From: Hysterangium stoloniferum
Lineage: Eukaryota > Basidiomycota > Agaricomycetes > Hysterangiales > Hysterangiaceae
NCBI GenBank assembly: GCA_015178975.1
Contig: WHVD01000089.1
Span: 286,461 to 350,460 of the forward strand
Length of the DNA: 64,000 nucleotides
Direction: 5' to 3'
Position numbers and translations under genes: made by a program. Positions 1-64,000 of the stretch are shown in pieces. Under the pieces are notes generated by a model. It did not search any database and was not told the origin of the DNA. It saw only the letters and a list, made by a program, of their open reading frames with translations. Positions within the stretch are counted from its first letter, which is position 1; each line of letters opens with the position of its first letter.

Positions 1-148
1 GGGAAAATACAATATCTATATGTGACAGACTGTTATAAGACCCAGGTTTGCCATCAGTTATATAAGCTGTTATAAGAGCACAAGTTGGCATCATAAGTCC
101 TTATATATATATATGTATATATAATCCATCATATAATACTAGACTATA

Positions 149-222
149 GGTCCAGTAGCTCAGTGGTTAAGAGCACCTGCATATAAAGCCAGGAGGTCCT
201 TGGTTCAATCCCAGGCTGGGTC
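149..222 (+). other. tRNA-like cloverleaf inside TRIM-t LTR
   Basis: The 74-nt segment folds as a tRNA. Acceptor GGTCCAG pairs with CTGGGTC (7 pairs, two G-U), D stem GCTC/GAGC, anticodon stem CCTGC with a one-base bulge in its 3' strand, 5-nt variable loop, T stem CTTGG/CCAGG around loop TTCAATC. An A box (TAGCTCAGTGG, 156-166) and a B box (GGTTCAATCCC, 202-212) are 35 nt apart, and TTTT at 228-231 would stop Pol III. The nominal anticodon is AUA. No CCA is encoded. Equivalent segments on the minus strand: 4806-4879, 5124-5197, 8301-8374, 8619-8692, 8937-9010, 10302-10375, 11362-11435, 21045-21119, 21364-21438, 22422-22495, 26200-26273; plus strand 472-545. Whether it is transcribed or aminoacylated is unknown. 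Confidence 0.85.
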
Positions 223-245
223 AATTCTTTTCTATGCCTTTAACA

Positions 246-257
246 GGTTATGGGCCC
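246..257 (+). promoter_or_regulatory. TRIM-t primer-binding site, half-tRNA (initiator Met) type
   Basis: GGTTATGGGCCC directly follows the LTR end. Its complement GGGCCCATAACC is the anticodon-arm sequence of eukaryotic initiator tRNA-Met. Drosophila copia and yeast Ty5 prime from this internal half-tRNA rather than from the tRNA 3' end. The same site is at the end of every TRIM-t interior here (minus copies end ...GGGCCCATAACC at 5100, 8595, 8913, 10595, 21340). Confidence 0.85.
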
Positions 258-300
258 CGTGAGCTTGGTGCGCTGCATAGGGTATAGACTAGATATTGAT

Positions 301-311
301 TTCAGGGGAAG
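301..311 (+). promoter_or_regulatory. TRIM-t polypurine tract
   Basis: TTCAGGGGAAG immediately precedes the downstream LTR (TGTTAG at 312), the position and composition of a plus-strand primer. It is unchanged in the other TRIM-t interiors. Confidence 0.8.
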
Positions 312-568
312 TGTTAGAAATGGGAAAATACAATATCTATATGTGACAGACTGTTATAAGACCCAGGTTTGCCATCAGTTATATAAGCTGTTATAAGAGC
401 ACAAGTTGGCATCATAAGTCCTTATATATATATATATGTATATATAATCCATCATATAATACTAGACTATAGGTCCAGTAGCTCAGTGGTTAAGAGCACC
501 TGCATATAAAGCCAGGAGGTCCTTGGTTCAATCCCAGGCTGGGTCAATTCTTTTCTATGCCTTTAACA

Positions 569-792
569 GTTATACATCAGTAGGCTTGTCAGCTGTCATA
601 AGTGACAGCTGGTTGACAGCTGGTTGACAGCTGTCATAAGTGACAGCTGATTGACAGCTTGAATGGAAACTGACAGCTGATTGACAGCTGTCATGGGAAA
701 TGAACTGGGAATACCCTGGAACATGCTGGAAGCTTCTAGAAGGTTCTAGAAGGTTCCAGAAGGTTTTGGAGACAGTGGAGGCAGTTTTAACA
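569..792 (-). repeat. Copia-1 copy 1, 3' LTR remnant
   Basis: Matches the Copia-1 LTR at 4580-5472 and the solo LTR at 47764-48101. Its end at 792 is the LTR start on the minus strand (TGTTAAAACTGCC). The distal part is beyond the TRIM-t at 1-568. It contains a run of CAGCTG-bearing 10-11 bp repeats (about 598-690). Confidence 0.88.
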
Positions 793-889
793 GACCCCCC
801 TGATCTCACATGTCTCCAAAGAAAAAGAAACAGAGAGAGAGAGAGAGAGACTTTGCTAAACTACAGAGAGTAAGAAAGAAAACAAGAAA
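793..889 (-). other. Copia-1 copy 1 3' untranslated region with PPT and (AG)n
   Basis: Lies between the pol stop codon and the 3' LTR. On the minus strand the last bases before the LTR are the purine-rich AGATCAGGGGGGTC, a polypurine tract. An (AG)n microsatellite occupies about 832-851. The same arrangement follows copy 2 (5473-5571). Confidence 0.75.
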
Positions 890-3800
890 CTAAGTCCTTA
901 TACCCATTCCATCGCGGCAAAATTGAACCTTGGGAGTAGATAGAGGCTTGGTTAGAATATCTGCAATTTGTTCTGCAGTAGGAATATAGGAAGGAGCAAT
1001 ACACTTGGCATTTACAGCATCCCTAAGCCAATAGTAGCGCAGGTCAAGATGTTTCATCCTTCCATGATGCTCAGGATTCTTAGCAACACTGATGGCAGAC
1101 TGGTTGTCAATGTGTAGAGTGGAGGGTTGATCAACTTGGTAGCCAAATTCACCTAGGATTTGCCGCATCCAGGCAATCTCCTTGCCAGCTTCTACAGCAG
1201 AGACAAATTCTGCTTCAGTTGTAGAAAGTGTGACAATACTTTGCAGTTTACTACTCCAGCCAATAGCACCTCCAGCCATCATAGTGACATAACCACCAGT
1301 GGATCTTCCAGAATCAATGCAATCACCATGAGCAGCATCAGTGTATGTGGTGAATAGTTCAGAGCCACATTTACCAGAGTAATGCAACTTGTAATCCAGT
1401 GTACCTTTTAGGTATCTGAACAAGTGCTTCACTGCTGTCCAATGCTTTGGTCCAGGATTGCCATTAAAACGTGCCAAGTAGGACACAGTATAAGCAATAT
1501 CTGGACGGGTCATAGTAGCCAGGTATTGTAAAGACCCAACAGCACTGAGATAAGGAACACTATGCATGAAATCCACCTCTGCAGCATTCTCAGGACCCAT
1601 TTCTTTGGAAAGAGATGTACCAGGTGTCATAGGTGTGAGAACTGGATGACAGTCAGACATGTTATAACGCTCAAGCATGTTGAGAATAAACTGTCGCTGA
1701 TCAAGAGTAAGGAGACACTTAGAGCGATCTCTGCCAACTCCCACACCAAGTAAATAAACAGTGGGTCCAAGATCACGGCATTTGAAATGCAGGGACAATT
1801 GCTTGACAGCTTTGTCAATGGCAAGAGTGGACTTGGATGCAAATGTAATATCATCAATGTAAATGGGTACAAAGATCTTCACCTCTCCATTTGAATAAAT
1901 GTAAACAGAGGTATCAGATTCAATTCGTTTGAACTCCATTTCAGTAAGTGCACCATGTAATTTGATGTTCCATTGACGAGATCCCTGCTTGAGACCATAA
2001 AGTGATTTCAAGAGTCTGAGAACCTTATTAGGACCTCCTTGATGGAAGCCTTCAGGTTGTCTCATATAGATTGTCTCATCAAGGTCACCATGGGTGAAAG
2101 CAGCAGAAATGTCAACAGAGCGCAAGTCCATGTCTTCAATGGCAGCTAGGGCCAGAATCAAACGCAGAGTGGCAGGTCTAAAAGTAGGTGCAAACACTTC
2201 ATTGTAGTCAATGCCAGGACGTTGTGAGTATCCTTTGGCAACAAGACGAGCTTTATAACGCTCAATGGTGCCATCTGCATTGTGTTTGACTTTAAACACC
2301 CAACCCGAACCAATTGCCTTTGCACCAACTGGGAGATCAACAAGTTCCCATGTCTTGTTTTCTACCAGTGTATTGTACTCTGCATAGATAGCTTCTTGCC
2401 ATTTATCTGCATCATCACCTTTCATAGCCTGCTTGTAGTTTTGTGGATCAGCAGTTGAAGCTGTTCCAACAAACTGTACTTCCTCATAATCAATGTCCTC
2501 ATCATCATCCTCAGCTAGAGCTGGAGCTGGTTGTACTTTCCACCATTCACCCGGTTGCTTTGAAACACGCTGAGAGCGACGAAGTGGTGGTTCTGGTGCA
2601 GGTGGAGGAGGCAGTTGAATGGGTTCTTCAACTCCAGGAGGAGGCAAAGGTGGTTCAGGAAGTGCAGGAACATGAGCAGGAGGTATAGGAATATGAGCAG
2701 GAGGTGCAGGAATATGAGTAAGAGGAACAGAAATATGATTATCCCCCTGTACTTCTGGCACAAATGAAGAAATGTCAGAGTGTGGTGTATTTGGGACAAG
2801 CCTGATATTAGGCATTGGTCCAGTAGTAGATAGACCAGGAAAGTGGCGTTCATCAAATACAGCCCGTTCAGAGATGATAAACTTCTTTGTAACAGGGTTG
2901 TAGAATTGCCAACCTTTGTATCCCACAGGATAGCCTAGAAAGAGGCATTTCTCCATGTGTGACTGAAGTGACTTCCTTTTGTCCTTTTGAATGTAAACAT
3001 AGGCAGTACACCCCCACACTCGCAAGTTGCTCACATCTGGTTTCTGCTTGTACCATTGCTCGTAGGGTGTAGTTTTAGGCAATGGTGCAGTAGGCAGACG
3101 ATTCCATACATAAACATAAGATGTCACAGCATGGTTCCAGAAAGAAGCAGGGATACGCGCCTCATGCATCATGGCAGTGACATGATCAGCCATAGTGCGA
3201 TTGGCTCTTTCTGCAACTCCATTCTGTTGAGGGCGATTGCGAGTAGTATGGCGGCGTACTATTCCACATTCATCTGTAAACTTGATAAAGGCATTTGACA
3301 TATACTCCTCCCCTTTGTCATCCTGCAGAGCTTTGACCTTGCAACCCAGAAGATTCTCAGCATAAGCTTTGTATCTCCTGAATGCTTCAAATGCATCACT
3401 CTTCCGTTTCAAGAACAGAACAGCTCGCAACTTGGTGCAATCATCAATAAAGGTTATCCAGTAGTGATAACCCTCAGTTGTTTGCACAGGAAGTGGTCCA
3501 TGTAGATCACTATGAATAAGTTCAAGTGGTGTCTGAGAATGACTTGGTGAGATAGGGAATGGACTAGCAGTCATTTTGCCAGCAAGGCAAGGTTCACAGA
3601 TGGGATCAGGCTGTTCCTTTGAGTCAAGGTTTAAGCCAACCACCAATCCTTCTCTGATCATCTTCTGGACATCAGCATAGCTGTGGTGTCCAAGACGGTG
3701 ATGCCAGAGATTGATATCAAAGGGAAGGGTGGAGACAGCACCAGCTTGCTCAATAATAGCTGCAGTGGCACCATTGAGGATACCTGCATTCTGTGCAGTA

Positions 3801-4624
3801 ACTCTGGCTGTAAACATAGTCTGGCCAGAGAGTTTGAAATGCATTGTTGTTCGATCAATGTGTATGAGTAGTCCTTTGTGCCTTGTGAGATAAAGACAAG
3901 ACAGTAGGTTACTGCGCAGTTGTGGTACATGCAAAACTCTTGTAAGCTCCACAGATCGCGATTTCCTTCCATTTATAACTGGGTTGAATACCACAGAACC
4001 AACTCCTGCAGAGTAGATAACAATATGATCTGCTAACTTGATTGGGACACATAATGGTGTGTAGTTACGCAGCCAATGACTATGAGGAGTCATATGACTA
4101 CTAGCACCTGTATCAGCAAGCCAATCATAGTCAGAACCATTCTGCAGGGTGGAGGAATCGGATGAGGAGAAAGCAAGTGCATTTCCACTATATTCAACAT
4201 TGTTCTGAGACATTGTCTTCTGAGGCCTATTTGGCTTTTTCTTCCCTTTAGCACGATTGGTAAGGACACTCTCCTGTGCTTCCTGCTGCTTCTTGATGAA
4301 GTGATGACACTTGTCCATAGTATGGTTGGTCATAGAGCAGAAAGTACATTTGAGAAATGCAGTGGATGCATTGCCCTTTACAGTAAGTGCAGATGCAACT
4401 GCAGGAGCTTGTGAAGCCCGATGACGGCGTTGTGACTCTTCTGTGACAAAAGCTTGTTGGATAGTAGCCTTGTCCAGCTTGTCCATCAGAAGGAGAGAAG
4501 AGGCAAAGTTGTCAAACTGCTCAGGAAGTGCCCTGATCATTGCCATTGATGCAAGTTCCTCATCAAGTTTGGCAAGATCTGTTAAATGTGACCTGTGACT
4601 TACTGTGACACGTGACACACACAA
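890..4624 (-). CDS. Copia-1 copy 1 gag(partial)-pol polyprotein
   Basis: An uninterrupted 1,244-codon Ty1/Copia frame. Visible in order: gag C-terminus; CCHC zinc knuckle (CTFC...H...C, about residue 93); aspartic protease DTGAS (about 168); gag-pre-integrase with LGHH; integrase with D, D and E at about 371, 435 and 470; reverse transcriptase with YIDD (about 920); RNase H to the C-terminus. The first 15 residues are read from LTR sequence (4580-4624), so the natural start and the N-terminal part of Gag are missing and no primer site lies between LTR and gag. GGEY of copy 2 is GEEY here, beside the second integrase Asp. Probably recently active but 5'-truncated. Strong assignment. Confidence 0.93.
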   Translation of the reverse strand: MCVSRVTVSHRSHLTDLAKLDEELASMAMIRALPEQFDNFASSLLLMDKLDKATIQQAFVTEESQRRHRASQAPAVASALTVKGNASTAFLKCTFCSMTNHTMDKCHHFIKKQQEAQESVLTNRAKGKKKPNRPQKTMSQNNVEYSGNALAFSSSDSSTLQNGSDYDWLADTGASSHMTPHSHWLRNYTPLCVPIKLADHIVIYSAGVGSVVFNPVINGRKSRSVELTRVLHVPQLRSNLLSCLYLTRHKGLLIHIDRTTMHFKLSGQTMFTARVTAQNAGILNGATAAIIEQAGAVSTLPFDINLWHHRLGHHSYADVQKMIREGLVVGLNLDSKEQPDPICEPCLAGKMTASPFPISPSHSQTPLELIHSDLHGPLPVQTTEGYHYWITFIDDCTKLRAVLFLKRKSDAFEAFRRYKAYAENLLGCKVKALQDDKGEEYMSNAFIKFTDECGIVRRHTTRNRPQQNGVAERANRTMADHVTAMMHEARIPASFWNHAVTSYVYVWNRLPTAPLPKTTPYEQWYKQKPDVSNLRVWGCTAYVYIQKDKRKSLQSHMEKCLFLGYPVGYKGWQFYNPVTKKFIISERAVFDERHFPGLSTTGPMPNIRLVPNTPHSDISSFVPEVQGDNHISVPLTHIPAPPAHIPIPPAHVPALPEPPLPPPGVEEPIQLPPPPAPEPPLRRSQRVSKQPGEWWKVQPAPALAEDDDEDIDYEEVQFVGTASTADPQNYKQAMKGDDADKWQEAIYAEYNTLVENKTWELVDLPVGAKAIGSGWVFKVKHNADGTIERYKARLVAKGYSQRPGIDYNEVFAPTFRPATLRLILALAAIEDMDLRSVDISAAFTHGDLDETIYMRQPEGFHQGGPNKVLRLLKSLYGLKQGSRQWNIKLHGALTEMEFKRIESDTSVYIYSNGEVKIFVPIYIDDITFASKSTLAIDKAVKQLSLHFKCRDLGPTVYLLGVGVGRDRSKCLLTLDQRQFILNMLERYNMSDCHPVLTPMTPGTSLSKEMGPENAAEVDFMHSVPYLSAVGSLQYLATMTRPDIAYTVSYLARFNGNPGPKHWTAVKHLFRYLKGTLDYKLHYSGKCGSELFTTYTDAAHGDCIDSGRSTGGYVTMMAGGAIGWSSKLQSIVTLSTTEAEFVSAVEAGKEIAWMRQILGEFGYQVDQPSTLHIDNQSAISVAKNPEHHGRMKHLDLRYYWLRDAVNAKCIAPSYIPTAEQIADILTKPLSTPKVQFCRDGMGIRT

Positions 4625-5472
4625 GTCTGAGGAAAGTTGTTGCTATTCAGGTCACTAACTACAAGCTTATATATGTTATACATCAGTAGGCTTGTCAGCT
4701 GTCATAAGTGACAGCTGGTTGACAGCTGGTTGACAGCTGTCATAAGTGACAGCTGATTGACAGCTTGAATGGAAACTGACAGTGTTAAAGGCATAGAAAA
4801 GAATTGACCCAGCCTGGGATTGAACCAAGGACCTCCTGGCTTTATATGCAGGTGCTCTTAACCACTGAGCTACTGGACCTATAGTCTAGTATTATATGAT
4901 GGATTATATATACATATATATAAGGACTTGTGATGCCAACTTGTGCTCTTATAACAGTTTATATAACTGATGGCAAGCCTGGGTCTTATAACAGTCTGTC
5001 ACATATAGATATTGTATTTTCCCATTTCTAACACTTCCCCTGAAATCAATATCTAGTCTATACCCTACGCAGCAGATGAAGCTGAACGGGGCCCATAACC
5101 TGTTAAAGGCATAGAAAAGAATTGACCCAGCCTGGGATTGAACCAAGGACCTCCTGGCTTTATATGCAGGTGCTCTTAACCACTGAGCTACTGGACCTAT
5201 AGTCTAGTATTATATGATGGATTATATATACATATATATAAGGACTTATGTTGCCAACTTGTGCTCTTATAACAGTTTATATAACTGATGGCAAACCTGG
5301 GTCTTATAACAGTCTGTCACATATAGATATTGTATTTTCCCATTTCTAACAGACAGCTGATTGACAGCTGTCATGGGAAATGAACTGGGAATATCCTGGA
5401 ACATGCTGGAAGCTTCTAGAAGGTTCTAGAAGGTTCCAGAAGGTTTTGGAGACAGTGGAGGCAGTTTTAACA
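4580..5472 (-). repeat. Copia-1 LTR shared by copies 1 and 2, with nested TRIM-t
   Basis: Starts TGTTAAATGTG (plus view) and ends CAGTTTTAACA. It is about 319 bp once the TRIM-t at 4783-5351 and one duplicated GACAG are removed. In minus orientation it is the 3' LTR of copy 2 (PPT at 5473 onward), and its other end abuts gag of copy 1 at 4579. The simplest reading is that copy 2 inserted into gag of copy 1. Confidence 0.85.
4783..5351 (-). mobile_element. TRIM-t, complete, TSD GACAG
   Basis: Full 569-bp element: LTR 4783-5033, interior 5034-5100 (67 bp), LTR 5101-5351. GACAG is duplicated at 4778-4782 and 5352-5356. Inserted in the Copia-1 LTR. Both LTRs keep the tRNA-like cloverleaf; they differ from each other at only a few sites, suggesting recent insertion. 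Confidence 0.95.
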
Positions 5473-5571
5473 GACCCCCCTGATCTCACATGTCTCCAAA
5501 GAAAAAGAAACAGAGAGAGAGAGAGAGAGAGACTTTGCTAAACTACAGAGAGTAAGAAAGAAAACAAGAAA

Positions 5572-8277
5572 CTAAGTCCTTATACCCATTCCATCACGGC
5601 AAAATTGAACCTTGGGAGTAGATAGAGGCTTGGTTAGAATATCTGCAATTTGTTCTGCAGTAGGAATATAGGAAGGAGCAATACACTTGGCATTTACAGC
5701 ATCCCTAAGCCAATAGTAGCGCAGGTCAAGATGTTTCATCCTTCCATGATGCTCAGGGTTCTTAGCAACACTGATGGCAGACTGGTTGTCAATGTGTAGA
5801 GTGGAGGGTTGATCAACTTGGTAGCCAAATTCACCTAGGATTTGCCGCATCCAGGCAATCTCCTTGCCAGCTTCTACAGCAGAGACAAATTCTGCTTCAG
5901 TTGTAGAAAGTGTGACAATACTTTGCAGTTTACTACTCCAGCCAATAGCACCTCCAGCCATCATAGTTACATAACCACCAGTGGATCTTCCAGAATCAAT
6001 ACAATCACCATGAGCAGCATCAGTGTATGTGGTGAATAATTCAGAGCCACATTTACCAGAGTAATGCAACTTGTAATCCAGTGTACCTTTTAGGTATCTG
6101 AACAAGTGCTTCACTGCTGTCCAATGCTTTGGTCCAGGATTGCAATTAAAACGTGCCAAGTAGGACACAGTATAAGCAATATCTGGACGAGTCATAGTAG
6201 CCAGGTATTGTAAAGACCCAACAGCACTGAGATAAGGTATACTACGCATGAAATCCACCTCTGCAGCATTCTCAGGACCCATTTCTTTGGAAAGAGATGT
6301 ACCAGGTGTCATAGGTGTGAGAACTGGATGACAGTCAGACATGTTATAACGCTCAAGCATGTTGAGAATAAATTGTCGCTGATCACGAGTAAGGAGACGC
6401 TTAGAGCGATCTCTGCCAACTCCCACACCAAGTAAATAAACAGTGGGTCCAAGATCACGGCATTTGAAATGCAGGGACAATTGTTTGACAGCTTTGTCAA
6501 TGGCAAGAGTGGACTTGGATGCAAATGTAATATCATCAATGTAAATGGGTACAAAGATCTTCACCTCTCCATTTGAATAAATGTAAACAGAGGTATCAGA
6601 TTCAATTCGTTTGAACTCCATTTCAGTAAGTGCACCATGTAACTTGATGTTCCATTGACGAGATCCCTGCTTGAGACCATAAAGTGATTTCAAGAGTCTG
6701 AGAACCTTATTAGGACCTCCTTGATGGAAGCCTTCAGGTTGTCTCATATAGATTGTCTCATCAAGGTCACCATGGGTGAAAGCAGCAGAAATGTCAACAG
6801 AGCGCAAGTCCATGTCTTCAATGGCAGCTAGGGCCAGAATCAAACGCAGAGTTGCAGGTCTAAAAGTAGGTGCAAACACTTCATTGTAGTCAATGCCAGG
6901 ACGTTGTGAGTATCCTTTGGCAACAAGACGAGCTTTATAACGCTCAATGGTGCCATCTGCATTGTGTTTGACTTTAAACACCCAACCCGAACCAATTGCC
7001 TTTGCACCAACTGGGAGGTCAACAAGTTCCCATGTCTTGTTTTCTACCAGTGTATTGTACTCTGCATTTATAGCCTCTTGCCATTTATCTGCATCATCAC
7101 CTTTCATAGCCTGCTTGTAGTTTTGTGGATCAGCAGTTGAAGCTGTTCCAACAAACTGTACTTCCTCATAATCAATGTCCTCATCATCATCTTCAGCTAG
7201 AGCTGGAGCTGGTTGTACCTTCCACCATTCACCAGGTTGCTTTGGAACACGCTGAGAGCGACGAAGCTGTGGTTCTGGTGCAGGTGGAGGAGGTAGTTGA
7301 ATGGGTTCAGGAAGTGCAGGAATCTGAGCAGGAGGTGCAGGAATATAAGCAGGAGGTGCAGGAATATGAGTAGGAGGGACAGAAATATCATTATCCCTCT
7401 CTACTTCTGGCACAAATAAAGGAATGTCAGAGTTTGGTATATTTGGGAAAAGCCTAATATTAGGCATTGGTCCAGTAGTAGATAGACCAGGAAAGTGGCG
7501 TTCATCAAATACAGCCCGTTCAGAGATGATAAACTTCTTTGTAACAGGGTTGTAGAATTGCCAACCTTTGTATCCCACAGGATAGCCTAGAAAGAGGCAT
7601 TTCTCCATGTGTGACTGAAGTGACTTCCTTTTGTCCTTTTGAATGTAAACATAGGCAGTACACCCCCACACTCGCAAGTTGCTCACATCTGGTTTCTGCT
7701 TGTACCATTGCTCATAGGGTGTAGTTTTAGGCAATGGTGCAGTAGGTAGACGATTCCATACATAGACATAAGATGTCACAGCATGGTTCCAGAAAGAAGC
7801 AGGCATACGCGCCTCATGCATCATGGCAGTGACATGATCAGCCATAGTGCGATTGGCTCTTTCTGCAACTCCATTCTGTTGAGGGCGATTGCGAGTAGTA
7901 TGGCGGCGTACTATTCCACATTCATCTGTAAACTTGATAAAGGCATTTGACATATACTCCCCCCCTTTGTCATCCTGCAGAGCTTTGACCTTGCAACCAA
8001 GAAGATTCTCAGCATAAGCTTTGTATCTCCTGAATGCTTCAAATGCATCACTCTTCCGTTTCAAGAACAGAACAGCTCGCAACTTGGTGCAATCATCAAT
8101 AAAGGTTATCCAGTAGTGATAACCCTCAGTTGTTTGCACAGGAAGTGGTCCATGTAGATCACTATGAATAAGTTCAAGTGGTGTCTGAGAATGACTTGGT
8201 GAGATAGGGAATGGACTAGCAGTCATTTTGCCAGCAAGGCAAGGTTCACAGATGGGATCAGGCTGTTCCTTTGAGTC
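5572..8277 (-). pseudogene. Copia-1 copy 2 pol, 5'-truncated
   Basis: An open frame of about 900 codons nearly identical to copy 1, from the C-terminal half of the gag-pre-integrase region through integrase (DDKGGEY, E in GVAERAN), reverse transcriptase (YIDD) and RNase H to the same C-terminus. Gag, zinc knuckle and protease are missing because the coding sequence is cut at 8277 by the TRIM-t array. The frame reads a few codons into the TRIM (to 8289), which are not part of the protein family. The proline-rich linker between integrase and RT is shorter than in copy 1. No stop codon interrupts the retained part. Confidence 0.9.
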
Positions 8278-9164
8278 TGTTAAAGGCATAGAAAAGAATT
8301 GACCCAGCCTGGGATTGAACCAAGGACCTCCTGGCTTTATATGCAGGTGCTCTTAACCACTGAGCTACTGGACCTATAGTCTAGTATTATATGATGGATT
8401 ATATATACATATATATAAGGACTTATGTTGCCAACTTGTGCTCTTATAACAGTTTATATAACTGATGGCAAACCTGGGTCTTATAACAGTCTGTCACATA
8501 TAGATATTGTATTTTCCCATTTCTAACACTTCCCCTGAAATCAATATCTAGTCTATACCCTACGCAGCAGATGAAGCTGAACGGGGCCCATAACCTGTTA
8601 AAGGCATAGAAAAGAATTGACCCAGCCTGGGATTGAACCAAGGACCTCCTGGCTTTATATGCAGGTGCTCTTAACCACTGAGCTACTGGACCTATAGTCT
8701 AGTATTATATGATGGATTATATATACATATATATAAGGACTTGTGATGCCAACTTGTGCTCTTATAACAGTTTATATAACTGATGGCAAGCCTGGGTCTT
8801 ATAACAGTCTGTCACATATAGATATTGTATTTTCCCATTTCTAACACTTCCCCTGAAATCAATATCTAGTCTATACCCTACGCAGCAGATGAAGCTGAAC
8901 GGGGCCCATAACCTGTTAAAGGCATAGAAAAGAATTGACCCAGCCTGGGATTGAACCAAGGACCTCCTGGCTTTATATGCAGGTGCTCTTAACCACTGAG
9001 CTACTGGACCTATAGTCTAGTATTATATGATGGATTATATATACACATATATAAGGACTTATGTTGCCAACTTGTGCTCTTATAACAGTTTATATAACTG
9101 ATGGCAAACCTGGGTCTTATAACAGTCTGTCACATATAGATATTGTATTTTCCCATTTCTAACA
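8278..9164 (-). mobile_element. TRIM-t tandem array (three LTRs, two interiors)
   Basis: LTRs 8278-8528, 8596-8846 and 8914-9164 alternate with 67-bp interiors 8529-8595 and 8847-8913. The flanks do not match: GAGTC in Copia-1 pol on the left, GAAAA in Gyp-A integrase on the right. The array is therefore a recombination product between TRIMs that had inserted in two different elements. Confidence 0.92.
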
Positions 9165-10278
9165 GAAAAGTCAAGTTTGCATGCCCAGAACCATGACTAG
9201 CTCTATTTTAAGATTGGTACATGATAATCCTTTTGAGGGAGCACATGCTGGAGGTCAGCGGTTGTTCAACCTAATGAAAGACCGGTTCTTTTGGCCAAAA
9301 ATGCTGCAAGATTGCATGTTGTATGCGCATACCTGCGACATCTGCCAAAAGACCAAAATTGATCACACTGCTCGTCAAGGAGCTCTCAGACCTGCTGACG
9401 TACCTTTTAGGCCTTTCGAAGTAGTTTCTATGGACCTGATCACTGGACTACCTGACTCGGGAAAGGATTTGTATTCAGCAGTTTTCGTCGCCGTTGATAA
9501 ATTAACGTGTTTCACTATTACAATACCTACTTTCTCGAACCTTACAGCTGAAGGATTTGCACGAATGTTTGTTAAACAGGTGGCCAGCCCCTTCGGACTA
9601 CCCTCTCGAATAATCTGCGATTGGGACAAGAGATGGACCTGCAGGTTCTGGTGGGAAGTCTGTAAGATTTATGGCACCACCCTTGCAGTATCTTCTGCCC
9701 ATCATCCCCAAATGGATGGACAGACGGAGAATATGAATGCGACCATAGAACAAATGCTTCGAGCCTATTGTGCTTCTGCTAAGGAGAGCTGGTCCCAATG
9801 GATTGAAGTGGTAGTCCACGCGTACAACTCAACCGTTCACAGTTCAACGAACTACACTCCAGCCTTCTTATTAATGGGATACCTCCCGAGAGGGATGTCT
9901 CGAGTTCTAGGAGGTGATGACCCTAGTTCCTAGAGAACTATCAGACAGCCCTATGGCCGACCAATGGATTCTCGAACTAGAGAATCATCGACAGATGGCT
10001 CAGGATTCCATTGCTCGAGCCCAAGAGATTCAAGCACGAGCGTATAACAAGAAGCAAAGACCCGTAGAAGATATCTCCGAGGGAGACTTCGTATTGGTGA
10101 ACCCCCACTCCCTCGAACTGGTGGAAGTCAAGGGAACGGGGAAGAAACTAATACAAAGAAGGATTGGACCATTCGAGGTCCTTGAGAAATTGAACTCTCA
10201 AGTATTTAGGCTTAAGATTCCCCTGGAGTATCCGATGCATCCAGTCATTAATCAGGATCATCTGCGGAAATATCAACC
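9165..10278 (+). pseudogene. Gyp-A (L2 subfamily) integrase fragment
   Basis: Ty3/Gypsy integrase homologous to 30366-31470 of Gyp-A copy 1. Visible are a zinc-binding region (HDNPFEGAHAGG... then CDICQ), catalytic D in SMDLITGLP, D in IICDWDKRW, E in DGQTENMN, then the linker to the chromodomain. The second His of the HHCC finger is Gln (GGQRLF versus GGHRLF elsewhere), and a frameshift near 9925 moves the frame. The 5' end is cut by the TRIM array and the 3' end by the hybrid TRIM. Not functional. Confidence 0.88.
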
Positions 10279-10642
10279 TGTTAAAGGCATAGAAAAGAAT
10301 TGACCCAGCCTGGGATTGAACCAAGGACCTCCTGGCTTTATATGCAGGTGCTCTTAACCACTGAGCTACTGGACCTATAGTCTAGTATTATATGATGGAT
10401 TATATATACATATATATAAGGACTTATGTTGCCAACTTGTGCTCTTATAACAGTTTATATAACTGATGGCAAACCTGGGTCTTATAACAGTCTGTCACAT
10501 ATAGATATTGTATTTTTCCATTTCTAACACTTCCCCTGAAATCAATATCTAGTCTATACCCTATGCAGCGCACCAAGCTCACGGGGCCCATAACCTGTTA
10601 AATGTGACCTGTGACTTACTGTGACACGTGACACATTTAACA
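10279..10642 (-). mobile_element. Hybrid TRIM: TRIM-t 3' LTR and interior with a 47-bp Copia-1-like 5' LTR, TSD CAACC
   Basis: A TRIM-t LTR (10279-10529) and interior (10530-10595, with PPT and half-tRNA primer site) are followed not by a second TRIM LTR but by a 47-bp block (10596-10642) with inverted ends TGTTAAATGTG/CACATTTAACA. On the minus strand that block is the first 7 and last 40 bases of the Copia-1 LTR. The unit as a whole is flanked by CAACC at 10274-10278 and 10643-10647, so it integrated as one element. Confidence 0.88.
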
Positions 10643-10880
10643 CAACCCTCTCCTCCCAACCTAGGTCCAAGACCCCGACTTGAGAACCTAAGAGAGTTGA
10701 AATCAGATCATGAAGAATATGAAGTCGAAGCTATTGTTGGACATAGAAAACAGCGAAATTGTCTGCTATTTAGGGTGCGCTGGAAAGATTATGGACCCGA
10801 AGAGGATTCGTAGTTAAGCAGCACTAACCTCAGAAATGCTCCGGCACTTCTGAGGGCATACAAGGCGCTGTTCGAAATTT
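10643..10880 (+). pseudogene. Gyp-A (L2) chromodomain and pol end
   Basis: Continues the frame broken by the hybrid TRIM. It contains a chromodomain (EYEVEAIVGHRKQ... LLFRVRWKDYGPEED) homologous to 31552-31720. The Trp expected after PEED is a stop codon (TAG at 10811-10813), then the rest of the domain reads on (NLRNAPALLRAYKALFEI). Confidence 0.8.
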
Positions 10881-11243
10881 AACGGGATATATGCGCTCAA
10901 GGAATCATCTATTCTATCATTTATTCCATTTCTTTTGTAACTTCCTTCCAGAAATATCTCAGTTATTCAACGAGCCATCTCATTGGCTTTTATTCTCTTT
11001 CATTTTTCTATCCCTCCGGTCGATTGGGACAACCACTAATTGGCGGTGGACACATTTACCCAAAACCCAGCCACAATTAATGAATTTTATTTAACGACCA
11101 ACCAAGCGGAGTTTCAATTCAATATATATATATAAAAAAGTACACGTAAATTCGCATAAATTTTCTTTATCTTTCATACCACATCCTTCACCTATCTACA
11201 GCCCTTCCCTCTATCTTCAACTTCACCACTTTATCGTGCTACA
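10881..11243 (+). promoter_or_regulatory. Spacer between pol and ORF3 with TATA-like tract
   Basis: No ORF of note. A TATATATATATAAAAAA tract at about 11122-11138 lies about 105 bp upstream of the ORF3 start region. TATA-like ATATAAAATA occurs at the matching place in fragment B (14471-14480) and copy 1 (31834-31843), suggesting a separate promoter for ORF3. Confidence 0.5.
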
Positions 11244-13640
11244 ATGCTCCATTCCAACAAAACAAGCAAGTCCTCCCTAAGTTCAAAAAGGTCCCACGAG
11301 CCCCGACAGCCAGTACATCCACGACCGGCGGGGGATTCTGTTAAAGGCATAGAAAAGAATTGACCCAGACTGGGATTGAACCAAGGACCTCCTGGCTTTA
11401 TATGCAGGTGCTCTTAACCACTGAGCTACTGGACCTATAGTCTAGTATTATATGATGGATTATATATACATATATATAAGGACTTATGATGCCAACTTGT
11501 GCTCTTATAACAGTTTATATAACTGATGGCAAGCCTGGGTCTTATAACAGTCTGTCACATATAGATATTGTATTTTCTCATTTCTAACAGATTCATCACC
11601 TGCGTGCCTCGTACAGACAATGTCGAGAGCAATCGGGGTACCCAAGAATCAACCCCCCTGTCGACTTTCTCCTTTGGTGATGAGCCAGGGGGAAATACCG
11701 GTACGGATTGGAGCAAGCCGTTAGGCCCCTCCGTCAGACCGTCATCTGAGGAAGTCGCTGCTATCATGCGGAAGCAGGAAATGTTTATGGAAGAACACAA
11801 CGCAAGGAGGCTCACCTGCAAAAGAGAAAGGCATGCTGAGTATAGAAGTCAACAGGAGGCGAGGGGAGCAAGAGAAGGAGTCTCCTCCAAGTGACAGCGG
11901 CGTGAGTACAGAGCGCAATTCAGAAACAGAGCTTCTGCGCCGATCCTTCCCCCCCCAGGAGAGAAATGGGCCGACTTTGCGGAGACCGATGATAGTGAGG
12001 GTGGGACGCCTTGCATTAGGACGACGGGAACCAAGAGCTGGAAGGAGAAGGAGGGTACCATCTTTTATGACTGGGAACTACTTCGACGCATTAAGTTGCA
12101 ACGAATAGTTCTTACCCGAGGGGATGGTCAAATGTTGCCCCAGTGAGAAAAGGGATACCGTAGGGGACCAATTGATTTTTCCTCGGATGAGGATGAGGAG
12201 GAAGACGAGAACAGGAATGGTGCATATAGCATCCGATATCTGGGAGAGGATTGCCATGAAGGGTTCCTCCTCCCGTCGAAAGTTCGCTTCGTAACCAGTG
12301 ACCCCAACCAAAGACAAACACGGAGACTGTCATCCAGAGTATGGAGGGGTCACCGCCCTAGTCAACAGTCACTGGAACGTGAACCTTCCACAATTCCGGT
12401 CCCACGTCTTTTGCCAATGTCGAAGCCCCTTCCCATCATTCACTCAACACATACTCCCTCAGCCCCGATTCTAACGCCTCATCTACCTCTCTCCCCAAAA
12501 GCTGTACCGGTCCCAACCTCACTTAGGATGTCGAGGCCCCCTCCCATCCTTCACCTGGCACACACTCCCTCAGCCCAACGTGAACCTTCCCCGATTCCAG
12601 TCCCACACCTTTCACCAACGTCAAGGCCCCTTCCCATCCTCCTTCTGGCACACACTCCCTCAGCCCCGATTCTGGCGCCTTGTCTCTCTCCCTCCCTGAA
12701 AGCTATACCGGTCCTGACCCCACTTCCGCCGTCACCGGGTATCCCTCCCGACTCTCCATATTCATATTGCATGTCCTTAGGTAGCCCTATCCAGGATCTT
12801 CCACCAGAGCGAATGGATGTCGATTTGGACCCTCCTACACCGGACGTCATCGTTCCCATTGCAAGCAGAAAGGCGAAGGAGATGCAGAAAGCCACCACTC
12901 CTCTCCGAGAGCGATCCCCTATTCCCGTCCTCGACAGCCCGCTTCCCCCCACTGAGCCCGTATCCACAACTCTCTGGATGCGAGTAGCTGTCAACTACCC
13001 TTCTGAACAGTTTCCTGTCAGAAGGGTGCTATCACTGCTCATGCCAGTACTTCAGCAACCGGTCCTTCAAGGGAGCCTTAAGGGTTGTTGCGGTCTGGCT
13101 CCATTGTCGGAGATAATGGAGGATTTCTATCTCTCATTCGAGGATCTCGCAGAGGGGAAGAACTTTGCACGAGCAGCACAGGAGATTAAACTCTCTATGT
13201 TCCGGCACATCATAGTGGAGTTTCACCGTCTGCCCCCAGACTCAGTGAGTGTCCTCTCTATTGCTGGCTTAGTAGATTTACTCGAGGCCCTCATCCTGAC
13301 GCCTCCCACAGAGGCCACCACGCAGCCACATGTTCCTGCCCCGCTACCCGCGTTTTCGTTTCCCCTCCCCAATGCTCCTCTTGCGTAAATTTCCGCTCCG
13401 CCGGTTAGTGTCTGCGCAGTCATTCGTTGCAGAAAGAAAGCCTACAGACAATGGGCCGACTCCTTGTACAGGAATTCTAGTGATTTGGCTTGGGCGAGAA
13501 TAGCCAAATCCTTCAGAGTAAAAAGGGAATGATGGGGAAACATCATTTTGGACCTTGGGGGATCCTCACAGGAAGCTTGGGGCGGCGTCCCAGATGCTCT
13601 TCGACACCTTGTATAGCACATCCCTTCGAACTGGGGGGCA
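11244..13640 (+). pseudogene. Gyp-A ORF3 (L2 subfamily), unknown function, broken
   Basis: A third gene between pol and the 3' LTR. I do not recognise a known domain. Blocks shared with the other ORF3 copies: PKFKKVPRAP near the N-terminus, FYDWELLRRIKLQ, DCHEGFLLP...TSDPNQR...RVWRGHRP, a long proline-rich repeat region (12400-12740), MDVDLDPP, then a C-terminal domain from WMRVAVNYPSEQF to LSMFRH...GLVDLLE. A solo TRIM-t (11339-11589) interrupts it and several frameshifts and stops are present. About 710 codons without the insertion. No signal peptide or membrane span is seen, which argues against an envelope protein. Confidence 0.7.
11339..11589 (-). repeat. TRIM-t solo LTR, TSD GATTC
   Basis: Single 251-bp LTR flanked by GATTC at 11334-11338 and 11590-11594, inserted in ORF3. 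The tRNA-like T stem carries a C-to-A change (CCCAGAC for CCCAGCC in plus view) that removes one pair. Confidence 0.93.
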
Positions 13641-13641
13641 C

Positions 13642-14290
13642 TGTGAAGAGTATGCATATATGCATAATTGGACTAAGGAATAATAGTTGGATTATAGTAC
13701 TTTATTATTTACTTTTTATTTTCTTCATTTACATTCTTTCTATATTTCGAGCATACCCTTATTTTGTAGTTCGAAGCTTTGTGTATACGTATGGGCACCC
13801 TTGGCGCCAAACGATAAACACTTTTTTTTTACCCAACAGACACCACCTCGTAAACGACCCAGACGTCGAATAGCGAGAGGTGTCAAGGGTAACTCTCAAC
13901 TACCTATAAAGGTAGTGTTCTCTTGCATACTCACAGACTTTGGACTCAAACCGCGAAGGTCGAGTTCCACTCTAAGGTCTTTGCGCTTGTCGACATTATA
14001 GTTGACTCGCGCTATTATCCCTTTACTTTAGATATTCGGCCTCTCGTTGATTATCTATCTTACGTCTAGCTACGAGTTGTACCGTGAAGGTCAACTCTTT
14101 ATTCTTCATTCTAGCCGTCAAGAGCAACTGTACAGTTGCTCTTGTGACGCATTGCGTGTCTCCTTACTAGTACAGTACGGCCAGTCTAGTAATCTACGGT
14201 ATTGTACTGAACGGTCAATACCTGTTAGTAGTAGTTGAATAAATGCTATACTTCGTATATTGGACGGTCAGAATCTATTGACTCTTCACA
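13642..14290 (+). repeat. Gyp-A L2-type LTR (3' LTR)
   Basis: 649 bp, TGTGAAGAGTATGC...GACTCTTCACA. It is preceded by the polypurine tract CTGGGGGGCAC (13631-13641), so it is the 3' LTR of the fragment to the left. It contains the palindrome TATGCATATATGCATA near its start and a 26-bp perfect palindrome around 14118-14143. Directly after it the sequence continues inside the chromodomain of another Gyp-A copy (14291), so the right boundary is a recombinant junction. Confidence 0.88.
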
Positions 14291-14550
14291 AAATGGCAAC
14301 GACCTTCGTAACGCCCCCACTCTTCTTAGAGCTCACAAAACTATTTATCAAATGTAATGATCATTTTATCTTCTCACGACGACAACACTGTTTATTTACT
14401 TCTAACTCTACCCTTCACTATTCATCCCTCTCGGCTTTTCACCTCAACAACTGAGCAGAGCTTGAAATTAATATAAAATACAAAAATTTGCCAAAGAAAA
14501 TTTCATCCCCTGTCTCTTTCCTCCACGTCAACCTCTCAAATCGGTACACT
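14291..14550 (+). pseudogene. Gyp-A fragment B: chromodomain end and pre-ORF3 spacer
   Basis: The first about 75 bp match the last codons of the chromodomain in copy 1 (31655-31720), abutting the L2 LTR. The rest is the spacer leading to ORF3, with ATATAAAATA at 14471-14480. Confidence 0.75.
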
Positions 14551-17037
14551 ATGTCGCAGGAACAACAACCCAAACCCAAGTTCCCCAACTTCAAAAGAAT
14601 ACCACGACCCCAACCTATTAATACTTCTACCACATCGTCTCATACTGAAAAAGTCAAGCACTGCACAGGTAATTCTGGGACATCATCGTCAATATACTCC
14701 GTTGCGCAGGACAACATGGAGGGAACCTCCACCAACTTGGGAAACGGAACTGCTTTCACTCCATATATTCCTCCCCCCAGATCCTGATTTCCCAACTTTA
14801 AAAGGATACCTCGACCCCAAGCAACGATTCCTCCTTCCCCACCACCTTGAACAGAAATTGTTGAGTGTGTGGAGGCAGCCTCATCATCCACATACCCTAC
14901 ACGAACGGACTTTATTTCAAAAGCTATGTCCCTGTCCTCTGATACTTGGGGGGCTCCCTTGGGAACATGGAGCGAAACCCCCCCACCTTCTCGTAGTATT
15001 TTCCCTTCCACTGAGGAGGAGATCAGGAAAAAATGGCAGTCCCAGGCTTTCTCTGTGCAGGTTCAGGGGGAATTAAAAACACTCAAGAGGAAGAGGAGGG
15101 AGGAGTACTTAGAAGGACAGCGGAAGATGGGTGCTAGGGATAATGTCCCTTCCAGGCGGACATAGCAGGAATGGAGGAGAATGGAAGGACACAACAATCC
15201 TTCAACCATCACTCCCCCTTCGGGTCATAAGTGGATGGATTGCAGTGATGGGGGCATGCCATGCGTTCAGAGTATAGGACAGAAAAGCAGGAAAGGAAAA
15301 GATGGGGTCACCTTCTACGATTGGGATAAAGTATGGAGAATCAAACTACAAAGCATTGCATTGTGATGTGGGGACAGAGCTGCACTACCTCCCAGACCTC
15401 CTTCCCAATGTGGGCCTCAGGAATGGACCTACCAGATGGGGCCCATCAATTCTTCATCCAATTCAGAGGATGACCAATTGTGCTACCCTGCCTACGACGG
15501 CAAGTACCTCGGTGCTGATTGCCACGAAGGATTTTTACTTCCTGACAACATTCACTTCTTCACGAGTGACCCTAATCAACGACGAAAACTGCCAACTTCC
15601 ATCAAAGTTTGGAGGGGGTATCGTCCAGCTGACCCCATGATCCCATCCAGTTCCACTTACCTCTCTCCATCTCTGCCCATTTCTTCCGTACCCCCACTGC
15701 AGCACTTTCCACCCTTTCAGAGCTTCCAGGAGGTCTTAAACCATCCACTGACCTGCCTTTTCTTCCCCCTATACCATTACCTCTCCCCTCCGCAGGACAT
15801 TCCCTCATACCACCACCCGCACCCGCACCCAAGCCTTCTCCAGCACTGTGGCCAACCCCACCCCTCCACACATCACCTGACCCCCTTGTCACCACCTGCT
15901 CTACCCCCAACGCCATTGCTCCCTGTGGTGTTGGACACTTCCCTTGTTCCCCCACCAGTGCGGAGTCCACCGCCCATCTCTCCCTACTCACCTTGCATTT
16001 CCCTGGAGAGCCCCATTCAACAACCCAATATTACATTAATGGATGTTGATCACCCTACCTCAGAAGTCCTCGCAACGCCTCCCTCAGGTATGGAGGACAT
16101 CCTCGAGGTGCCTCCCTCAGCCACGGAGGTCTCCAAGGAACCTCCCTCAGCAATGGAAGTCTTCGAGGAGCCTCCCCCCTTAAGCGAAAAGGCGAAAGAA
16201 AAGCGGAAGGTTGATGTTCAGGCCGATGAGCCCCTTGTCATTGACCCTTTCCCGGCCGACCCCATTTGAGCCTCTCACCGCAGTCACCCTCTCCCTCTCA
16301 CTCTCGGGACATGGCTGACTTAGCTCATTTCTTCCAGGCAGGTTGGATGTGCATGTCTATTAACTACCCCTCTGATATCTTCACTGTGGGATGCACGTTG
16401 ACGTGACTGGGACCAACCTTGCGGCACCCCCTTCTTAAAGGGCATATTCAAGGGTATAGCGGGTCTCTCACGTTGTCGGACCACATGAGTACATTTTACT
16501 TATACGTCAACAACCCTAAGGAGCAGCTGCGTTTGGTGGAGGATATCGAATGGGTTGAACTCTCCATGTTTCGGTCCCTGCTCATCAACTCCTCTTGCGT
16601 TCTTCCTGAGCATGCACCAATCCACTTGGCTGTGGACCTAGTCGACTTGTTGGAGTAACTGTTGTTGGATTCCAACACCTCAGGAGGATTCTCCCCTGGC
16701 AGAGACATGAGCTGCACACCACTTCTCACTCCTACCCCACTATCACTACACCTTTGGCCTCCTCTCATTGCCCGCATTACTGATGCCTCTGCTGATCGCA
16801 TTCATGCTATCATTTGAACGCGCCAGAAGGTCTATGGTCATTGAGTCTCGTGGATCCAGAAGCTGGATGGGTCGACATCTGCTAATGACGTTTCGAGGCG
16901 GGAAGACATTGTTCTTACCTTCCGCACCAAGCGTCTCACCTGGGGAAACACTATCCTACACCTCAGAGGTTCATTGCAGGATGCATGGGGAGGAGTTCCA
17001 AGCGTCCTTCGACACCTTCTTTGACATAGCTCTTTGA
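14551..17037 (+). pseudogene. Gyp-A ORF3, fragment B, broken
   Basis: Starts MSQEQQPKPKFPNF and shows FPNFKRIPRP, the basic block LKTLKRKRREEYLEG, FYDWDK, DCHEGFLLPDNIHFF and VWRGYRP, then a proline-rich centre, MDVDHP, the repeated EPPSA/MEV segment, and the C-terminal domain (LKGHIQG... LSDHM... VEDIEWVELSMFRS... VDLVDLLE). At least six frameshifts or stops break it. About 830 codons, the longest ORF3 copy here. Function unknown; near-identical in layout to 31916-35660. Confidence 0.72.
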
Positions 17038-17049
17038 CCTGGGGGACAC

Positions 17050-17685
17050 TGTGAGAGGTACAGTGAAATATACTCAGGAAATATAGTCTGGATGAGCTCA
17101 TACTATATTTCCTTTATTATTTCTACTCTCTCTATTTTATTATACACTTACATATAATTAGTTAAATGACCTATGTATGTGGTACATCGACTCTTATGGA
17201 CACATATATGCCAGACTTCTGTATTCTAGTGCCTGTAGTTAAAAATCAGATACTTTTTACCCCACAACCATGACTTACCCAGACACACAGTTAGTGTCCT
17301 GTAAGTTGTAATTGGGGTATCGTCTCGACCGTCACAGACAGGCTTCAACTATCTACACAATCAGAGTTTCGAACTGTGCCAGTTGAAACTCCACTTATAT
17401 CTCAATCCACGTGAACCACATCTGCACTACTCTATTATTCAACTCTCATTATTCTTTTCTACACTCGAGCAGTCATTTGGAATTGCACCTAACGGTCGAT
17501 TCCCTTTATTCGTTTTAGCTATCTACTCTACCTTAGATAGTTATTTCACCCAGACGTATTGAACTAAATAGTCAATACTCGTTCAGTGTGTATTAGACTT
17601 AGACAGTCAATACAACTCCGTGTCATACCTAAACGGTCAATATTCTTTGTATATAGAACAGTTAGAACTTCCACCACTCTTCACA
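17050..17685 (+). repeat. Gyp-A L1-type LTR (3' LTR of fragment B)
   Basis: 636 bp, TGTGAGAGG...CCACTCTTCACA, preceded by the PPT GACCTGGGGGACAC. It contains the hairpin GGAAATATAGT...ACTATATTTCC. It abuts ORF3 interior sequence at 17686 with no primer site, so it marks a recombinant junction. Confidence 0.85.
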
Positions 17686-18223
17686 CTAAGGAACAGCTGT
17701 GTTTAGTGGAGAACATTGAATGGGTTGAGCTCTCCATGTTTCAGTCCCTGCTCATGGACTCCACTTATGTCCTTCCTAAGTATGCACCGATTCATTCAGC
17801 TGTGGACCTGGTCGACCTGTTGGAGCATCTGTTATCGGATTCCGACACCCCAGGAGGACTTCCCTCTGGTGGGAACACGAGCCATGCACCACCTCCCACT
17901 CCTATCCCGCCATCACTGTATCCCCAGCTCCCTCTCATCACCCACATTACAACTGCCTCTGCTAATTGTGTTCATGCTATCATTCGAACGTGCCAAAAGG
18001 CCTATGGTCATTGGATCTCCTCCATTCAGAGGCTGGATGGGTTGACATCAGCCAGTGATGTTTTGAGGTGGGAGGACATTGTCACTTCTTTTCGTGCCAA
18101 GCATCTCACCTAGGGAAACACTATCCTGCACCTTGGAGATTCTTCGCAAGATACATGGGGAGGAGTTCCAAGCGTCCTTCAACACCTTCTTTGACATACA
18201 TAGCTCTTTGACCTGGAGGGTAC
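17686..18223 (+). pseudogene. Gyp-A ORF3 C-terminal fragment C
   Basis: Begins in the middle of the C-terminal domain (KEQLCLVENIEWVELSMFQS) and runs through VDLVDLLEHLL and RTCQKAYGHWISSIQ to the GNTILHLG end block, with a stop at 18111. It ends in the purine tract before the next LTR. Confidence 0.72.
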
Positions 18224-18837
18224 TGTGAGAGGTACTGCAAAATATACTCCAAAATATAGTCTAGATGAGCCTACACTATATTTCCATTATTATTTCTATT
18301 TCTCTCTCTATTTTATTATATGCATATATTTAGTTTGACGACCTATGCATTCAGTACATAGACTCTTGTAGGCACATATGCACCAGACCTATATATTCTA
18401 GCACCTATAGTTAGAACTCAGACCCTTTTTACCCTGTAACCACAACTTGCCCAGATACCCACTTAATGTCCTGCAAGTTGTGATTGGGGTATCGTCTCGA
18501 CCATTATAGATGGGCCTTAACTACCAGTACAATCACAGTTTTGAACTATACTAGTCAAAACTTGAACCATTATCTCAATCAATCCACATAGACTATATCT
18601 GTGCTACTCTGTTTATTCGACTCTCTCGTTATTTCCTTAAACACTCGAGCAGTCACTCAGAATCATACTTCAAAAGTTGATTCTCTTTCATTCGTCTTAG
18701 CTATCTATTCTACTTAAGATAGCTAATCCTCTCAACCATATTGAACTAGATAGTCAATACATCATCGTGTTGTACCTAAATGGTCGATATTCTTCATATA
18801 TACTGTAGAACAGTTAGAACTTCCACCACTCTTCACA
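18224..18837 (+). repeat. Gyp-A L1-type LTR (3' LTR of fragment C)
   Basis: 614 bp, TGTGAGAGGTACTGC...CCACTCTTCACA, preceded by GACCTGGAGGGTAC. More diverged than other L1 copies. Confidence 0.85.
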
Positions 18838-18908
18838 CTTAGATAGTCAATACATTGTCATGTCGTACCTAAACAGTCGATATTCTTTATATATAGAATG
18901 GTTAGAAC
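18838..18908 (+). repeat. L1 LTR tail, left half of the Gyp-D target
   Basis: Matches the last part of an L1 LTR up to GGTTAGAAC. The missing end (TTCCACCACTCTTCACA) is found 36.6 kb away at 55540-55556, on the other side of Gyp-D. Confidence 0.82.
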
Positions 18909-19463
18909 TATTAAGTGCCGTGTCAGAACTTATTCCAGAACTATTGGAAAGTCACCAAGAAATCAGAAACTGATAGGGTCAGGATGTCAGCTTCAGTTTA
19001 TATGCTGCACCTCTACATAAATGCTCAGAAGTCCTTAATTTCAAAGGTGAAACTTATGCTGGAAGATACATCCGATTCAGAGTTCCAAAGAGTTCTGAAT
19101 ATTGAGCGTACAGAAAGACAGAAGAGGGAATAAAAAACTAAGTTGATATCAGATCTAAAGTAAAGTACAAATTCATGGAAACTAAGATAAGTCTTCTCAT
19201 TATTGTACTACAAACTAAGACCACAATAAGACAGAAACAGAAGTATTCTGAAATGGGAATACAATAAGACAAATTGAGGAGACAATATTCCGAAACAGGA
19301 ATATAATAAACAAACAAGTGAATATTTGTCAACAGACAAATTACCAAATGCGGAACAAAGGAAGAATACGGAAGAATACAGTAAGTATGATGTTCCATAG
19401 TCAGAAGTCAGAAGTCAGAAGTTGGAAGTCGGATATTGAAACATCTGGGAACAGGTTGTAACA
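18909..19463 (-). repeat. Gyp-D 3' LTR
   Basis: 555 bp; starts TATTAAGTGCCG (TG changed to TA) and ends GGTTGTAACA. Followed by GTACCCCCCTG, on the minus strand a polypurine tract ending at the LTR. Homologous to 54985-55534. Confidence 0.85.
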
Positions 19464-19476
19464 GTACCCCCCTGTT

Positions 19477-20578
19477 TGTGAGAGGTATGGCGAAATACGC
19501 TCGGAAATATAATCTGGATAAGCCCATATTATATTCCCATTGTTATTTCTTCTTTTTCTCTATTATACTTCTATATTAGTTCAATGACCTATGTATACGG
19601 TTCATCGACTCTTGTGGGCGCATATATGCCAGACTCATGTATTCTAGTGCCCATAATTAGAACTCAGACACTTTTTTACCTCGCAACCACGACTTACCCA
19701 GTGTGAAGAGTGGTATAAGTTCTGACCGTTCTATATACGAAGAAATGAGTAGAATGGGAGAATATTGACCTATCCAGTGCAATATAAGAGAAAGTGAGAG
19801 AAAGAGCATGAAATGATGCTGTAGTCAAAGAGTGCGATGGATTGAGTGGAGGCCTCGACTGTTACAGTTCGAGGCCAGAAGTGTTAGATAGTTCAGATAT
19901 TGCTACCTATGTAGTAGCTGACACGTTACCCTGATCACCGCTCGTAGTAGACCTAGTTTATGTCTCATGAGTGGTGGTTCTTGGGTAAAAGTGTGTCTGA
20001 GTTTCATTAGGTGCCGAGTGCACCCACAAGTATACACAATGCTTCGAACTAATGAAATATGCAATATTCGAAGAATATAAAAGATAGAAAAATATGAATA
20101 AAATGTGTAAAATATAAATGAAATAAAAGGAGTGTTTTACCACAATGAAACTGTGGTAAAAGCATACTCCTCACACCCAGACACACAGCCAGTGTCCTGT
20201 AAGTCGTGATTGAGGTATCATCTCAACCGTCACAGACGGGCTTCAACTATCTACATAATCATAGTTTCAAAGTGTACCAGTCAAAACTCCACTTATATCT
20301 CAATCCACATGGACAACGTCTGTGCTACTCTATCATTTGACTCTCACTACTCTTCTCTACACTTGAGCAGTCATTCGGAATTGCACCTAACGGTCAATTC
20401 CCTTTATTCGTTTTAGCTATCTACTCTACCTTAGATAGTTACTTCACTCAGATGTATTGAACTAAATAGTCAATACTTGTTCAGTGTGTATTGGACTTAG
20501 ACAGTCAATACAACTATGTGTCGTATCTAAATGGTCGATATTCTTCGTATATAGAATGGTTAGAACTTCCACCACTCT
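19477..20578 (+). repeat. L1-type LTR interrupted by an L3 solo LTR
   Basis: TGTGAGAGG at 19477; resumes after the L3 insertion at 20181 and stops at CCACTCT, five bases short of the usual end, where a minus-strand L3 LTR begins. About 623 bp without the insertion. Its first hairpin keeps pairing with changed bases (AAT/ATT in place of AGT/ACT). Confidence 0.82.
19702..20175 (-). repeat. L3-type solo LTR, TSD CCCAG
   Basis: 474 bp, exactly the length of the LTRs of the gag-only element at 37169. CCCAG is present at 19697-19701 and 20176-20180. Confidence 0.93.
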
Positions 20579-20970
20579 TGTGAAGAGTCATGTATTCAGA
20601 CCGCTCTGTATACGAAGAATATTGACTATTGCAGTGCGATATTAGAGAGAGTGAGAGAGAGAAAGAGCTAGATGATGAGTTCAAGCCTGAGATGTTAGTT
20701 AGCTCAGATAGTTCAGATAATGCTACTTATGTAGTAGCTGGCACATTACCCTAATCACCACTCATAGTAGACCTAATTTAGTGTCTTACGAGTGGTGGTT
20801 TCTGGGTAAAAAGTGTGTCATTCTATTTGGTGCTGAGTGCACCCACAAGTATACACAATGCTTCAAACTAATGAAATATGCAATATTCGAAGAATATAAA
20901 AGATAGAAAAATATAAATAAAATGTGTAAAATATAAATGAAATAAAAGGAGTGTTTTACCACAATGAAAC
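20579..20970 (-). repeat. L3-type LTR, truncated
   Basis: Begins TGTGAAGAGTC and matches L3 up to the loop of its terminal hairpin (TTTTACCACAATGAAAC), where a minus-strand L2 LTR interrupts it. Confidence 0.8.
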
Positions 20971-22193
20971 TGTGAAGAGTCAATAGATTCTGACCGTTCA
21001 ATATACGAAGTATAGTGTTTATGTTAAAGGCATAGAAAAGAATTGACCCAGCCTGGGATTGAACCAAGGACCTCCTGGCTTTTATATGCAGGTGCTCTTA
21101 ACCACTGAGCTACTGGACCTATAGTCTAGTATTATATGATGGATTATATATACATATATATAAGGACTTATGATGCCAACTTGTGCTCTTATAACAGCTT
21201 ATATAACTGATGGCAAACCTGGGTCTTATAACAGTCTATCACATATAGATATTGTATTTTCCCATTTCTAACACTTCCCCTGAAATCAATATCTAGTCTA
21301 TACCCTACGCAGCAGATGAAGCTGAACGGGGCCCATAACCTGTTAAAGGCATAGAAAAGAATTGACCCAGCCTGGGATTGAACCAAGGACCTCCTGGCTT
21401 TTATATGCAGGTGCTCTTAACCACTGAGCTACTGGACCTATAGTCTAGTATTATATGATGGATTATATATACATATATATAAGGACTTATGATGCCAACT
21501 TGTGCTCTTATAACAGCTTATATAACTGATGGCAAACCTGGGTCTTATAACAGTCTATCACATATAGATATTGTATTTTCCCATTTCTAACAGTTTATTC
21601 AACTACTATTAGCAGGTATTGACCGTTCAGTGCAATACTGTAGATTGCTAGACTGACAGTACTAGCAAGGAGACATGCTACGCGTCACAAGAGCAACTAT
21701 ATAGTTGCTCTTGATAGCTAGAATGAGAGAATGAAAGAGTTGACCTTTACGGTACCACTCGCAGCTAGATGTAAAATAGATAATCAACGAGAGGCTGGAT
21801 ATCTAAAGTAAAGAGATGGTAGCGCGAGTCAACTATAGTGTTGAGGAGCGCAAAGACCTTAGAGTGAAACTTGACCTTCGCGGTTCGAGTTCAAAGTCTG
21901 TTAGTATGCGAGAAAACACTACCTTTATAGGTAACTGAGATGTTACCCTTGACACCTCTTGCTATTCGACGTCTGGGTCGTTTACGAGGTGGTGTCTGCT
22001 GGGTAAAAAGATATCTGTCGTTTGGCGCTGAGAGCGCCCATAGGTATGTATACACAAGACTTCGAACTAAGAAATACAGGTATGCTCGAAGGATATAGGG
22101 AATTAAAGAAAAGGAATAGAAACTAGATAATAAAGTACTATAATGTGCATATTAATCTACTGTCCAATTATGCATATATGCATACCCTTCACA
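20971..22193 (-). repeat. L2-type LTR with nested TRIM-t; 3' LTR of a deleted Gyp-A
   Basis: About 647 bp after removing the TRIM (21022-21592) and one GTTTA. In minus orientation it follows the PPT (GTGCCCCCCAG in plus view at 22194), so it is the 3' LTR of the deleted element at 22194-23028. The 26-bp palindrome is kept here with its centre changed from GTAC to ATAT. Confidence 0.85.
21022..21592 (-). mobile_element. TRIM-t, complete, TSD GTTTA
   Basis: 571 bp: LTR 21022-21273, interior 21274-21340, LTR 21341-21592. GTTTA at 21017-21021 and 21593-21597. Both LTRs carry one extra base in the anticodon loop of the tRNA-like segment, so the change was copied to both LTRs and defines a subfamily. 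Confidence 0.95.
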
Positions 22194-22246
22194 GTGCCCC
22201 CCAGTTCGAAGGGATGTGCTATACAAGGTGTCGAAGAGCATCTGGG

Positions 22247-22649
22247 TGTTAGAAATGGGAAAATACAATATCTATATGTGACAGACTGTTATAAGACCCA
22301 GGTTTGCCATCAGTTATATAAACTGTTATAAGAGCACAAGTTGGCAACATAAGTCCTTATATATATGTATATATAATCCATCATATAATACTATAACCTG
22401 TTAAAGGCATAGAAAAGAATTGACCCAGCCTGGGATTGAACCAAGGACCTCCTGGCTTTATATGCAGGTGCTCTTAACCACTGAGCTACTGGACCTATAG
22501 TCTAGTATTATATGATGGATTATATATACATATATATAAGGACTTATGATGCCAACTTGTGCTCTTATAACAGCTTATATAACTGATGGCAAACCTGGGT
22601 CTTATAACAGTCTGTCACATATAGATATTGTATTTTCCCATTTCTAACA
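22247..22649. repeat. TRIM-t LTRs in head-to-head inverted arrangement
   Basis: A plus-strand LTR fragment (22247 to about 22393, TGTTAGAAATG to ...ATACTA) is joined to the last bases of a TRIM interior (ATAACC) and a complete minus-strand LTR (22399-22649). Flanks differ (CTGGG and ATAAC), so this is a rearrangement, not a simple insertion. Confidence 0.85.
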
Positions 22650-23008
22650 ATAACTTGTCTCGGAGGGAACTTGAGAACGGGCATGGGTGCTCGACCAGGC
22701 TCAACATCGACTCCAGGGGCGTTCAACTGCCTGGGTGACGAGCGTTCTTCAGGTGGGTCGGGTGGAATGTTCGTTGACGATTCCACTACTACTCTGGAAG
22801 GATCTTCCAGAGGAGTTGATCCTTGGAGAGTCGACGAAGACTTCCTCAAGGTGACGGTACAGGGTGGTTCCAAATTAGCAGATTTCTGACGAGGCATGGA
22901 GCTACTCGGAGCTGATGAAGACCTAGGTGTTTGGTTCTTGCCCGTAGTCATTCGCATGTTCGGGTTTTAGTAGTCCAATAATAAGATCTTTCTTCATAGG
23001 AAAAGAAC

Positions 23009-23028
23009 GGTCTGGCCCGGATCACCAC
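23009..23028 (-). promoter_or_regulatory. Gyp-A primer-binding site (tRNA 3'-end type)
   Basis: On the minus strand GTGGTGATCCGGGCC; TGG at its start would pair with the CCA end of a tRNA. The same site follows the LTR at 37643, 56939 and (minus) 52115. I could not determine which tRNA it matches. Confidence 0.65.
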
Positions 23029-23394
23029 TGTGTGTGAGAGGTATGGCGAAATACACTCAGGAAATATAGTTGGATGAGCTCTTACTATATTTCCTTTATT
23101 ATTTCTATTTTCTCTCTTTTATTATATCTATAATTAGTTTGACGACCTATGTATGTGGTACATCGACTCTTGTGGGCGCACACATGCCAGACTTATGTAT
23201 TCTAGCACCCGTAGTTTAGAACTCAGACACTTTTTACACCGCAACCACGACTTACCCAGACACCCATTAGTGTCCTGTAAGTTGTGATTGGTGTATCGTC
23301 TCGACCGTCACAGATGGGCTTTAGCTACTCATTCAAACTGAGTTTCGAACTGTATCAGTCGAAACTCAATCCCTATCTCAACTCGCGTGGACTA

Positions 23395-24368
23395 TGTTAC
23401 GACCGTGTCGTAACCCATGTCGCAGCCCAATGGTCTCCGAGAATACTACAGCCTATCGGTGTTCCAAGTTATTGATCAAGTCATCATTTCGGCAACCTTT
23501 GGAATACCGACACTGACGTATACCTTCACAGCGATCAAACCTCGTTTACGCCCCTGTCAAAATATACTCGTACCATCTGGTTATGCTTTGATACGTCCCC
23601 TTTCATTATGATGATCCGTTTTACTCTATGTTTCACATATGCCCATATATACCTGTAGCCCATGGACTATTCCCTTTTCTCGTAATTCCGCTCTTGGCTA
23701 AATCTCGGCTTCCGATCTTATCGTAACTTTCCGGTTTCTAGTCAAGTCTATTCGTCAAATAGTGTTTCCGCTCTTCCCTTAGTTAGTAGTTTCTAGACAC
23801 CGATAACTCATATATAAACCCACTGTAAATGTAGTTATTGGACAATCAGAATATCGACTTAGATCGACTTAGATACCCTCTAATTTCTGACTCCATTATC
23901 TATTCACGACCACCACATTCTGACTCCATCCGATTTACGATTCAACCTACATTTACGACTTCAACCTCTAATCTCCGACTCTCAGTCCCCGACACTCTCA
24001 GTCTCCAACTCTCAGTCTCCGACTGTCTCAGTCTCCGACTGTCTCAGTCTCCGACTGTCTCAGTCTCCGACTGTCTCAGTCTCCGACTGTCTCAGTCTCC
24101 GACTGTCTCGGTCTCCGACTCTCTCAGTCTCTGACTCTCTCAGCCTCCGACTCTTGGTCTCCGACCCCTCAACCCAACCCTCAACTTATCCTTCAGTTTC
24201 CGATCGGTAGTTTACCGAGAGGTTTACTTGACAGGACTAGTTTTCGCCCGCCTGAAATTTAAGGACACCTGACGGTAACTTGCGAGGGTGCAGCACATAA
24301 GCTGAAGCCAAGTCCTTCCATTCGGTCCCTGTCGGCCAGCCGACATCTGTCAGTTTCTGCTCTTAACA
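23395..24368 (+). repeat. E-family solo LTR, TSD GACTA
   Basis: 974 bp, TGTTACGACCGTG...GCTCTTAACA, with GACTA at 23390-23394 and 24369-24373. A diverged relative is at 55792. No coding sequence of this family is in the window. Confidence 0.85.
23972..24160 (+). repeat. 16-bp minisatellite in the E LTR
   Basis: About ten tandem copies of a unit near CTCCGACTGTCTCAGT, most regular at 24016-24123. The related E sequence at 55792-56245 lacks the array. Confidence 0.85.
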
Positions 24369-24642
24369 GACTACATCCACGCTACTCTATTATTCAACTC
24401 TCTAACTACTCTACTTGCACTCGAGCAGTTGTCCAGAATCGCACTTAACCAGTCAATTCTGCTTATTCGTTCTAGCTATCTACCTTACTTTAGATAGCTA
24501 CTTCTTTCTACCGTATTGAACTAAGTAGTCAATACACGTTCGGTCCGTATTAGACTTAGACAGTCAATACATCGTGGTATCGTACTTCAACGGTTGATAT
24601 TCTTCGTATATAGAACGGTTAGAACTTCTACCACTCTTCACA

Positions 24643-27064
24643 GGAAGGAGGGAGGATGGTTCTTAAACAAGAAGTGTTCTCATCATTCCTCAAAGCGCTC
24701 CGCATGCACGATGACGCATTACAAATCCTTCACGTCATACTCGGTGGGGATCACATCGTCTCCAAAGTCGACTACCAGTATATATACATTCGGATGCTGG
24801 AGGAGTCTCTTAACGGGATTACTCGGAATTCTTCGTTTGCGTATTTCACTTTAAGGGGTCGGTTAAGGCGAAATCAGAGAAGACTCGATAAGATGGTTTT
24901 GGAAGTGCTTTACCCTTATGGTGATTCCATCCAGGTACCCGATTCACCCATCTCCACAACAAGTTCATTTGTTCGTACCCTGAATGGATCTCCCAACACT
25001 CGTTTCCTTCTTTCGCTCAATCGTCCCATTATTTTGCAAGACTTCCCATCTGATATGAGGATGCAGGTGGCGGAACGTCTTCAGGAAAAAGGAATTGGAA
25101 TATGCATCCCCCTCTATCAGCCTCAACCTCGTCGACCTTTGAATACGGTCAAAATCGAGAGAGGGATCGCGACAGAACCTAGCCCTACCCCCCATCAGGA
25201 AAGTCACCGCTCTCACATCGTGTTCGAACGAATCCCTGGCAATACGAATGTGGGTGATGAACCAATTACGACTAGAAATTGATCAGTCGCCAACAGGGGT
25301 CGACCGTCTTTATCCACTGCATTCACCGAGGGTATAGCTGGTCAGGTTGCTAGTCGAGGATCGCTGAATCCAGTCGATCCTCGCCATTCCCTGCTGATCT
25401 CCTCCAACCCTTTTCTGCCATAAGGAGGACCTCCTAGTAATTCATCTGGGAGTTCTAGTACCTCAAGCTATGGAGGGAATTCGGGACGTGGGGGGTGTCA
25501 CGGTAGAGTACCTAACCCTCCCTTTCAAACTCCGATGCAGCCTCGAGCCAGCGCGCCTATCGATGACTTATCTAAGGATAAAAGGATCGCTCTTAACACC
25601 AACGACATCAATATCAAATGGTCAGACCTTCCCGAATATGATAGAACTCAATCCAAGGCGTTGGATTACATCATGGACATTATGAGCCTCTCGGAGATCT
25701 CTGACTCCATGAGTACATTGTTGGGAGTCGCTCTGCCAAGACAACTCACCAGCGGTGCTAAGATCTGGTGGAGCACCCTAGACCATGAACATCGCACTGA
25801 ATTTAGTCGATCTCACGGATCGTTTCTTTGGGGCATCGTAAAAGGATTACTAGGAACTCGTTGGCGCAAATCCTTGGCTCTAGAATGGGAAGCCATGAAG
25901 TTTTGACAGGCCGGTCACAATCATGAGACACCCGTTCATTACATTCAGTGAAGGGTCAAGCTCTATCGATTCTTGTACGGGTTCCACCAAAACCGGAAGG
26001 ACGAAATGCACAGACTTATCCTGACACTACCCACGGAATGGCTTTATCTTCTACAGGAACAACCTATCGACAATATCATGAGCCTACAGACTTACGCAAA
26101 CAATTTACAAGAGGCTCTGATTAACGCTTGGGTTCAAACACATCGAGAACATAATCGGTTTCAGAAACCCAGAGTCTGTTAAAGGCATAGAAAAGAATTG
26201 ACCCAGCCTGGGATTGAACCAAGGACCTCCTGGCTTTATATGCAGGTGCTCTTAACCACTGAGCTACTGGACCTATAGTCTAGTATTATATGATGGATTA
26301 TATATACATATATATAAGGACTTATATTGCCAACTTGTGCTCTTATAACAGTTTATATAACTGATGGCAAGCCTGGGTCTTATAACAGTCTGTCACATAT
26401 AGATATTGTATTTTCCCATTTCTAACAGAGTCATGATCGCCAAGCAAGACAAGTCGGATCCCTGGCATGAGGAGGAGCACTCTGGAAAAATCGACTCCAC
26501 TAATCGAAGCCACGCCCTCCTCGGCAAACTCGAGGATAAAACCATCCCTAGGAGATCGAATGCTAAGCAGGGTAAGAAACACGGCGAGTTCTTTTTCAAA
26601 TGAAGTGACAAGAAAAGCATCGCCAAGCCTCCAAGGAGTGTTGGATTTGTGGGAGCTTAGAGCATTTCAAGATCGACTGCCCTCATGTGGGCAGGATGTC
26701 GCACTATGTCTCTATTAACAAGTGCTCCACGCAGAACCCAGCGGAGGATCAAAGGGCTTATGAAACGGTTTATGGATTAAGTGTACAGGGACAAGTACAT
26801 AACATTGATGAGGAATCAATTTTCATTTCTGTCTACCTTCCTCAGCCAGAGGACAACATCATTTCAGACGTGAAAGCATCCTCGAATGAGAATGAGACAT
26901 CACAAGTTTATGTTTCTATATCAGACCATGATTTTCTTGAGAAAGGAGACTGGCTAGACACTCATCGTCAGAACCGTGAAGGTCTGACTGAGATGAGAGC
27001 TTTTTCGCGACCTGAACCTCCCACCATTGAGGAAATCGTCGACGAGGATGCATTTGCGAACTGA
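24643..27064 (+). pseudogene. Gyp-A copy 1 gag, 5'-truncated and broken
   Basis: Starts inside Gag (GGRMVLKQEVF) right after the L1 LTR; the N-terminal 190 or so residues are missing. Retained are the conserved LHVILGGDH and YFTLRGRLR blocks, a Ser/Gly/Asn-rich linker, the capsid-like LPEYDRTQSKALDYIMD to LPTEWLYLL region, and a CCHC zinc knuckle (CWICGSLEHFKIDC, about 26640-26681). A solo TRIM-t interrupts it at 26177. In-frame stops at 25280, 25421, 25904, 25950 and 26602 are mostly TGA where copy 2 has CGA. Confidence 0.85.
26177..26427 (-). repeat. TRIM-t solo LTR, TSD GAGTC
   Basis: 251 bp with GAGTC at 26172-26176 and 26428-26432. Gyp-A copy 2 has the uninterrupted empty site (CCCAGAGTCATGATCAC, about 59114-59130), which proves the boundaries. 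Confidence 0.97.
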
Positions 27065-28195
27065 TCTAAGGAAATAAGTCAGACCTATGTCATAGAAGAC
27101 CCCTCTGAGTCAGAGGGATCGGAGGAGGAGAGCTTCCCCTTCGACCCAGGGCAATTACCCGACTTAATTCCTTGCGATGAGTCAGACTCTGAAGCGGACG
27201 ACTCTATTTCGAATGCTCCCAAAGTACCTAACAGTAGACGTATCAGGAGGGACATCAAACTGGCTGCAAGAAAAGAAAGCAAAAGACCTAGAATTCAATA
27301 CCCCCAATCCAGTCGACTTATGAAAGAAAATTCGACTATTATCTATCACAGAAGGGACCCTCCGGGTGGATATTCCAGTATTGGGATTTCAGCATTACAC
27401 GTCTACGGACGCGTAGGGAATTCAGAAGCCTCAAATCCTATTAAAATCAGGCTGGACGCTGGAGCTGACCTCTCCTTAATCTCAGAGGATTTCTATAAGA
27501 AACTAGAGGACCACCCTAAACTCAAGCAAGGACTCAAGCTGCGCCTCGTACAACTTACCGGTAATGCCAAAGTATTAGGATACATCAATGTTCCCATTTA
27601 TCTCGAGGACGACACCGGTATACTCCTTAAATTTACCGCTGAGACGTACGTTGTCCGAGGTATGACTGTCCTGATCCTTCTTGGAGAAGACTTTTACGTG
27701 AACAATGAGATCGGGACACTGTGAGACCAACCGCTGGGTTCCAGATTGATTTTGCCTGGGAGAGCAGGATCTATTCCAGCCAGTTCTTCCAAGGAGCCGC
27801 AGCCTTTAACCTTTTTGATTAGCAAGATCCCCCTTGAGGAATTAGCCAATGACTCGTCTGAATTGACTTCCAAACCAGACAAAGGAGTGCGTACTGAAAG
27901 AGTCACATGGGCCTCACAGGATTGTACTATAGAACCAGAATCAGCTCAATCAGTACCAATCTTTGTAGGAGATCTTATTGGTGACCAATGGATAGTCGAG
28001 GGAGTTGTCTTACAGAACGACAATGGGAGTATACTAGCTGCTCCCACCACCGCCATCTCTAGGGAACGTGCCGCGATACCTCTCGCTAATCCCTCTCTGA
28101 CGCCAAGAATCATCAGATGAGGGGAAACCGTTGGATTAATTCATGACGCGAACAAATGGGCCCAGACTCCTAGATCTTCGACTGAGAGGGCATCA
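27065..28195 (+). pseudogene. Gyp-A copy 1 protease region
   Basis: Continues the gag-pol frame. An acidic Ser/Glu-rich stretch precedes a retropepsin-like domain with IRLDAGADLSLIS (about 27450-27485) and the flap/ILLGEDF end. The catalytic motif is DAG where most families have D[ST]G; copy 2 has the same, so it is a family trait. TGA stops at 27062, 27722 and 28118 interrupt the frame; the last is shared with copy 2. Confidence 0.78.
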
Positions 28196-29719
28196 ATGCA
28201 GTCGACGGCAACCAAGATCACCCATCTTGTCGAAAGTCTATCAAGAATAGAAGAGGAATGTGTCCTTAATCCTCAATCTTCTGGGCTGCCCCTGGAACGG
28301 GAACTCGCAGACGATTTCGACCCGGCAGGCCCCAAAACATCAGAAGTTGCCACCACGGAAATGTTTCACGTGGAAGATCTGCATAAGCTAGTTAATTTAG
28401 GTCCTGACATCCCTACCGACGTCTCCTCCCGCTTGGAGTCAGTATTAACTAAGAATGTTCTAGCTTTTGGAGTAGACGGGCGTTTAGGACAAGTAGATGT
28501 CAAGGTCAATGTCCCCTTAAAAGATGGCGCACAACCTATTTCAATGTCAATGTTTCCAACCTCCCCGGCTAATAGGAAAGTCATTGACGAACAAATGGAC
28601 ACTTGGTTCCAACAGGGAGTGATTGAACCGTCCAAGAGTCCTTGGGGGGCGCCAGCCTTTGTCGTCTACCGCAACGGGAAACCACGAGTAGTGATTGACT
28701 ATAGAAAGTTGAACAGCCTAACGGTTCCCGATGAATTTCCACTACCGGGTCAATCGGAAATCATGCAAGCACTCTCGGGATCCAACATCTTAACTTCCTT
28801 TGATGCACTAGCTGGTTTTACCCAACTTGAAATGTTAGAGGAAGATAAGCCAAAGACAGCCTTCAGATCCCATCGAGGACTGTGGCAATTCCGGAGAATG
28901 CCCTTTGGACTTTGTAATGGACCTTCTATATTCCAAAGGGTTATGAAAACCGTACTTGCACCCTACTTATGGATATTCTGCCTAGTTTATATTGATGACA
29001 TCGTGATCTTTTCTAAGACATGGGATGATCATCTAGAGCATTTGGACCAGGTCCTACAAGCCATCATTGCAGCGGGAATCACTCTCTCACCCAAAAAGTG
29101 CTACGTGGGGTATAATTCGATTTTACTACTAGGACATAAGGTGTCTAGACTCGGCTTTTCGACCCATCAAGAAAAGGTCGCCACTATATTGGAATTAGCC
29201 ACACCTTCTAAGATAGCAGACCTTCAATGTTTTCTCGGAATGGTTCTGTACCTCTCTGCTTACATACCATTCTACTCCTGGACGGTTGCTCCACTTTTCA
29301 ACCTCTTAAAGAAAGGCGTTCGTTGGCATTGGGATTCAGAACACGCCCGAGCTTTTGAAGACATCAAGGTTGCATTGAGTTCTGCTCCAGTACTTGGACA
29401 CCCTGCGAGCGGTATGCCTTATAGGTTATACACAGACACTTTGGACTTCGTGCTGGGATGTTGCCTCCAGCAAATACAAAAAATGACGCTTAAGGACCTA
29501 AAGGATACGAAAATTTATGCCCAAGCAAGGACAGCTTTCGATCAATCACGAGACGTCCCCATTTTTGTTACTCGTTATAAAACCAAGGAGCCGGAATTCA
29601 CCTGGATGGATTCCTGGACCGCAGATTTTGATGACACCAGTATCACAGTCGAACGTGTTATTGCCTATTGGAGCCGTACGCTCAAGAAAGCGGAATGTAA
29701 CTACTCAGCCACAGAGTGA
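28196..29719 (+). CDS. Gyp-A copy 1 reverse transcriptase and RNase H start
   Basis: An open 507-codon stretch of the polyprotein. RT shows the primer-grip side GVIEPSKSPWGAPAFVV, RVVIDYRKLN, the LTSFDAL and FRRMPFGLCN blocks, the catalytic YIDDIVIF (about 28990), and the thumb region, followed by the first RNase H Asp (LYTDT) and the start of RNase H. It ends at TGA 29717-29719 in TE-stop-EALAA, where related elements carry an Arg. The initial Met is only an internal codon: the true product is one gag-pol frame shared with the flanking pieces. Confidence 0.85.
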   Translation: MQSTATKITHLVESLSRIEEECVLNPQSSGLPLERELADDFDPAGPKTSEVATTEMFHVEDLHKLVNLGPDIPTDVSSRLESVLTKNVLAFGVDGRLGQVDVKVNVPLKDGAQPISMSMFPTSPANRKVIDEQMDTWFQQGVIEPSKSPWGAPAFVVYRNGKPRVVIDYRKLNSLTVPDEFPLPGQSEIMQALSGSNILTSFDALAGFTQLEMLEEDKPKTAFRSHRGLWQFRRMPFGLCNGPSIFQRVMKTVLAPYLWIFCLVYIDDIVIFSKTWDDHLEHLDQVLQAIIAAGITLSPKKCYVGYNSILLLGHKVSRLGFSTHQEKVATILELATPSKIADLQCFLGMVLYLSAYIPFYSWTVAPLFNLLKKGVRWHWDSEHARAFEDIKVALSSAPVLGHPASGMPYRLYTDTLDFVLGCCLQQIQKMTLKDLKDTKIYAQARTAFDQSRDVPIFVTRYKTKEPEFTWMDSWTADFDDTSITVERVIAYWSRTLKKAECNYSATE

Positions 29720-31720
29720 GAAGCATTAGCTGCTAAAGAAGGATTGGTCCATTTCCAGCTCTTTATCGAGGGAGAACATATCCTTTTGATCACTGACCAT
29801 GCGGCGTTACAATGGGCCAGATCTTACAAGAATACTAATTGTAGACTGGCCGCATGGGGGGCGGTATACGCTGCATACCCCGGTCTGGAAATCCTACATA
29901 GAGCAGGACGGATACACAGCAACGTTGACCCATTATCTAGACTTCCTCGAGTACCTGACTGTGCTAGCCCTGCGAGAGATGATCTCTTACCAATCGTAGT
30001 GGACTCTTATAACCGGAACGACAACGAGATGTTATGGGAGAACAAACCAGCGGAAAAGGCCGTCTTTCTCACTCATCACGAGTTAGTCGAACCTGTCGGA
30101 ACAGTCGAAGAGGTCCCCCAAATGAAATGGGACTTGCACAACCTTCCCAGAAACGATGAGACTGATGAGGCGGATTTTACTCTCTCGAATCCACAATTGC
30201 TTATAGAGATCAATGAGAATTACGCTAAGGAACTTCATGATGGATACCAGAAAGATCCCGCCTTCAGGAATTATTACGCCGCCGATCCCATTTCTCCAAA
30301 CATGGTAGCCACTCCTTCGCATTATTTTATCGGCAAGAATAAGCTATTGTTCTTTCGAGATTCGGACTGGAAAAGTCGAATCTGCGTTCCTAGCAGCATG
30401 ACGACAACCATACTCAAGCTGATACATGATAATCCTTTCGAAGGAGCTCATGCAGGCGGCCACAGGCTTTTTAATCTGATGAAAGACCATTTCTTCTGGC
30501 CGAGGATGTTGCATGACTGAGTGGCATACACTCGCAGCTGCAACATATGCCAGAAAACTAAAATTGATCATTCCGCTCGACAAGGAGCTCTTCGACCCGT
30601 GGATGTACCCCTAAGGCTATTTGAGGTTGTCTCGATGGACCTGATTACCGGATTGCCTCCTTCTACAGAGGGTGGTTATTCCACCATCTTCGTCGCCGTG
30701 GATAAACTCATGCGTTTCTTAATCTGTGAACCCACTACTTCAAATCTATCCGCAGAAGGATTCGTGCGAATCTTCGTGAATAAAGTAGCCGCTCCTTTCG
30801 GCCTGCCTTCAAGGATAATCTGTGATCGAGACAAGAGATGGACCTGTAGGTTCTGGAGAGAAGTCTGCAAAGTATACGGAAGTGCCCTTGCAGTATCCTC
30901 ATCCCACCATCCTCAGACTGACGGTCAAATGGAGAATGCTAATGCAATTGTGGAGCAAATGCTCAGAGTGTACTGCGCCTCTTCGAAGGAGGAATGGTCT
31001 AAATGGACTCAAGTAGTGGCTCATACCTACAATTCAATGGTTCAAAGCTCAACAAGCTATGCGCTGGCCTTTTTGCTGATGGGCTACTTACCAAGAGGAA
31101 TGTCTAGCCGTCTAGGAGGGGATGACCCTGTGGTCCCCAGAGAATTATTGGATAGCCCTGTAGCCGACCAATGGATCTTAGAATTGGAAAATCACCGACA
31201 AGCGGCGTGGGATTCGATTGCACGAGCACAAGAAACCCAAGCTCGCAGTTACAACAAGAGACGGAGATTAGTGGAAGATATCTCAGAGGGGGATTATGTT
31301 CTGATTAATCCCTATTCTCTCGAGCTCGTCGAAGCCAAGGGACCTGGAAGAAAACTTATACAAAGATGGATAGCGCCATTTGAGGTCTTGGAAAAGATCA
31401 ATCCTCAAGTCTTCTGACTCTGCATTCCCTCGGAATATCAATTACATCCAGTGATTAATCGAGACCATCTTAAAAAGTACCACCTCTCCCCTAAGGAATT
31501 CAGATCCAGGGAGCTACTCGAGAACCCTCGAGAACTCAATCGTAACAACGAGGAGTACAAAGTAGAAGCTATAGTAGGGCACAAAAAGCATCGAAATCGA
31601 CTCCTTTTCCAGGTTCGATGGAAAGGATATGGACCGGAGGAGGACACTTGGTTAAACGGCAATGACCTTTGTAACGTTCCCGCTCTTCTTAGAGCTTACA
31701 AGACTATTTATCGAATTTAA
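29720..31720 (+). pseudogene. Gyp-A copy 1 RNase H end, integrase, chromodomain
   Basis: Same frame as RT. RNase H ends with ITDHAALQWAR and HSNVDPLSR; integrase has an HHCC finger (HDNPFEGAHAGGH ... CNICQ), catalytic Asp in SMDLITGLP (about 30634), Asp in IICDRDKRW (about 30822), Glu in DGQMENAN (about 30931), and a GPY/F-like RWIAPFEVLEK module. A chromodomain ends the protein (EYKVEAIVGHKKH to WLNGNDL, 31552-31720), which in chromoviruses directs integration to heterochromatin. TGA stops at 30518 and 31415 break it. Confidence 0.85.
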
Positions 31721-31915
31721 TGATCATTTCACATCCTTACGACGACAACACTGTTTATCAACTTCTAGCTCTACCCCCCCACTTTCTTCCCCCTCAGCCT
31801 TTCACTTCAATAACCGAGCGGAGCTTGAAATTAATATAAAATACATAAATGCGCTAAAGAAAATTTTATTCCCCCTATCTCTTCCCTCCATGTCAACCTC
31901 TCTAATCAGTACACT
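31721..31915 (+). promoter_or_regulatory. Pol-ORF3 spacer with TATA-like box
   Basis: 195 bp without ORF. ATATAAAATA at 31834-31843 lies about 75 bp before the ORF3 ATG and is conserved in fragment B (14471). Confidence 0.5.
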
Positions 31916-33349
31916 ATGTCGCAGGAGCAACAACCCAAAGCCAAGTTCCCCAACTTCAAAAGAATACCGCGACCTCAACCTATTAATACCTCTACCACGC
32001 CGTCTCGTACTGAACAAGTCGAGCACTCCACGAGTAATTTTGGAACACCTTTGCCAATACCCTCTGCTGTGCAGGGTGACATCGCAGGAACATCCACCGA
32101 GTCGGGGAACGGAACCACCTTTACTCCATACGCTCCTCTTCCCAGACCCCGATTTCCCAATTTTAAAAGAATACCTCGACCTCAAACTACAGTTCCTTCT
32201 ACCGAAGAGGAGGTCAAAAAGAAACAGCAGTCTGAGGCTTTCTCTGTGCAGGTTCAGGAGGAATTGAAAACACTTAAACGGAAGAGGAGAGAGGAGTACT
32301 TGGAAGGACAGTGGAGGATGGGGGCTAGGGATAATGTCCCTTCAAGGCGGACACGGCAGGAATGGAGGAGAATGGAAGGGCACGATAATCCTTCAATCAT
32401 CACTCCCCCTTCGGGTCATAAATGGACGAATTTCGCTGAAACGGATTGCAGTGATGGGGGCACGCTATGTGTTCGGAGTGTAGGACAAAAAAGTAGGAAA
32501 GGAAAAGATGGGGTCACCTTCTACGATTGGGACAAAATACAAAGGATCAAATTACAAAGCATTGCATTGCGACGTGGAGATGGAGTTGCACTACCTCCCA
32601 GACCCCCTTCACAATGTGGACCTCAGGAATGAACCTACCGGATGGGGCCCGGTGATCTTTCATCTGACTCGGAGGACGACCAATCTCGCTACCCCGCCTA
32701 CGACAGCAAGTACCTCAGTGCTGACTGCCATGAAGGTTTCCTACTCCCTGACAACATTCACTTCTTCACGAGTGATCCTAACCAACGACGAAAGCTACCA
32801 ACTTCCATCAGAGTTTGGAGAGGGTATCATCCAGCAGACTCTGTGACCCCATCCAGTTCTTCTCATCTCCCTCCACCTCCGCCGGTCTCTTCCGTACCCA
32901 CATTACAGCGCTTTACACCCTTTTCAGAGTTACCGGGAAGTCTTGTACCATCCGCTGAGCTGCCTTCTCTTCCCCCTATACGACTACCCCTCCCCTTCAC
33001 AGGACATTCCCTTATATCACTGTCCTCATCCATACCCAAGCCTTCTCCAGCACCGCAGCCAATCTCACCCCTCTGCATATCACCTGACCTTCTTGTCGCC
33101 TCCTACTCTACTCTGACGCCTTTGGTCCCTGCGGTGTCTAACATTCCCCTCAGTTCCTTGACAACGCGGAGTCCACCGCCCGCCTCTCCCTACTCCCCTT
33201 GCGTTTCTCTGGGAAGCCCCATTCAGCATCCTAACGATACATTAATGGATATTGATCACCCTATCCCGGACATTCTCGCAACGCCTATGGAGGAAGTCCT
33301 CGAGACGCCTCTCTCAACCACAGATGTCTCCAAGGAACCCCCCCCCGGC

Positions 33350-34176
33350 TGTTAGGATACACACACAGGCCGGGTTTCCGGAGAAACCCACGGGATATCC
33401 GGTAGGACTTGGCTTCAGCTTATAGGCTGCCCCCTCGCTAGATCGTGTTGTCCAATTTCAAACGGACGGACGGGGATCCCGGGGAGTCCGGGCGGGGTTC
33501 GTAGGTCGTAGGTTGTAAGTCGAGGGTCGTGGGTCGTGAGTCGTTAGTCGAGTTGGTTGAGAGAGATAGATGCGCCGGAGCCCGTGGGCTCTGACTAGTG
33601 CGAGCGATGTGAATCGAGTAAGGTTTTAGAGCGGAAAATATTATTAGATTACTGGGGGGAATCTAAGCTAATTTTCTGACTGGATTGTATGTACAACATC
33701 TGCCAGTTTATATAGACCGTGGAATGCATGACATACCAAATCCAGTAATAACGAAACGAAAACTAACAAAACATGAAACGGGAATAGTAAACACCAAATT
33801 GGTGTTAGGAACGGAACGGAACGGAGCAGAGTCCGAATCGTGACAAAGCATAACCCATAACGGGAAACGGAGCGGGAGCGGAGTCCTAAATCGTGACAGG
33901 TCATTTGACTAAAACGGGAACGGGGCTCGATTAGAGCGGTGACAGGATTCTAAGCGGGGACCGGTGACTGATGCGTGGGACGAAGACGGACATAGACAGA
34001 GACGGAGTCCGGGGGAAGTCCGGTGACTGATATGTATCGTAATGAGGTCGAATGTAACGAGTCTTGACATAACGGAGTCCGGGTGGGAAATCCTATAAAC
34101 AGACGATTGGTGCTTGTAGCGCGTGGGGGCGTACGGGTTAGTGCCCGGAGTCCGGCGGGATTGTCCGGTCGTAACA
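33350..34176 (-). repeat. Gyp-C solo LTR, TSD CCGGC
   Basis: 827 bp, TGTTAGGATAC...GGTCGTAACA, with CCGGC at 33345-33349 and 34177-34181. Inserted in ORF3. Same family as the LTRs bounding 36430-53413. Confidence 0.94.
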
Positions 34177-34904
34177 CCGGCAATGGAAGCCTTCAAGGAT
34201 ACTCAGGCCGAAGAGCCCCTTGTCATGGACCCCCCCCCGGCCCACCCCATTCGCAGCCCCCCGCCGCAGCCGTCCTCTCCCCTCCACTCTGAGGATATGG
34301 CTGGCCCCTCCCGTCCCTTTCAGTCAAGTTGGATGCGCATGTCCATTAATTACCCCTCCAACATCTTCACTGTGGGACACACATTAACACGACTGGGACC
34401 AACCTTGCGGCACCCTCTTCTTAAAGGGCATATCCAGGGGCATAGTGGATCTTTCACGTTGTCGGACCGCATGAGTGCATTTTATTTATGCGTCAATGAC
34501 CCTAAGGAACAGCTGCTTTTAGTGGAGGATATTGAATGGGTGGAACTCTCCATGTTTCAGTCCTTATTTGTCAACTCTTCTTGTGTTCTTCCTGACCACA
34601 CACCAACCCACTCTGCAGTGGACCTCGTTGACTTGTTGGAGCAACTGTTGCCGGATTCGGACACCTCGAGAGGAATCCCCCCTGGGGGAGACATGAGCTC
34701 CACACCGCTCATCACTCCTACCCCGCCATCACTACACCCTCGACCCCCTCTCATTGCCCGTATTACTGATGCTTCCGCTGATCGCGTTCGTGCCATAATT
34801 CGAACGTGCCAGAAGGCCTACGGTTGTTGGGTCTCATCGATCCAAAAACTAGATGGGTTGACATCCGCCAATGACGCTTCGAGGCGGGAGGACATCGCTC
34901 TTTC

Positions 34905-35541
34905 TGTGAAGAGTCGATAGATTCTGACTGTTCAATATACGAAGTATAGCGTTTATTCAACTACTATTGGCAGGTATTGACCATTCAGTACAATACCGTA
35001 GATTACTAGACTGGCGGTACTAGCAGGGAGACACGCAACGCGTCACAAGAGCAACTGTACAGTTGCTCTTGATGGCTAGAATGAAAAGATGAAAGAGTTG
35101 ACCTTCACGGTACGTAGCTAGAAGTAAGATAGATAATCAACGAGAAGCTGAATATCTAAAGTAAAGAGATAGTAGCGCGAGTCGACTATAATGTCGACGA
35201 GCGCAAGGACCTTAGAGTGGAACTCAACCTTCGCGGTTCGAGTCCAAAGTCTATTAGTATGCGAGAGATCACTACCTTATAGGTAGTTGAGACGTTACCC
35301 TTGACACCTCTCGCTATTTGACGTCTGGGTCGTTTACGAGGTGGTGTCTGCTGGGTAAAAAGTGTCTATTGTTTGGCACCAAGAGTGCCCATACGTATAC
35401 ACAAAGCTTCGAACTACAAAATAAGGGTATGCTCGAAATATAGAAAGAATGTAAATGAAGAAAATAAATAATAAATAATAAAGTACTATAATCCAACTAT
35501 TATTCCTTAGTCCAATTATGCATATATGCATACCCTTCACA
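34905..35541 (-). repeat. L2-type solo LTR, TSD CTTTC
   Basis: 637 bp, TGTGAAGAGTCG...CCCTTCACA, with CTTTC at 34900-34904 and 35542-35546. Inserted in ORF3. Contains the 26-bp palindrome. Confidence 0.95.
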
Positions 35542-35677
35542 CTTTCCTTTCATGCCAAGCGTCTCACCTGGGGCAACGCTATCCTACACCTTGGGGGTTC
35601 ATTGCAGGATGCATGGGGAGGAGTTCCAAGCGTCCTTCGACATCTTCTTTGACATAGCTCTTCGACCTGGGGGGCAC

Positions 35678-36299
35678 TGTGAGAGGTATGGTGAAATACA
35701 CTCAGGAAATATAGTCGGATGAGCTCTTACTATATTTCCTTTATTATTTCTATTTTCTCTCTTTTATTATATCTATAATTAGTTCGACAACCTATGTATG
35801 CGGTACATTGACTCTTGTGGGCACACACACGCCAGACCTATGTATTCTAGCGCCCGTAGTTTAGAACTCAGAGACTTTTTACACTGCAACCATGACTTAC
35901 CCAGACACCCATTAGTGTCCTGTAAGTTGTGATTGGTGTATCGTCTCGACCATCACAGACGGGCTTTAGCTATCTACTCTATCAGAGTTTCAAACTATAC
36001 CAGTCGAAACTCAATCCTTATCGCAACTCGCGTGGACCACATCCATGCTATTCTATTATTCAACTCTCTAGTACTCTACTTTACTCTCGAGCAGAATCGC
36101 ACTTGACAGTTGATTCTACTTATTCGTTTTAGCTCTCTACCTTATTCTAGATAGCTACTTCCTTCTACCGTATTGAACTAAGTAGTCAATACGCGTTCAT
36201 TCTGTATTAGACTTCGACAGTCAATACATCTTAGTGTCGTACCTAAACGGTCGATATTCTTCGTATATAGAGCAGTTAGAACTTCCACTACTCTTCACA
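35678..36299 (+). repeat. Gyp-A copy 1, 3' LTR (L1 type)
   Basis: 622 bp, TGTGAGAGGTATGG...CTACTCTTCACA, preceded by the PPT CCTGGGGGGCAC (35666-35677). The hairpin GGAAATATAGT/ACTATATTTCC is perfect here. Confidence 0.92.
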
Positions 36300-36300
36300 G

Positions 36301-36429
36301 TGTGAAGGGTATGCATATATGCATGATTGGACAGTGGAATAAAATGCATATTATAGTACTTTATTATCTAGTTTCTTTTCTTTAATTCTCTATATCCTTC
36401 GAGCATACCTGTATCTCTTAGTTCGAAAC
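36301..36429 (+). repeat. L2-type LTR, left part
   Basis: TGTGAAGGGTATGCATATATGC...TTCGAAAC. The LTR resumes at 53414 after Gyp-C; the two parts together measure about 635 bp, a normal L2 length. Confidence 0.85.
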
Positions 36430-36942
36430 TGTTATGACCGGACAATCCCGCTGGACTCCAGGCACTAACCCGTACGCCCCCACGCGCTACAAGCACCAAT
36501 CGTCTGTTTATAGGATTTCCCGCCTGGACTCCGTTACGTCAAGACTCGTTACGTTCGAGCTCATTACGACACATATCAGTCACCGGACTTCCCCCGGACT
36601 CCGTCTCTGTCTATGTCCGTCTTCGTCCCACGCATCAGTCACTGGTCCCCGCTTAGAATCCCGTCACCGCTCTAATTGAGCCCCATTCCCGTTTTAGTCA
36701 AATGACCTGTCACGATTTAGGACTCCGCTCCCGCTCCATTTCCCATTATGGGTTATGCTTTGTTACAATTCGGACTCCGCTCCCGCTCCATTTCCCGTTA
36801 TGGGTTATGCTTTGTCACAATTCGGACTCCGCTCCGTTCCGTCCCGTTCCTAACACCAATTTGGTGTTTACTATTCCCGTTTTATGTTTTGTTAGTTTCG
36901 TTTCATTATTACTGGATTTGGTATGTCATACATTCCACGGTC

Positions 36943-36986
36943 TATATAAACTGGCAGATGTTGTACATACAATCCAGTCAGAAAAT
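36943..36986 (+). promoter_or_regulatory. Gyp-C LTR TATA box and predicted transcript start
   Basis: TATATAA at 36943-36949 is followed 33 bp later by AGTCAGAAAAT (36976-36986). That 11-mer is the exact complement of the sequence at 43034-43044 just inside the element. The spacing fits the 5' end of the RNA. Confidence 0.7.
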
Positions 36987-37181
36987 TAGCTTAAATTCCC
37001 CCCAGTAATCTAATAATATTTTCCGCTCTAAAACCTTACTCAATTCACATCGCTCGCACTAGCCGGAGCCCACGGGCTCCGGCGCATCTATCTCTCTCAA
37101 CTAACTCGACTCACGACCCACGACCTCTGACTTACGACCCACGACCCGACTTACGACCTACGACCCACTGTGAGGAGTATG

Positions 37182-37208
37182 CTTTTACCACAGTATCATT
37201 GTGGTAAA
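37182..37208 (+). promoter_or_regulatory. L3 LTR terminal hairpin
   Basis: TTTTACCACA and TGTGGTAAAA form a perfect 10-bp stem around a 7-nt loop, 14 bp from the LTR start. Also at 42415-42441. Confidence 0.75.
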
Positions 37209-37642
37209 ACACTCCTTTTATTTCATTTATATTTTACATATTTTATTCATATTTTTCTATCTTTCATATTCTTCGAATCTTGCATATTTCATTAGTTCGA
37301 AGCATTGTGTATACTTGTGGGTGCACTCAGCACCAATTAGAACTCAGACACACTTTAACCCAAGAACCACCACTCGTAAGACACAAACTAGGTCTACTAC
37401 GAGCGGTGATCAGGGTAACGTGTCAGCTACCACATAGGTAGCATTATCTGAACTACTGAGCACTTCTGGTCTCGAACTGTAATAGTTGAGGCCTCCACTC
37501 GAACCATCGCACTCATTGACTCCTTCATCATCTTGTGCTCTTTCTCTCACTTTCTCTTATATTACACCAAATAGGTCAATATCCTCCTCTTCTACTCATT
37601 TCTTCGTATATAGAACGGTCTGAACTTCTACCACTCTTCACA

Positions 37643-37660
37643 GTGGTGATCCGAGCCGGA
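37643..37660 (+). promoter_or_regulatory. L3 element primer-binding site
   Basis: GTGGTGATCCGAGCCGG directly follows the 5' LTR. It nearly matches the sites at 56939 and (minus) 23028 and 52115, linking the L3 elements to the Gyp-A replication system. Confidence 0.7.
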
Positions 37661-37728
37661 CCGTACTTTCCCTACGAAGAAAATCTCTTTTTATATTCAA
37701 TACGAAATTCTAACTACACAGCTGCGAA

Positions 37729-39318
37729 GTGTCAACATTTGCAACTTCGCAAAACGCTGTCTGGAACTTCTCGCACGCTGAGCGTTGCGAATCTGGTCAA
37801 ATGGAAGGTAACTCGAACTTCGAGCAGTCGAGTCCCTTGGAAAGGCAAAATGCTCGCATCTTCATGAAGGATACACTGGTCTTCCCGCCGAGACAAGTTA
37901 TGCTCGAGCATCATGGTCAATTACTTTATTCGGAGCCTGTCAATGTGAAGTGGAGCTCCTATTATGCTTCTCGAGTTTCAAGGGATAAGGTCATTGCTGC
38001 CACGAAGGATTACAGGACTAGATACCCATCCATGCCTGCAACAGTAGCAGTTTGGCTAGGTCGGTATCATGGCATCATATCAGCACACGATTTATTCACT
38101 CAGCCTGGAACTCTTGACGAGGTAACAAAGTTGATCCCGAAGTGGTCAAACGAAGTGATGTTCTTCCGAGAAAAGGGAATAGCGGGTATCAAGATGGAAC
38201 TGTTCATTCTGCTCTCCGATTTGCTTTGTGTACATGATGATCTGCTACAGATTATGCATGTATTGCTCGGAGGGAACCACATCATGCCAAGGGTCGATAC
38301 GGATTTCAGATACATTCAAATGTTGAAGGAATCCATATACGGTAAACCCTCGAATGTGTGTTTCGCCTACTTCACTCTCAGGTCGAGATTGATGCACAAC
38401 CTGGAGAGATGTAACAAGATGATGGCGGAATTGCTCAATGGGTTTGATGAGCCAACACGAAGACCCTCTGGTCCCTTTCACAAAGAATGTCCTGGAATCT
38501 ATGCCAGATCAACTGCCAAAAATGGACAGTCGTCTTTCTCGGACGCGTCTGCAGAAAAGATCGCAGCCAAAGTCATCTCCAGTTCCCCATCATCCTCAGG
38601 TCGAGATTCGCAGTGTCCTGACGAATCTCGCCATCTATCACTTATCCATCCTATCCCATTTACTCTGCCGAGTGGACCCTCCAACAAGTCGTCTAATAAC
38701 TTGAATGATTGGGACTGCGGTAAAGGGTTGGAAACTGGGGGGCAGAAATCAGACGATGGTTCTGACAATAGAAAAGGCTCGGAACAGGACTCACCAATGT
38801 TGTCTTCCTCGAATGTGTCTATGGAAAAGATCACAGTCAAAGTCGTCTCCAGTTCCCTATCATTCTCAGGTCGAGATTCGCAGTGTCCTGACGAATCTCG
38901 CCATCCATCATCTATCCATCCTATTCCATTTACTTCCCCGAGTGGACCTTCCAACAAGTTGTCCAATAACTCGAACGATTGGAATTGCGATAGAGGCCTG
39001 GGAACTGGGGAGCAGAAATCAGACAATGGTTCTGATAATAGAAAAGGCTCAGAACAGGACTCACCAATGGTAAAGCTATCCCACCTCACAGAGCTTGACA
39101 AAGGTCTTCCCATGGAGACCCCACTGGGAATTCATCAACATAAACCCCTAATCCCAGCATGGAGGTTGCTGATGAAGTTTCTGCAAATGGAAGTCGACCA
39201 CAAACGCATCGCACTGGATACCCCTCGACAAACCAAGCCGAGGACAGATACATATCCATTCGACCCAGGACGCTCCCTCAAAATTTATGTTGTATGGGAG
39301 ACAATCGTGATGTTGTGA
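37729..39318 (+). CDS. Gag-only L3 element no. 1 Gag protein
   Basis: An intact 529-codon ORF. Residues about 60-260 align with the N-terminal half of Gyp-A Gag: FPPRQV, ATVAVWLGRYHGIISAHDLF (compare VTVAVWLGHYQAILSAQDLF), PGTLDEVTKLIPKWSNEV, QIMHVLLGGNHI, YFTLRSRLM. The rest is Ser/Asp-rich and holds a 90-codon tandem duplication (38531-39070, SSGRDSQCPDESRH in each unit). There is no zinc knuckle, unlike full Gyp-A Gag. The protein is probably a particle or RNA-packaging component; that is inferred from homology only. The start codon is the first Met in frame; the conserved region begins later. Confidence 0.8.
   Translation: MSTFATSQNAVWNFSHAERCESGQMEGNSNFEQSSPLERQNARIFMKDTLVFPPRQVMLEHHGQLLYSEPVNVKWSSYYASRVSRDKVIAATKDYRTRYPSMPATVAVWLGRYHGIISAHDLFTQPGTLDEVTKLIPKWSNEVMFFREKGIAGIKMELFILLSDLLCVHDDLLQIMHVLLGGNHIMPRVDTDFRYIQMLKESIYGKPSNVCFAYFTLRSRLMHNLERCNKMMAELLNGFDEPTRRPSGPFHKECPGIYARSTAKNGQSSFSDASAEKIAAKVISSSPSSSGRDSQCPDESRHLSLIHPIPFTLPSGPSNKSSNNLNDWDCGKGLETGGQKSDDGSDNRKGSEQDSPMLSSSNVSMEKITVKVVSSSLSFSGRDSQCPDESRHPSSIHPIPFTSPSGPSNKLSNNSNDWNCDRGLGTGEQKSDNGSDNRKGSEQDSPMVKLSHLTELDKGLPMETPLGIHQHKPLIPAWRLLMKFLQMEVDHKRIALDTPRQTKPRTDTYPFDPGRSLKIYVVWETIVML
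38531..39070 (+). repeat. 270-bp tandem duplication inside gag
   Basis: AGTCATCTCC at 38571 recurs as AGTCGTCTCC at 38841. The unit keeps the reading frame (90 codons). The minus-strand sister element has a single unit (50320-50590). Confidence 0.8.
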
Positions 39319-39898
39319 GATTGTTCTGGAACAACAATGTCGCAACAGGGGGGCAGTATAGGGGTATAGGAGAGGGCACCTTATGGGATCGTCATCTATG
39401 GCCTGCAAGAGCATGCTAACATCTGCATCACCAGTCTCGCCAATGGAACAGTCGAGAGCTGGGTGCAGTGCATGAGTGCATAGGCGCAACTGTGCGGGAG
39501 TGTGGGTGCTGGCGTATGGCTGCAGGTGTATGGGTACAAGCATATGGGTGCGGTGCATGGATGCAGGTGTGGCAGCATGCAAACAACTGCGTCACCAGTC
39601 TCGCCAATGAAATGGTCAAGAGCTGGATGCAGTGGGCGAGCATGCTGCGAGAGTGCGCAAGTGTGGCGCGTGGGTATGGTTTGAAGACGCGGGTGTGCGC
39701 AGGTCCGGTGCGTGGGCGTGGTTTGAAGGCGCAATTGCGTGGGTGCGCAGGTGTGGCGCGTGGGCATAGTTTGAAGACGCCGGTGCGCTGCGTGACACGT
39801 GAATGTGCGCGCACGCGCGACGCGTGAAGGTGCACGCGCGCGACGCGTGAAAGTGCGCACGCGCGACACGTGAATGTGCGTGCACGCGACGAGTGAAG
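39319..39898 (+). repeat. Non-coding interior of gag-only element with imperfect GC-rich repeats
   Basis: After the gag stop comes sequence with a duplicated block (CATCACCAGTCTCGCCAATG at about 39427 and the variant at about 39590) and GTGCGCGC-rich imperfect repeats from about 39640. No conserved protein is seen. Confidence 0.6.
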
Positions 39899-39906
39899 GT
39901 GCGTGC

Positions 39907-40077
39907 GTGTGGATGTAGTGTGCGTGTGGATGTAGTGCGCGTGTGGATGTAGTGCGCGTGTGGATGTAGTGCGCGTGTGGATGTAGTGCGCGTGTGGATG
40001 TAGTGCGCGTGTGGATGTAGTGCGCGTGTGGATGTAGTGCGCGTGTGGATGTAGTGCGCGTGTGGATGTAGTGCGCA
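39907..40077 (+). repeat. 17-bp minisatellite, about ten copies
   Basis: Unit GTGTGGATGTAGTGCGC, nearly perfect. Alternating purine-pyrimidine GCGCGTGTG could adopt Z-DNA. It is open in all minus-strand frames only because of the repeat. Confidence 0.92.
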
Positions 40078-40080
40078 TGT

Positions 40081-40440
40081 GCGGGAGGTGGTGCGTGCGC
40101 ACGACGCATGGAGGTGGTGCGTGCGCACGACGCGTGGAGGCGGTGCGTGCACACGACGCGTTGAGGTGGTGCGTGCGCACGATGTGTGGAGGTGGTGTGT
40201 GCGCGCGGCGTGTGGAGGTGGTGTGTGCGCGCGGCATGTGGTGGTGCATGGACATGGGACATGGCGCGTGCACACGGTGTGTGGAGGTGCATGGACTTGC
40301 TGCGTGCGCGTGGCGTGTGGAGGTGCGTGGATGTGGTGTGTGCGCGCGGCGTGTGGATGCGTGTGGATGTGGTGCGCGCGCACGGCGCGTGGATGAAGGT
40401 GTGCGCACGCGGCTCATGGATGTGGGCACGTCGCACGGGT
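40081..40440 (+). repeat. 26-bp minisatellite, degenerating
   Basis: Six or more units of GAGGTGGTGCGTGCGCACGA plus CGCGTG, each containing the self-complementary CGTGCGCACG, then diverged units to about 40440. Confidence 0.88.
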
Positions 40441-42401
40441 GCACAAGTGCAGTACGAAGGTACACAAGTGCGGTACGAAGGCGCGGTTTGCGGGCATATG
40501 GTGCGGGCATATTGGTGTGGCACACGAACATGGGCGCGTGCGTGCAGTACATGGATGGGGGTGCGCTGCGTAAGTGAAGACGTATAAGGATAAGGAGTGG
40601 GAGGCAGACCTGGAGAGACAGGGTGCAGAGAAGATCGATTTGTCGACTATCCCACCCCGTCCACCCGCTGAGCAACAGCCGTCCTCGTCCTCCTTTTCAG
40701 CCACTGCACCACCCTTCTCAAAATGGCACCTTTTGCTATTCTCGAGTCTGACAAATTCGAGGGTGTGCAGCGCGAATGTGCAAGTATGGGTGCGTAAAGT
40801 GCGGTCCATTGGTGCAGTTCGAGGGTGCATTGTGTGGGTTCGAGGGTGCACTGTGCGGGTGCATAGTGCATGCTAGGGTTCAAAGGGCGACTGGGCCAAT
40901 GGAAACAGAGGGTACTGCAGAGCAAGGCAACATAAGGGCGTGGATTTGAGTCACTGGGGAGATACCCTCCAAGTGACGAGCGATTGGGGCTGTGGGCCTA
41001 CTTTCAAAGGACCATCCCATGGTGCTGTGTAGAGTCAGTGCTATAATATCTTACCCAGTCCCTCCAACAACAAGGAGATGGTGTGAGGTCGACAGTCGAG
41101 TACGAAACAGAGTAAAGGACTGACTTCCAAAACTTGTGGACACATGTGGACACAGGGCCGTGTCACCTCATAACGACGCCTTCACACCATCTCAACCTTC
41201 AACGTCATCTACTCTTAGCCTTTCCCTCTGCTAAAGCTTCATACTGAAATAGTCGAAGCTCTGTTCTTCTAAGCCTTTCAACTTACAGGTTCAGCACACA
41301 CTGTTCAACAAGGTCTTTCCTCAAGGATAAAGCTTCGCACTGAAATAGTCGAAGCTTTGCCTTTCTGACCTTCGCAACTTACAGCGTGCAATGTTTTTCA
41401 ACAAGGTATCCATGGGCGACAGATCTTCGATTTCACCTCCACCTGGTGCTCTTAGCATCTTCGATGCCTACAAAATACACTCATTGTTCGCAGTCAAATC
41501 CACCCTTTCCTCTCCACCCCTCCACTTTACCTTCGTTGGCAGTCGACTAGCTACAAAAAGGTTCAATAACTTGCAGGGCAACACCTAGGTCAGAGAACTA
41601 TGTGACCCAACCTCAGTGCTGTATTTGGGTCCATCATCACAATTGTACTGAACTCAGTCAATTTTGTGATTTTTTCTTTTTTCCTCCGGACTCACCTACC
41701 TACTTGAAGCATTACTGGACACTTTCTAGACCTGCCATGGGCTAGACCTTTCGGGAACACAGACTGCAACCTAACTGTGCACAATAATGGTTAATTTGCG
41801 AGATCGTGGTGGAATCACAATATCGCAAAGTGGGGAGCGGTATAGGGGGTATAGGGTATACATCCTGGCATGCTGCTAGGTCCCATAGACTAGCAGCATG
41901 GAAAGATCCTAATCCCAAGTCTTACACTATCTCGCCACAGCAAAGCATCATAAACCTCCTCCAGTACTCATTTAAGGAGGAGGAGATCCCGATGGACTCT
42001 AATGATAGCTTACCCTCCTAACCCCAAGATGCACTGCCCAACGAGTTACATGACAGTCTGTCTGCCTACAGAACATCTACTATGAGGAATGCCTCGTGTC
42101 CTGGAAGGAGACAATGTGGCAGTGTCTAGAAGGCTATCAAGTAGTCCATTTGCTGTTCGAGGACTGAAGGAGTGCTCGACTAGGGACTGAAGGAAAAGAA
42201 TGGATCTATTTTTTTCCCTTCCCTTCCCTCCCTTTTTCCACATCGACATCTTCCCTTACTGCTCCTAAACCCACCAACCTCTTTTCAAATACTGGGGTCT
42301 TGGCACCTTGCGTTTTGGGGGGCTTCACACAAGACACCTGGGGGGCATCCCCGAAGCTTTCCAGAACTTCGTATAGCACATCCCTTCGAACTGGGGGGCA
42401 C
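40441..42401 (+). other. 3' interior of gag-only element, degenerate
   Basis: No intact gene. A duplicated block of about 98 bp period (AAGCTTC...GTCGAAGCTNTG at 41233 and 41331) contains a short inverted repeat. The last 110 bp (GGCTTCACACAAGACACCTG to the PPT) match the very end of Gyp-A ORF3 and its purine tract, suggesting that the element retains the 3' end of a Gyp-A-like ancestor. Confidence 0.55.
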
Positions 42402-42875
42402 TGTGAGGAGTATGCTTTTACCACAGTATCATTGTGGTAAAACACTCCTTTTATTTCATTTATATTTTACATATTTTATTCATATTTTTCTATCTTTCAT
42501 ATTCTTCGAATCTTGCATATTTCATTAGTTCGAAGCATTGTGTATACTTGTGGGTGCACTCAGCACCAATTAGAACTCAGACACACTTTAACCCAAGAAC
42601 CACCACTCGTAAGACACAAACTAGGTCTACTACGAGCGGTGATCAGGGTAACGTGTCAGCTACCACATAGGTAGCATTATCTGAACTACTGAGCACTTCT
42701 GGCCTCGAACTGTAATAGTCGAGGCCTCCACTCGAACCATCGCACTCATTGACTCCTTCATCATCTTGTGCTCTTTCTCTCACTTTCTCTTATATTACAC
42801 CAAATAGGTTAATATCCTCCTCTTCTACTCATTTCTTCGTATATAGAACGGTCTGAACTTCTACCACTCTTCACA
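42402..42875 (+). repeat. Gag-only L3 element no. 1, 3' LTR
   Basis: 474 bp, TGTGAGGAGTATGC...CCACTCTTCACA, followed by the CCCAC duplication. Confidence 0.93.
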
Positions 42876-43033
42876 CCCACGAACCCCGCCCGGACTCCCT
42901 GGGATCCCCGTCCATCCGTTTGAAATTGGACAACACGATCTAGCGAGGGTGCAGCCTATAAGCTGAAGCCAAGTCCTACCGGATATCCCACGGGTTTCTC
43001 TGGAGACCCGGCCTGTGTGTGTATCCTAACAGT

Positions 43034-43044
43034 ATTTTCTGACT
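43034..43044 (+). promoter_or_regulatory. Gyp-C self-primer-binding site
   Basis: ATTTTCTGACT, two bases inside the element, is the exact complement of AGTCAGAAAAT at 36976-36986 in its own LTR. It does not begin with TGG, so it does not look like a tRNA 3'-end site. Tf1-type elements prime in this way. Confidence 0.8.
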
Positions 43045-43067
43045 AATACTCGCAGATTGTTTTCATT

Positions 43068-44293
43068 ATGCCACCAAGAAGAAGTACACACGCACAGTCA
43101 TCAATGCCTGGACCGTCAACTCTTCATTCCCCGTTAACTCTGTATACCAGTCAGACGCTTGCGAACCAGTCGGAACCCATGGAAGAAGCCCGTATCGAAG
43201 AAGTCCCGGAAAACCTGGACGAATCCGAGAACAAGTACGATTCTGTGGCCCCCGACAAGGGCAAAGGTGTCGAAATCCCTCTCGAAAACCCTCCACCTCT
43301 TCAACAACTGCATTTGGGGGATCCTACTTCTGAATTTTTAGCAGGAACCATAGATAAATTCATGATGCACCTGCTAGAAGAACGAAAGAAAAAGGAACAA
43401 GAACCTCCACGGTCAAAAGTCAATGCTCCGGAACCCTTCACGGGTTCCAACCCAAACAAACTCTCCACTTTCCTCATGCAATGTCACTTCAACTTCCGTG
43501 ATCGTGCCACTGCATTCTCCACAGACTCCCGAAAAGTCAATTACGCACTGTCATATTTGTTGGGATCCGCATTGAAATGGTTCGAACTGGCTTTTAGCGG
43601 AATCTCTGAGGAAGAGCCGCTCTGGCTTGAAAATTGGGAGGTGTTTGTTGAGGAGCTTGAAACCAACTTTGGCCCGTATGACCCGACAGGAGAAGCCGAG
43701 AATAGTCTCACAAATCTTCGTATGAAGGACATGCAGCGCATCACGGACTACATCATCCAATTCAATAATCTTGCAGCTCGTTGTCAGTGGGGCGATCCCG
43801 CTCTCCGCCACCAATTCTACGCTGGTCTGCCGTCCCGCCTTAAAGACGAAGTCTCAAAAGGAGAAGATGGCAAGCCAAAAACCCTGTCCCGTATGCGCCT
43901 CAAAGCTCAAAACGCGGACGCACGTTATTGGGAACATTGCGCAGAAGTTGCCCACGAGACGTCCGCGGACAAGTCAACAAGTCCAAGGACAAAAACAATA
44001 ACAACAATTCATCAACCAGCAACCAGAACTCCACGCAATCCGACAAGAAGAACGATAAAAAGTTTTCAAACAACAACAACAACAATAAGGACAATAAGGA
44101 CAACAACAAGGGTCAACAGTCTGGCAAGCAAGCCGGAAAACCCGACCTCTCAGGCAAACTCGGACCCGATGGCAAATTGACTCCACAAGAAAGACAATGT
44201 CGTATGGACAACAACCTCTGTCTCTTGTGCGGGAAACCCGGTCATCGAGTCCCGGAATGTCCGCTGGCAAAAGCAAACTCTTCAAAGGGTTGA
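43068..44293 (+). pseudogene. Gyp-C gag, frameshifted before the zinc knuckle
   Basis: Starts MPPRRSTHAQ 37 bp after the LTR. A retrotransposon Gag domain follows (EPFTGSNPNKLSTFLMQC, FELAFSGISEE, WEVFVEELETNFGPYDP, ITDYIIQFNNLA, HQFYAGLPSRLKDE). After about 43930 the meaningful frame moves by -1: a Lys/Asn/Gln-rich basic linker and the CCHC knuckle CLLCGKPGHRVPEC (about 44216-44257) are in the second frame. The shift could be mutational or programmed; an A-run lies nearby. Pol follows in a third frame. Confidence 0.82.
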
Positions 44294-44379
44294 TCAGCCA
44301 AAGCCTCCACGGAAACCCCGTCAAAGGACAAACTGGCTGCCGATTCGAAAAAAGAGTAAGCAACCCTGCAGACTCCGCG

Positions 44380-46938
44380 CGGGTTAGGGGTTGCGTTGCC
44401 TCTCCGCGCATTCAAGAGTTCACTCGCCTCAATGCATCTGCTCTTTCACATTCTGATTCATTTTTCGTTAAACTTATGTCTAATATGATCCCAAAATTTG
44501 TTTTTTCAGCTCTCATAGATTCCGGCTCGACTCATTGTTTTTTAGATACAAAATTCACGCAAAGAAATTCTTTGTCAACTTATTCGATAAATCCCGTCGG
44601 TCTCCGCCTCTCCGATGGCACAAGTAATTCGGTTGTTACCCAAGCTTGTGATTTACCCATCAATTTCCCTTGTGGAACATCTCAATTGGTCACTTTCTAT
44701 GTGACCCAGTTAGACTCAAGGTGCTCAGTGGTCCTAGGACATAACTGGCTTACCCGCTACAATCCGTTGATTGACTGGATAGCTAACAGTATAACATTCT
44801 GGACTCCCGCAGCGACCGAGGAAACTGCGCCTGTCTCGGCCTCCACGGCACCCATGGCCTTCCCGGCACCTGCAGTCTCGAGGACTCCTGTGATCCCTAT
44901 GGCACCTATAGCTTCCCCGGAACCCACAGCACCTCCGTCCATTTCTCTGATTAATGCTGCAGCTTTTATTAGGGCTTCAAAAATGGATGGGTCCCAGGCG
45001 TTCACTATCAACTTAAAAATTGATGAAGCAACTGGACGTTTTTCAACCCCGGTATCTGAATCTGAGCAAGCCGCTGACCTAGAAGGCGTCCCGGAGAAAT
45101 ATCATGACTTCGCGGATGTTTTTAGCAAGCGGAAAGCTGACTGGCTTCCGCCTCATAGAGAATACGACCTAAAAATCGATCTTGAAGATGGCGCCCAGCC
45201 ACCCCTAGGACATATTTACCCACTTTCGTCCACGGAACTATCCGCAATCCGTGATTTCCTGGATGAACATTTGTCCATAGGTTTTATTCGACCCTCAAAG
45301 TCTCCTTTTGGAGCACCTGTTCTCTTTGTCAGAAAAAAGGATGGATCCCTTCGACTATGTGTTGATTTTAGAGGACTCAATGCTGTCACCAAGAAGGATA
45401 AATATCCACTCCCACTTATATCTGACCTGCTCGATGCTCCGTGGAATGCCCAGATTTACACCAAAATAGATCTCAAGCACGCCTATCATTTGGTCTGGAT
45501 TGCCGTGGGCGACGAATGGAAAACCACTTTTAGAACCCATTATGGCGCCTTTGAGTGGTTGGTCATCCCTTTTGGACTCACTAATGCTCCGTCTGTTTTT
45601 CAGTGTTTTATCAACGACATTTTCTCCGACATGCTCGATGTATGCGTCATTGTTTACTTGGACGACATTCTTATCTACTCCGAGAATCCCGCGGAACACG
45701 ACAAACAAGTCCGTGAGGTTCTCCGGAGGCTCAGAAAACATGGTTTATTCGCAAATGGTAAAAAATGTACTTTTGACACGGACTCCGTGGAATACCTAGG
45801 TTTCATGATGGGACCCGATGGACTCCGCATGGATGAAACTAAAGTGCAAGTCATCAAAGATTGGCCCGAACCCCGAAAAGTTAAAGATATACAATCCTTC
45901 CTCGGCTTTGCCAATTTTTACAGACGTTTTATCCGTGGATATTCCGACATCACGGTACCCCTTACCCATCTTACGCATAAGGGTACTCCGTGGAATTTTA
46001 ATGATAAGTGTCAAAAAGCTTTCAATCTTTTAAAAAATTCTTTTTCTACAGCTCCTATCCTGTCGCATTGGAAACCAGACTTCCCGCTCATTGTTGAAAC
46101 AGACGCCTCCGACTATGCACTTGGAGCCATTCTCTCTATCCAGGACTCCGACGGAGAAGTCCACCCCGTGGCTTTTCTGTCCCGGACTTTTACCGGAGCA
46201 GAGCTCAACTACGATGTTCATGATAAAGAACTTCTGGCAATCTTTTCAGCTTTCAAAGCGTGGTGACACTATTTGGAAGGTTCAGGAGCTCCTATTGACG
46301 TTGTAACAGATCACAAAAACCTGGAATACTTTTCTACCACAAAACTTTTGACCCGCCAGCAGGCCCACTGGTCTGAATATCTCTCTGCCTTCAACATGAT
46401 TATCCGTTTTCGACCCGGCCGTCTCGGCGGCAAACCCAACGCTTTAACTAGACAATGGGACGTCTATCCTAAAGAGGGGAGCAACGACTATGCAATGGTA
46501 AATCCGCACAACCTGAAACCTATTTTCACGAATCAACAGCTTACCGCATCGGTCCGCGCAACTTTCCTCATCAATCCCATTGTCCGTGGAATTATCATTA
46601 TGGATATCGAGAAGTTACATCAAGATATTCTATCGGCAATTCCGCTAGACCCAGTTACTAAAGCTCATCTGGACAATCCCGTGGACCCCAATCAACCTCA
46701 GTGGTCTCTTGATCAACATGGTTTTATTAGACTTGACGATCGTATCTATGTACCGGACTCCGACGGCCTCCACCTCAGGATCCTTCAATACAAACATGAT
46801 CATCCACTCTCAGGACATTTTGGGTACAACAAAACTCTATCATTAATAAGAAGAGAATACACTTGGCCCGGACTCCGTGGATTCGTTAAGCACTATTGTA
46901 AATCTTGCACTACTTGTCCCCGCTCGAAATCTCAGTGA
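44380..46938 (+). CDS. Gyp-C pol: protease, reverse transcriptase, RNase H, integrase finger
   Basis: One frame from about 44380 (the open frame begins at 44197). Retropepsin-like domain with ALIDSGSTHCF and VVLGHNW; RT with DGSLRLCVDFRGLN, YTKIDLKHAYH, FGLTNAPSVFQ and catalytic VYLDDILIYS (about 45655); RNase H with VETDASDYALG and the NYDVHDKELLAI block; then zinc finger H...H...C..C (HDHPLSGHFG, CKSCTTC). TGA at 46264 (KAW-stop-HYLEG) and at 46936 (KSQ-stop-YKPYG) each sit where Arg is expected, a likely CGA-to-TGA change. Otherwise unbroken, so only recently inactivated. Confidence 0.87.
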
Positions 46939-46956
46939 TACAAGCCATATGGCCTT

Positions 46957-47763
46957 TTGAAACAACTCCCGGTACCAGAACACCCGTGGAATTCTATCTC
47001 TATGGATTTCATTGAACACCTACCGGATTCCGAAGGCTTTTCTGCTATTCTAGTCGTTGTTGACAGATTCTCAAAACAAGGTATATTCATCCCTACTTAT
47101 GATACAATTACATCCGTGCAGTTAGCGGAACTTTTCATTATCCACGTATTTTCCAAGCACGGAGTTCCGTCCCACGTGACTTCTGACAGAGGATCAGAGT
47201 TCGTGTCTCACTTCTTTAGATCCCTCGGAAAATCCTTGGACATGACATTACATTTCACGTCCAGACATCATCCGGAAGGTGATGGACAAACTGAATGCAT
47301 CAACCAGACATTGGAACAATACCTCCGCATATATTGCAACTACCAACAGGACAATTGGAAGACCTTGTTACCACTTGCAGAGTTTGCTTACAACAATGCA
47401 CCTTCGGCCACTACTGGCGTTTCCCCGTTCTTTGCAAATAAAGGATATAATCCAAATATTACAGTACATCCAGAACGAAATCTCGCCTCTGCTCGTGCTC
47501 AAGAGTTCACCACGGACCTCCACAAGCTCCACGAGGAACTCTGGACTGCAATATTGTCCGCCCAAGAGCAATACCAATATTCAGCGGACAAACACCAGAT
47601 CCCGCCACCCAACTTCAAGATTGGTGACCGTGTTTATGTCAAAGCTCAATTCTTCAGGACTACCCGTCCATCAAAGAAGCTTGCTGAAAAATATTTAGGC
47701 CCGTTTGAAATTATTGCACAAGTAGGTTCAGTTTCTTGGACTCTACGGCTTCCGGATAGCATG
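46957..47763 (+). CDS. Gyp-C integrase core
   Basis: Continues pol after the 46936 stop. Catalytic Asp in SMDFIEHLP, Asp in VTSDRGSEF, Glu in DGQTECIN, then the YNNAPSATTGVSPF block and GPY/F module (KIGDRVYVKAQF, KYLGPFEII). The frame is cut at 47763 by a Copia-1 solo LTR and continues in the chromodomain at 48107. Confidence 0.88.
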
Positions 47764-48101
47764 TGTTAAAACTGCCTCCACTGTCTCCAAGACCTTCTGG
47801 AACCTTCTAGAACCTTCTAGAAGCTTCCAGCATGTTCCAGAGTATTTCCAGTTCATTTCCCATGACAGCTGTCAATCAGCTGTCACTTTGTATTCCAGCT
47901 GTCAATCAGCTGTCAGTTTCCATTCAAGCTGTCAATCAGCTGTCACTTCTGACAGCTGTCAACCAGCTGTCACTTTTGACAGCTAACAAGCCTACTGATG
48001 TATAACATATATAAGCTTGTAGTTAGTGACCTGAATAGTAACAACTTTCCTCAGACTTGTGTGTGTCACGTGTCACAGTAAGTCACAGGTCACATTTAAC
48101 A
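47764..48101 (+). repeat. Copia-1 solo LTR, TSD GCATG
   Basis: 338 bp, TGTTAAAACTGCC...CACATTTAACA, with GCATG at 47759-47763 and 48102-48106. It defines the full Copia-1 LTR. Confidence 0.97.
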
Positions 48102-48106
48102 GCATG

Positions 48107-48427
48107 TGCGCGGTACACCCGGTATTTCATGTTTCTATGCTTGAACCTTGTACTGCTAACACTATCCCGGATCGCGTGCAATCTCCGCCTCCTCCTGTCG
48201 TCATCGACGGAGAACCTGAGTTTGAAATCTCACAGATTTTAGATTCAAAAATTGATAAGCATCGACACACTTGTAAACTGCTTTACTTGGTCAAGTGGGC
48301 AGGTTACGAGGGCACCGATGAAGAGACTTCATGGATTTTGGCCACGGAACTCGGTAATGCCACGGAAATCGTTACTGACTTTCATACAGCTTACCTGCTC
48401 AAACCTGGACCATTATTGTCTCTCTGA
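48107..48427 (+). CDS. Gyp-C pol C-terminus with chromodomain
   Basis: Resumes after the solo LTR (HPVFHVSMLEPC). Chromodomain from FEISQILDSKIDK through LLYLVKWAGYEGTDEETSW to FHTAYLLKPGP, ending LLSL-stop. The aromatic positions (Y, W, W) of the methyl-lysine cage are present, so targeting to methylated H3 is plausible for this family. Confidence 0.86.
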   Translation, partial: CAVHPVFHVSMLEPCTANTIPDRVQSPPPPVVIDGEPEFEISQILDSKIDKHRHTCKLLYLVKWAGYEGTDEETSWILATELGNATEIVTDFHTAYLLKPGPLLSL

Positions 48428-48636
48428 CTGCACTCCGCGGACCCCGTGTTACGTTTGGACTCATTTTCATTATTCCCTGTCGCCCTATGTCTCTCTTTGC
48501 TTTTACAGGTTCTGACATGTCTTGTCAAGTCTTTAAGCGGATTCCCCGTGGACTTTGGCTTTGACTTTTAATTTTTATGTTTTTCTTTCACGCTTTGCTT
48601 TTATGATTCAAATTATTTTTAATTCTACATTACTTT
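48428..48636. other. Spacer between convergent pol and antisense gene
   Basis: 209 bp, pyrimidine-rich on the plus strand, no ORF; it would hold the 3' ends of both transcripts. Confidence 0.5.
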
Positions 48637-49618
48637 TCAGTCTACATTTATGGGACTGTGTTTTTTCCCCGCCTCCTCAGCTACCTCTCCAGGAAGCTCC
48701 GCGATCTCCACGGCAACCCCCTCCTTATCCAACCCGGCATCCTCGGAACTCCCGATCTGCGGCTCTTCATAGACATAGCCGCCATACTCCACCAGGAACT
48801 TCCAAAACTCCTCGCGGAGTCCGGACAGCTCCTTTGCCACCACAATTTGGACCTTGTTGCTCTTCCGGAGCAACTCGTTCTGGGCCTCGATGCCCTCGGC
48901 GATCCATCCAAGGACCTCGTCCAACCCAGACAACCCGTCCGTCCCGCTTATGTCTCACGTCCTGGACCCCGTGGCCTGCTCGTGCACAAGCGAGCACCTC
49001 GCCTTGAGGTGTGCGCATTGGTAACATCCCAGACCCCGGCCGGACTTTCTGTTGCATTCCGTGTTCCGGTCATTGCAACCAGAACACCGCGGCTCGTTCC
49101 GCATCGGAAGATGGACTGGTGCCACCTTCCTAGCCTTCTGTTGATATGGTCAGTTTCTGCGGTTATCCCACAGACATGAGGCCTACCTTTTGGGGGCTCT
49201 CTGGCTCCCCCTCGGACTCGGACTCCACCTCTGTCGCTTTGGGCTGAAAATCACAAGTCAGAAAAGTTCGACAAGTGGAATTTGGGACTTACTTTCCCAC
49301 AACAATGGCGGCCCTCTCCACGGCCAACCGGGCTTTCTCTGCAGCCACCTGGGCGTTCTCCGCGGCCACTCGCGCAGCCTCCTCCGCCTCACGTTCCCTC
49401 TCCTTCGTGGCCTCTTCCTCCACGGCCAACGCTTCCTGGTACTCTCTGTCCAGGGCCTCCTCGGCCTCCCTCGCCTCTCTCTCTGCTGCTTCACGAAGCT
49501 GGCACTGCTCTTCTCGCCATGCCAACAATTGGGCTGTGCTCCAAGGTGCCCGATATGGAGAGCCCATAGAGGGCCCTGATGTAGGCATTGGCTTGCATGG
49601 TGTTGGTTTTGGTCTCAT
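48637..49618 (-). CDS. Antisense three-exon gene of Gyp-C: coiled coil plus Zn2Cys6-spaced cluster
   Basis: On the strand opposite pol, between chromodomain and 3' LTR. Exon 1 (49618-49293): MRPKPTPC, then a charged heptad-like helix rich in Glu, Ala and Arg. Intron 1 (49292-49244, 49 nt): donor GTAAGT, branch-like CTGAC, acceptor TTTTCAG. Exon 2 (49243-49187): acidic (ESESEGEPESPQ). Intron 2 (49186-49138, 49 nt): donor GTAGGC, CTGAC, acceptor CAACAG. Exon 3 (49137-48637): basic KKARK, six cysteines spaced CX2CX6CX9CX2CX6C, then a helix and acidic tail ending SPINVD. A TATATAAAA box lies about 55 bp upstream. Breaks: one TGA in exon 3 after SRT (about 48950), and exon 1 is one base out of phase with exon 2. 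The spacing matches fungal binuclear zinc clusters, but the sequence between cysteines is atypical. Possibly a DNA-binding regulator; function unknown. Confidence 0.68.
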
Positions 49619-49668
49619 AGTGACAAAGATGGGGGTAATGAAGAAGAAGAAATTTCTATTTTTTCAAA

Positions 49669-49677
49669 ATTTTATAT
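49669..49677 (-). promoter_or_regulatory. TATA box of the antisense gene
   Basis: TATATAAAA on the minus strand, about 55 bp before the ATG at 49618. Confidence 0.6.
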
Positions 49678-49814
49678 AGGCTCGTCGCGTTTGAACCTTA
49701 CCTTCCAGATCACATGACTCTTTGACACATACGTGTAACCGACATGACTTTTGACACATGCGCGTAGCCGACAAGAACCTTATTTAGGTCTAGAGCCTCT
49801 TTGGGACTTCGGCA

Positions 49815-49828
49815 TAAAGGGAGGATAC
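49815..49828 (+). promoter_or_regulatory. Gyp-C polypurine tract
   Basis: AAAGGGAGGATAC immediately precedes TGTTACGACC of the 3' LTR. Confidence 0.75.
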
Positions 49829-50181
49829 TGTTACGACCAGACAATCCCGCCGGACTCCGGGCACTAACCCGTACGCCCCCACGCTGTGAAGAGTGGTAGA
49901 AGTTCAGACCGTTCTATATACAAAGAAATGAGTAGAAAGGAAAGATATTGACCTATTCGGTGCAATATAAGAGAAAGTGAGAGAAAGAGCACGAGATGAC
50001 AAAGGAGTCAACGAGTGCGATGGTTCGAGTGGAGGCCTCGACTGTTATAGTTCGAGGCCAGAAGTATTCAGTAGTTCAGATAATGCTACCTATGTAGTAG
50101 CTGACACGTTACCCTGATCACCGCTCGTAGTAGACCTAGTTTGTGTCTTACGAGTGGTGGTTCTTGGGTTAAAGTGTGTCT

Positions 50182-51388
50182 GTGATTGCTTTCCATTTGC
50201 AGAAACTTCATCAGTGCCCCCCATTCTGGAATTAGGGGCTTGTGTCGACGAATTCCTGGTGGTATCTCCATGGGAAAGTTTTTGTCGAGTCCTGCAAGAT
50301 GGGATGCCTTTACCATTGGTGAGTCCTGTTCTGAGCCTTTTCTATTGTCAGAACCATCATCTGATTTCTGCCCCCCAGTTTCCAACCCTTTACTGCAGTC
50401 CCAATCATTCGAGCTATTGGACAACTTATTGGAGGGTCCACTCGGCAGAGTAAATGGGATAGGATGGATAGGTGATGGATGGCGAGATTCGTCAGGACAC
50501 TGCGAATCTCGACCTGAGGATGATGGGGAACTGGAGACGACTTTGGCTGTGATCTTTTCTGCAGACGCATTCGAGAAAGACGACTGTCTGTTTTTGGCAG
50601 TTGATCTGGCATAGATTCCAGGACATTCTTCGTGAAAGGGACCAGAGGGTGTTCGTGTTGGCTCATCAAACCCATTGAGCAATTCCGCCATCATCTTGTT
50701 ACATCTCTCCAGGTTGTGCATCAATCTTGACCTGAGAGTGAAGTAGGCGAAACACACATTCAAGGGTTTACCGTATATGGATTCCTTCAATGTTTAAATG
50801 TATATGAAATCCGTATCGACCCTTGGCACGATGTGGTCCCCTCCGAGCAGTACATGCATAATCTGTAGCAAATCATCATGCACACAAAGTAAATCGGACA
50901 GCAGAATGAACAGTTCCATATTGATACCCGCTATTCCCTTTTCTCGGAAAAGCATCACTTCGTTTGACCACCTTGGGATTAACTTTGTTACCTCGTCAAG
51001 AGTTCCAGGCCAAGTGAATAAGTCCTGTGCCGATATGATGCCATGATACCTTCCCAGCCAGATGGCTATTCTCATAGGCATGGATGGGTACTTTGTCTTG
51101 TAATCCTTTGTGGCAATGACAACCTTATCCCTCGAAACTCGAGAAGCATAATAGGAGCTCCACTTCATATTGACAGGCTCCAAATAAAGTAGTTGGCCGC
51201 AGTGCTCGAGCACAACTTGTCTCAGCGGGAAGACCAGGGTATCCTTCATGAAGATGCGAGCATTTTGCCTTTCCAAGGGACTTGACTGCTCGAAGTTCGA
51301 GTTACCTTCCATTTGACCAGATTCGCAACGCTCAGCGTGTGAGGAGTTCCAGACAGCCTTTTGCGAAGTCGTGAATGTTGACACCTCG
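50182..51388 (-). pseudogene. Gag-only L3 element no. 2 gag
   Basis: Homologous to 37729-39180: VSTFTTSQKAVWNSSHAERCESGQ at the start and LMKFLQME near the end, one copy of the Ser/Asp-rich unit. A TAA at about 50792, just before MKESIYGKP, splits it. The L2 solo LTR at 51389 separates it from its leader. Confidence 0.8.
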
Positions 51389-52032
51389 TGTGAAGAGTCG
51401 ATAGATTCTGACCATTCGATATATGAAGAATAGTGTTTATTCAACTACTATTAGCAGGTATTGACCGTACAGTACAATACCGTAGATTACTAGACAAGCA
51501 GTACTAGTAAGAAGACATGCTATGCGTCACAAGAGCAACTGTACAGTTGCTCTTGACGGCTAGAATGAAAGAATGAAAGAGTTGACCTTCACGGTACAAC
51601 TCGTAGCTAGATGTAAAATAGATAATCAACGCGAAGCTGAATATCTAGAGTAAAGAGATAATAGTGCGAGTCGACTATAATGTCGACTAGCGCAAAGACC
51701 TTAGAGTGGAACTCGACCTTCGCGGTTCGAGTCCAAAGTATGTTAGTATGCGAGAGAATACTACCTTTATAGGTAGTTGAGACGTTACCCTTGACACCTC
51801 TCACTATTCGACATCTGGGTCATTTACGAGGTGGTGTCTGCTGGGTAAAAAGTGTCTGTCGTTTTGGCGCCGAGAGTGCCCATACGTATACACAAAGCTT
51901 CGAACTACAAAATAAAGGTATGCTCGAAATATAGAAAGAATGTAAAGATAGAAAATAAAAGATAAATAATAAAGTACTATAATCCAACTATTATTCCTTA
52001 GTCCAATTATGCATATATGCATACCCTTTACA
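51389..52032 (-). repeat. L2-type solo LTR, TSD CCTCG/CCTCA
   Basis: 644 bp; CCTCG at 51384-51388 and CCTCA at 52033-52037 (one transition). It interrupts the leader/gag start of the L3 element. Confidence 0.88.
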
Positions 52033-52115
52033 CCTCACAGCTGTGTAGTTAGAATTTCGTATTGAATAAAATGTTTTTCTTCGTAGGGAAAGTACGGTCC
52101 GGCTCAGATCACCAC

Positions 52116-52626
52116 TGTGAAGAGTGGCGGAAGTTCTGACCATTCTATATATGAAGAAATGAGTAGAAAGGAAGAATATTGACCTATTCGGTGCAATATA
52201 AGAGAAAGTGAGAGAAAGAGCACGAGATGACGAAGGAGTCAACGAGTGCGATGGTTCGAGTGGAGGCCTCGACTATTACAGTTCGAGGCCAGAAGTGTTC
52301 AGTAGTTCAGATAATGCTACCTAAGTGGTAGCTGACACGTAACCCAAGAACCACCACTCGTAAGACATAAACTAGGTCTACTATGAGCGGTGATCAGGGT
52401 AACATGTCAGCTACCACTTAGGTAGCATTATCTGAACTACTGAACACTTCTGGCCTCGAACTGTAATAGTCGAGGCCTCCACTCGAACCATCGCACTCGT
52501 TGACTCCTTCGTCATCTCGTGCTCTTTCTCTCACTTTCTCTTATATTGCACCGAATAGGTCAATATTCTTCCTTTCTACTCATTTCTTCGTATATAGAAC
52601 GGTCAGAACTTCCGCCACTCTTCACA
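52116..52626. repeat. Foldback L3 LTR: large inverted repeat
   Basis: Arms of about 225 bp (52116 to about 52340 and about 52400-52626) are reverse complements, each beginning or ending with the L3 terminus (TGTGAAGAGTGGCGG / CCGCCACTCTTCACA), around a spacer of about 60 bp. The 5' LTR of this minus-strand element has lost its U3 half and carries an inverted copy of its other half instead. Confidence 0.88.
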
Positions 52627-53413
52627 CACGCGCTACAAGCACCAATCATCTGTTTATAGGATTTCCCGCCCAGACTCCGTTACGTCAAGACTCGTTACGT
52701 TCGACCTCATTACGACACATATCAGTCACCGGACTTCCCCCGGACTCCATCTCTGTCTATGTCCGTCTTCGTCCCACACATCAGTCACCGGTCCCCGCTT
52801 AGAATCCTGTCACCGCTCTAATCAAGCCCCGTTCCCGTTTTAGTCAAATGACCTGTCACGATTTAGGACTCCGCTCCCGCTCCATTTCCCATTATGGGTT
52901 ATGCTTTGTCACGATTCGGACTCCACTCTGTTCCGTCCTGTTCCTAACACCAATTTGGTGTTTACTATTCCCGTTTTATGTTTTGTTAGTTTCGTTTCGT
53001 TATTACTGGATTTGGTATGTCATGCATTCCACGGTCTATATAAACTGGCAGATGTTGTACATACAATCCAGTCAGAAAATTAGCTTAGATTCCCCCCAGT
53101 AATCTAATAATATTTTCCGCTCTAAAACCTTACTCGATTCACATCGCTCGCACTAGTCGGAGCCCATGGGCTCCGGCGCATCTATCTCTCTCAACCAACT
53201 CGACTCACGACCCACAACCTCCAACTTACGACCCACGACCCAACTTACAACCTACGACCCACGAACCCCGCCCAGACTCCCCGGGATCCCCGTCCATCCG
53301 TTTGAAATTGGACAACATGATCTAGCGAGGGCGCAGCCTATAAGCTGAAGCCAAGTCCTACCGGATATCCCGCGGGTTTCTCCGGAGACCCGGCCTGTGT
53401 GTGTATCCTAACA

Positions 53414-53919
53414 GAAGTCTTGTGTATACCTATGGGCGCTCTCGGCGCCAAAAGATAGACACCTTTTTACCCAGCAGACACCACCTCATAACGACCCAGA
53501 CGTCGAATAGCGAGAGGTGTCAAGGGTAACGTCTCAGCTACTTATAAAAGTAGCAACTTCTTGCATACTAATAATCGTTGGACTCGAACCGCGAAGGTCG
53601 AGTCCCACTCTCAAGTCTTTGTGCTCGTCGACACTCTAGTTGATTCGCGCTGCTATATCTCTACCTTTGATAATCAGTCTTTCGCTGATTATCTTTCTTA
53701 CTTCTAGCTACAAGTTGTACCATAAAGGTTAACTTTTCTCCGGTCCTTATCGTCACGAGCAACTGTACAGTTGCTCTTGTGACGTGTAGTGCGTCTTTTA
53801 CTAGTACTATCAGTCTAGTAAGCTACAGTATTGTACAGAACGGTCAATACTTAATAATAGTAGTTGAATAAATACTATTCTTCGTACATCGAGTGGTCAG
53901 AATCTACTGACTCTTCACA
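53414..53919 (+). repeat. L2-type LTR, right part
   Basis: Continues the LTR begun at 36301 (GAAGTCTTGTGTATACC...GACTCTTCACA) after Gyp-C. Its palindrome (about 53756-53781) has one mismatch. Confidence 0.85.
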
Positions 53920-54118
53920 GTCAGTGCCCAACAAGTGGGAAATGTCGGGTTTGTTAGAAGTTGCCTGTTTTTCCTTGTTGGATTTCTTGTCTTTTTTCTG
54001 ATCAGAATTTGATTTGCCAGTATTAGTGCCAGAGTTGCCTGGTGTTATTGCCTGAGTTATTGCCAGAAGACTTGCTAGTTGATGCCTTGTTGTTTTGAGA
54101 ACGTTCCGTCAGATTCTC
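53920..54118 (-). pseudogene. Gyp-D gag 3' end, decayed
   Basis: Asn/Ser-rich linker of Gag after the intact part, broken by stops, and cut at 53920 by the L2 LTR. Confidence 0.6.
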
Positions 54119-54949
54119 TCAGGAGACCTTGGCTTTTCGTTCCCAATAATGAGCATCAGATGTCTGAGCTTTAATCCGCATGAGTTGGAGAGTTTTTGGC
54201 TTCCCATCTTTGCAGATCTTGTCTTTAAGGTGTGATGGAAGTCCCATATAAAAATGGTGCCTGAGGGCAGAATTGTCCCATCCACAACATGTGGTGAGGG
54301 TATTGAACTTGACAAGATAATTGGAGATTCGTTGATTGCCCTTCATCTTAAGCATCATTAATTCATTTTCCACTTCACCGGATTGATCGTAAGGTCCAAA
54401 ATTAGTTTCCAGTTCTTCCACAAATGCATCCCAGTTGTCGAGCCATATAAGTGTCTCGTCAGATATTCCAGATAGTCCGGGTTCGAACCAATCCTGAGCG
54501 GTATCCTTGAGATAAGAGTGTGTGAAATTGACTTTTCGACTGTCAGATTTAAATGCAGCAGGTCGATCATGGAAACTGAAATGGCATTGGAGGAAATTCT
54601 TCAATTTTTTTGGATCCTTGCCGGTAAATGGTTTGGGTTCTTTAACTCCAGTACAGGATGATTCTTTGCTTTCCTCATCGGTTTTCAAATAGTCAGCGAA
54701 TTTCACAATGGAGTTGACAAACAACATTTCAGTCAGTTCATCAGAAGATTTCTTTTTTGATGTTGCCAGCTGTTCTTCTACTTCATTGTTGGAAGTATTG
54801 GGAGTGTTGAGATCCTTTGCTACCTCAGTAACTTCTTCGACAGAAGCTGATGCTGTTGGCTGACTTGGGGTTTCGGGTTGGGTGGTATAAAGTTGCAATG
54901 GGGATTGGAGTTGAGATGGTCCTTCGGCAGCTTTGTGTTTGGGACCCAT
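54119..54949 (-). CDS. Gyp-D Gag (N-terminal and capsid region)
   Basis: 276 open codons, MGPKHKAAEG onward. Homologous to Gyp-C Gag: KPFTGKDPKKLKNFLQCHFSF, DWFEPGLSGISDE, WDAFVEELETNFGPYDQ, NYLVKFNTL, HHFYMGLPSHLKDK. The start is 35 bp inside the 5' LTR and matches the Gyp-C start context. Zinc knuckle and everything beyond are lost. Confidence 0.83.
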   Translation of the reverse strand: MGPKHKAAEGPSQLQSPLQLYTTQPETPSQPTASASVEEVTEVAKDLNTPNTSNNEVEEQLATSKKKSSDELTEMLFVNSIVKFADYLKTDEESKESSCTGVKEPKPFTGKDPKKLKNFLQCHFSFHDRPAAFKSDSRKVNFTHSYLKDTAQDWFEPGLSGISDETLIWLDNWDAFVEELETNFGPYDQSGEVENELMMLKMKGNQRISNYLVKFNTLTTCCGWDNSALRHHFYMGLPSHLKDKICKDGKPKTLQLMRIKAQTSDAHYWERKAKVS

Positions 54950-54971
54950 GATAAGCGAGTCGCAGAATTGA

Positions 54972-54982
54972 GATCTGATATA
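54972..54982 (-). promoter_or_regulatory. Gyp-D self-primer-binding site
   Basis: On the minus strand ATATCAGATCT, two bases inside the element. It is the exact complement of AGATCTGATAT within its own LTR (plus 55220-55230), about 32 bp downstream of a TATATTA-like box. Same geometry as Gyp-C. Confidence 0.78.
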
Positions 54983-54984
54983 CT

Positions 54985-55534
54985 GTTAAGTGCCGTGTCG
55001 GAATTCCGGAACTATTGGAAAGTCACTGGGAAATCAGAAACTATCAGATAGGGTCAGGATGTCAGCTTCAGCTTATGTGCTGCACCTCTATGCAAACACT
55101 CAGAAGTCCTTAATTTCAAAGGTGAGAGTTACACTGGAAGATATGGATATTCAGAGTTCCAAAGAGTTCTGAATATTGAGTGTACAGAAAGACAGAAGAG
55201 GGAATAAGAAACTAAGTTGATATCAGATCTAAAGTAAAGTACAAATTCATAGAAACTAATATAAGTCTTCTTATTATTGTACTACAAACTAAGACCACAA
55301 TAAGATGGAAATGGAAGTATTCTGAAATGGGAATACAATAAGATGAATTGGGGAGACAATATTCCAAAATGGGAATATAATAAACAAACAAGTGAATACT
55401 TGTCAACAGACAAATTACCAAATGCAGAACAAAGGAAGAATATGGAAGAATATGGTACATAAGTATGATGTTCCGTAGTTGGAAGTCAGAAGTCAGAAAT
55501 CAGATATTGAAACATCCAGGAACGGGTCATAACA
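54985..55534 (-). repeat. Gyp-D 5' LTR
   Basis: 550 bp, TGTTAAGTGCCG...GGGTCATAACA, followed by the AGAAC duplication at 55535-55539. Homologous to 18909-19463. Confidence 0.92.
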
Positions 55535-55539
55535 AGAAC

Positions 55540-55556
55540 TTCCACCACTCTTCACA
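55540..55556 (+). repeat. L1 LTR tail, right half of the Gyp-D target
   Basis: TTCCACCACTCTTCACA completes the L1 LTR left at 18838-18908. Confidence 0.8.
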
Positions 55557-55791
55557 CAGAGATACTAGAGAATGCATTTTATCCCAAAGATTAGGTAACA
55601 ACCTAGATGATCTTGTTTAACCATGACACTTGTATATATTTTAAAAGAGCATACAAGTCTTAAATATAAGGGTTTTGGGGTAATGCAATATAAACTCCTA
55701 AAACATGTAGTCATAGCCAGAAGAAATTGTTTCACTAAATATATGAGGACATTTTCATAAAATTTTGTATATTCAATAAATTGTGACTATC
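55557..55791. other. AT-rich sequence, unassigned
   Basis: 235 bp with no ORF and no match elsewhere in the window. It may be original host or older element sequence. Confidence 0.5.
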
Positions 55792-56307
55792 TGTTACGAC
55801 CGTGTCGCAACCCTATCGGTCCCGAGGTTATCGCCACTTATCAACGTTTTCAAGTCACCATTTCAGAAACCATCGGGCCCGAAGCTGACGTATGTTTTTG
55901 CGAAGATCAAACTCCATTTACACCCACATCAAAATAACTCGTATTGTCTGGTCAAACTTTTGATATGTCCCTTTTATTATGTTGATCCGTTCAATCTTAT
56001 GTTTCACATATGTCTATCTATATTTGTAGTCCTTGAACTATTTCCTTTTATCGTAATCCTGCGCTCGGTTATCATCGGCCTCCAAACTAATCATAAACTT
56101 CCCGTTCCTAGTCAAGCTTATTGTTAATACCATTTTCCGCCCCTTCTCCCCGTTAGTATTTTCTAGACGCCTGTTACTTGTATATGAACCCACTGTAGTT
56201 GTAGTTACTAGGCAATCAGAATATCGACTCAGAATACCCTCATACGTCTGTAACAGTCTCATACTAAGAATCCCCCCATCCACCTTCGCGTGCGCTCGCC
56301 CACTCCC
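55792..56307 (+). repeat. E-family LTR fragment
   Basis: TGTTACGACCGTGTCG at the start, clearly related to 23395-24368 but lacking its minisatellite. CTGTAACA at 56245 may be its end; the 62 bp after it, up to the L1 LTR, are unassigned. No matching target duplication was found. Confidence 0.65.
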
Positions 56308-56938
56308 TGTGAGAGGTATGGCGAAATACACTCAGGAAATATAGTCGGATGAGCTCTTACTATATTTCCTTTATTATTTCTATTTTCTCTCTTTTATTAT
56401 ATCTATAATTAGTTCAACAACCTATGTATGCGGTACATCAACTCTTGTGGGTGCACACACGCCAGACTTATGTATTCTAGCACCCATAGTTTAGAACTGA
56501 GACACTTTTTACACCGCAACCATGACTTACCCAGACACCCGTTAGTGTCCTGTAAGTTGTGATTGGTGTATTGTCTTGACTGTCACAGACGGGCTTTAGC
56601 TACTCATTCAAACTGAGTTTCGAACTGTATCAGTCGAAACTCAATCCTTATCTCAACTCGCGTGGACTACATCCACGCTACTCTATTATTCGACTCTCTA
56701 ACTACTCTACTTGCACTCGAGCAGTTGTCCAGAATTGCACTTAACCAGTCGATTCTGCTTATTCGTTCTAGCTATCTACCTTACTTTAGATAGCTACTTC
56801 TCTCTACCGTATTGAACTAAGTAGTCAATACACGTTCGGTCCGTATTAGACTTAGACAGTCAATACATTGTGGTATTGTACTTCAATGGTCGATATTCTT
56901 CGTATATAGAACGGTTATAACTTCTACCACTCTTCACA

Positions 56939-56957
56939 GTGGTGATCCAGGCTGGAC
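56939..56957 (+). promoter_or_regulatory. Gyp-A copy 2 primer-binding site
   Basis: GTGGTGATCCAGGCTGGAC follows the LTR directly; TGG after one base would pair with a tRNA CCA end. The tRNA is not identified. Confidence 0.7.
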
Positions 56958-57014
56958 CGCTCTTTCCCTATGAAGAAAAACATTTATTTTAACTATCAAA
57001 TTCTAAACACGTAA

Positions 57015-60007
57015 ATGACCGCTGGCAAGAACCAAACGCCAAGATCCTCTGTGACCCCGAGTAGTTCAAAACCTTGTCAAAGACCTGCAAGTCTGGAACC
57101 ACCCCGTAACGTCACCATGAGGAAGTCTTCGTTGACGTTTCAAAAACCAGCTCCTCCCGGAAGTCCCATCGAAGCAGTAGCTGGACCGTCAACAGATGCC
57201 CCTCCAAGTCCACGAGAAGAACATCCATCAACTGAGCAGTTGAACGTCCCCGGAGCTAAGGTTGAAATTACCCGTGCTTCTGAACCCGTTCTCTCATTCC
57301 CGCCTAAACAGTCATCCTTAAGCAATTCTTTAGGGGTCATATGATTTACGCCCAGCCCATCGAGTTACAATGGGATGCATACTACGCCGACCGAATTTCT
57401 ACGGATCAGGTTACTCCCTTTGTGGAGGAGTACAATACGGACTACCCCCTTTTACCGGTGACTGTAGCAGTCTGGTTAGGTCATTATCAGGCTATTTTAT
57501 CGGCACAGGATCTATTCTTACGACCTGGAACCCTTGAGGACTTGACTCGCTCGATTCCTGAATGGTCGAGTGAAGTTACTTCTGTTATGGAAGGAGGGAG
57601 GATGGTTCTTAAACAAGAGGTGTTCTCTTCATTCCTCAATGCGCTCCGCACGCACGATGATGCGTTACAAATCCTTCACGTCCTACTCGGTGGGGATCAC
57701 ATCATCCCCAAAGTCGACTACCAGTATATATACATTCCGATGCTGGAGGAGTCTCTTAACAGGATTACTCGGAATTCTTCGTTTGCGTATTTCACCTTAA
57801 GGGGTCGGTTAAGGTGAAATCAGAGAAGACTCGATAAGATGGTTTTGGAAGTGCTTTACCCTTATGGTGATTCCATCCAGGTACCCGATTCGCCCATCTC
57901 CACAACAGGTTCATTTGTTCGTACCCTGAATGGCTCTCCCGACACTCGTTTCCTTCATTCGCTCAATCGTCTTATCATTTTGCAAGACTTCCCATCTGAC
58001 ATGAGGATGCAGGTGGCGGAACGTCTTCAGGAAAAGGGAATGGAAATATGCATCCCCCTCTATCAGCCTCAACCTCATCGACCTTTGAATACGGTCGAAA
58101 TCGAGAGAGGGATCGCGACAGAACCTAGCCCTACCCCCCTTCAGGAAAGTCACCGCTCTCACATCGTGTTCGAATGAACCCCTGGCAATACAAACATGGG
58201 TGATGAACCAACTACGACTAGATATCGATCAGTCGCCAACAGGGGTCGACCGTCTTTCTCCACTGCATTCACCGAGGGTATAGCTGGTCAGGTTGCTGGT
58301 CAAGGATTGCTGAATCCAGTCGATCCTCGCCATTCCCTGCCGATCTCCTCCAACCCTTTTTTGCCATCAGGAGGACCTCCTAGTAATTCATCTGGGAGTT
58401 CTAGTACCTCAAGCTATGGAGGGAATTCAGGACGTGGGGGGCGTCACAGTAGAGTACCTAACTCTCCCTTTCAAACTCCGATGCAACCTCGAGCCAGCGC
58501 GCCTATCGATAACTTACCTAAGGATAAAAGGATCGCTCTTAATACCAACGACATCAAAATCAAATGGTCAGACCTTCCCGAATACGATGGGACTCAATCC
58601 AAGGCATTGGATTACATCATGGATATTATGAGCCTCTCGGAGATCTCTGACTCCATGAGTACATTGTTGGGAGTCGCTCTGCCAAGACAACTCACCGGCG
58701 GTGCTAAGATCTGGTGGAGCACCCTAGACCATGAACATCGCACTGAGTTTAGTCGATCTCACGGATCGTTTCTTTGAGGCATCGTAGAAGGATTACTTGG
58801 AACCCGTTGGCGTGAATCCTTGGCTCTAGAATGGGAAGCCATGAAATTTCGACAGGCCGGTCACAATCATGAGACACCCGTTCATTACATTCAGAGAAGG
58901 GTCAAGCTCTATCGATTCTTGTACGGGTTCCACCAAAACCAGAAGGATGAAATGCACAGACTTATCCTGACACTACCCACGGAATGGCTTTATCTTCTAC
59001 AGGGACAACCTATCGACGACATCATGAGCCTACAGACTTACGCGAACAATTTACAAGAGGCTCTGATTAACGCTTGGGTTCAAACACATCGAGAACGTTA
59101 TCGGTTTCAGAAACCCAGAGTCATGATCACTGAGCAAGACAAGTCGGATCCCTGGCATGAGGAGGAGCACTCTGGAAAAATCGACTCCACTAATCGAAGC
59201 CACGCCCTCCTCGGCAAACTCGAGGATAAAACCGTCCCTAGGAGATCAAACGCTAAGCAGGGTAAGAAACACGGCAAGTTCTTTTTCGAACGAAGTGACA
59301 AGAAAAGCATCGCCAAGCCTCCGAAGGAGTGTTGGATTTGTGGGAGCTTAGAGCATTTCAAGATCGACTGCCCCCATGTGGGCAGGATGTCGCACTATGT
59401 CTCTATTAACAAGTGCTCCGCACAGAACCCAATGGAGGAGGCGGAGGATCAAAGGGCTTATGAAACGGTTTATGGATTAAGTGTACAGGGACAAGTACAT
59501 AACATTGATGAGGAATCAATTTTCATTTCTGTCTACCTTCCTCAGCCAGAGGACAACATCGTTTCAGACGTGAAAGCATCCTCGAATGAGCCTGAGACAT
59601 CACAAGTTTATGTTTCTATATCAGACCATGATTTTCTCAAGAAAGGAGATTGGCTAGATGCTCATCGTCACAACCGTGAAGGTCTGACTGAGACAAGAGC
59701 TTTATCGTGACCTGAACCTCCCGCCATTGAGGAAATCGTTGTCGAGGACGCATTTGCGAACCGATCTAAGGAAATAAGTCAGACCTACGTCATAGAAGAC
59801 CCCTCTGAGTCAGAGGGATCGGAGGAGGAGAGCTTCCCCTTCGACCCAGGGCAATTACCTGACTTAATTCCTTGTGATGAGTCAGACTCTGAAGTGGACG
59901 ACTCTATTTCGAACGCTCCCAAAGTACCTAACGGTAGACGTATCAGGAGGGACATCAAACTGGCTGCAAGAAAAGAAAGCAAAAGACCTAGAATTCAATA
60001 CCCCTGA
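57015..60007 (+). pseudogene. Gyp-A copy 2 gag
   Basis: Begins MTAGKNQTPRS; one frameshift near 57330, after which a single frame runs on. Blocks: FPPKQ, VTVAVWLGHYQAILSAQDLF, LHVLLGGDHI, YFTLRGRLR, Ser/Gly-rich linker, LPEYDGTQSKALDYIMD, RRVKLYRFLYGFH, LPTEWLYLL, and the CCHC knuckle CWICGSLEHFKIDC (59331-59372). In-frame stops at 57815, 58175, 58775, 59708 and 60005, all TGA; three correspond to CGA in copy 1, and at 60005 copy 1 has CAA, as expected if the ancestor was CGA. Confidence 0.87.
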
Positions 60008-60895
60008 TCCAGTCGACTTATGAAAGAGGATTTGACTATTATCTATTGCAGAAGGGACCCTCCGGGTGGATATTCCAGTATTGGGATTTCAGCATTACAC
60101 ATCTACGGACACGTAGGGAATTCAGAAGCCTCAAATCCTATTAAAATCAGGCTGGACGCCGGAGCTGACCTCTCCTTAATCTCGGAGGATTTCTATAAGG
60201 AACTAGAGGACCGCCCTAAACTCAAGCAAAGACTCAAGCTGCGCCTCGTACAACTTACCGGTAATGCCAAAGTATTAGGATACATCAACGTCCCCATTTA
60301 TCTCGAAGATGACACCGGTATACTCCTCAAATTTACCACCGAGACGTACGTTGTCCGAGGTATGACTGTCCCGATCCTTCTGGGAGAAGACTTTCACGTG
60401 AACTATGAGATCGGGACACTGCGAGACCAACCGCTGGGTTCCAGATTGATTTTGCCTGGGAGAGCAGGATCTATTCCAGCCAGTTCTTCCAAGGAGCCGC
60501 AGCCTTTAACCTTTTCGATTAGCAAGATCCCCCTTGAGGAATTAGCCAATGACTCATCTGAATTGACTTCCAAACCAGACAAAGGAGTGCGTACTGAAAG
60601 AGTCACATGGGCCTCACAGGATTGTACTATAGAACCAGAATCAGCTCGATTAGTACCAATCTTTGTAGGAGATCTTATTGGTGACCAATGGATAGTTGAG
60701 GGAGTTGGCTTACAGAACGACAATGGGAGTATACTAGCTGCTCCCACCACCGCCATCTCTAGGGAACGTGCCGCGATACCTCTCGCTAATCCCTCTCTGA
60801 CGCCAAGAATCATCAGGTGAGGGGAAACTGTTGGATTAATTCACGACGCGAACAAATGGGCCCAGACTCCTAGATCTTCGACTGAGAGGGCATCG
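60008..60895 (+). CDS. Gyp-A copy 2 protease region
   Basis: Open from 60008 to TGA 60818. Retropepsin-like motif IRLDAGADLSLISEDF (about 60150-60195) and VPILLGEDFHV. The family-wide Ala in DAG is also here. The closing TGA (IIR-stop-GETVG) is shared with copy 1 (28118). Confidence 0.8.
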
Positions 60896-62419
60896 ATGCA
60901 GTCGACGGCAACCAAGATCGCCCATCTCGTTGAAAGTCTATCAAGAATGGAAGAGGAATGTGTCCTTAATCCTCAATCTTCCGGGCTGCCCCTGGAATGG
61001 GAACTCGCAGACGATTTCGACCCAGCAGGCCCCAAAACGTCAGAAGTTGCCACCACGGAAACATTTCATGCAGAAGATCTGCATAAGCTAGTTAATTTAG
61101 GTCCTGACATCCCTACCGACATCTCCTCCCGCTTGGAGTCAGTATTAACTAAGAACGTCCTAGCTTTTGGAGTAGACGGGCGTTTAGGACAAGTAGATGT
61201 CAAGGTCAATGTCCCCTTAAAAGATGGCGCACAACCTATTTCAATGTCAATGTTTCCAACCTCCCCGGCTAATAGGAAAGTCATTGACGAACAAATGGAC
61301 ACTTGGTTCCAACAGGGAGTGATTGAACCGTCCAAGAGTCCTTGGGGGGCGCCAGCCTTTGTCGTCTATCGCAACGGGAAACCACGAGTAGTGATTGACT
61401 ATAGAAAGTTGAACAGCCTAACGGTTCCCGATGAATTTCCACTACTGGGTCAATCGGAAATCATGCAAGCACTCTCGGGATCCAACATCTTAACTTCCTT
61501 TGATGCACTAGCTGGTTTTACCCAACTTGAAATGTTAGAGGAAGATAAGCCAAAGACAGCCTTCAGATCCCATCGAGGACTGTGGCAATTCCGGAGAATG
61601 CCCTTTGGACTTTGTAATGGACCTTCTATATTCCAAAGGGTTATGAAAACCGTACTTGCACCCTACTTATGGATATTCTGCCTAGTTTATATTGATGACA
61701 TCGTGATCTTTTCTAAGACATGGGATGATCATCTAGAGCATTTGGACCAGGTCCTACAAGCCATCATTGCAGCGGGAATCACTCTCTCACCCAAAAAGTG
61801 CTACGTGGGGTATAATTCGATTTTACTACTAGGACATAAGGTGTCTAGACTCGGCTTTTCGACCCATCAAGAAAAGGTCGCCACTATATTGGAATTAGCC
61901 ACACCTTCTAAGATAGCAGACCTTCAATGTTTTCTCGGAATGGTTCTGTACCTCTCTGCTTACATACCATTCTACTCCTGGACGGTTGCTCCACTTTTCA
62001 ACCTCTTAAAGAAAGGCGTTCGTTGGCATTGGGATTCAGAACACGCCCGAGCTTTTGAAGACATCAAGGTTGCATTGAGTTCTGCTCCAGTACTTGGACA
62101 CCCTGCGAGCGGTATGCCTTATAGGTTATACACAGACACTTCGGACTTCGTGCTGGGATGTTGCCTCCAGCAAATACAAAAAATGACGCTTAAGGACCTA
62201 AAGGATACGAAAATTTATGCCCAAGCAAGGACAGCTTTCGATCAATCACGAGACGTCCCCATTTTTGTTACTCGTTATAAAACCAAGGAGCCGGAATTCA
62301 CCTGGATGGATTCCTGGACCGCAGATTTTGATGACACCAGTATCACAGTCGAACGCGTTATCGCCTATTGGAGCCGTACGCTCAAGAAAGCGGAATGTAA
62401 CTACTCAGCCACAGAGTGA
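60896..62419 (+). CDS. Gyp-A copy 2 reverse transcriptase and RNase H start
   Basis: 507 codons, almost identical to 28196-29719. Catalytic YIDDIVIF at about 61690; FRRMPFGLCN, RVVIDYRKLN and LYTDTSDF present. The stop TGA at 62417 (TE-stop-EALAA) is also present in copy 1. Confidence 0.9.
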   Translation: MQSTATKIAHLVESLSRMEEECVLNPQSSGLPLEWELADDFDPAGPKTSEVATTETFHAEDLHKLVNLGPDIPTDISSRLESVLTKNVLAFGVDGRLGQVDVKVNVPLKDGAQPISMSMFPTSPANRKVIDEQMDTWFQQGVIEPSKSPWGAPAFVVYRNGKPRVVIDYRKLNSLTVPDEFPLLGQSEIMQALSGSNILTSFDALAGFTQLEMLEEDKPKTAFRSHRGLWQFRRMPFGLCNGPSIFQRVMKTVLAPYLWIFCLVYIDDIVIFSKTWDDHLEHLDQVLQAIIAAGITLSPKKCYVGYNSILLLGHKVSRLGFSTHQEKVATILELATPSKIADLQCFLGMVLYLSAYIPFYSWTVAPLFNLLKKGVRWHWDSEHARAFEDIKVALSSAPVLGHPASGMPYRLYTDTSDFVLGCCLQQIQKMTLKDLKDTKIYAQARTAFDQSRDVPIFVTRYKTKEPEFTWMDSWTADFDDTSITVERVIAYWSRTLKKAECNYSATE

Positions 62420-63859
62420 GAAGCATTAGCTGCTAAAGAAGGATTGGTCCATTTCCAGCCCTTTATCGAGGGAGAACATATCCTTTTGATCACTGACCAT
62501 GCGGCATTACAATGGGCCAGATCTTACGAGAATACTAATTGTAGACTGGCCGCATGGGGGGCGGTATACGCTGCATACCCCGGTCTGGAAATCCTACATA
62601 GAGCAGGACGGATACACAGCAACGTTGACCCATTATCTAGACTTCCTCGAGTACCTGACTGTGCTAGCCCTGCGAGAGACGATCTCTTACCAATCGTAGC
62701 GGACTCTTATAACCGGAACGACAACGAGATGTTATGGGAGAACAAACCAGCGGAAAAGGCCGTCTTTCTCACTCATCACGAGTTAGTCGAACCTGTCGGA
62801 ACAGTCGAAGAGGTCCCCCAAATGAAATGGGACTTGCACAACCTTCCCAGAAACGATGAGACTGATGAGGCGGATTTTACTCTCTCGAATCCACAATTGC
62901 TTATAGAGATCAATGAGAATTACGCTAAGGAACTTCGCGATGGATACCAGAAAGATCCCGCCTTCAGGAATTATTACGCCGCCGATCCCATTTCTCCAAA
63001 CATGGTAGCCACTCCTTCGCATTATTTTATCGGCAAGAATAAGCTATTGTTCTTTCGAGATTCGGACCGGAAAAGTCGAATCTGTGTTCCTAGCAGCATG
63101 ACGACAACCATACTCAAGCTGATACATGATAATCCTTTCGAAGGAGCTCATGCAGGTGGCCACAGGCTTTTTAATCCGATGAAAGACCATTTCTTCTGGC
63201 CGAGGATGTTGCATGACTGCGTGGCGTACGCTCGCAGCTGCAACATATGCCAGAAAACTAAAATTGATCATTCCGCTCGACAAGGAGCTCTTCGACCCGT
63301 GGATGTACCCCTAAGGCCGTTTGAGGTTGTCTCGATGGACCTGATTACCGGATTGCCTCCTTCTACAGAGGGTGGTTATTCCACCATCTTCGTCGCCGTG
63401 GATAAACTCACGCGTTTCTTAATCTGTGAACCCACTACTTCAGATCTATCCACAGAAGGATTCACGCGAATCTTCGTGAATAAAGTAGCCACTCCTTTCG
63501 GCCTGCCTTCAAGGATAATCTGTGATCGAGACAAGAGATGGACCTGTAGGTTCTGGAGAGAAGTCTGCAAAGTATACAGAAGTGCCCTTGCAGTATCCTC
63601 CCACCATCCTCAGACTGACGGTCAAATGGAGAATGCTAATGCAATTGTGGAGCAAATGCTCAGAGCGTACTGCGCCTCTTCGAAGGAGGAATGGTCTAAA
63701 TGGACTCAAGTAGTGGCTCATACCTACAATTCGACAGTTCAAAGCTCAACAAGCTATGCGCCGGCCTTTTTGCTGATGGGCTACTTACCAAGAGGAATGT
63801 CTAGCTGTCTAGGAGGGATGACCCTGTGGTCCCCAGAGAATTATCGGATAGCCCTGTAG
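62420..63859 (+). CDS. Gyp-A copy 2 RNase H end and integrase
   Basis: Open through RNase H (ITDHAALQWAR, HSNVDPLSR), the HHCC finger (HDNPFEGAHAGGH ... CNICQ, intact), and the integrase core with Asp in SMDLITGLP, Asp in IICDRDKRW and Glu in DGQMENAN. A one-base deletion near 63817 and further single-base losses to 63890 put the end out of frame. The rest, with the chromodomain, lies beyond the window. Confidence 0.88.
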   Translation, partial: EALAAKEGLVHFQPFIEGEHILLITDHAALQWARSYENTNCRLAAWGAVYAAYPGLEILHRAGRIHSNVDPLSRLPRVPDCASPARDDLLPIVADSYNRNDNEMLWENKPAEKAVFLTHHELVEPVGTVEEVPQMKWDLHNLPRNDETDEADFTLSNPQLLIEINENYAKELRDGYQKDPAFRNYYAADPISPNMVATPSHYFIGKNKLLFFRDSDRKSRICVPSSMTTTILKLIHDNPFEGAHAGGHRLFNPMKDHFFWPRMLHDCVAYARSCNICQKTKIDHSARQGALRPVDVPLRPFEVVSMDLITGLPPSTEGGYSTIFVAVDKLTRFLICEPTTSDLSTEGFTRIFVNKVATPFGLPSRIICDRDKRWTCRFWREVCKVYRSALAVSSHHPQTDGQMENANAIVEQMLRAYCASSKEEWSKWTQVVAHTYNSTVQSSTSYAPAFLLMGYLPRGMSSCLGGMTLWSPENYRIAL

Positions 63860-64000
63860 CGACCAATGGATCTTAGAATTGGAAATCACCAACAAGCGGC
63901 GCGGGATTCGATTGCGCGAGCACAAGAAACCCAAGCTCGCAGTTACAACAAGAGATGGAGATTAGTGGAAGATATCTCAGAGGGGGATTATGTTCTGATT
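63860..64000 (+). pseudogene. Gyp-A copy 2 integrase C-terminal linker
   Basis: Matches 31160-31310 of copy 1 (ARAQETQARSYNKR, DISEGDYVLI) but with single-base deletions at repeated bases near 63860 and 63884. Confidence 0.75.

Follow-up and report, generated by a model that had tools for sequence, protein, structure and literature searches.

What is a tRNA-like gene doing inside the LTRs of an element that is too short to code for the proteins of its own transposition? This question is raised by the first 568 nucleotides of a 64,000-nucleotide stretch of the Hysterangium stoloniferum genome (contig WHVD01000089.1, positions 286,461 to 350,460), referred to here as the window. The element at 1-568 is a TRIM, with two LTRs around a 66-bp interior and a tRNA-like segment in each LTR. 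With a probability of about two in three, its family, which we call F1, represents a TRIM family of the Helenus kind, with Copia proteins as its probable mover and a predicted Pol III promoter in the tRNA-like segment. A preliminary description had taken such an element to be undescribed, which fails, as tRNA-containing TRIMs, fungal ones included, were already named Helenus by Kojima 2024 (PMC10886601). Its idea of a tRNA counterpart of Cassandra in a fungus holds.

Structurally, the element lies on the forward strand. The 5' LTR occupies 1-245 of the window; its first 10 bases lie outside, and its left end was read in L001. The tRNA-like segment of this LTR spans 149-223, with an A box, TAGCTCAGTGG, at 156-166 and a B box, GGTTCAATC, at 202-210, and is followed at 228-231 by TTTT, a candidate weak Pol III terminator. 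The interior (246-311) is of a length at which the coding of transposition proteins is impossible. It opens with a primer-binding site (PBS) of 14 nt at 246-259 and closes with a polypurine tract (PPT), TTCAGGGGAAG, at 301-311, which adjoins the 3' LTR. The 3' LTR (312-568, 257 bp) runs from TGTTA to TAACA and contains a second tRNA-like segment at 472-546, with its A box at 479-489 and B box at 525-533; the TTTT at 551-554 is a candidate 3' end of the genomic RNA. The same target duplication (TSD), GTTAT, stands on both sides, the flank beyond the window having been read. The junction of AGGGGAAG with a following TGTTA is found at 5 further places in the window besides 301-311/312. Some measures first given for the family need correction. 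An LTR length of about 251 bp is right for most F1 copies, but the LTRs of the element at 1-568 have 255 and 257 bp, with a longer TA run. The segment is 75 nt long, and 76 nt in two copies, rather than 74 nt, and the TTTT behind it is present but has its first T at the fifth base past the segment (551-554).

ARAGORN called 13 tRNAs in the window, all of them at the 13 segment-bearing LTR places, and the Rfam model RF00005 scored 13/13 segments at 41.0-48.6 bits, above its gathering score of 29; both segments of the element at 1-568 reach 48.6 bits. A tRNA-model check, which had been proposed for the LTRs, thus came out in favor of the segment, and together with the LTR comparison these calls bear out a fungal TRIM with an A- and B-box tRNA-like unit in each LTR. 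A chance fit to tRNA was rejected, with 0 tRNAs called by ARAGORN in 5,000 mononucleotide-shuffled LTRs. Additionally, the 31-nt A-box half of F1, allowing at most 3 mismatches, has 277 matches in the genome (111 Mb, 554 contigs), and a control with the reversed pattern has 0.

Compared by BLAST with the window, the F1 LTR finds 14 places, as first counted. The tRNA-like part, which had been ascribed to all of them, is present in 13; the 14th (22247-22393), a 147-nt fragment in inverted orientation, lacks it. The other copies all lie on the reverse strand. Two-LTR copies are found at 4783-5351 (TSD CTGTC) and at 21022-21592 (TSD TAAAC), the latter with an extra A in the anticodon loop. Solo LTRs lie at 11339-11589 (TSD GAATC) and 26177-26427 (TSD GACTC). 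An array of 3 LTRs and 2 interiors at 8278-9164 has no TSD. A 3' LTR with interior is present at 10279-10595, where the 5' LTR is replaced by a short near-palindrome (10596-10642, reverse strand) ending in TGTTA and TAACA; this near-palindrome was rejected as a repeat family, as the genome contains a single occurrence of its left 24 nt. At 22247-22649, an LTR (22399-22649), 5 interior bases and the inverted fragment stand together without a TSD, which looks like a product of autointegration or strand switching. Two Copia frames in the window, at 890-4642 and 5572-8352 on the reverse strand, lie in stretches about 97% alike over 2.96 kb. F1 copies adjoin these frames beside TGACAGCTG-type repeats, and words like these repeats also flank F1 copies in L033, L038 and L039. 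At 39396-40696 (reverse strand), three overlapping long frames run over a His/Thr/Arg-rich repeat and are probably a tandem repeat rather than a gene.

A wider scan of 42 sources (the window, L028-L048 and L092-L111) gave 64 groups of F1 LTRs, of which 50 were scorable after the removal of 6 without both ends and 8 abutting interior remnants. An exact 5-bp TSD flanks 37 of these 50 insertions (17/21 solo LTRs, 16/24 two-LTR copies and 4/5 arrays of 3-7 LTRs), and a chance duplication is expected at 1 in 1,024 per site with even base use. The two-LTR copies measure 564-580 bp with interiors of 66-67 bp, and the LTRs of the pair are identical in 8/24; one of the 24, in L097, with its LTRs 103 bp apart, is probably two separate LTRs. 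The expected build of a complete copy, with two LTRs, a 66-67-bp interior, primer site, purine tract and 5-bp duplications, was confirmed. Arrays flanked by a single TSD contain 7 LTRs in L029 (at C534:47.7-50 kb), 5 in L030, 4 in L034 and 3 in L031, and represent either growth by unequal exchange after insertion or the integration of a multimer. In two of 79 aligned F1 LTRs, the first half of the tRNA-like segment is duplicated over 38 nt.

The primer site connects F1 with Copia elements. The sequence right after the 5' LTR, GGTTATGGGCCCCG, is the exact complement, over 14 nt, of the anticodon arm of the tRNA-iMet of this genome, which was found at three places. Since the site fits the anticodon arm, the primer would be a 5' half of tRNA-iMet, of about 39 nt by hand count. 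Half-tRNA priming is the mode of Drosophila copia and of Ty5, and is the mode predicted for F1. The tRNA-like part itself was rejected as the primer of reverse transcription, as the PBS fits the host tRNA-iMet and the 3' end of the segment differs. The junction of AACA with GGTTATGGGCCCC has 952 matches in the genome with at most 1 mismatch, with 0 for the control. From the 100 matches listed of these 952, 20 junctions away from F1 clusters were hand-picked and read: 4 belong to a second tRNA-bearing family, F2, and 16 to other elements, and in 15 of these 16 the sequence before the junction is repeated downstream. The Copia reverse transcriptase domain RVT_2 was found in 3/3 tested of the 16 loci (pieces of L051, L052 and L057), and is also present in a Copia frame within the window, beside which no such PBS junction occurs besides those of F1. 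The PBS of F1 is thus common to Copia elements of its host. L052 additionally has the tract GAGGGGAAG, followed by TGTTAG, in common with F1. Beyond the junctions, the 16 loci have no LTR or interior similarity to F1; a named Copia partner was rejected, the loci having given only junctions, chance short matches and one nested copy of a third family, F3.

F2 and F3 extend the system. F2 has a 128-bp LTR, in which the tRNA-like segment begins after 34 bp, and a 155-bp interior. Its set of 23 loci comprises 24 groups, from which 1 without both ends and 1 abutting interior were dropped; a TSD is present in 21/22 scorable insertions, and identical LTRs in 7/10 two-LTR copies. Rfam called a tRNA in 5/6 submitted F2 loci (46.8 bits), and an older-looking copy, L072 (the same place as L053), was called by neither Rfam nor ARAGORN. 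F3 was found nested inside a Copia element at L054, and has an LTR of 245 bp and an interior of 168 bp, as read from one full and one partial LTR. Its PBS, TGGTAGCAACTCCA, is complementary to the 3' terminus, CCA included, of the tRNA-iMet that F1 would also use, and this junction has 21 genome matches with at most 2 mismatches against 0 for the control. F2 and F3 have a 54-bp interior stretch in common at 94%, and are about 82% alike over 94 bp around the tRNA-like part, while their LTRs align nowhere else. From these two similarities, F2 and F3 look like sister families using opposite parts of one primer tRNA.

Could the segment be a working tRNA gene carried as cargo? Both ARAGORN and Rfam call a tRNA in copies of F1, F2 and F3, which is what such a gene would give. 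The score of F1, 48.6 bits, falls within the range of 62 scored genome hits (34.5-73 bits), so the score alone is indecisive. The cargo explanation is extremely unlikely in view of the rest. F1 has an irregular anticodon arm, in which a single extra base turns a nominal tRNA-Tyr into a nominal tRNA-Leu; F2 and F3 have diverged in precisely this arm, and anticodon and body disagree in many Helenus families (Kojima 2024, PMC10886601). Additionally, the lowest-energy RNA fold of the F1 segment is not a cloverleaf, as the anticodon and T arms are missing from it and only the acceptor and D stems form. The "full tRNA cloverleaf" of the preliminary description therefore stands as a fit to tRNA models and not as the best fold of F1. 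The lowest-energy fold of the F2 segment is a cloverleaf. When F1 and F2 are compared at 16 acceptor, D and T stem pairs, with the anticodon arm left out, all are standard in both; 6 are changed on both sides, 3 on one side and 7 are unchanged. The claim that these changes prove selection on the fold was dropped, as the two families may have separate tRNA ancestors. No parent tRNA gene was named, the best identity over aligned positions among 12 host genes being 77% for F1 and 81% for F2.

On a further explanation, a SINE or tRNA gene once inserted in the LTR, and the tRNA-like part is its passive remnant. An origin by SINE insertion has in fact been proposed (PMC10886601), but the halves that contain the boxes vary less than the rest of the LTR, both within F1 and between F2 and F3, which makes a passive leftover very unlikely. 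In 79 F1 LTRs, taken from the window and from loci picked by whole-element similarity, differences per aligned cell amount to 0.0022 in the tRNA-like part, 0.0150 in the main U3 and 0.0058 in the tail. A faster decay of the tRNA-like stems than of the rest of the LTR, which would have spoken against a functional segment, is therefore not seen in these LTRs; the segment varies less. Variants common to at least two copies, which track the active lineage, number 2 over the 75 tRNA-like sites against 21 over the 176 other sites (Fisher p 0.018), whereas variants private to one copy, a record of decay since insertion, are equally dense in both (9 over 75 against 18 over 176 sites, p 0.66). The direct test of shared against private variants gives p 0.046, or 0.079 without the TA run, and is modest, as array copies are not independent. 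The trend is the same in another 24 F1 LTRs, which come from loci selected by an exact match to the A-box half. Both box words are present in 104/104 F1 LTRs, including the 24 from loci chosen on that exact half.

The F2 loci were also selected on the A-box half, and in both selections the figures for this half are biased. In the unselected anticodon and T-arm parts of F2, 14 differences occur in 1,794 cells, against 51 in 2,184 in the U3 and tail, and the B box word is intact in 34/39 F2 LTRs. F2 and F3 disagree at 2/26 positions of the A-box half and 1/26 of the T-arm half (3/52 in total), while about half of the positions of the anticodon arm differ, as judged by eye. With the boxes kept and the anticodon arm diverged, this is the pattern expected of a promoter and not of a decoding tRNA. 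The tRNA-like segment thus probably serves as a promoter.

How could a Pol III promoter of this kind yield a full template for transposition? It had been argued that the TTTT before the LTR end bars Pol III from copying the element. This objection fails, as both LTRs carry TTTT and T4 is a weak terminator in budding yeast (PMC9278858); a leak at the first and a stop at the second would give the RNA that is needed. In that yeast, T5 is the smallest terminator that works in vitro, T6 is efficient, T4 is weak, and a hairpin at most 7 nt upstream makes T4 moderately efficient (PMC9278858). From the weakness of T4, a partial stop at the first LTR with a second chance at the next is a natural prediction; as T4 beside a folded RNA is moderately efficient, the leakage could be low. 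We infer by analogy that these yeast figures would carry over to Hysterangium stoloniferum.

The T runs of the families and of the host differ in length. Within the final 22 bp, T runs reach a maximum of T4 in 103 of 104 F1 LTRs, of T6 in the remaining one, and of T4 in 39/39 F2 LTRs. Of 37 F2 tails, 23 read TTAT where the segment-proximal T4 would stand and retain a single T4, close to the LTR end; 13 keep both T4s and 1 has only that near the segment. Host tRNA genes were represented by 22, with 19 picked from 62 scored plus the 3 iMet genes; this set includes six related tRNA-Lys copies, and L024 and L025 are of doubtful type. A run of T5 or longer lies within 40 nt in 19/22 of them, and the first run is at least T5 in 18/22. 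In L018, L025 and the iMet gene L069, no run goes beyond T4.

We propose that Pol III would be loaded through the A and B boxes and would start near the tRNA-like 5' end of the 5' LTR. Frequently it would terminate at the weak T4 lying a few bases further on and release a short tRNA-like RNA; occasionally it would read through the interior and stop at the T4 of the 3' LTR, giving a template RNA. Such a template would have R (about 83-93 nt, the tRNA-like part plus trailer) at both ends, a U5 of 14 nt and a U3 of about 150-160 nt, and R at both ends would suit strand transfer and reverse transcription by a Copia enzyme acting in trans. A stricter version, in which transcription is by Pol III alone, T4 is tuned relative to the T5-T8 of most host tRNA genes read, RNA output is dual and the sister families F2 and F3 recently switched, within one genome, between the anticodon arm and the 3' end of a single initiator tRNA, is put forward tentatively, at somewhat less than even odds.

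The main competing proposal assigns the genomic RNA to Pol II, transcribing from the upstream TA-rich box, while the tRNA-like part would be retained for a different role, for example TFIIIC binding, the steering of integration or packaging. F1 does have a TA-rich run, located 28-50 bp ahead of its tRNA-like part (28-44 bp in 251-bp LTRs), and Copia elements are taken to use Pol II, in part following PMC10886601. The TA run leaves a dual or Pol II promoter possible for F1, and could instead bind TBP for Pol III; a TATA-like word lies between -27 and -32 in 5/19 non-iMet host tRNA genes. The crowding of F1 copies in few contigs would also suit a steering role. Among the first 100 exact matches listed in contig order, those of F1 (to C223) fall in 21 contigs, with 74 in six, against 50 contigs for those of F2 (to C219); this difference could reflect different targeting or different ages. 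F1 is crowded on contigs C35, C14, C60, C109, C137 and C182. The strongest case against a Pol II promoter in U3 comes from the layout of F2, where little space for one is left in the 34 bp preceding the tRNA-like part, yet F2 copies show the TSDs and identical LTR pairs given above. We therefore consider transcription by Pol II rather unlikely, and prefer the Pol III promoter predicted in the tRNA-like segment.

The features found in F1 agree with those of Helenus. F1 has two LTRs, a length below about 1 kb and no transposition proteins, an A- and B-box tRNA-like sequence in both LTRs, a PBS and a PPT at the interior ends with the PBS matching the iMet anticodon arm, 5-bp TSDs (37/50 in F1, and 21/22 in F2), and a PBS common to host Copia elements (RVT_2 in 3/3 tested loci). 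Helenus likewise has the tRNA-like segment in both LTRs, with conservation around the A and B boxes, and its fungal PBS is mostly directed at the iMet anticodon loop and sometimes at the iMet 3' end, which compares with F1 and F3 respectively. Its 5-bp TSD in fungi, its Copia link and its several families per genome are all seen here, as are, in F1, its solo LTRs with TSD and its tandem arrays (known from a zebrafish family) (PMC10886601). F1 thus fits the Helenus features that were compared, a likeness of described features; for F2 and F3 the comparison covered part of them. Pol III transcription is expected for Helenus but is unproven in Kojima 2024 (PMC10886601). T-run terminators of Helenus seem to be untreated there: in the searched text, "terminat" occurs only for Cassandra and in general element text, and TTTT does not occur. 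Among literature records that consist mostly of titles and abstract openings, no other report of a tRNA-containing TRIM was recognised, save a meeting report citing Kojima 2024.

Cassandra (PMC7215508) likewise bears a Pol III gene in each LTR and forms tandem arrays of LTR and interior, and has multi-unit transcripts that read through LTRs. Cassandra is 5S rRNA-derived and belongs to plants, whereas F1 is tRNA-derived and fungal. Ajax (Kojima 2024, PMC10886601) also has a small-RNA-derived segment in its TRIM LTRs, but this is a partial 5S sequence, and its hosts are nemerteans, unlike F1. A 5S rRNA-derived sequence is absent from the F1 LTR, as tRNA is the sole Rfam family that passes its gathering score in the window. 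The tRNA-derived SINEs (SINE2) have an A- and B-box unit like that of F1. SINEs are without LTRs, PBS, PPT or a fixed 5-bp TSD, and have a variable TSD and a LINE-type tail; SINE membership was rejected for F1, since LTRs and 5-bp TSDs are present.

New here are the iMet PBS match common to Copia, the families F2 and F3, the low variation of the boxes and the T4 runs compared with host runs of T5 and longer. One fungal genome thus holds a many-copy Helenus system, comprising three families with two ways of priming from a single tRNA, and the mapping of RNA ends in it could test whether an LTR retrotransposon can be run by Pol III. Annotators should be warned that the 13 ARAGORN "tRNA genes" of the window are retrotransposon parts, and that patterns of the tRNA-like half match the genome at 277 places for F1, 243 for F2 and 124 for F3.

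Two minor observations concern other RNA genes. Intron-containing tRNA-Lys(CTT) genes with similar upstream sequence (L014, L015, L017, L020, L021 and L023) occur in many copies, several of them on C112 and C68, and may represent a further mobile unit or a gene cluster that was amplified. L113, the sole single-mismatch match to the ITS3 primer site, lies in rDNA, which reads as that of a basidiomycete of Agaricomycetes type, and is one base off.
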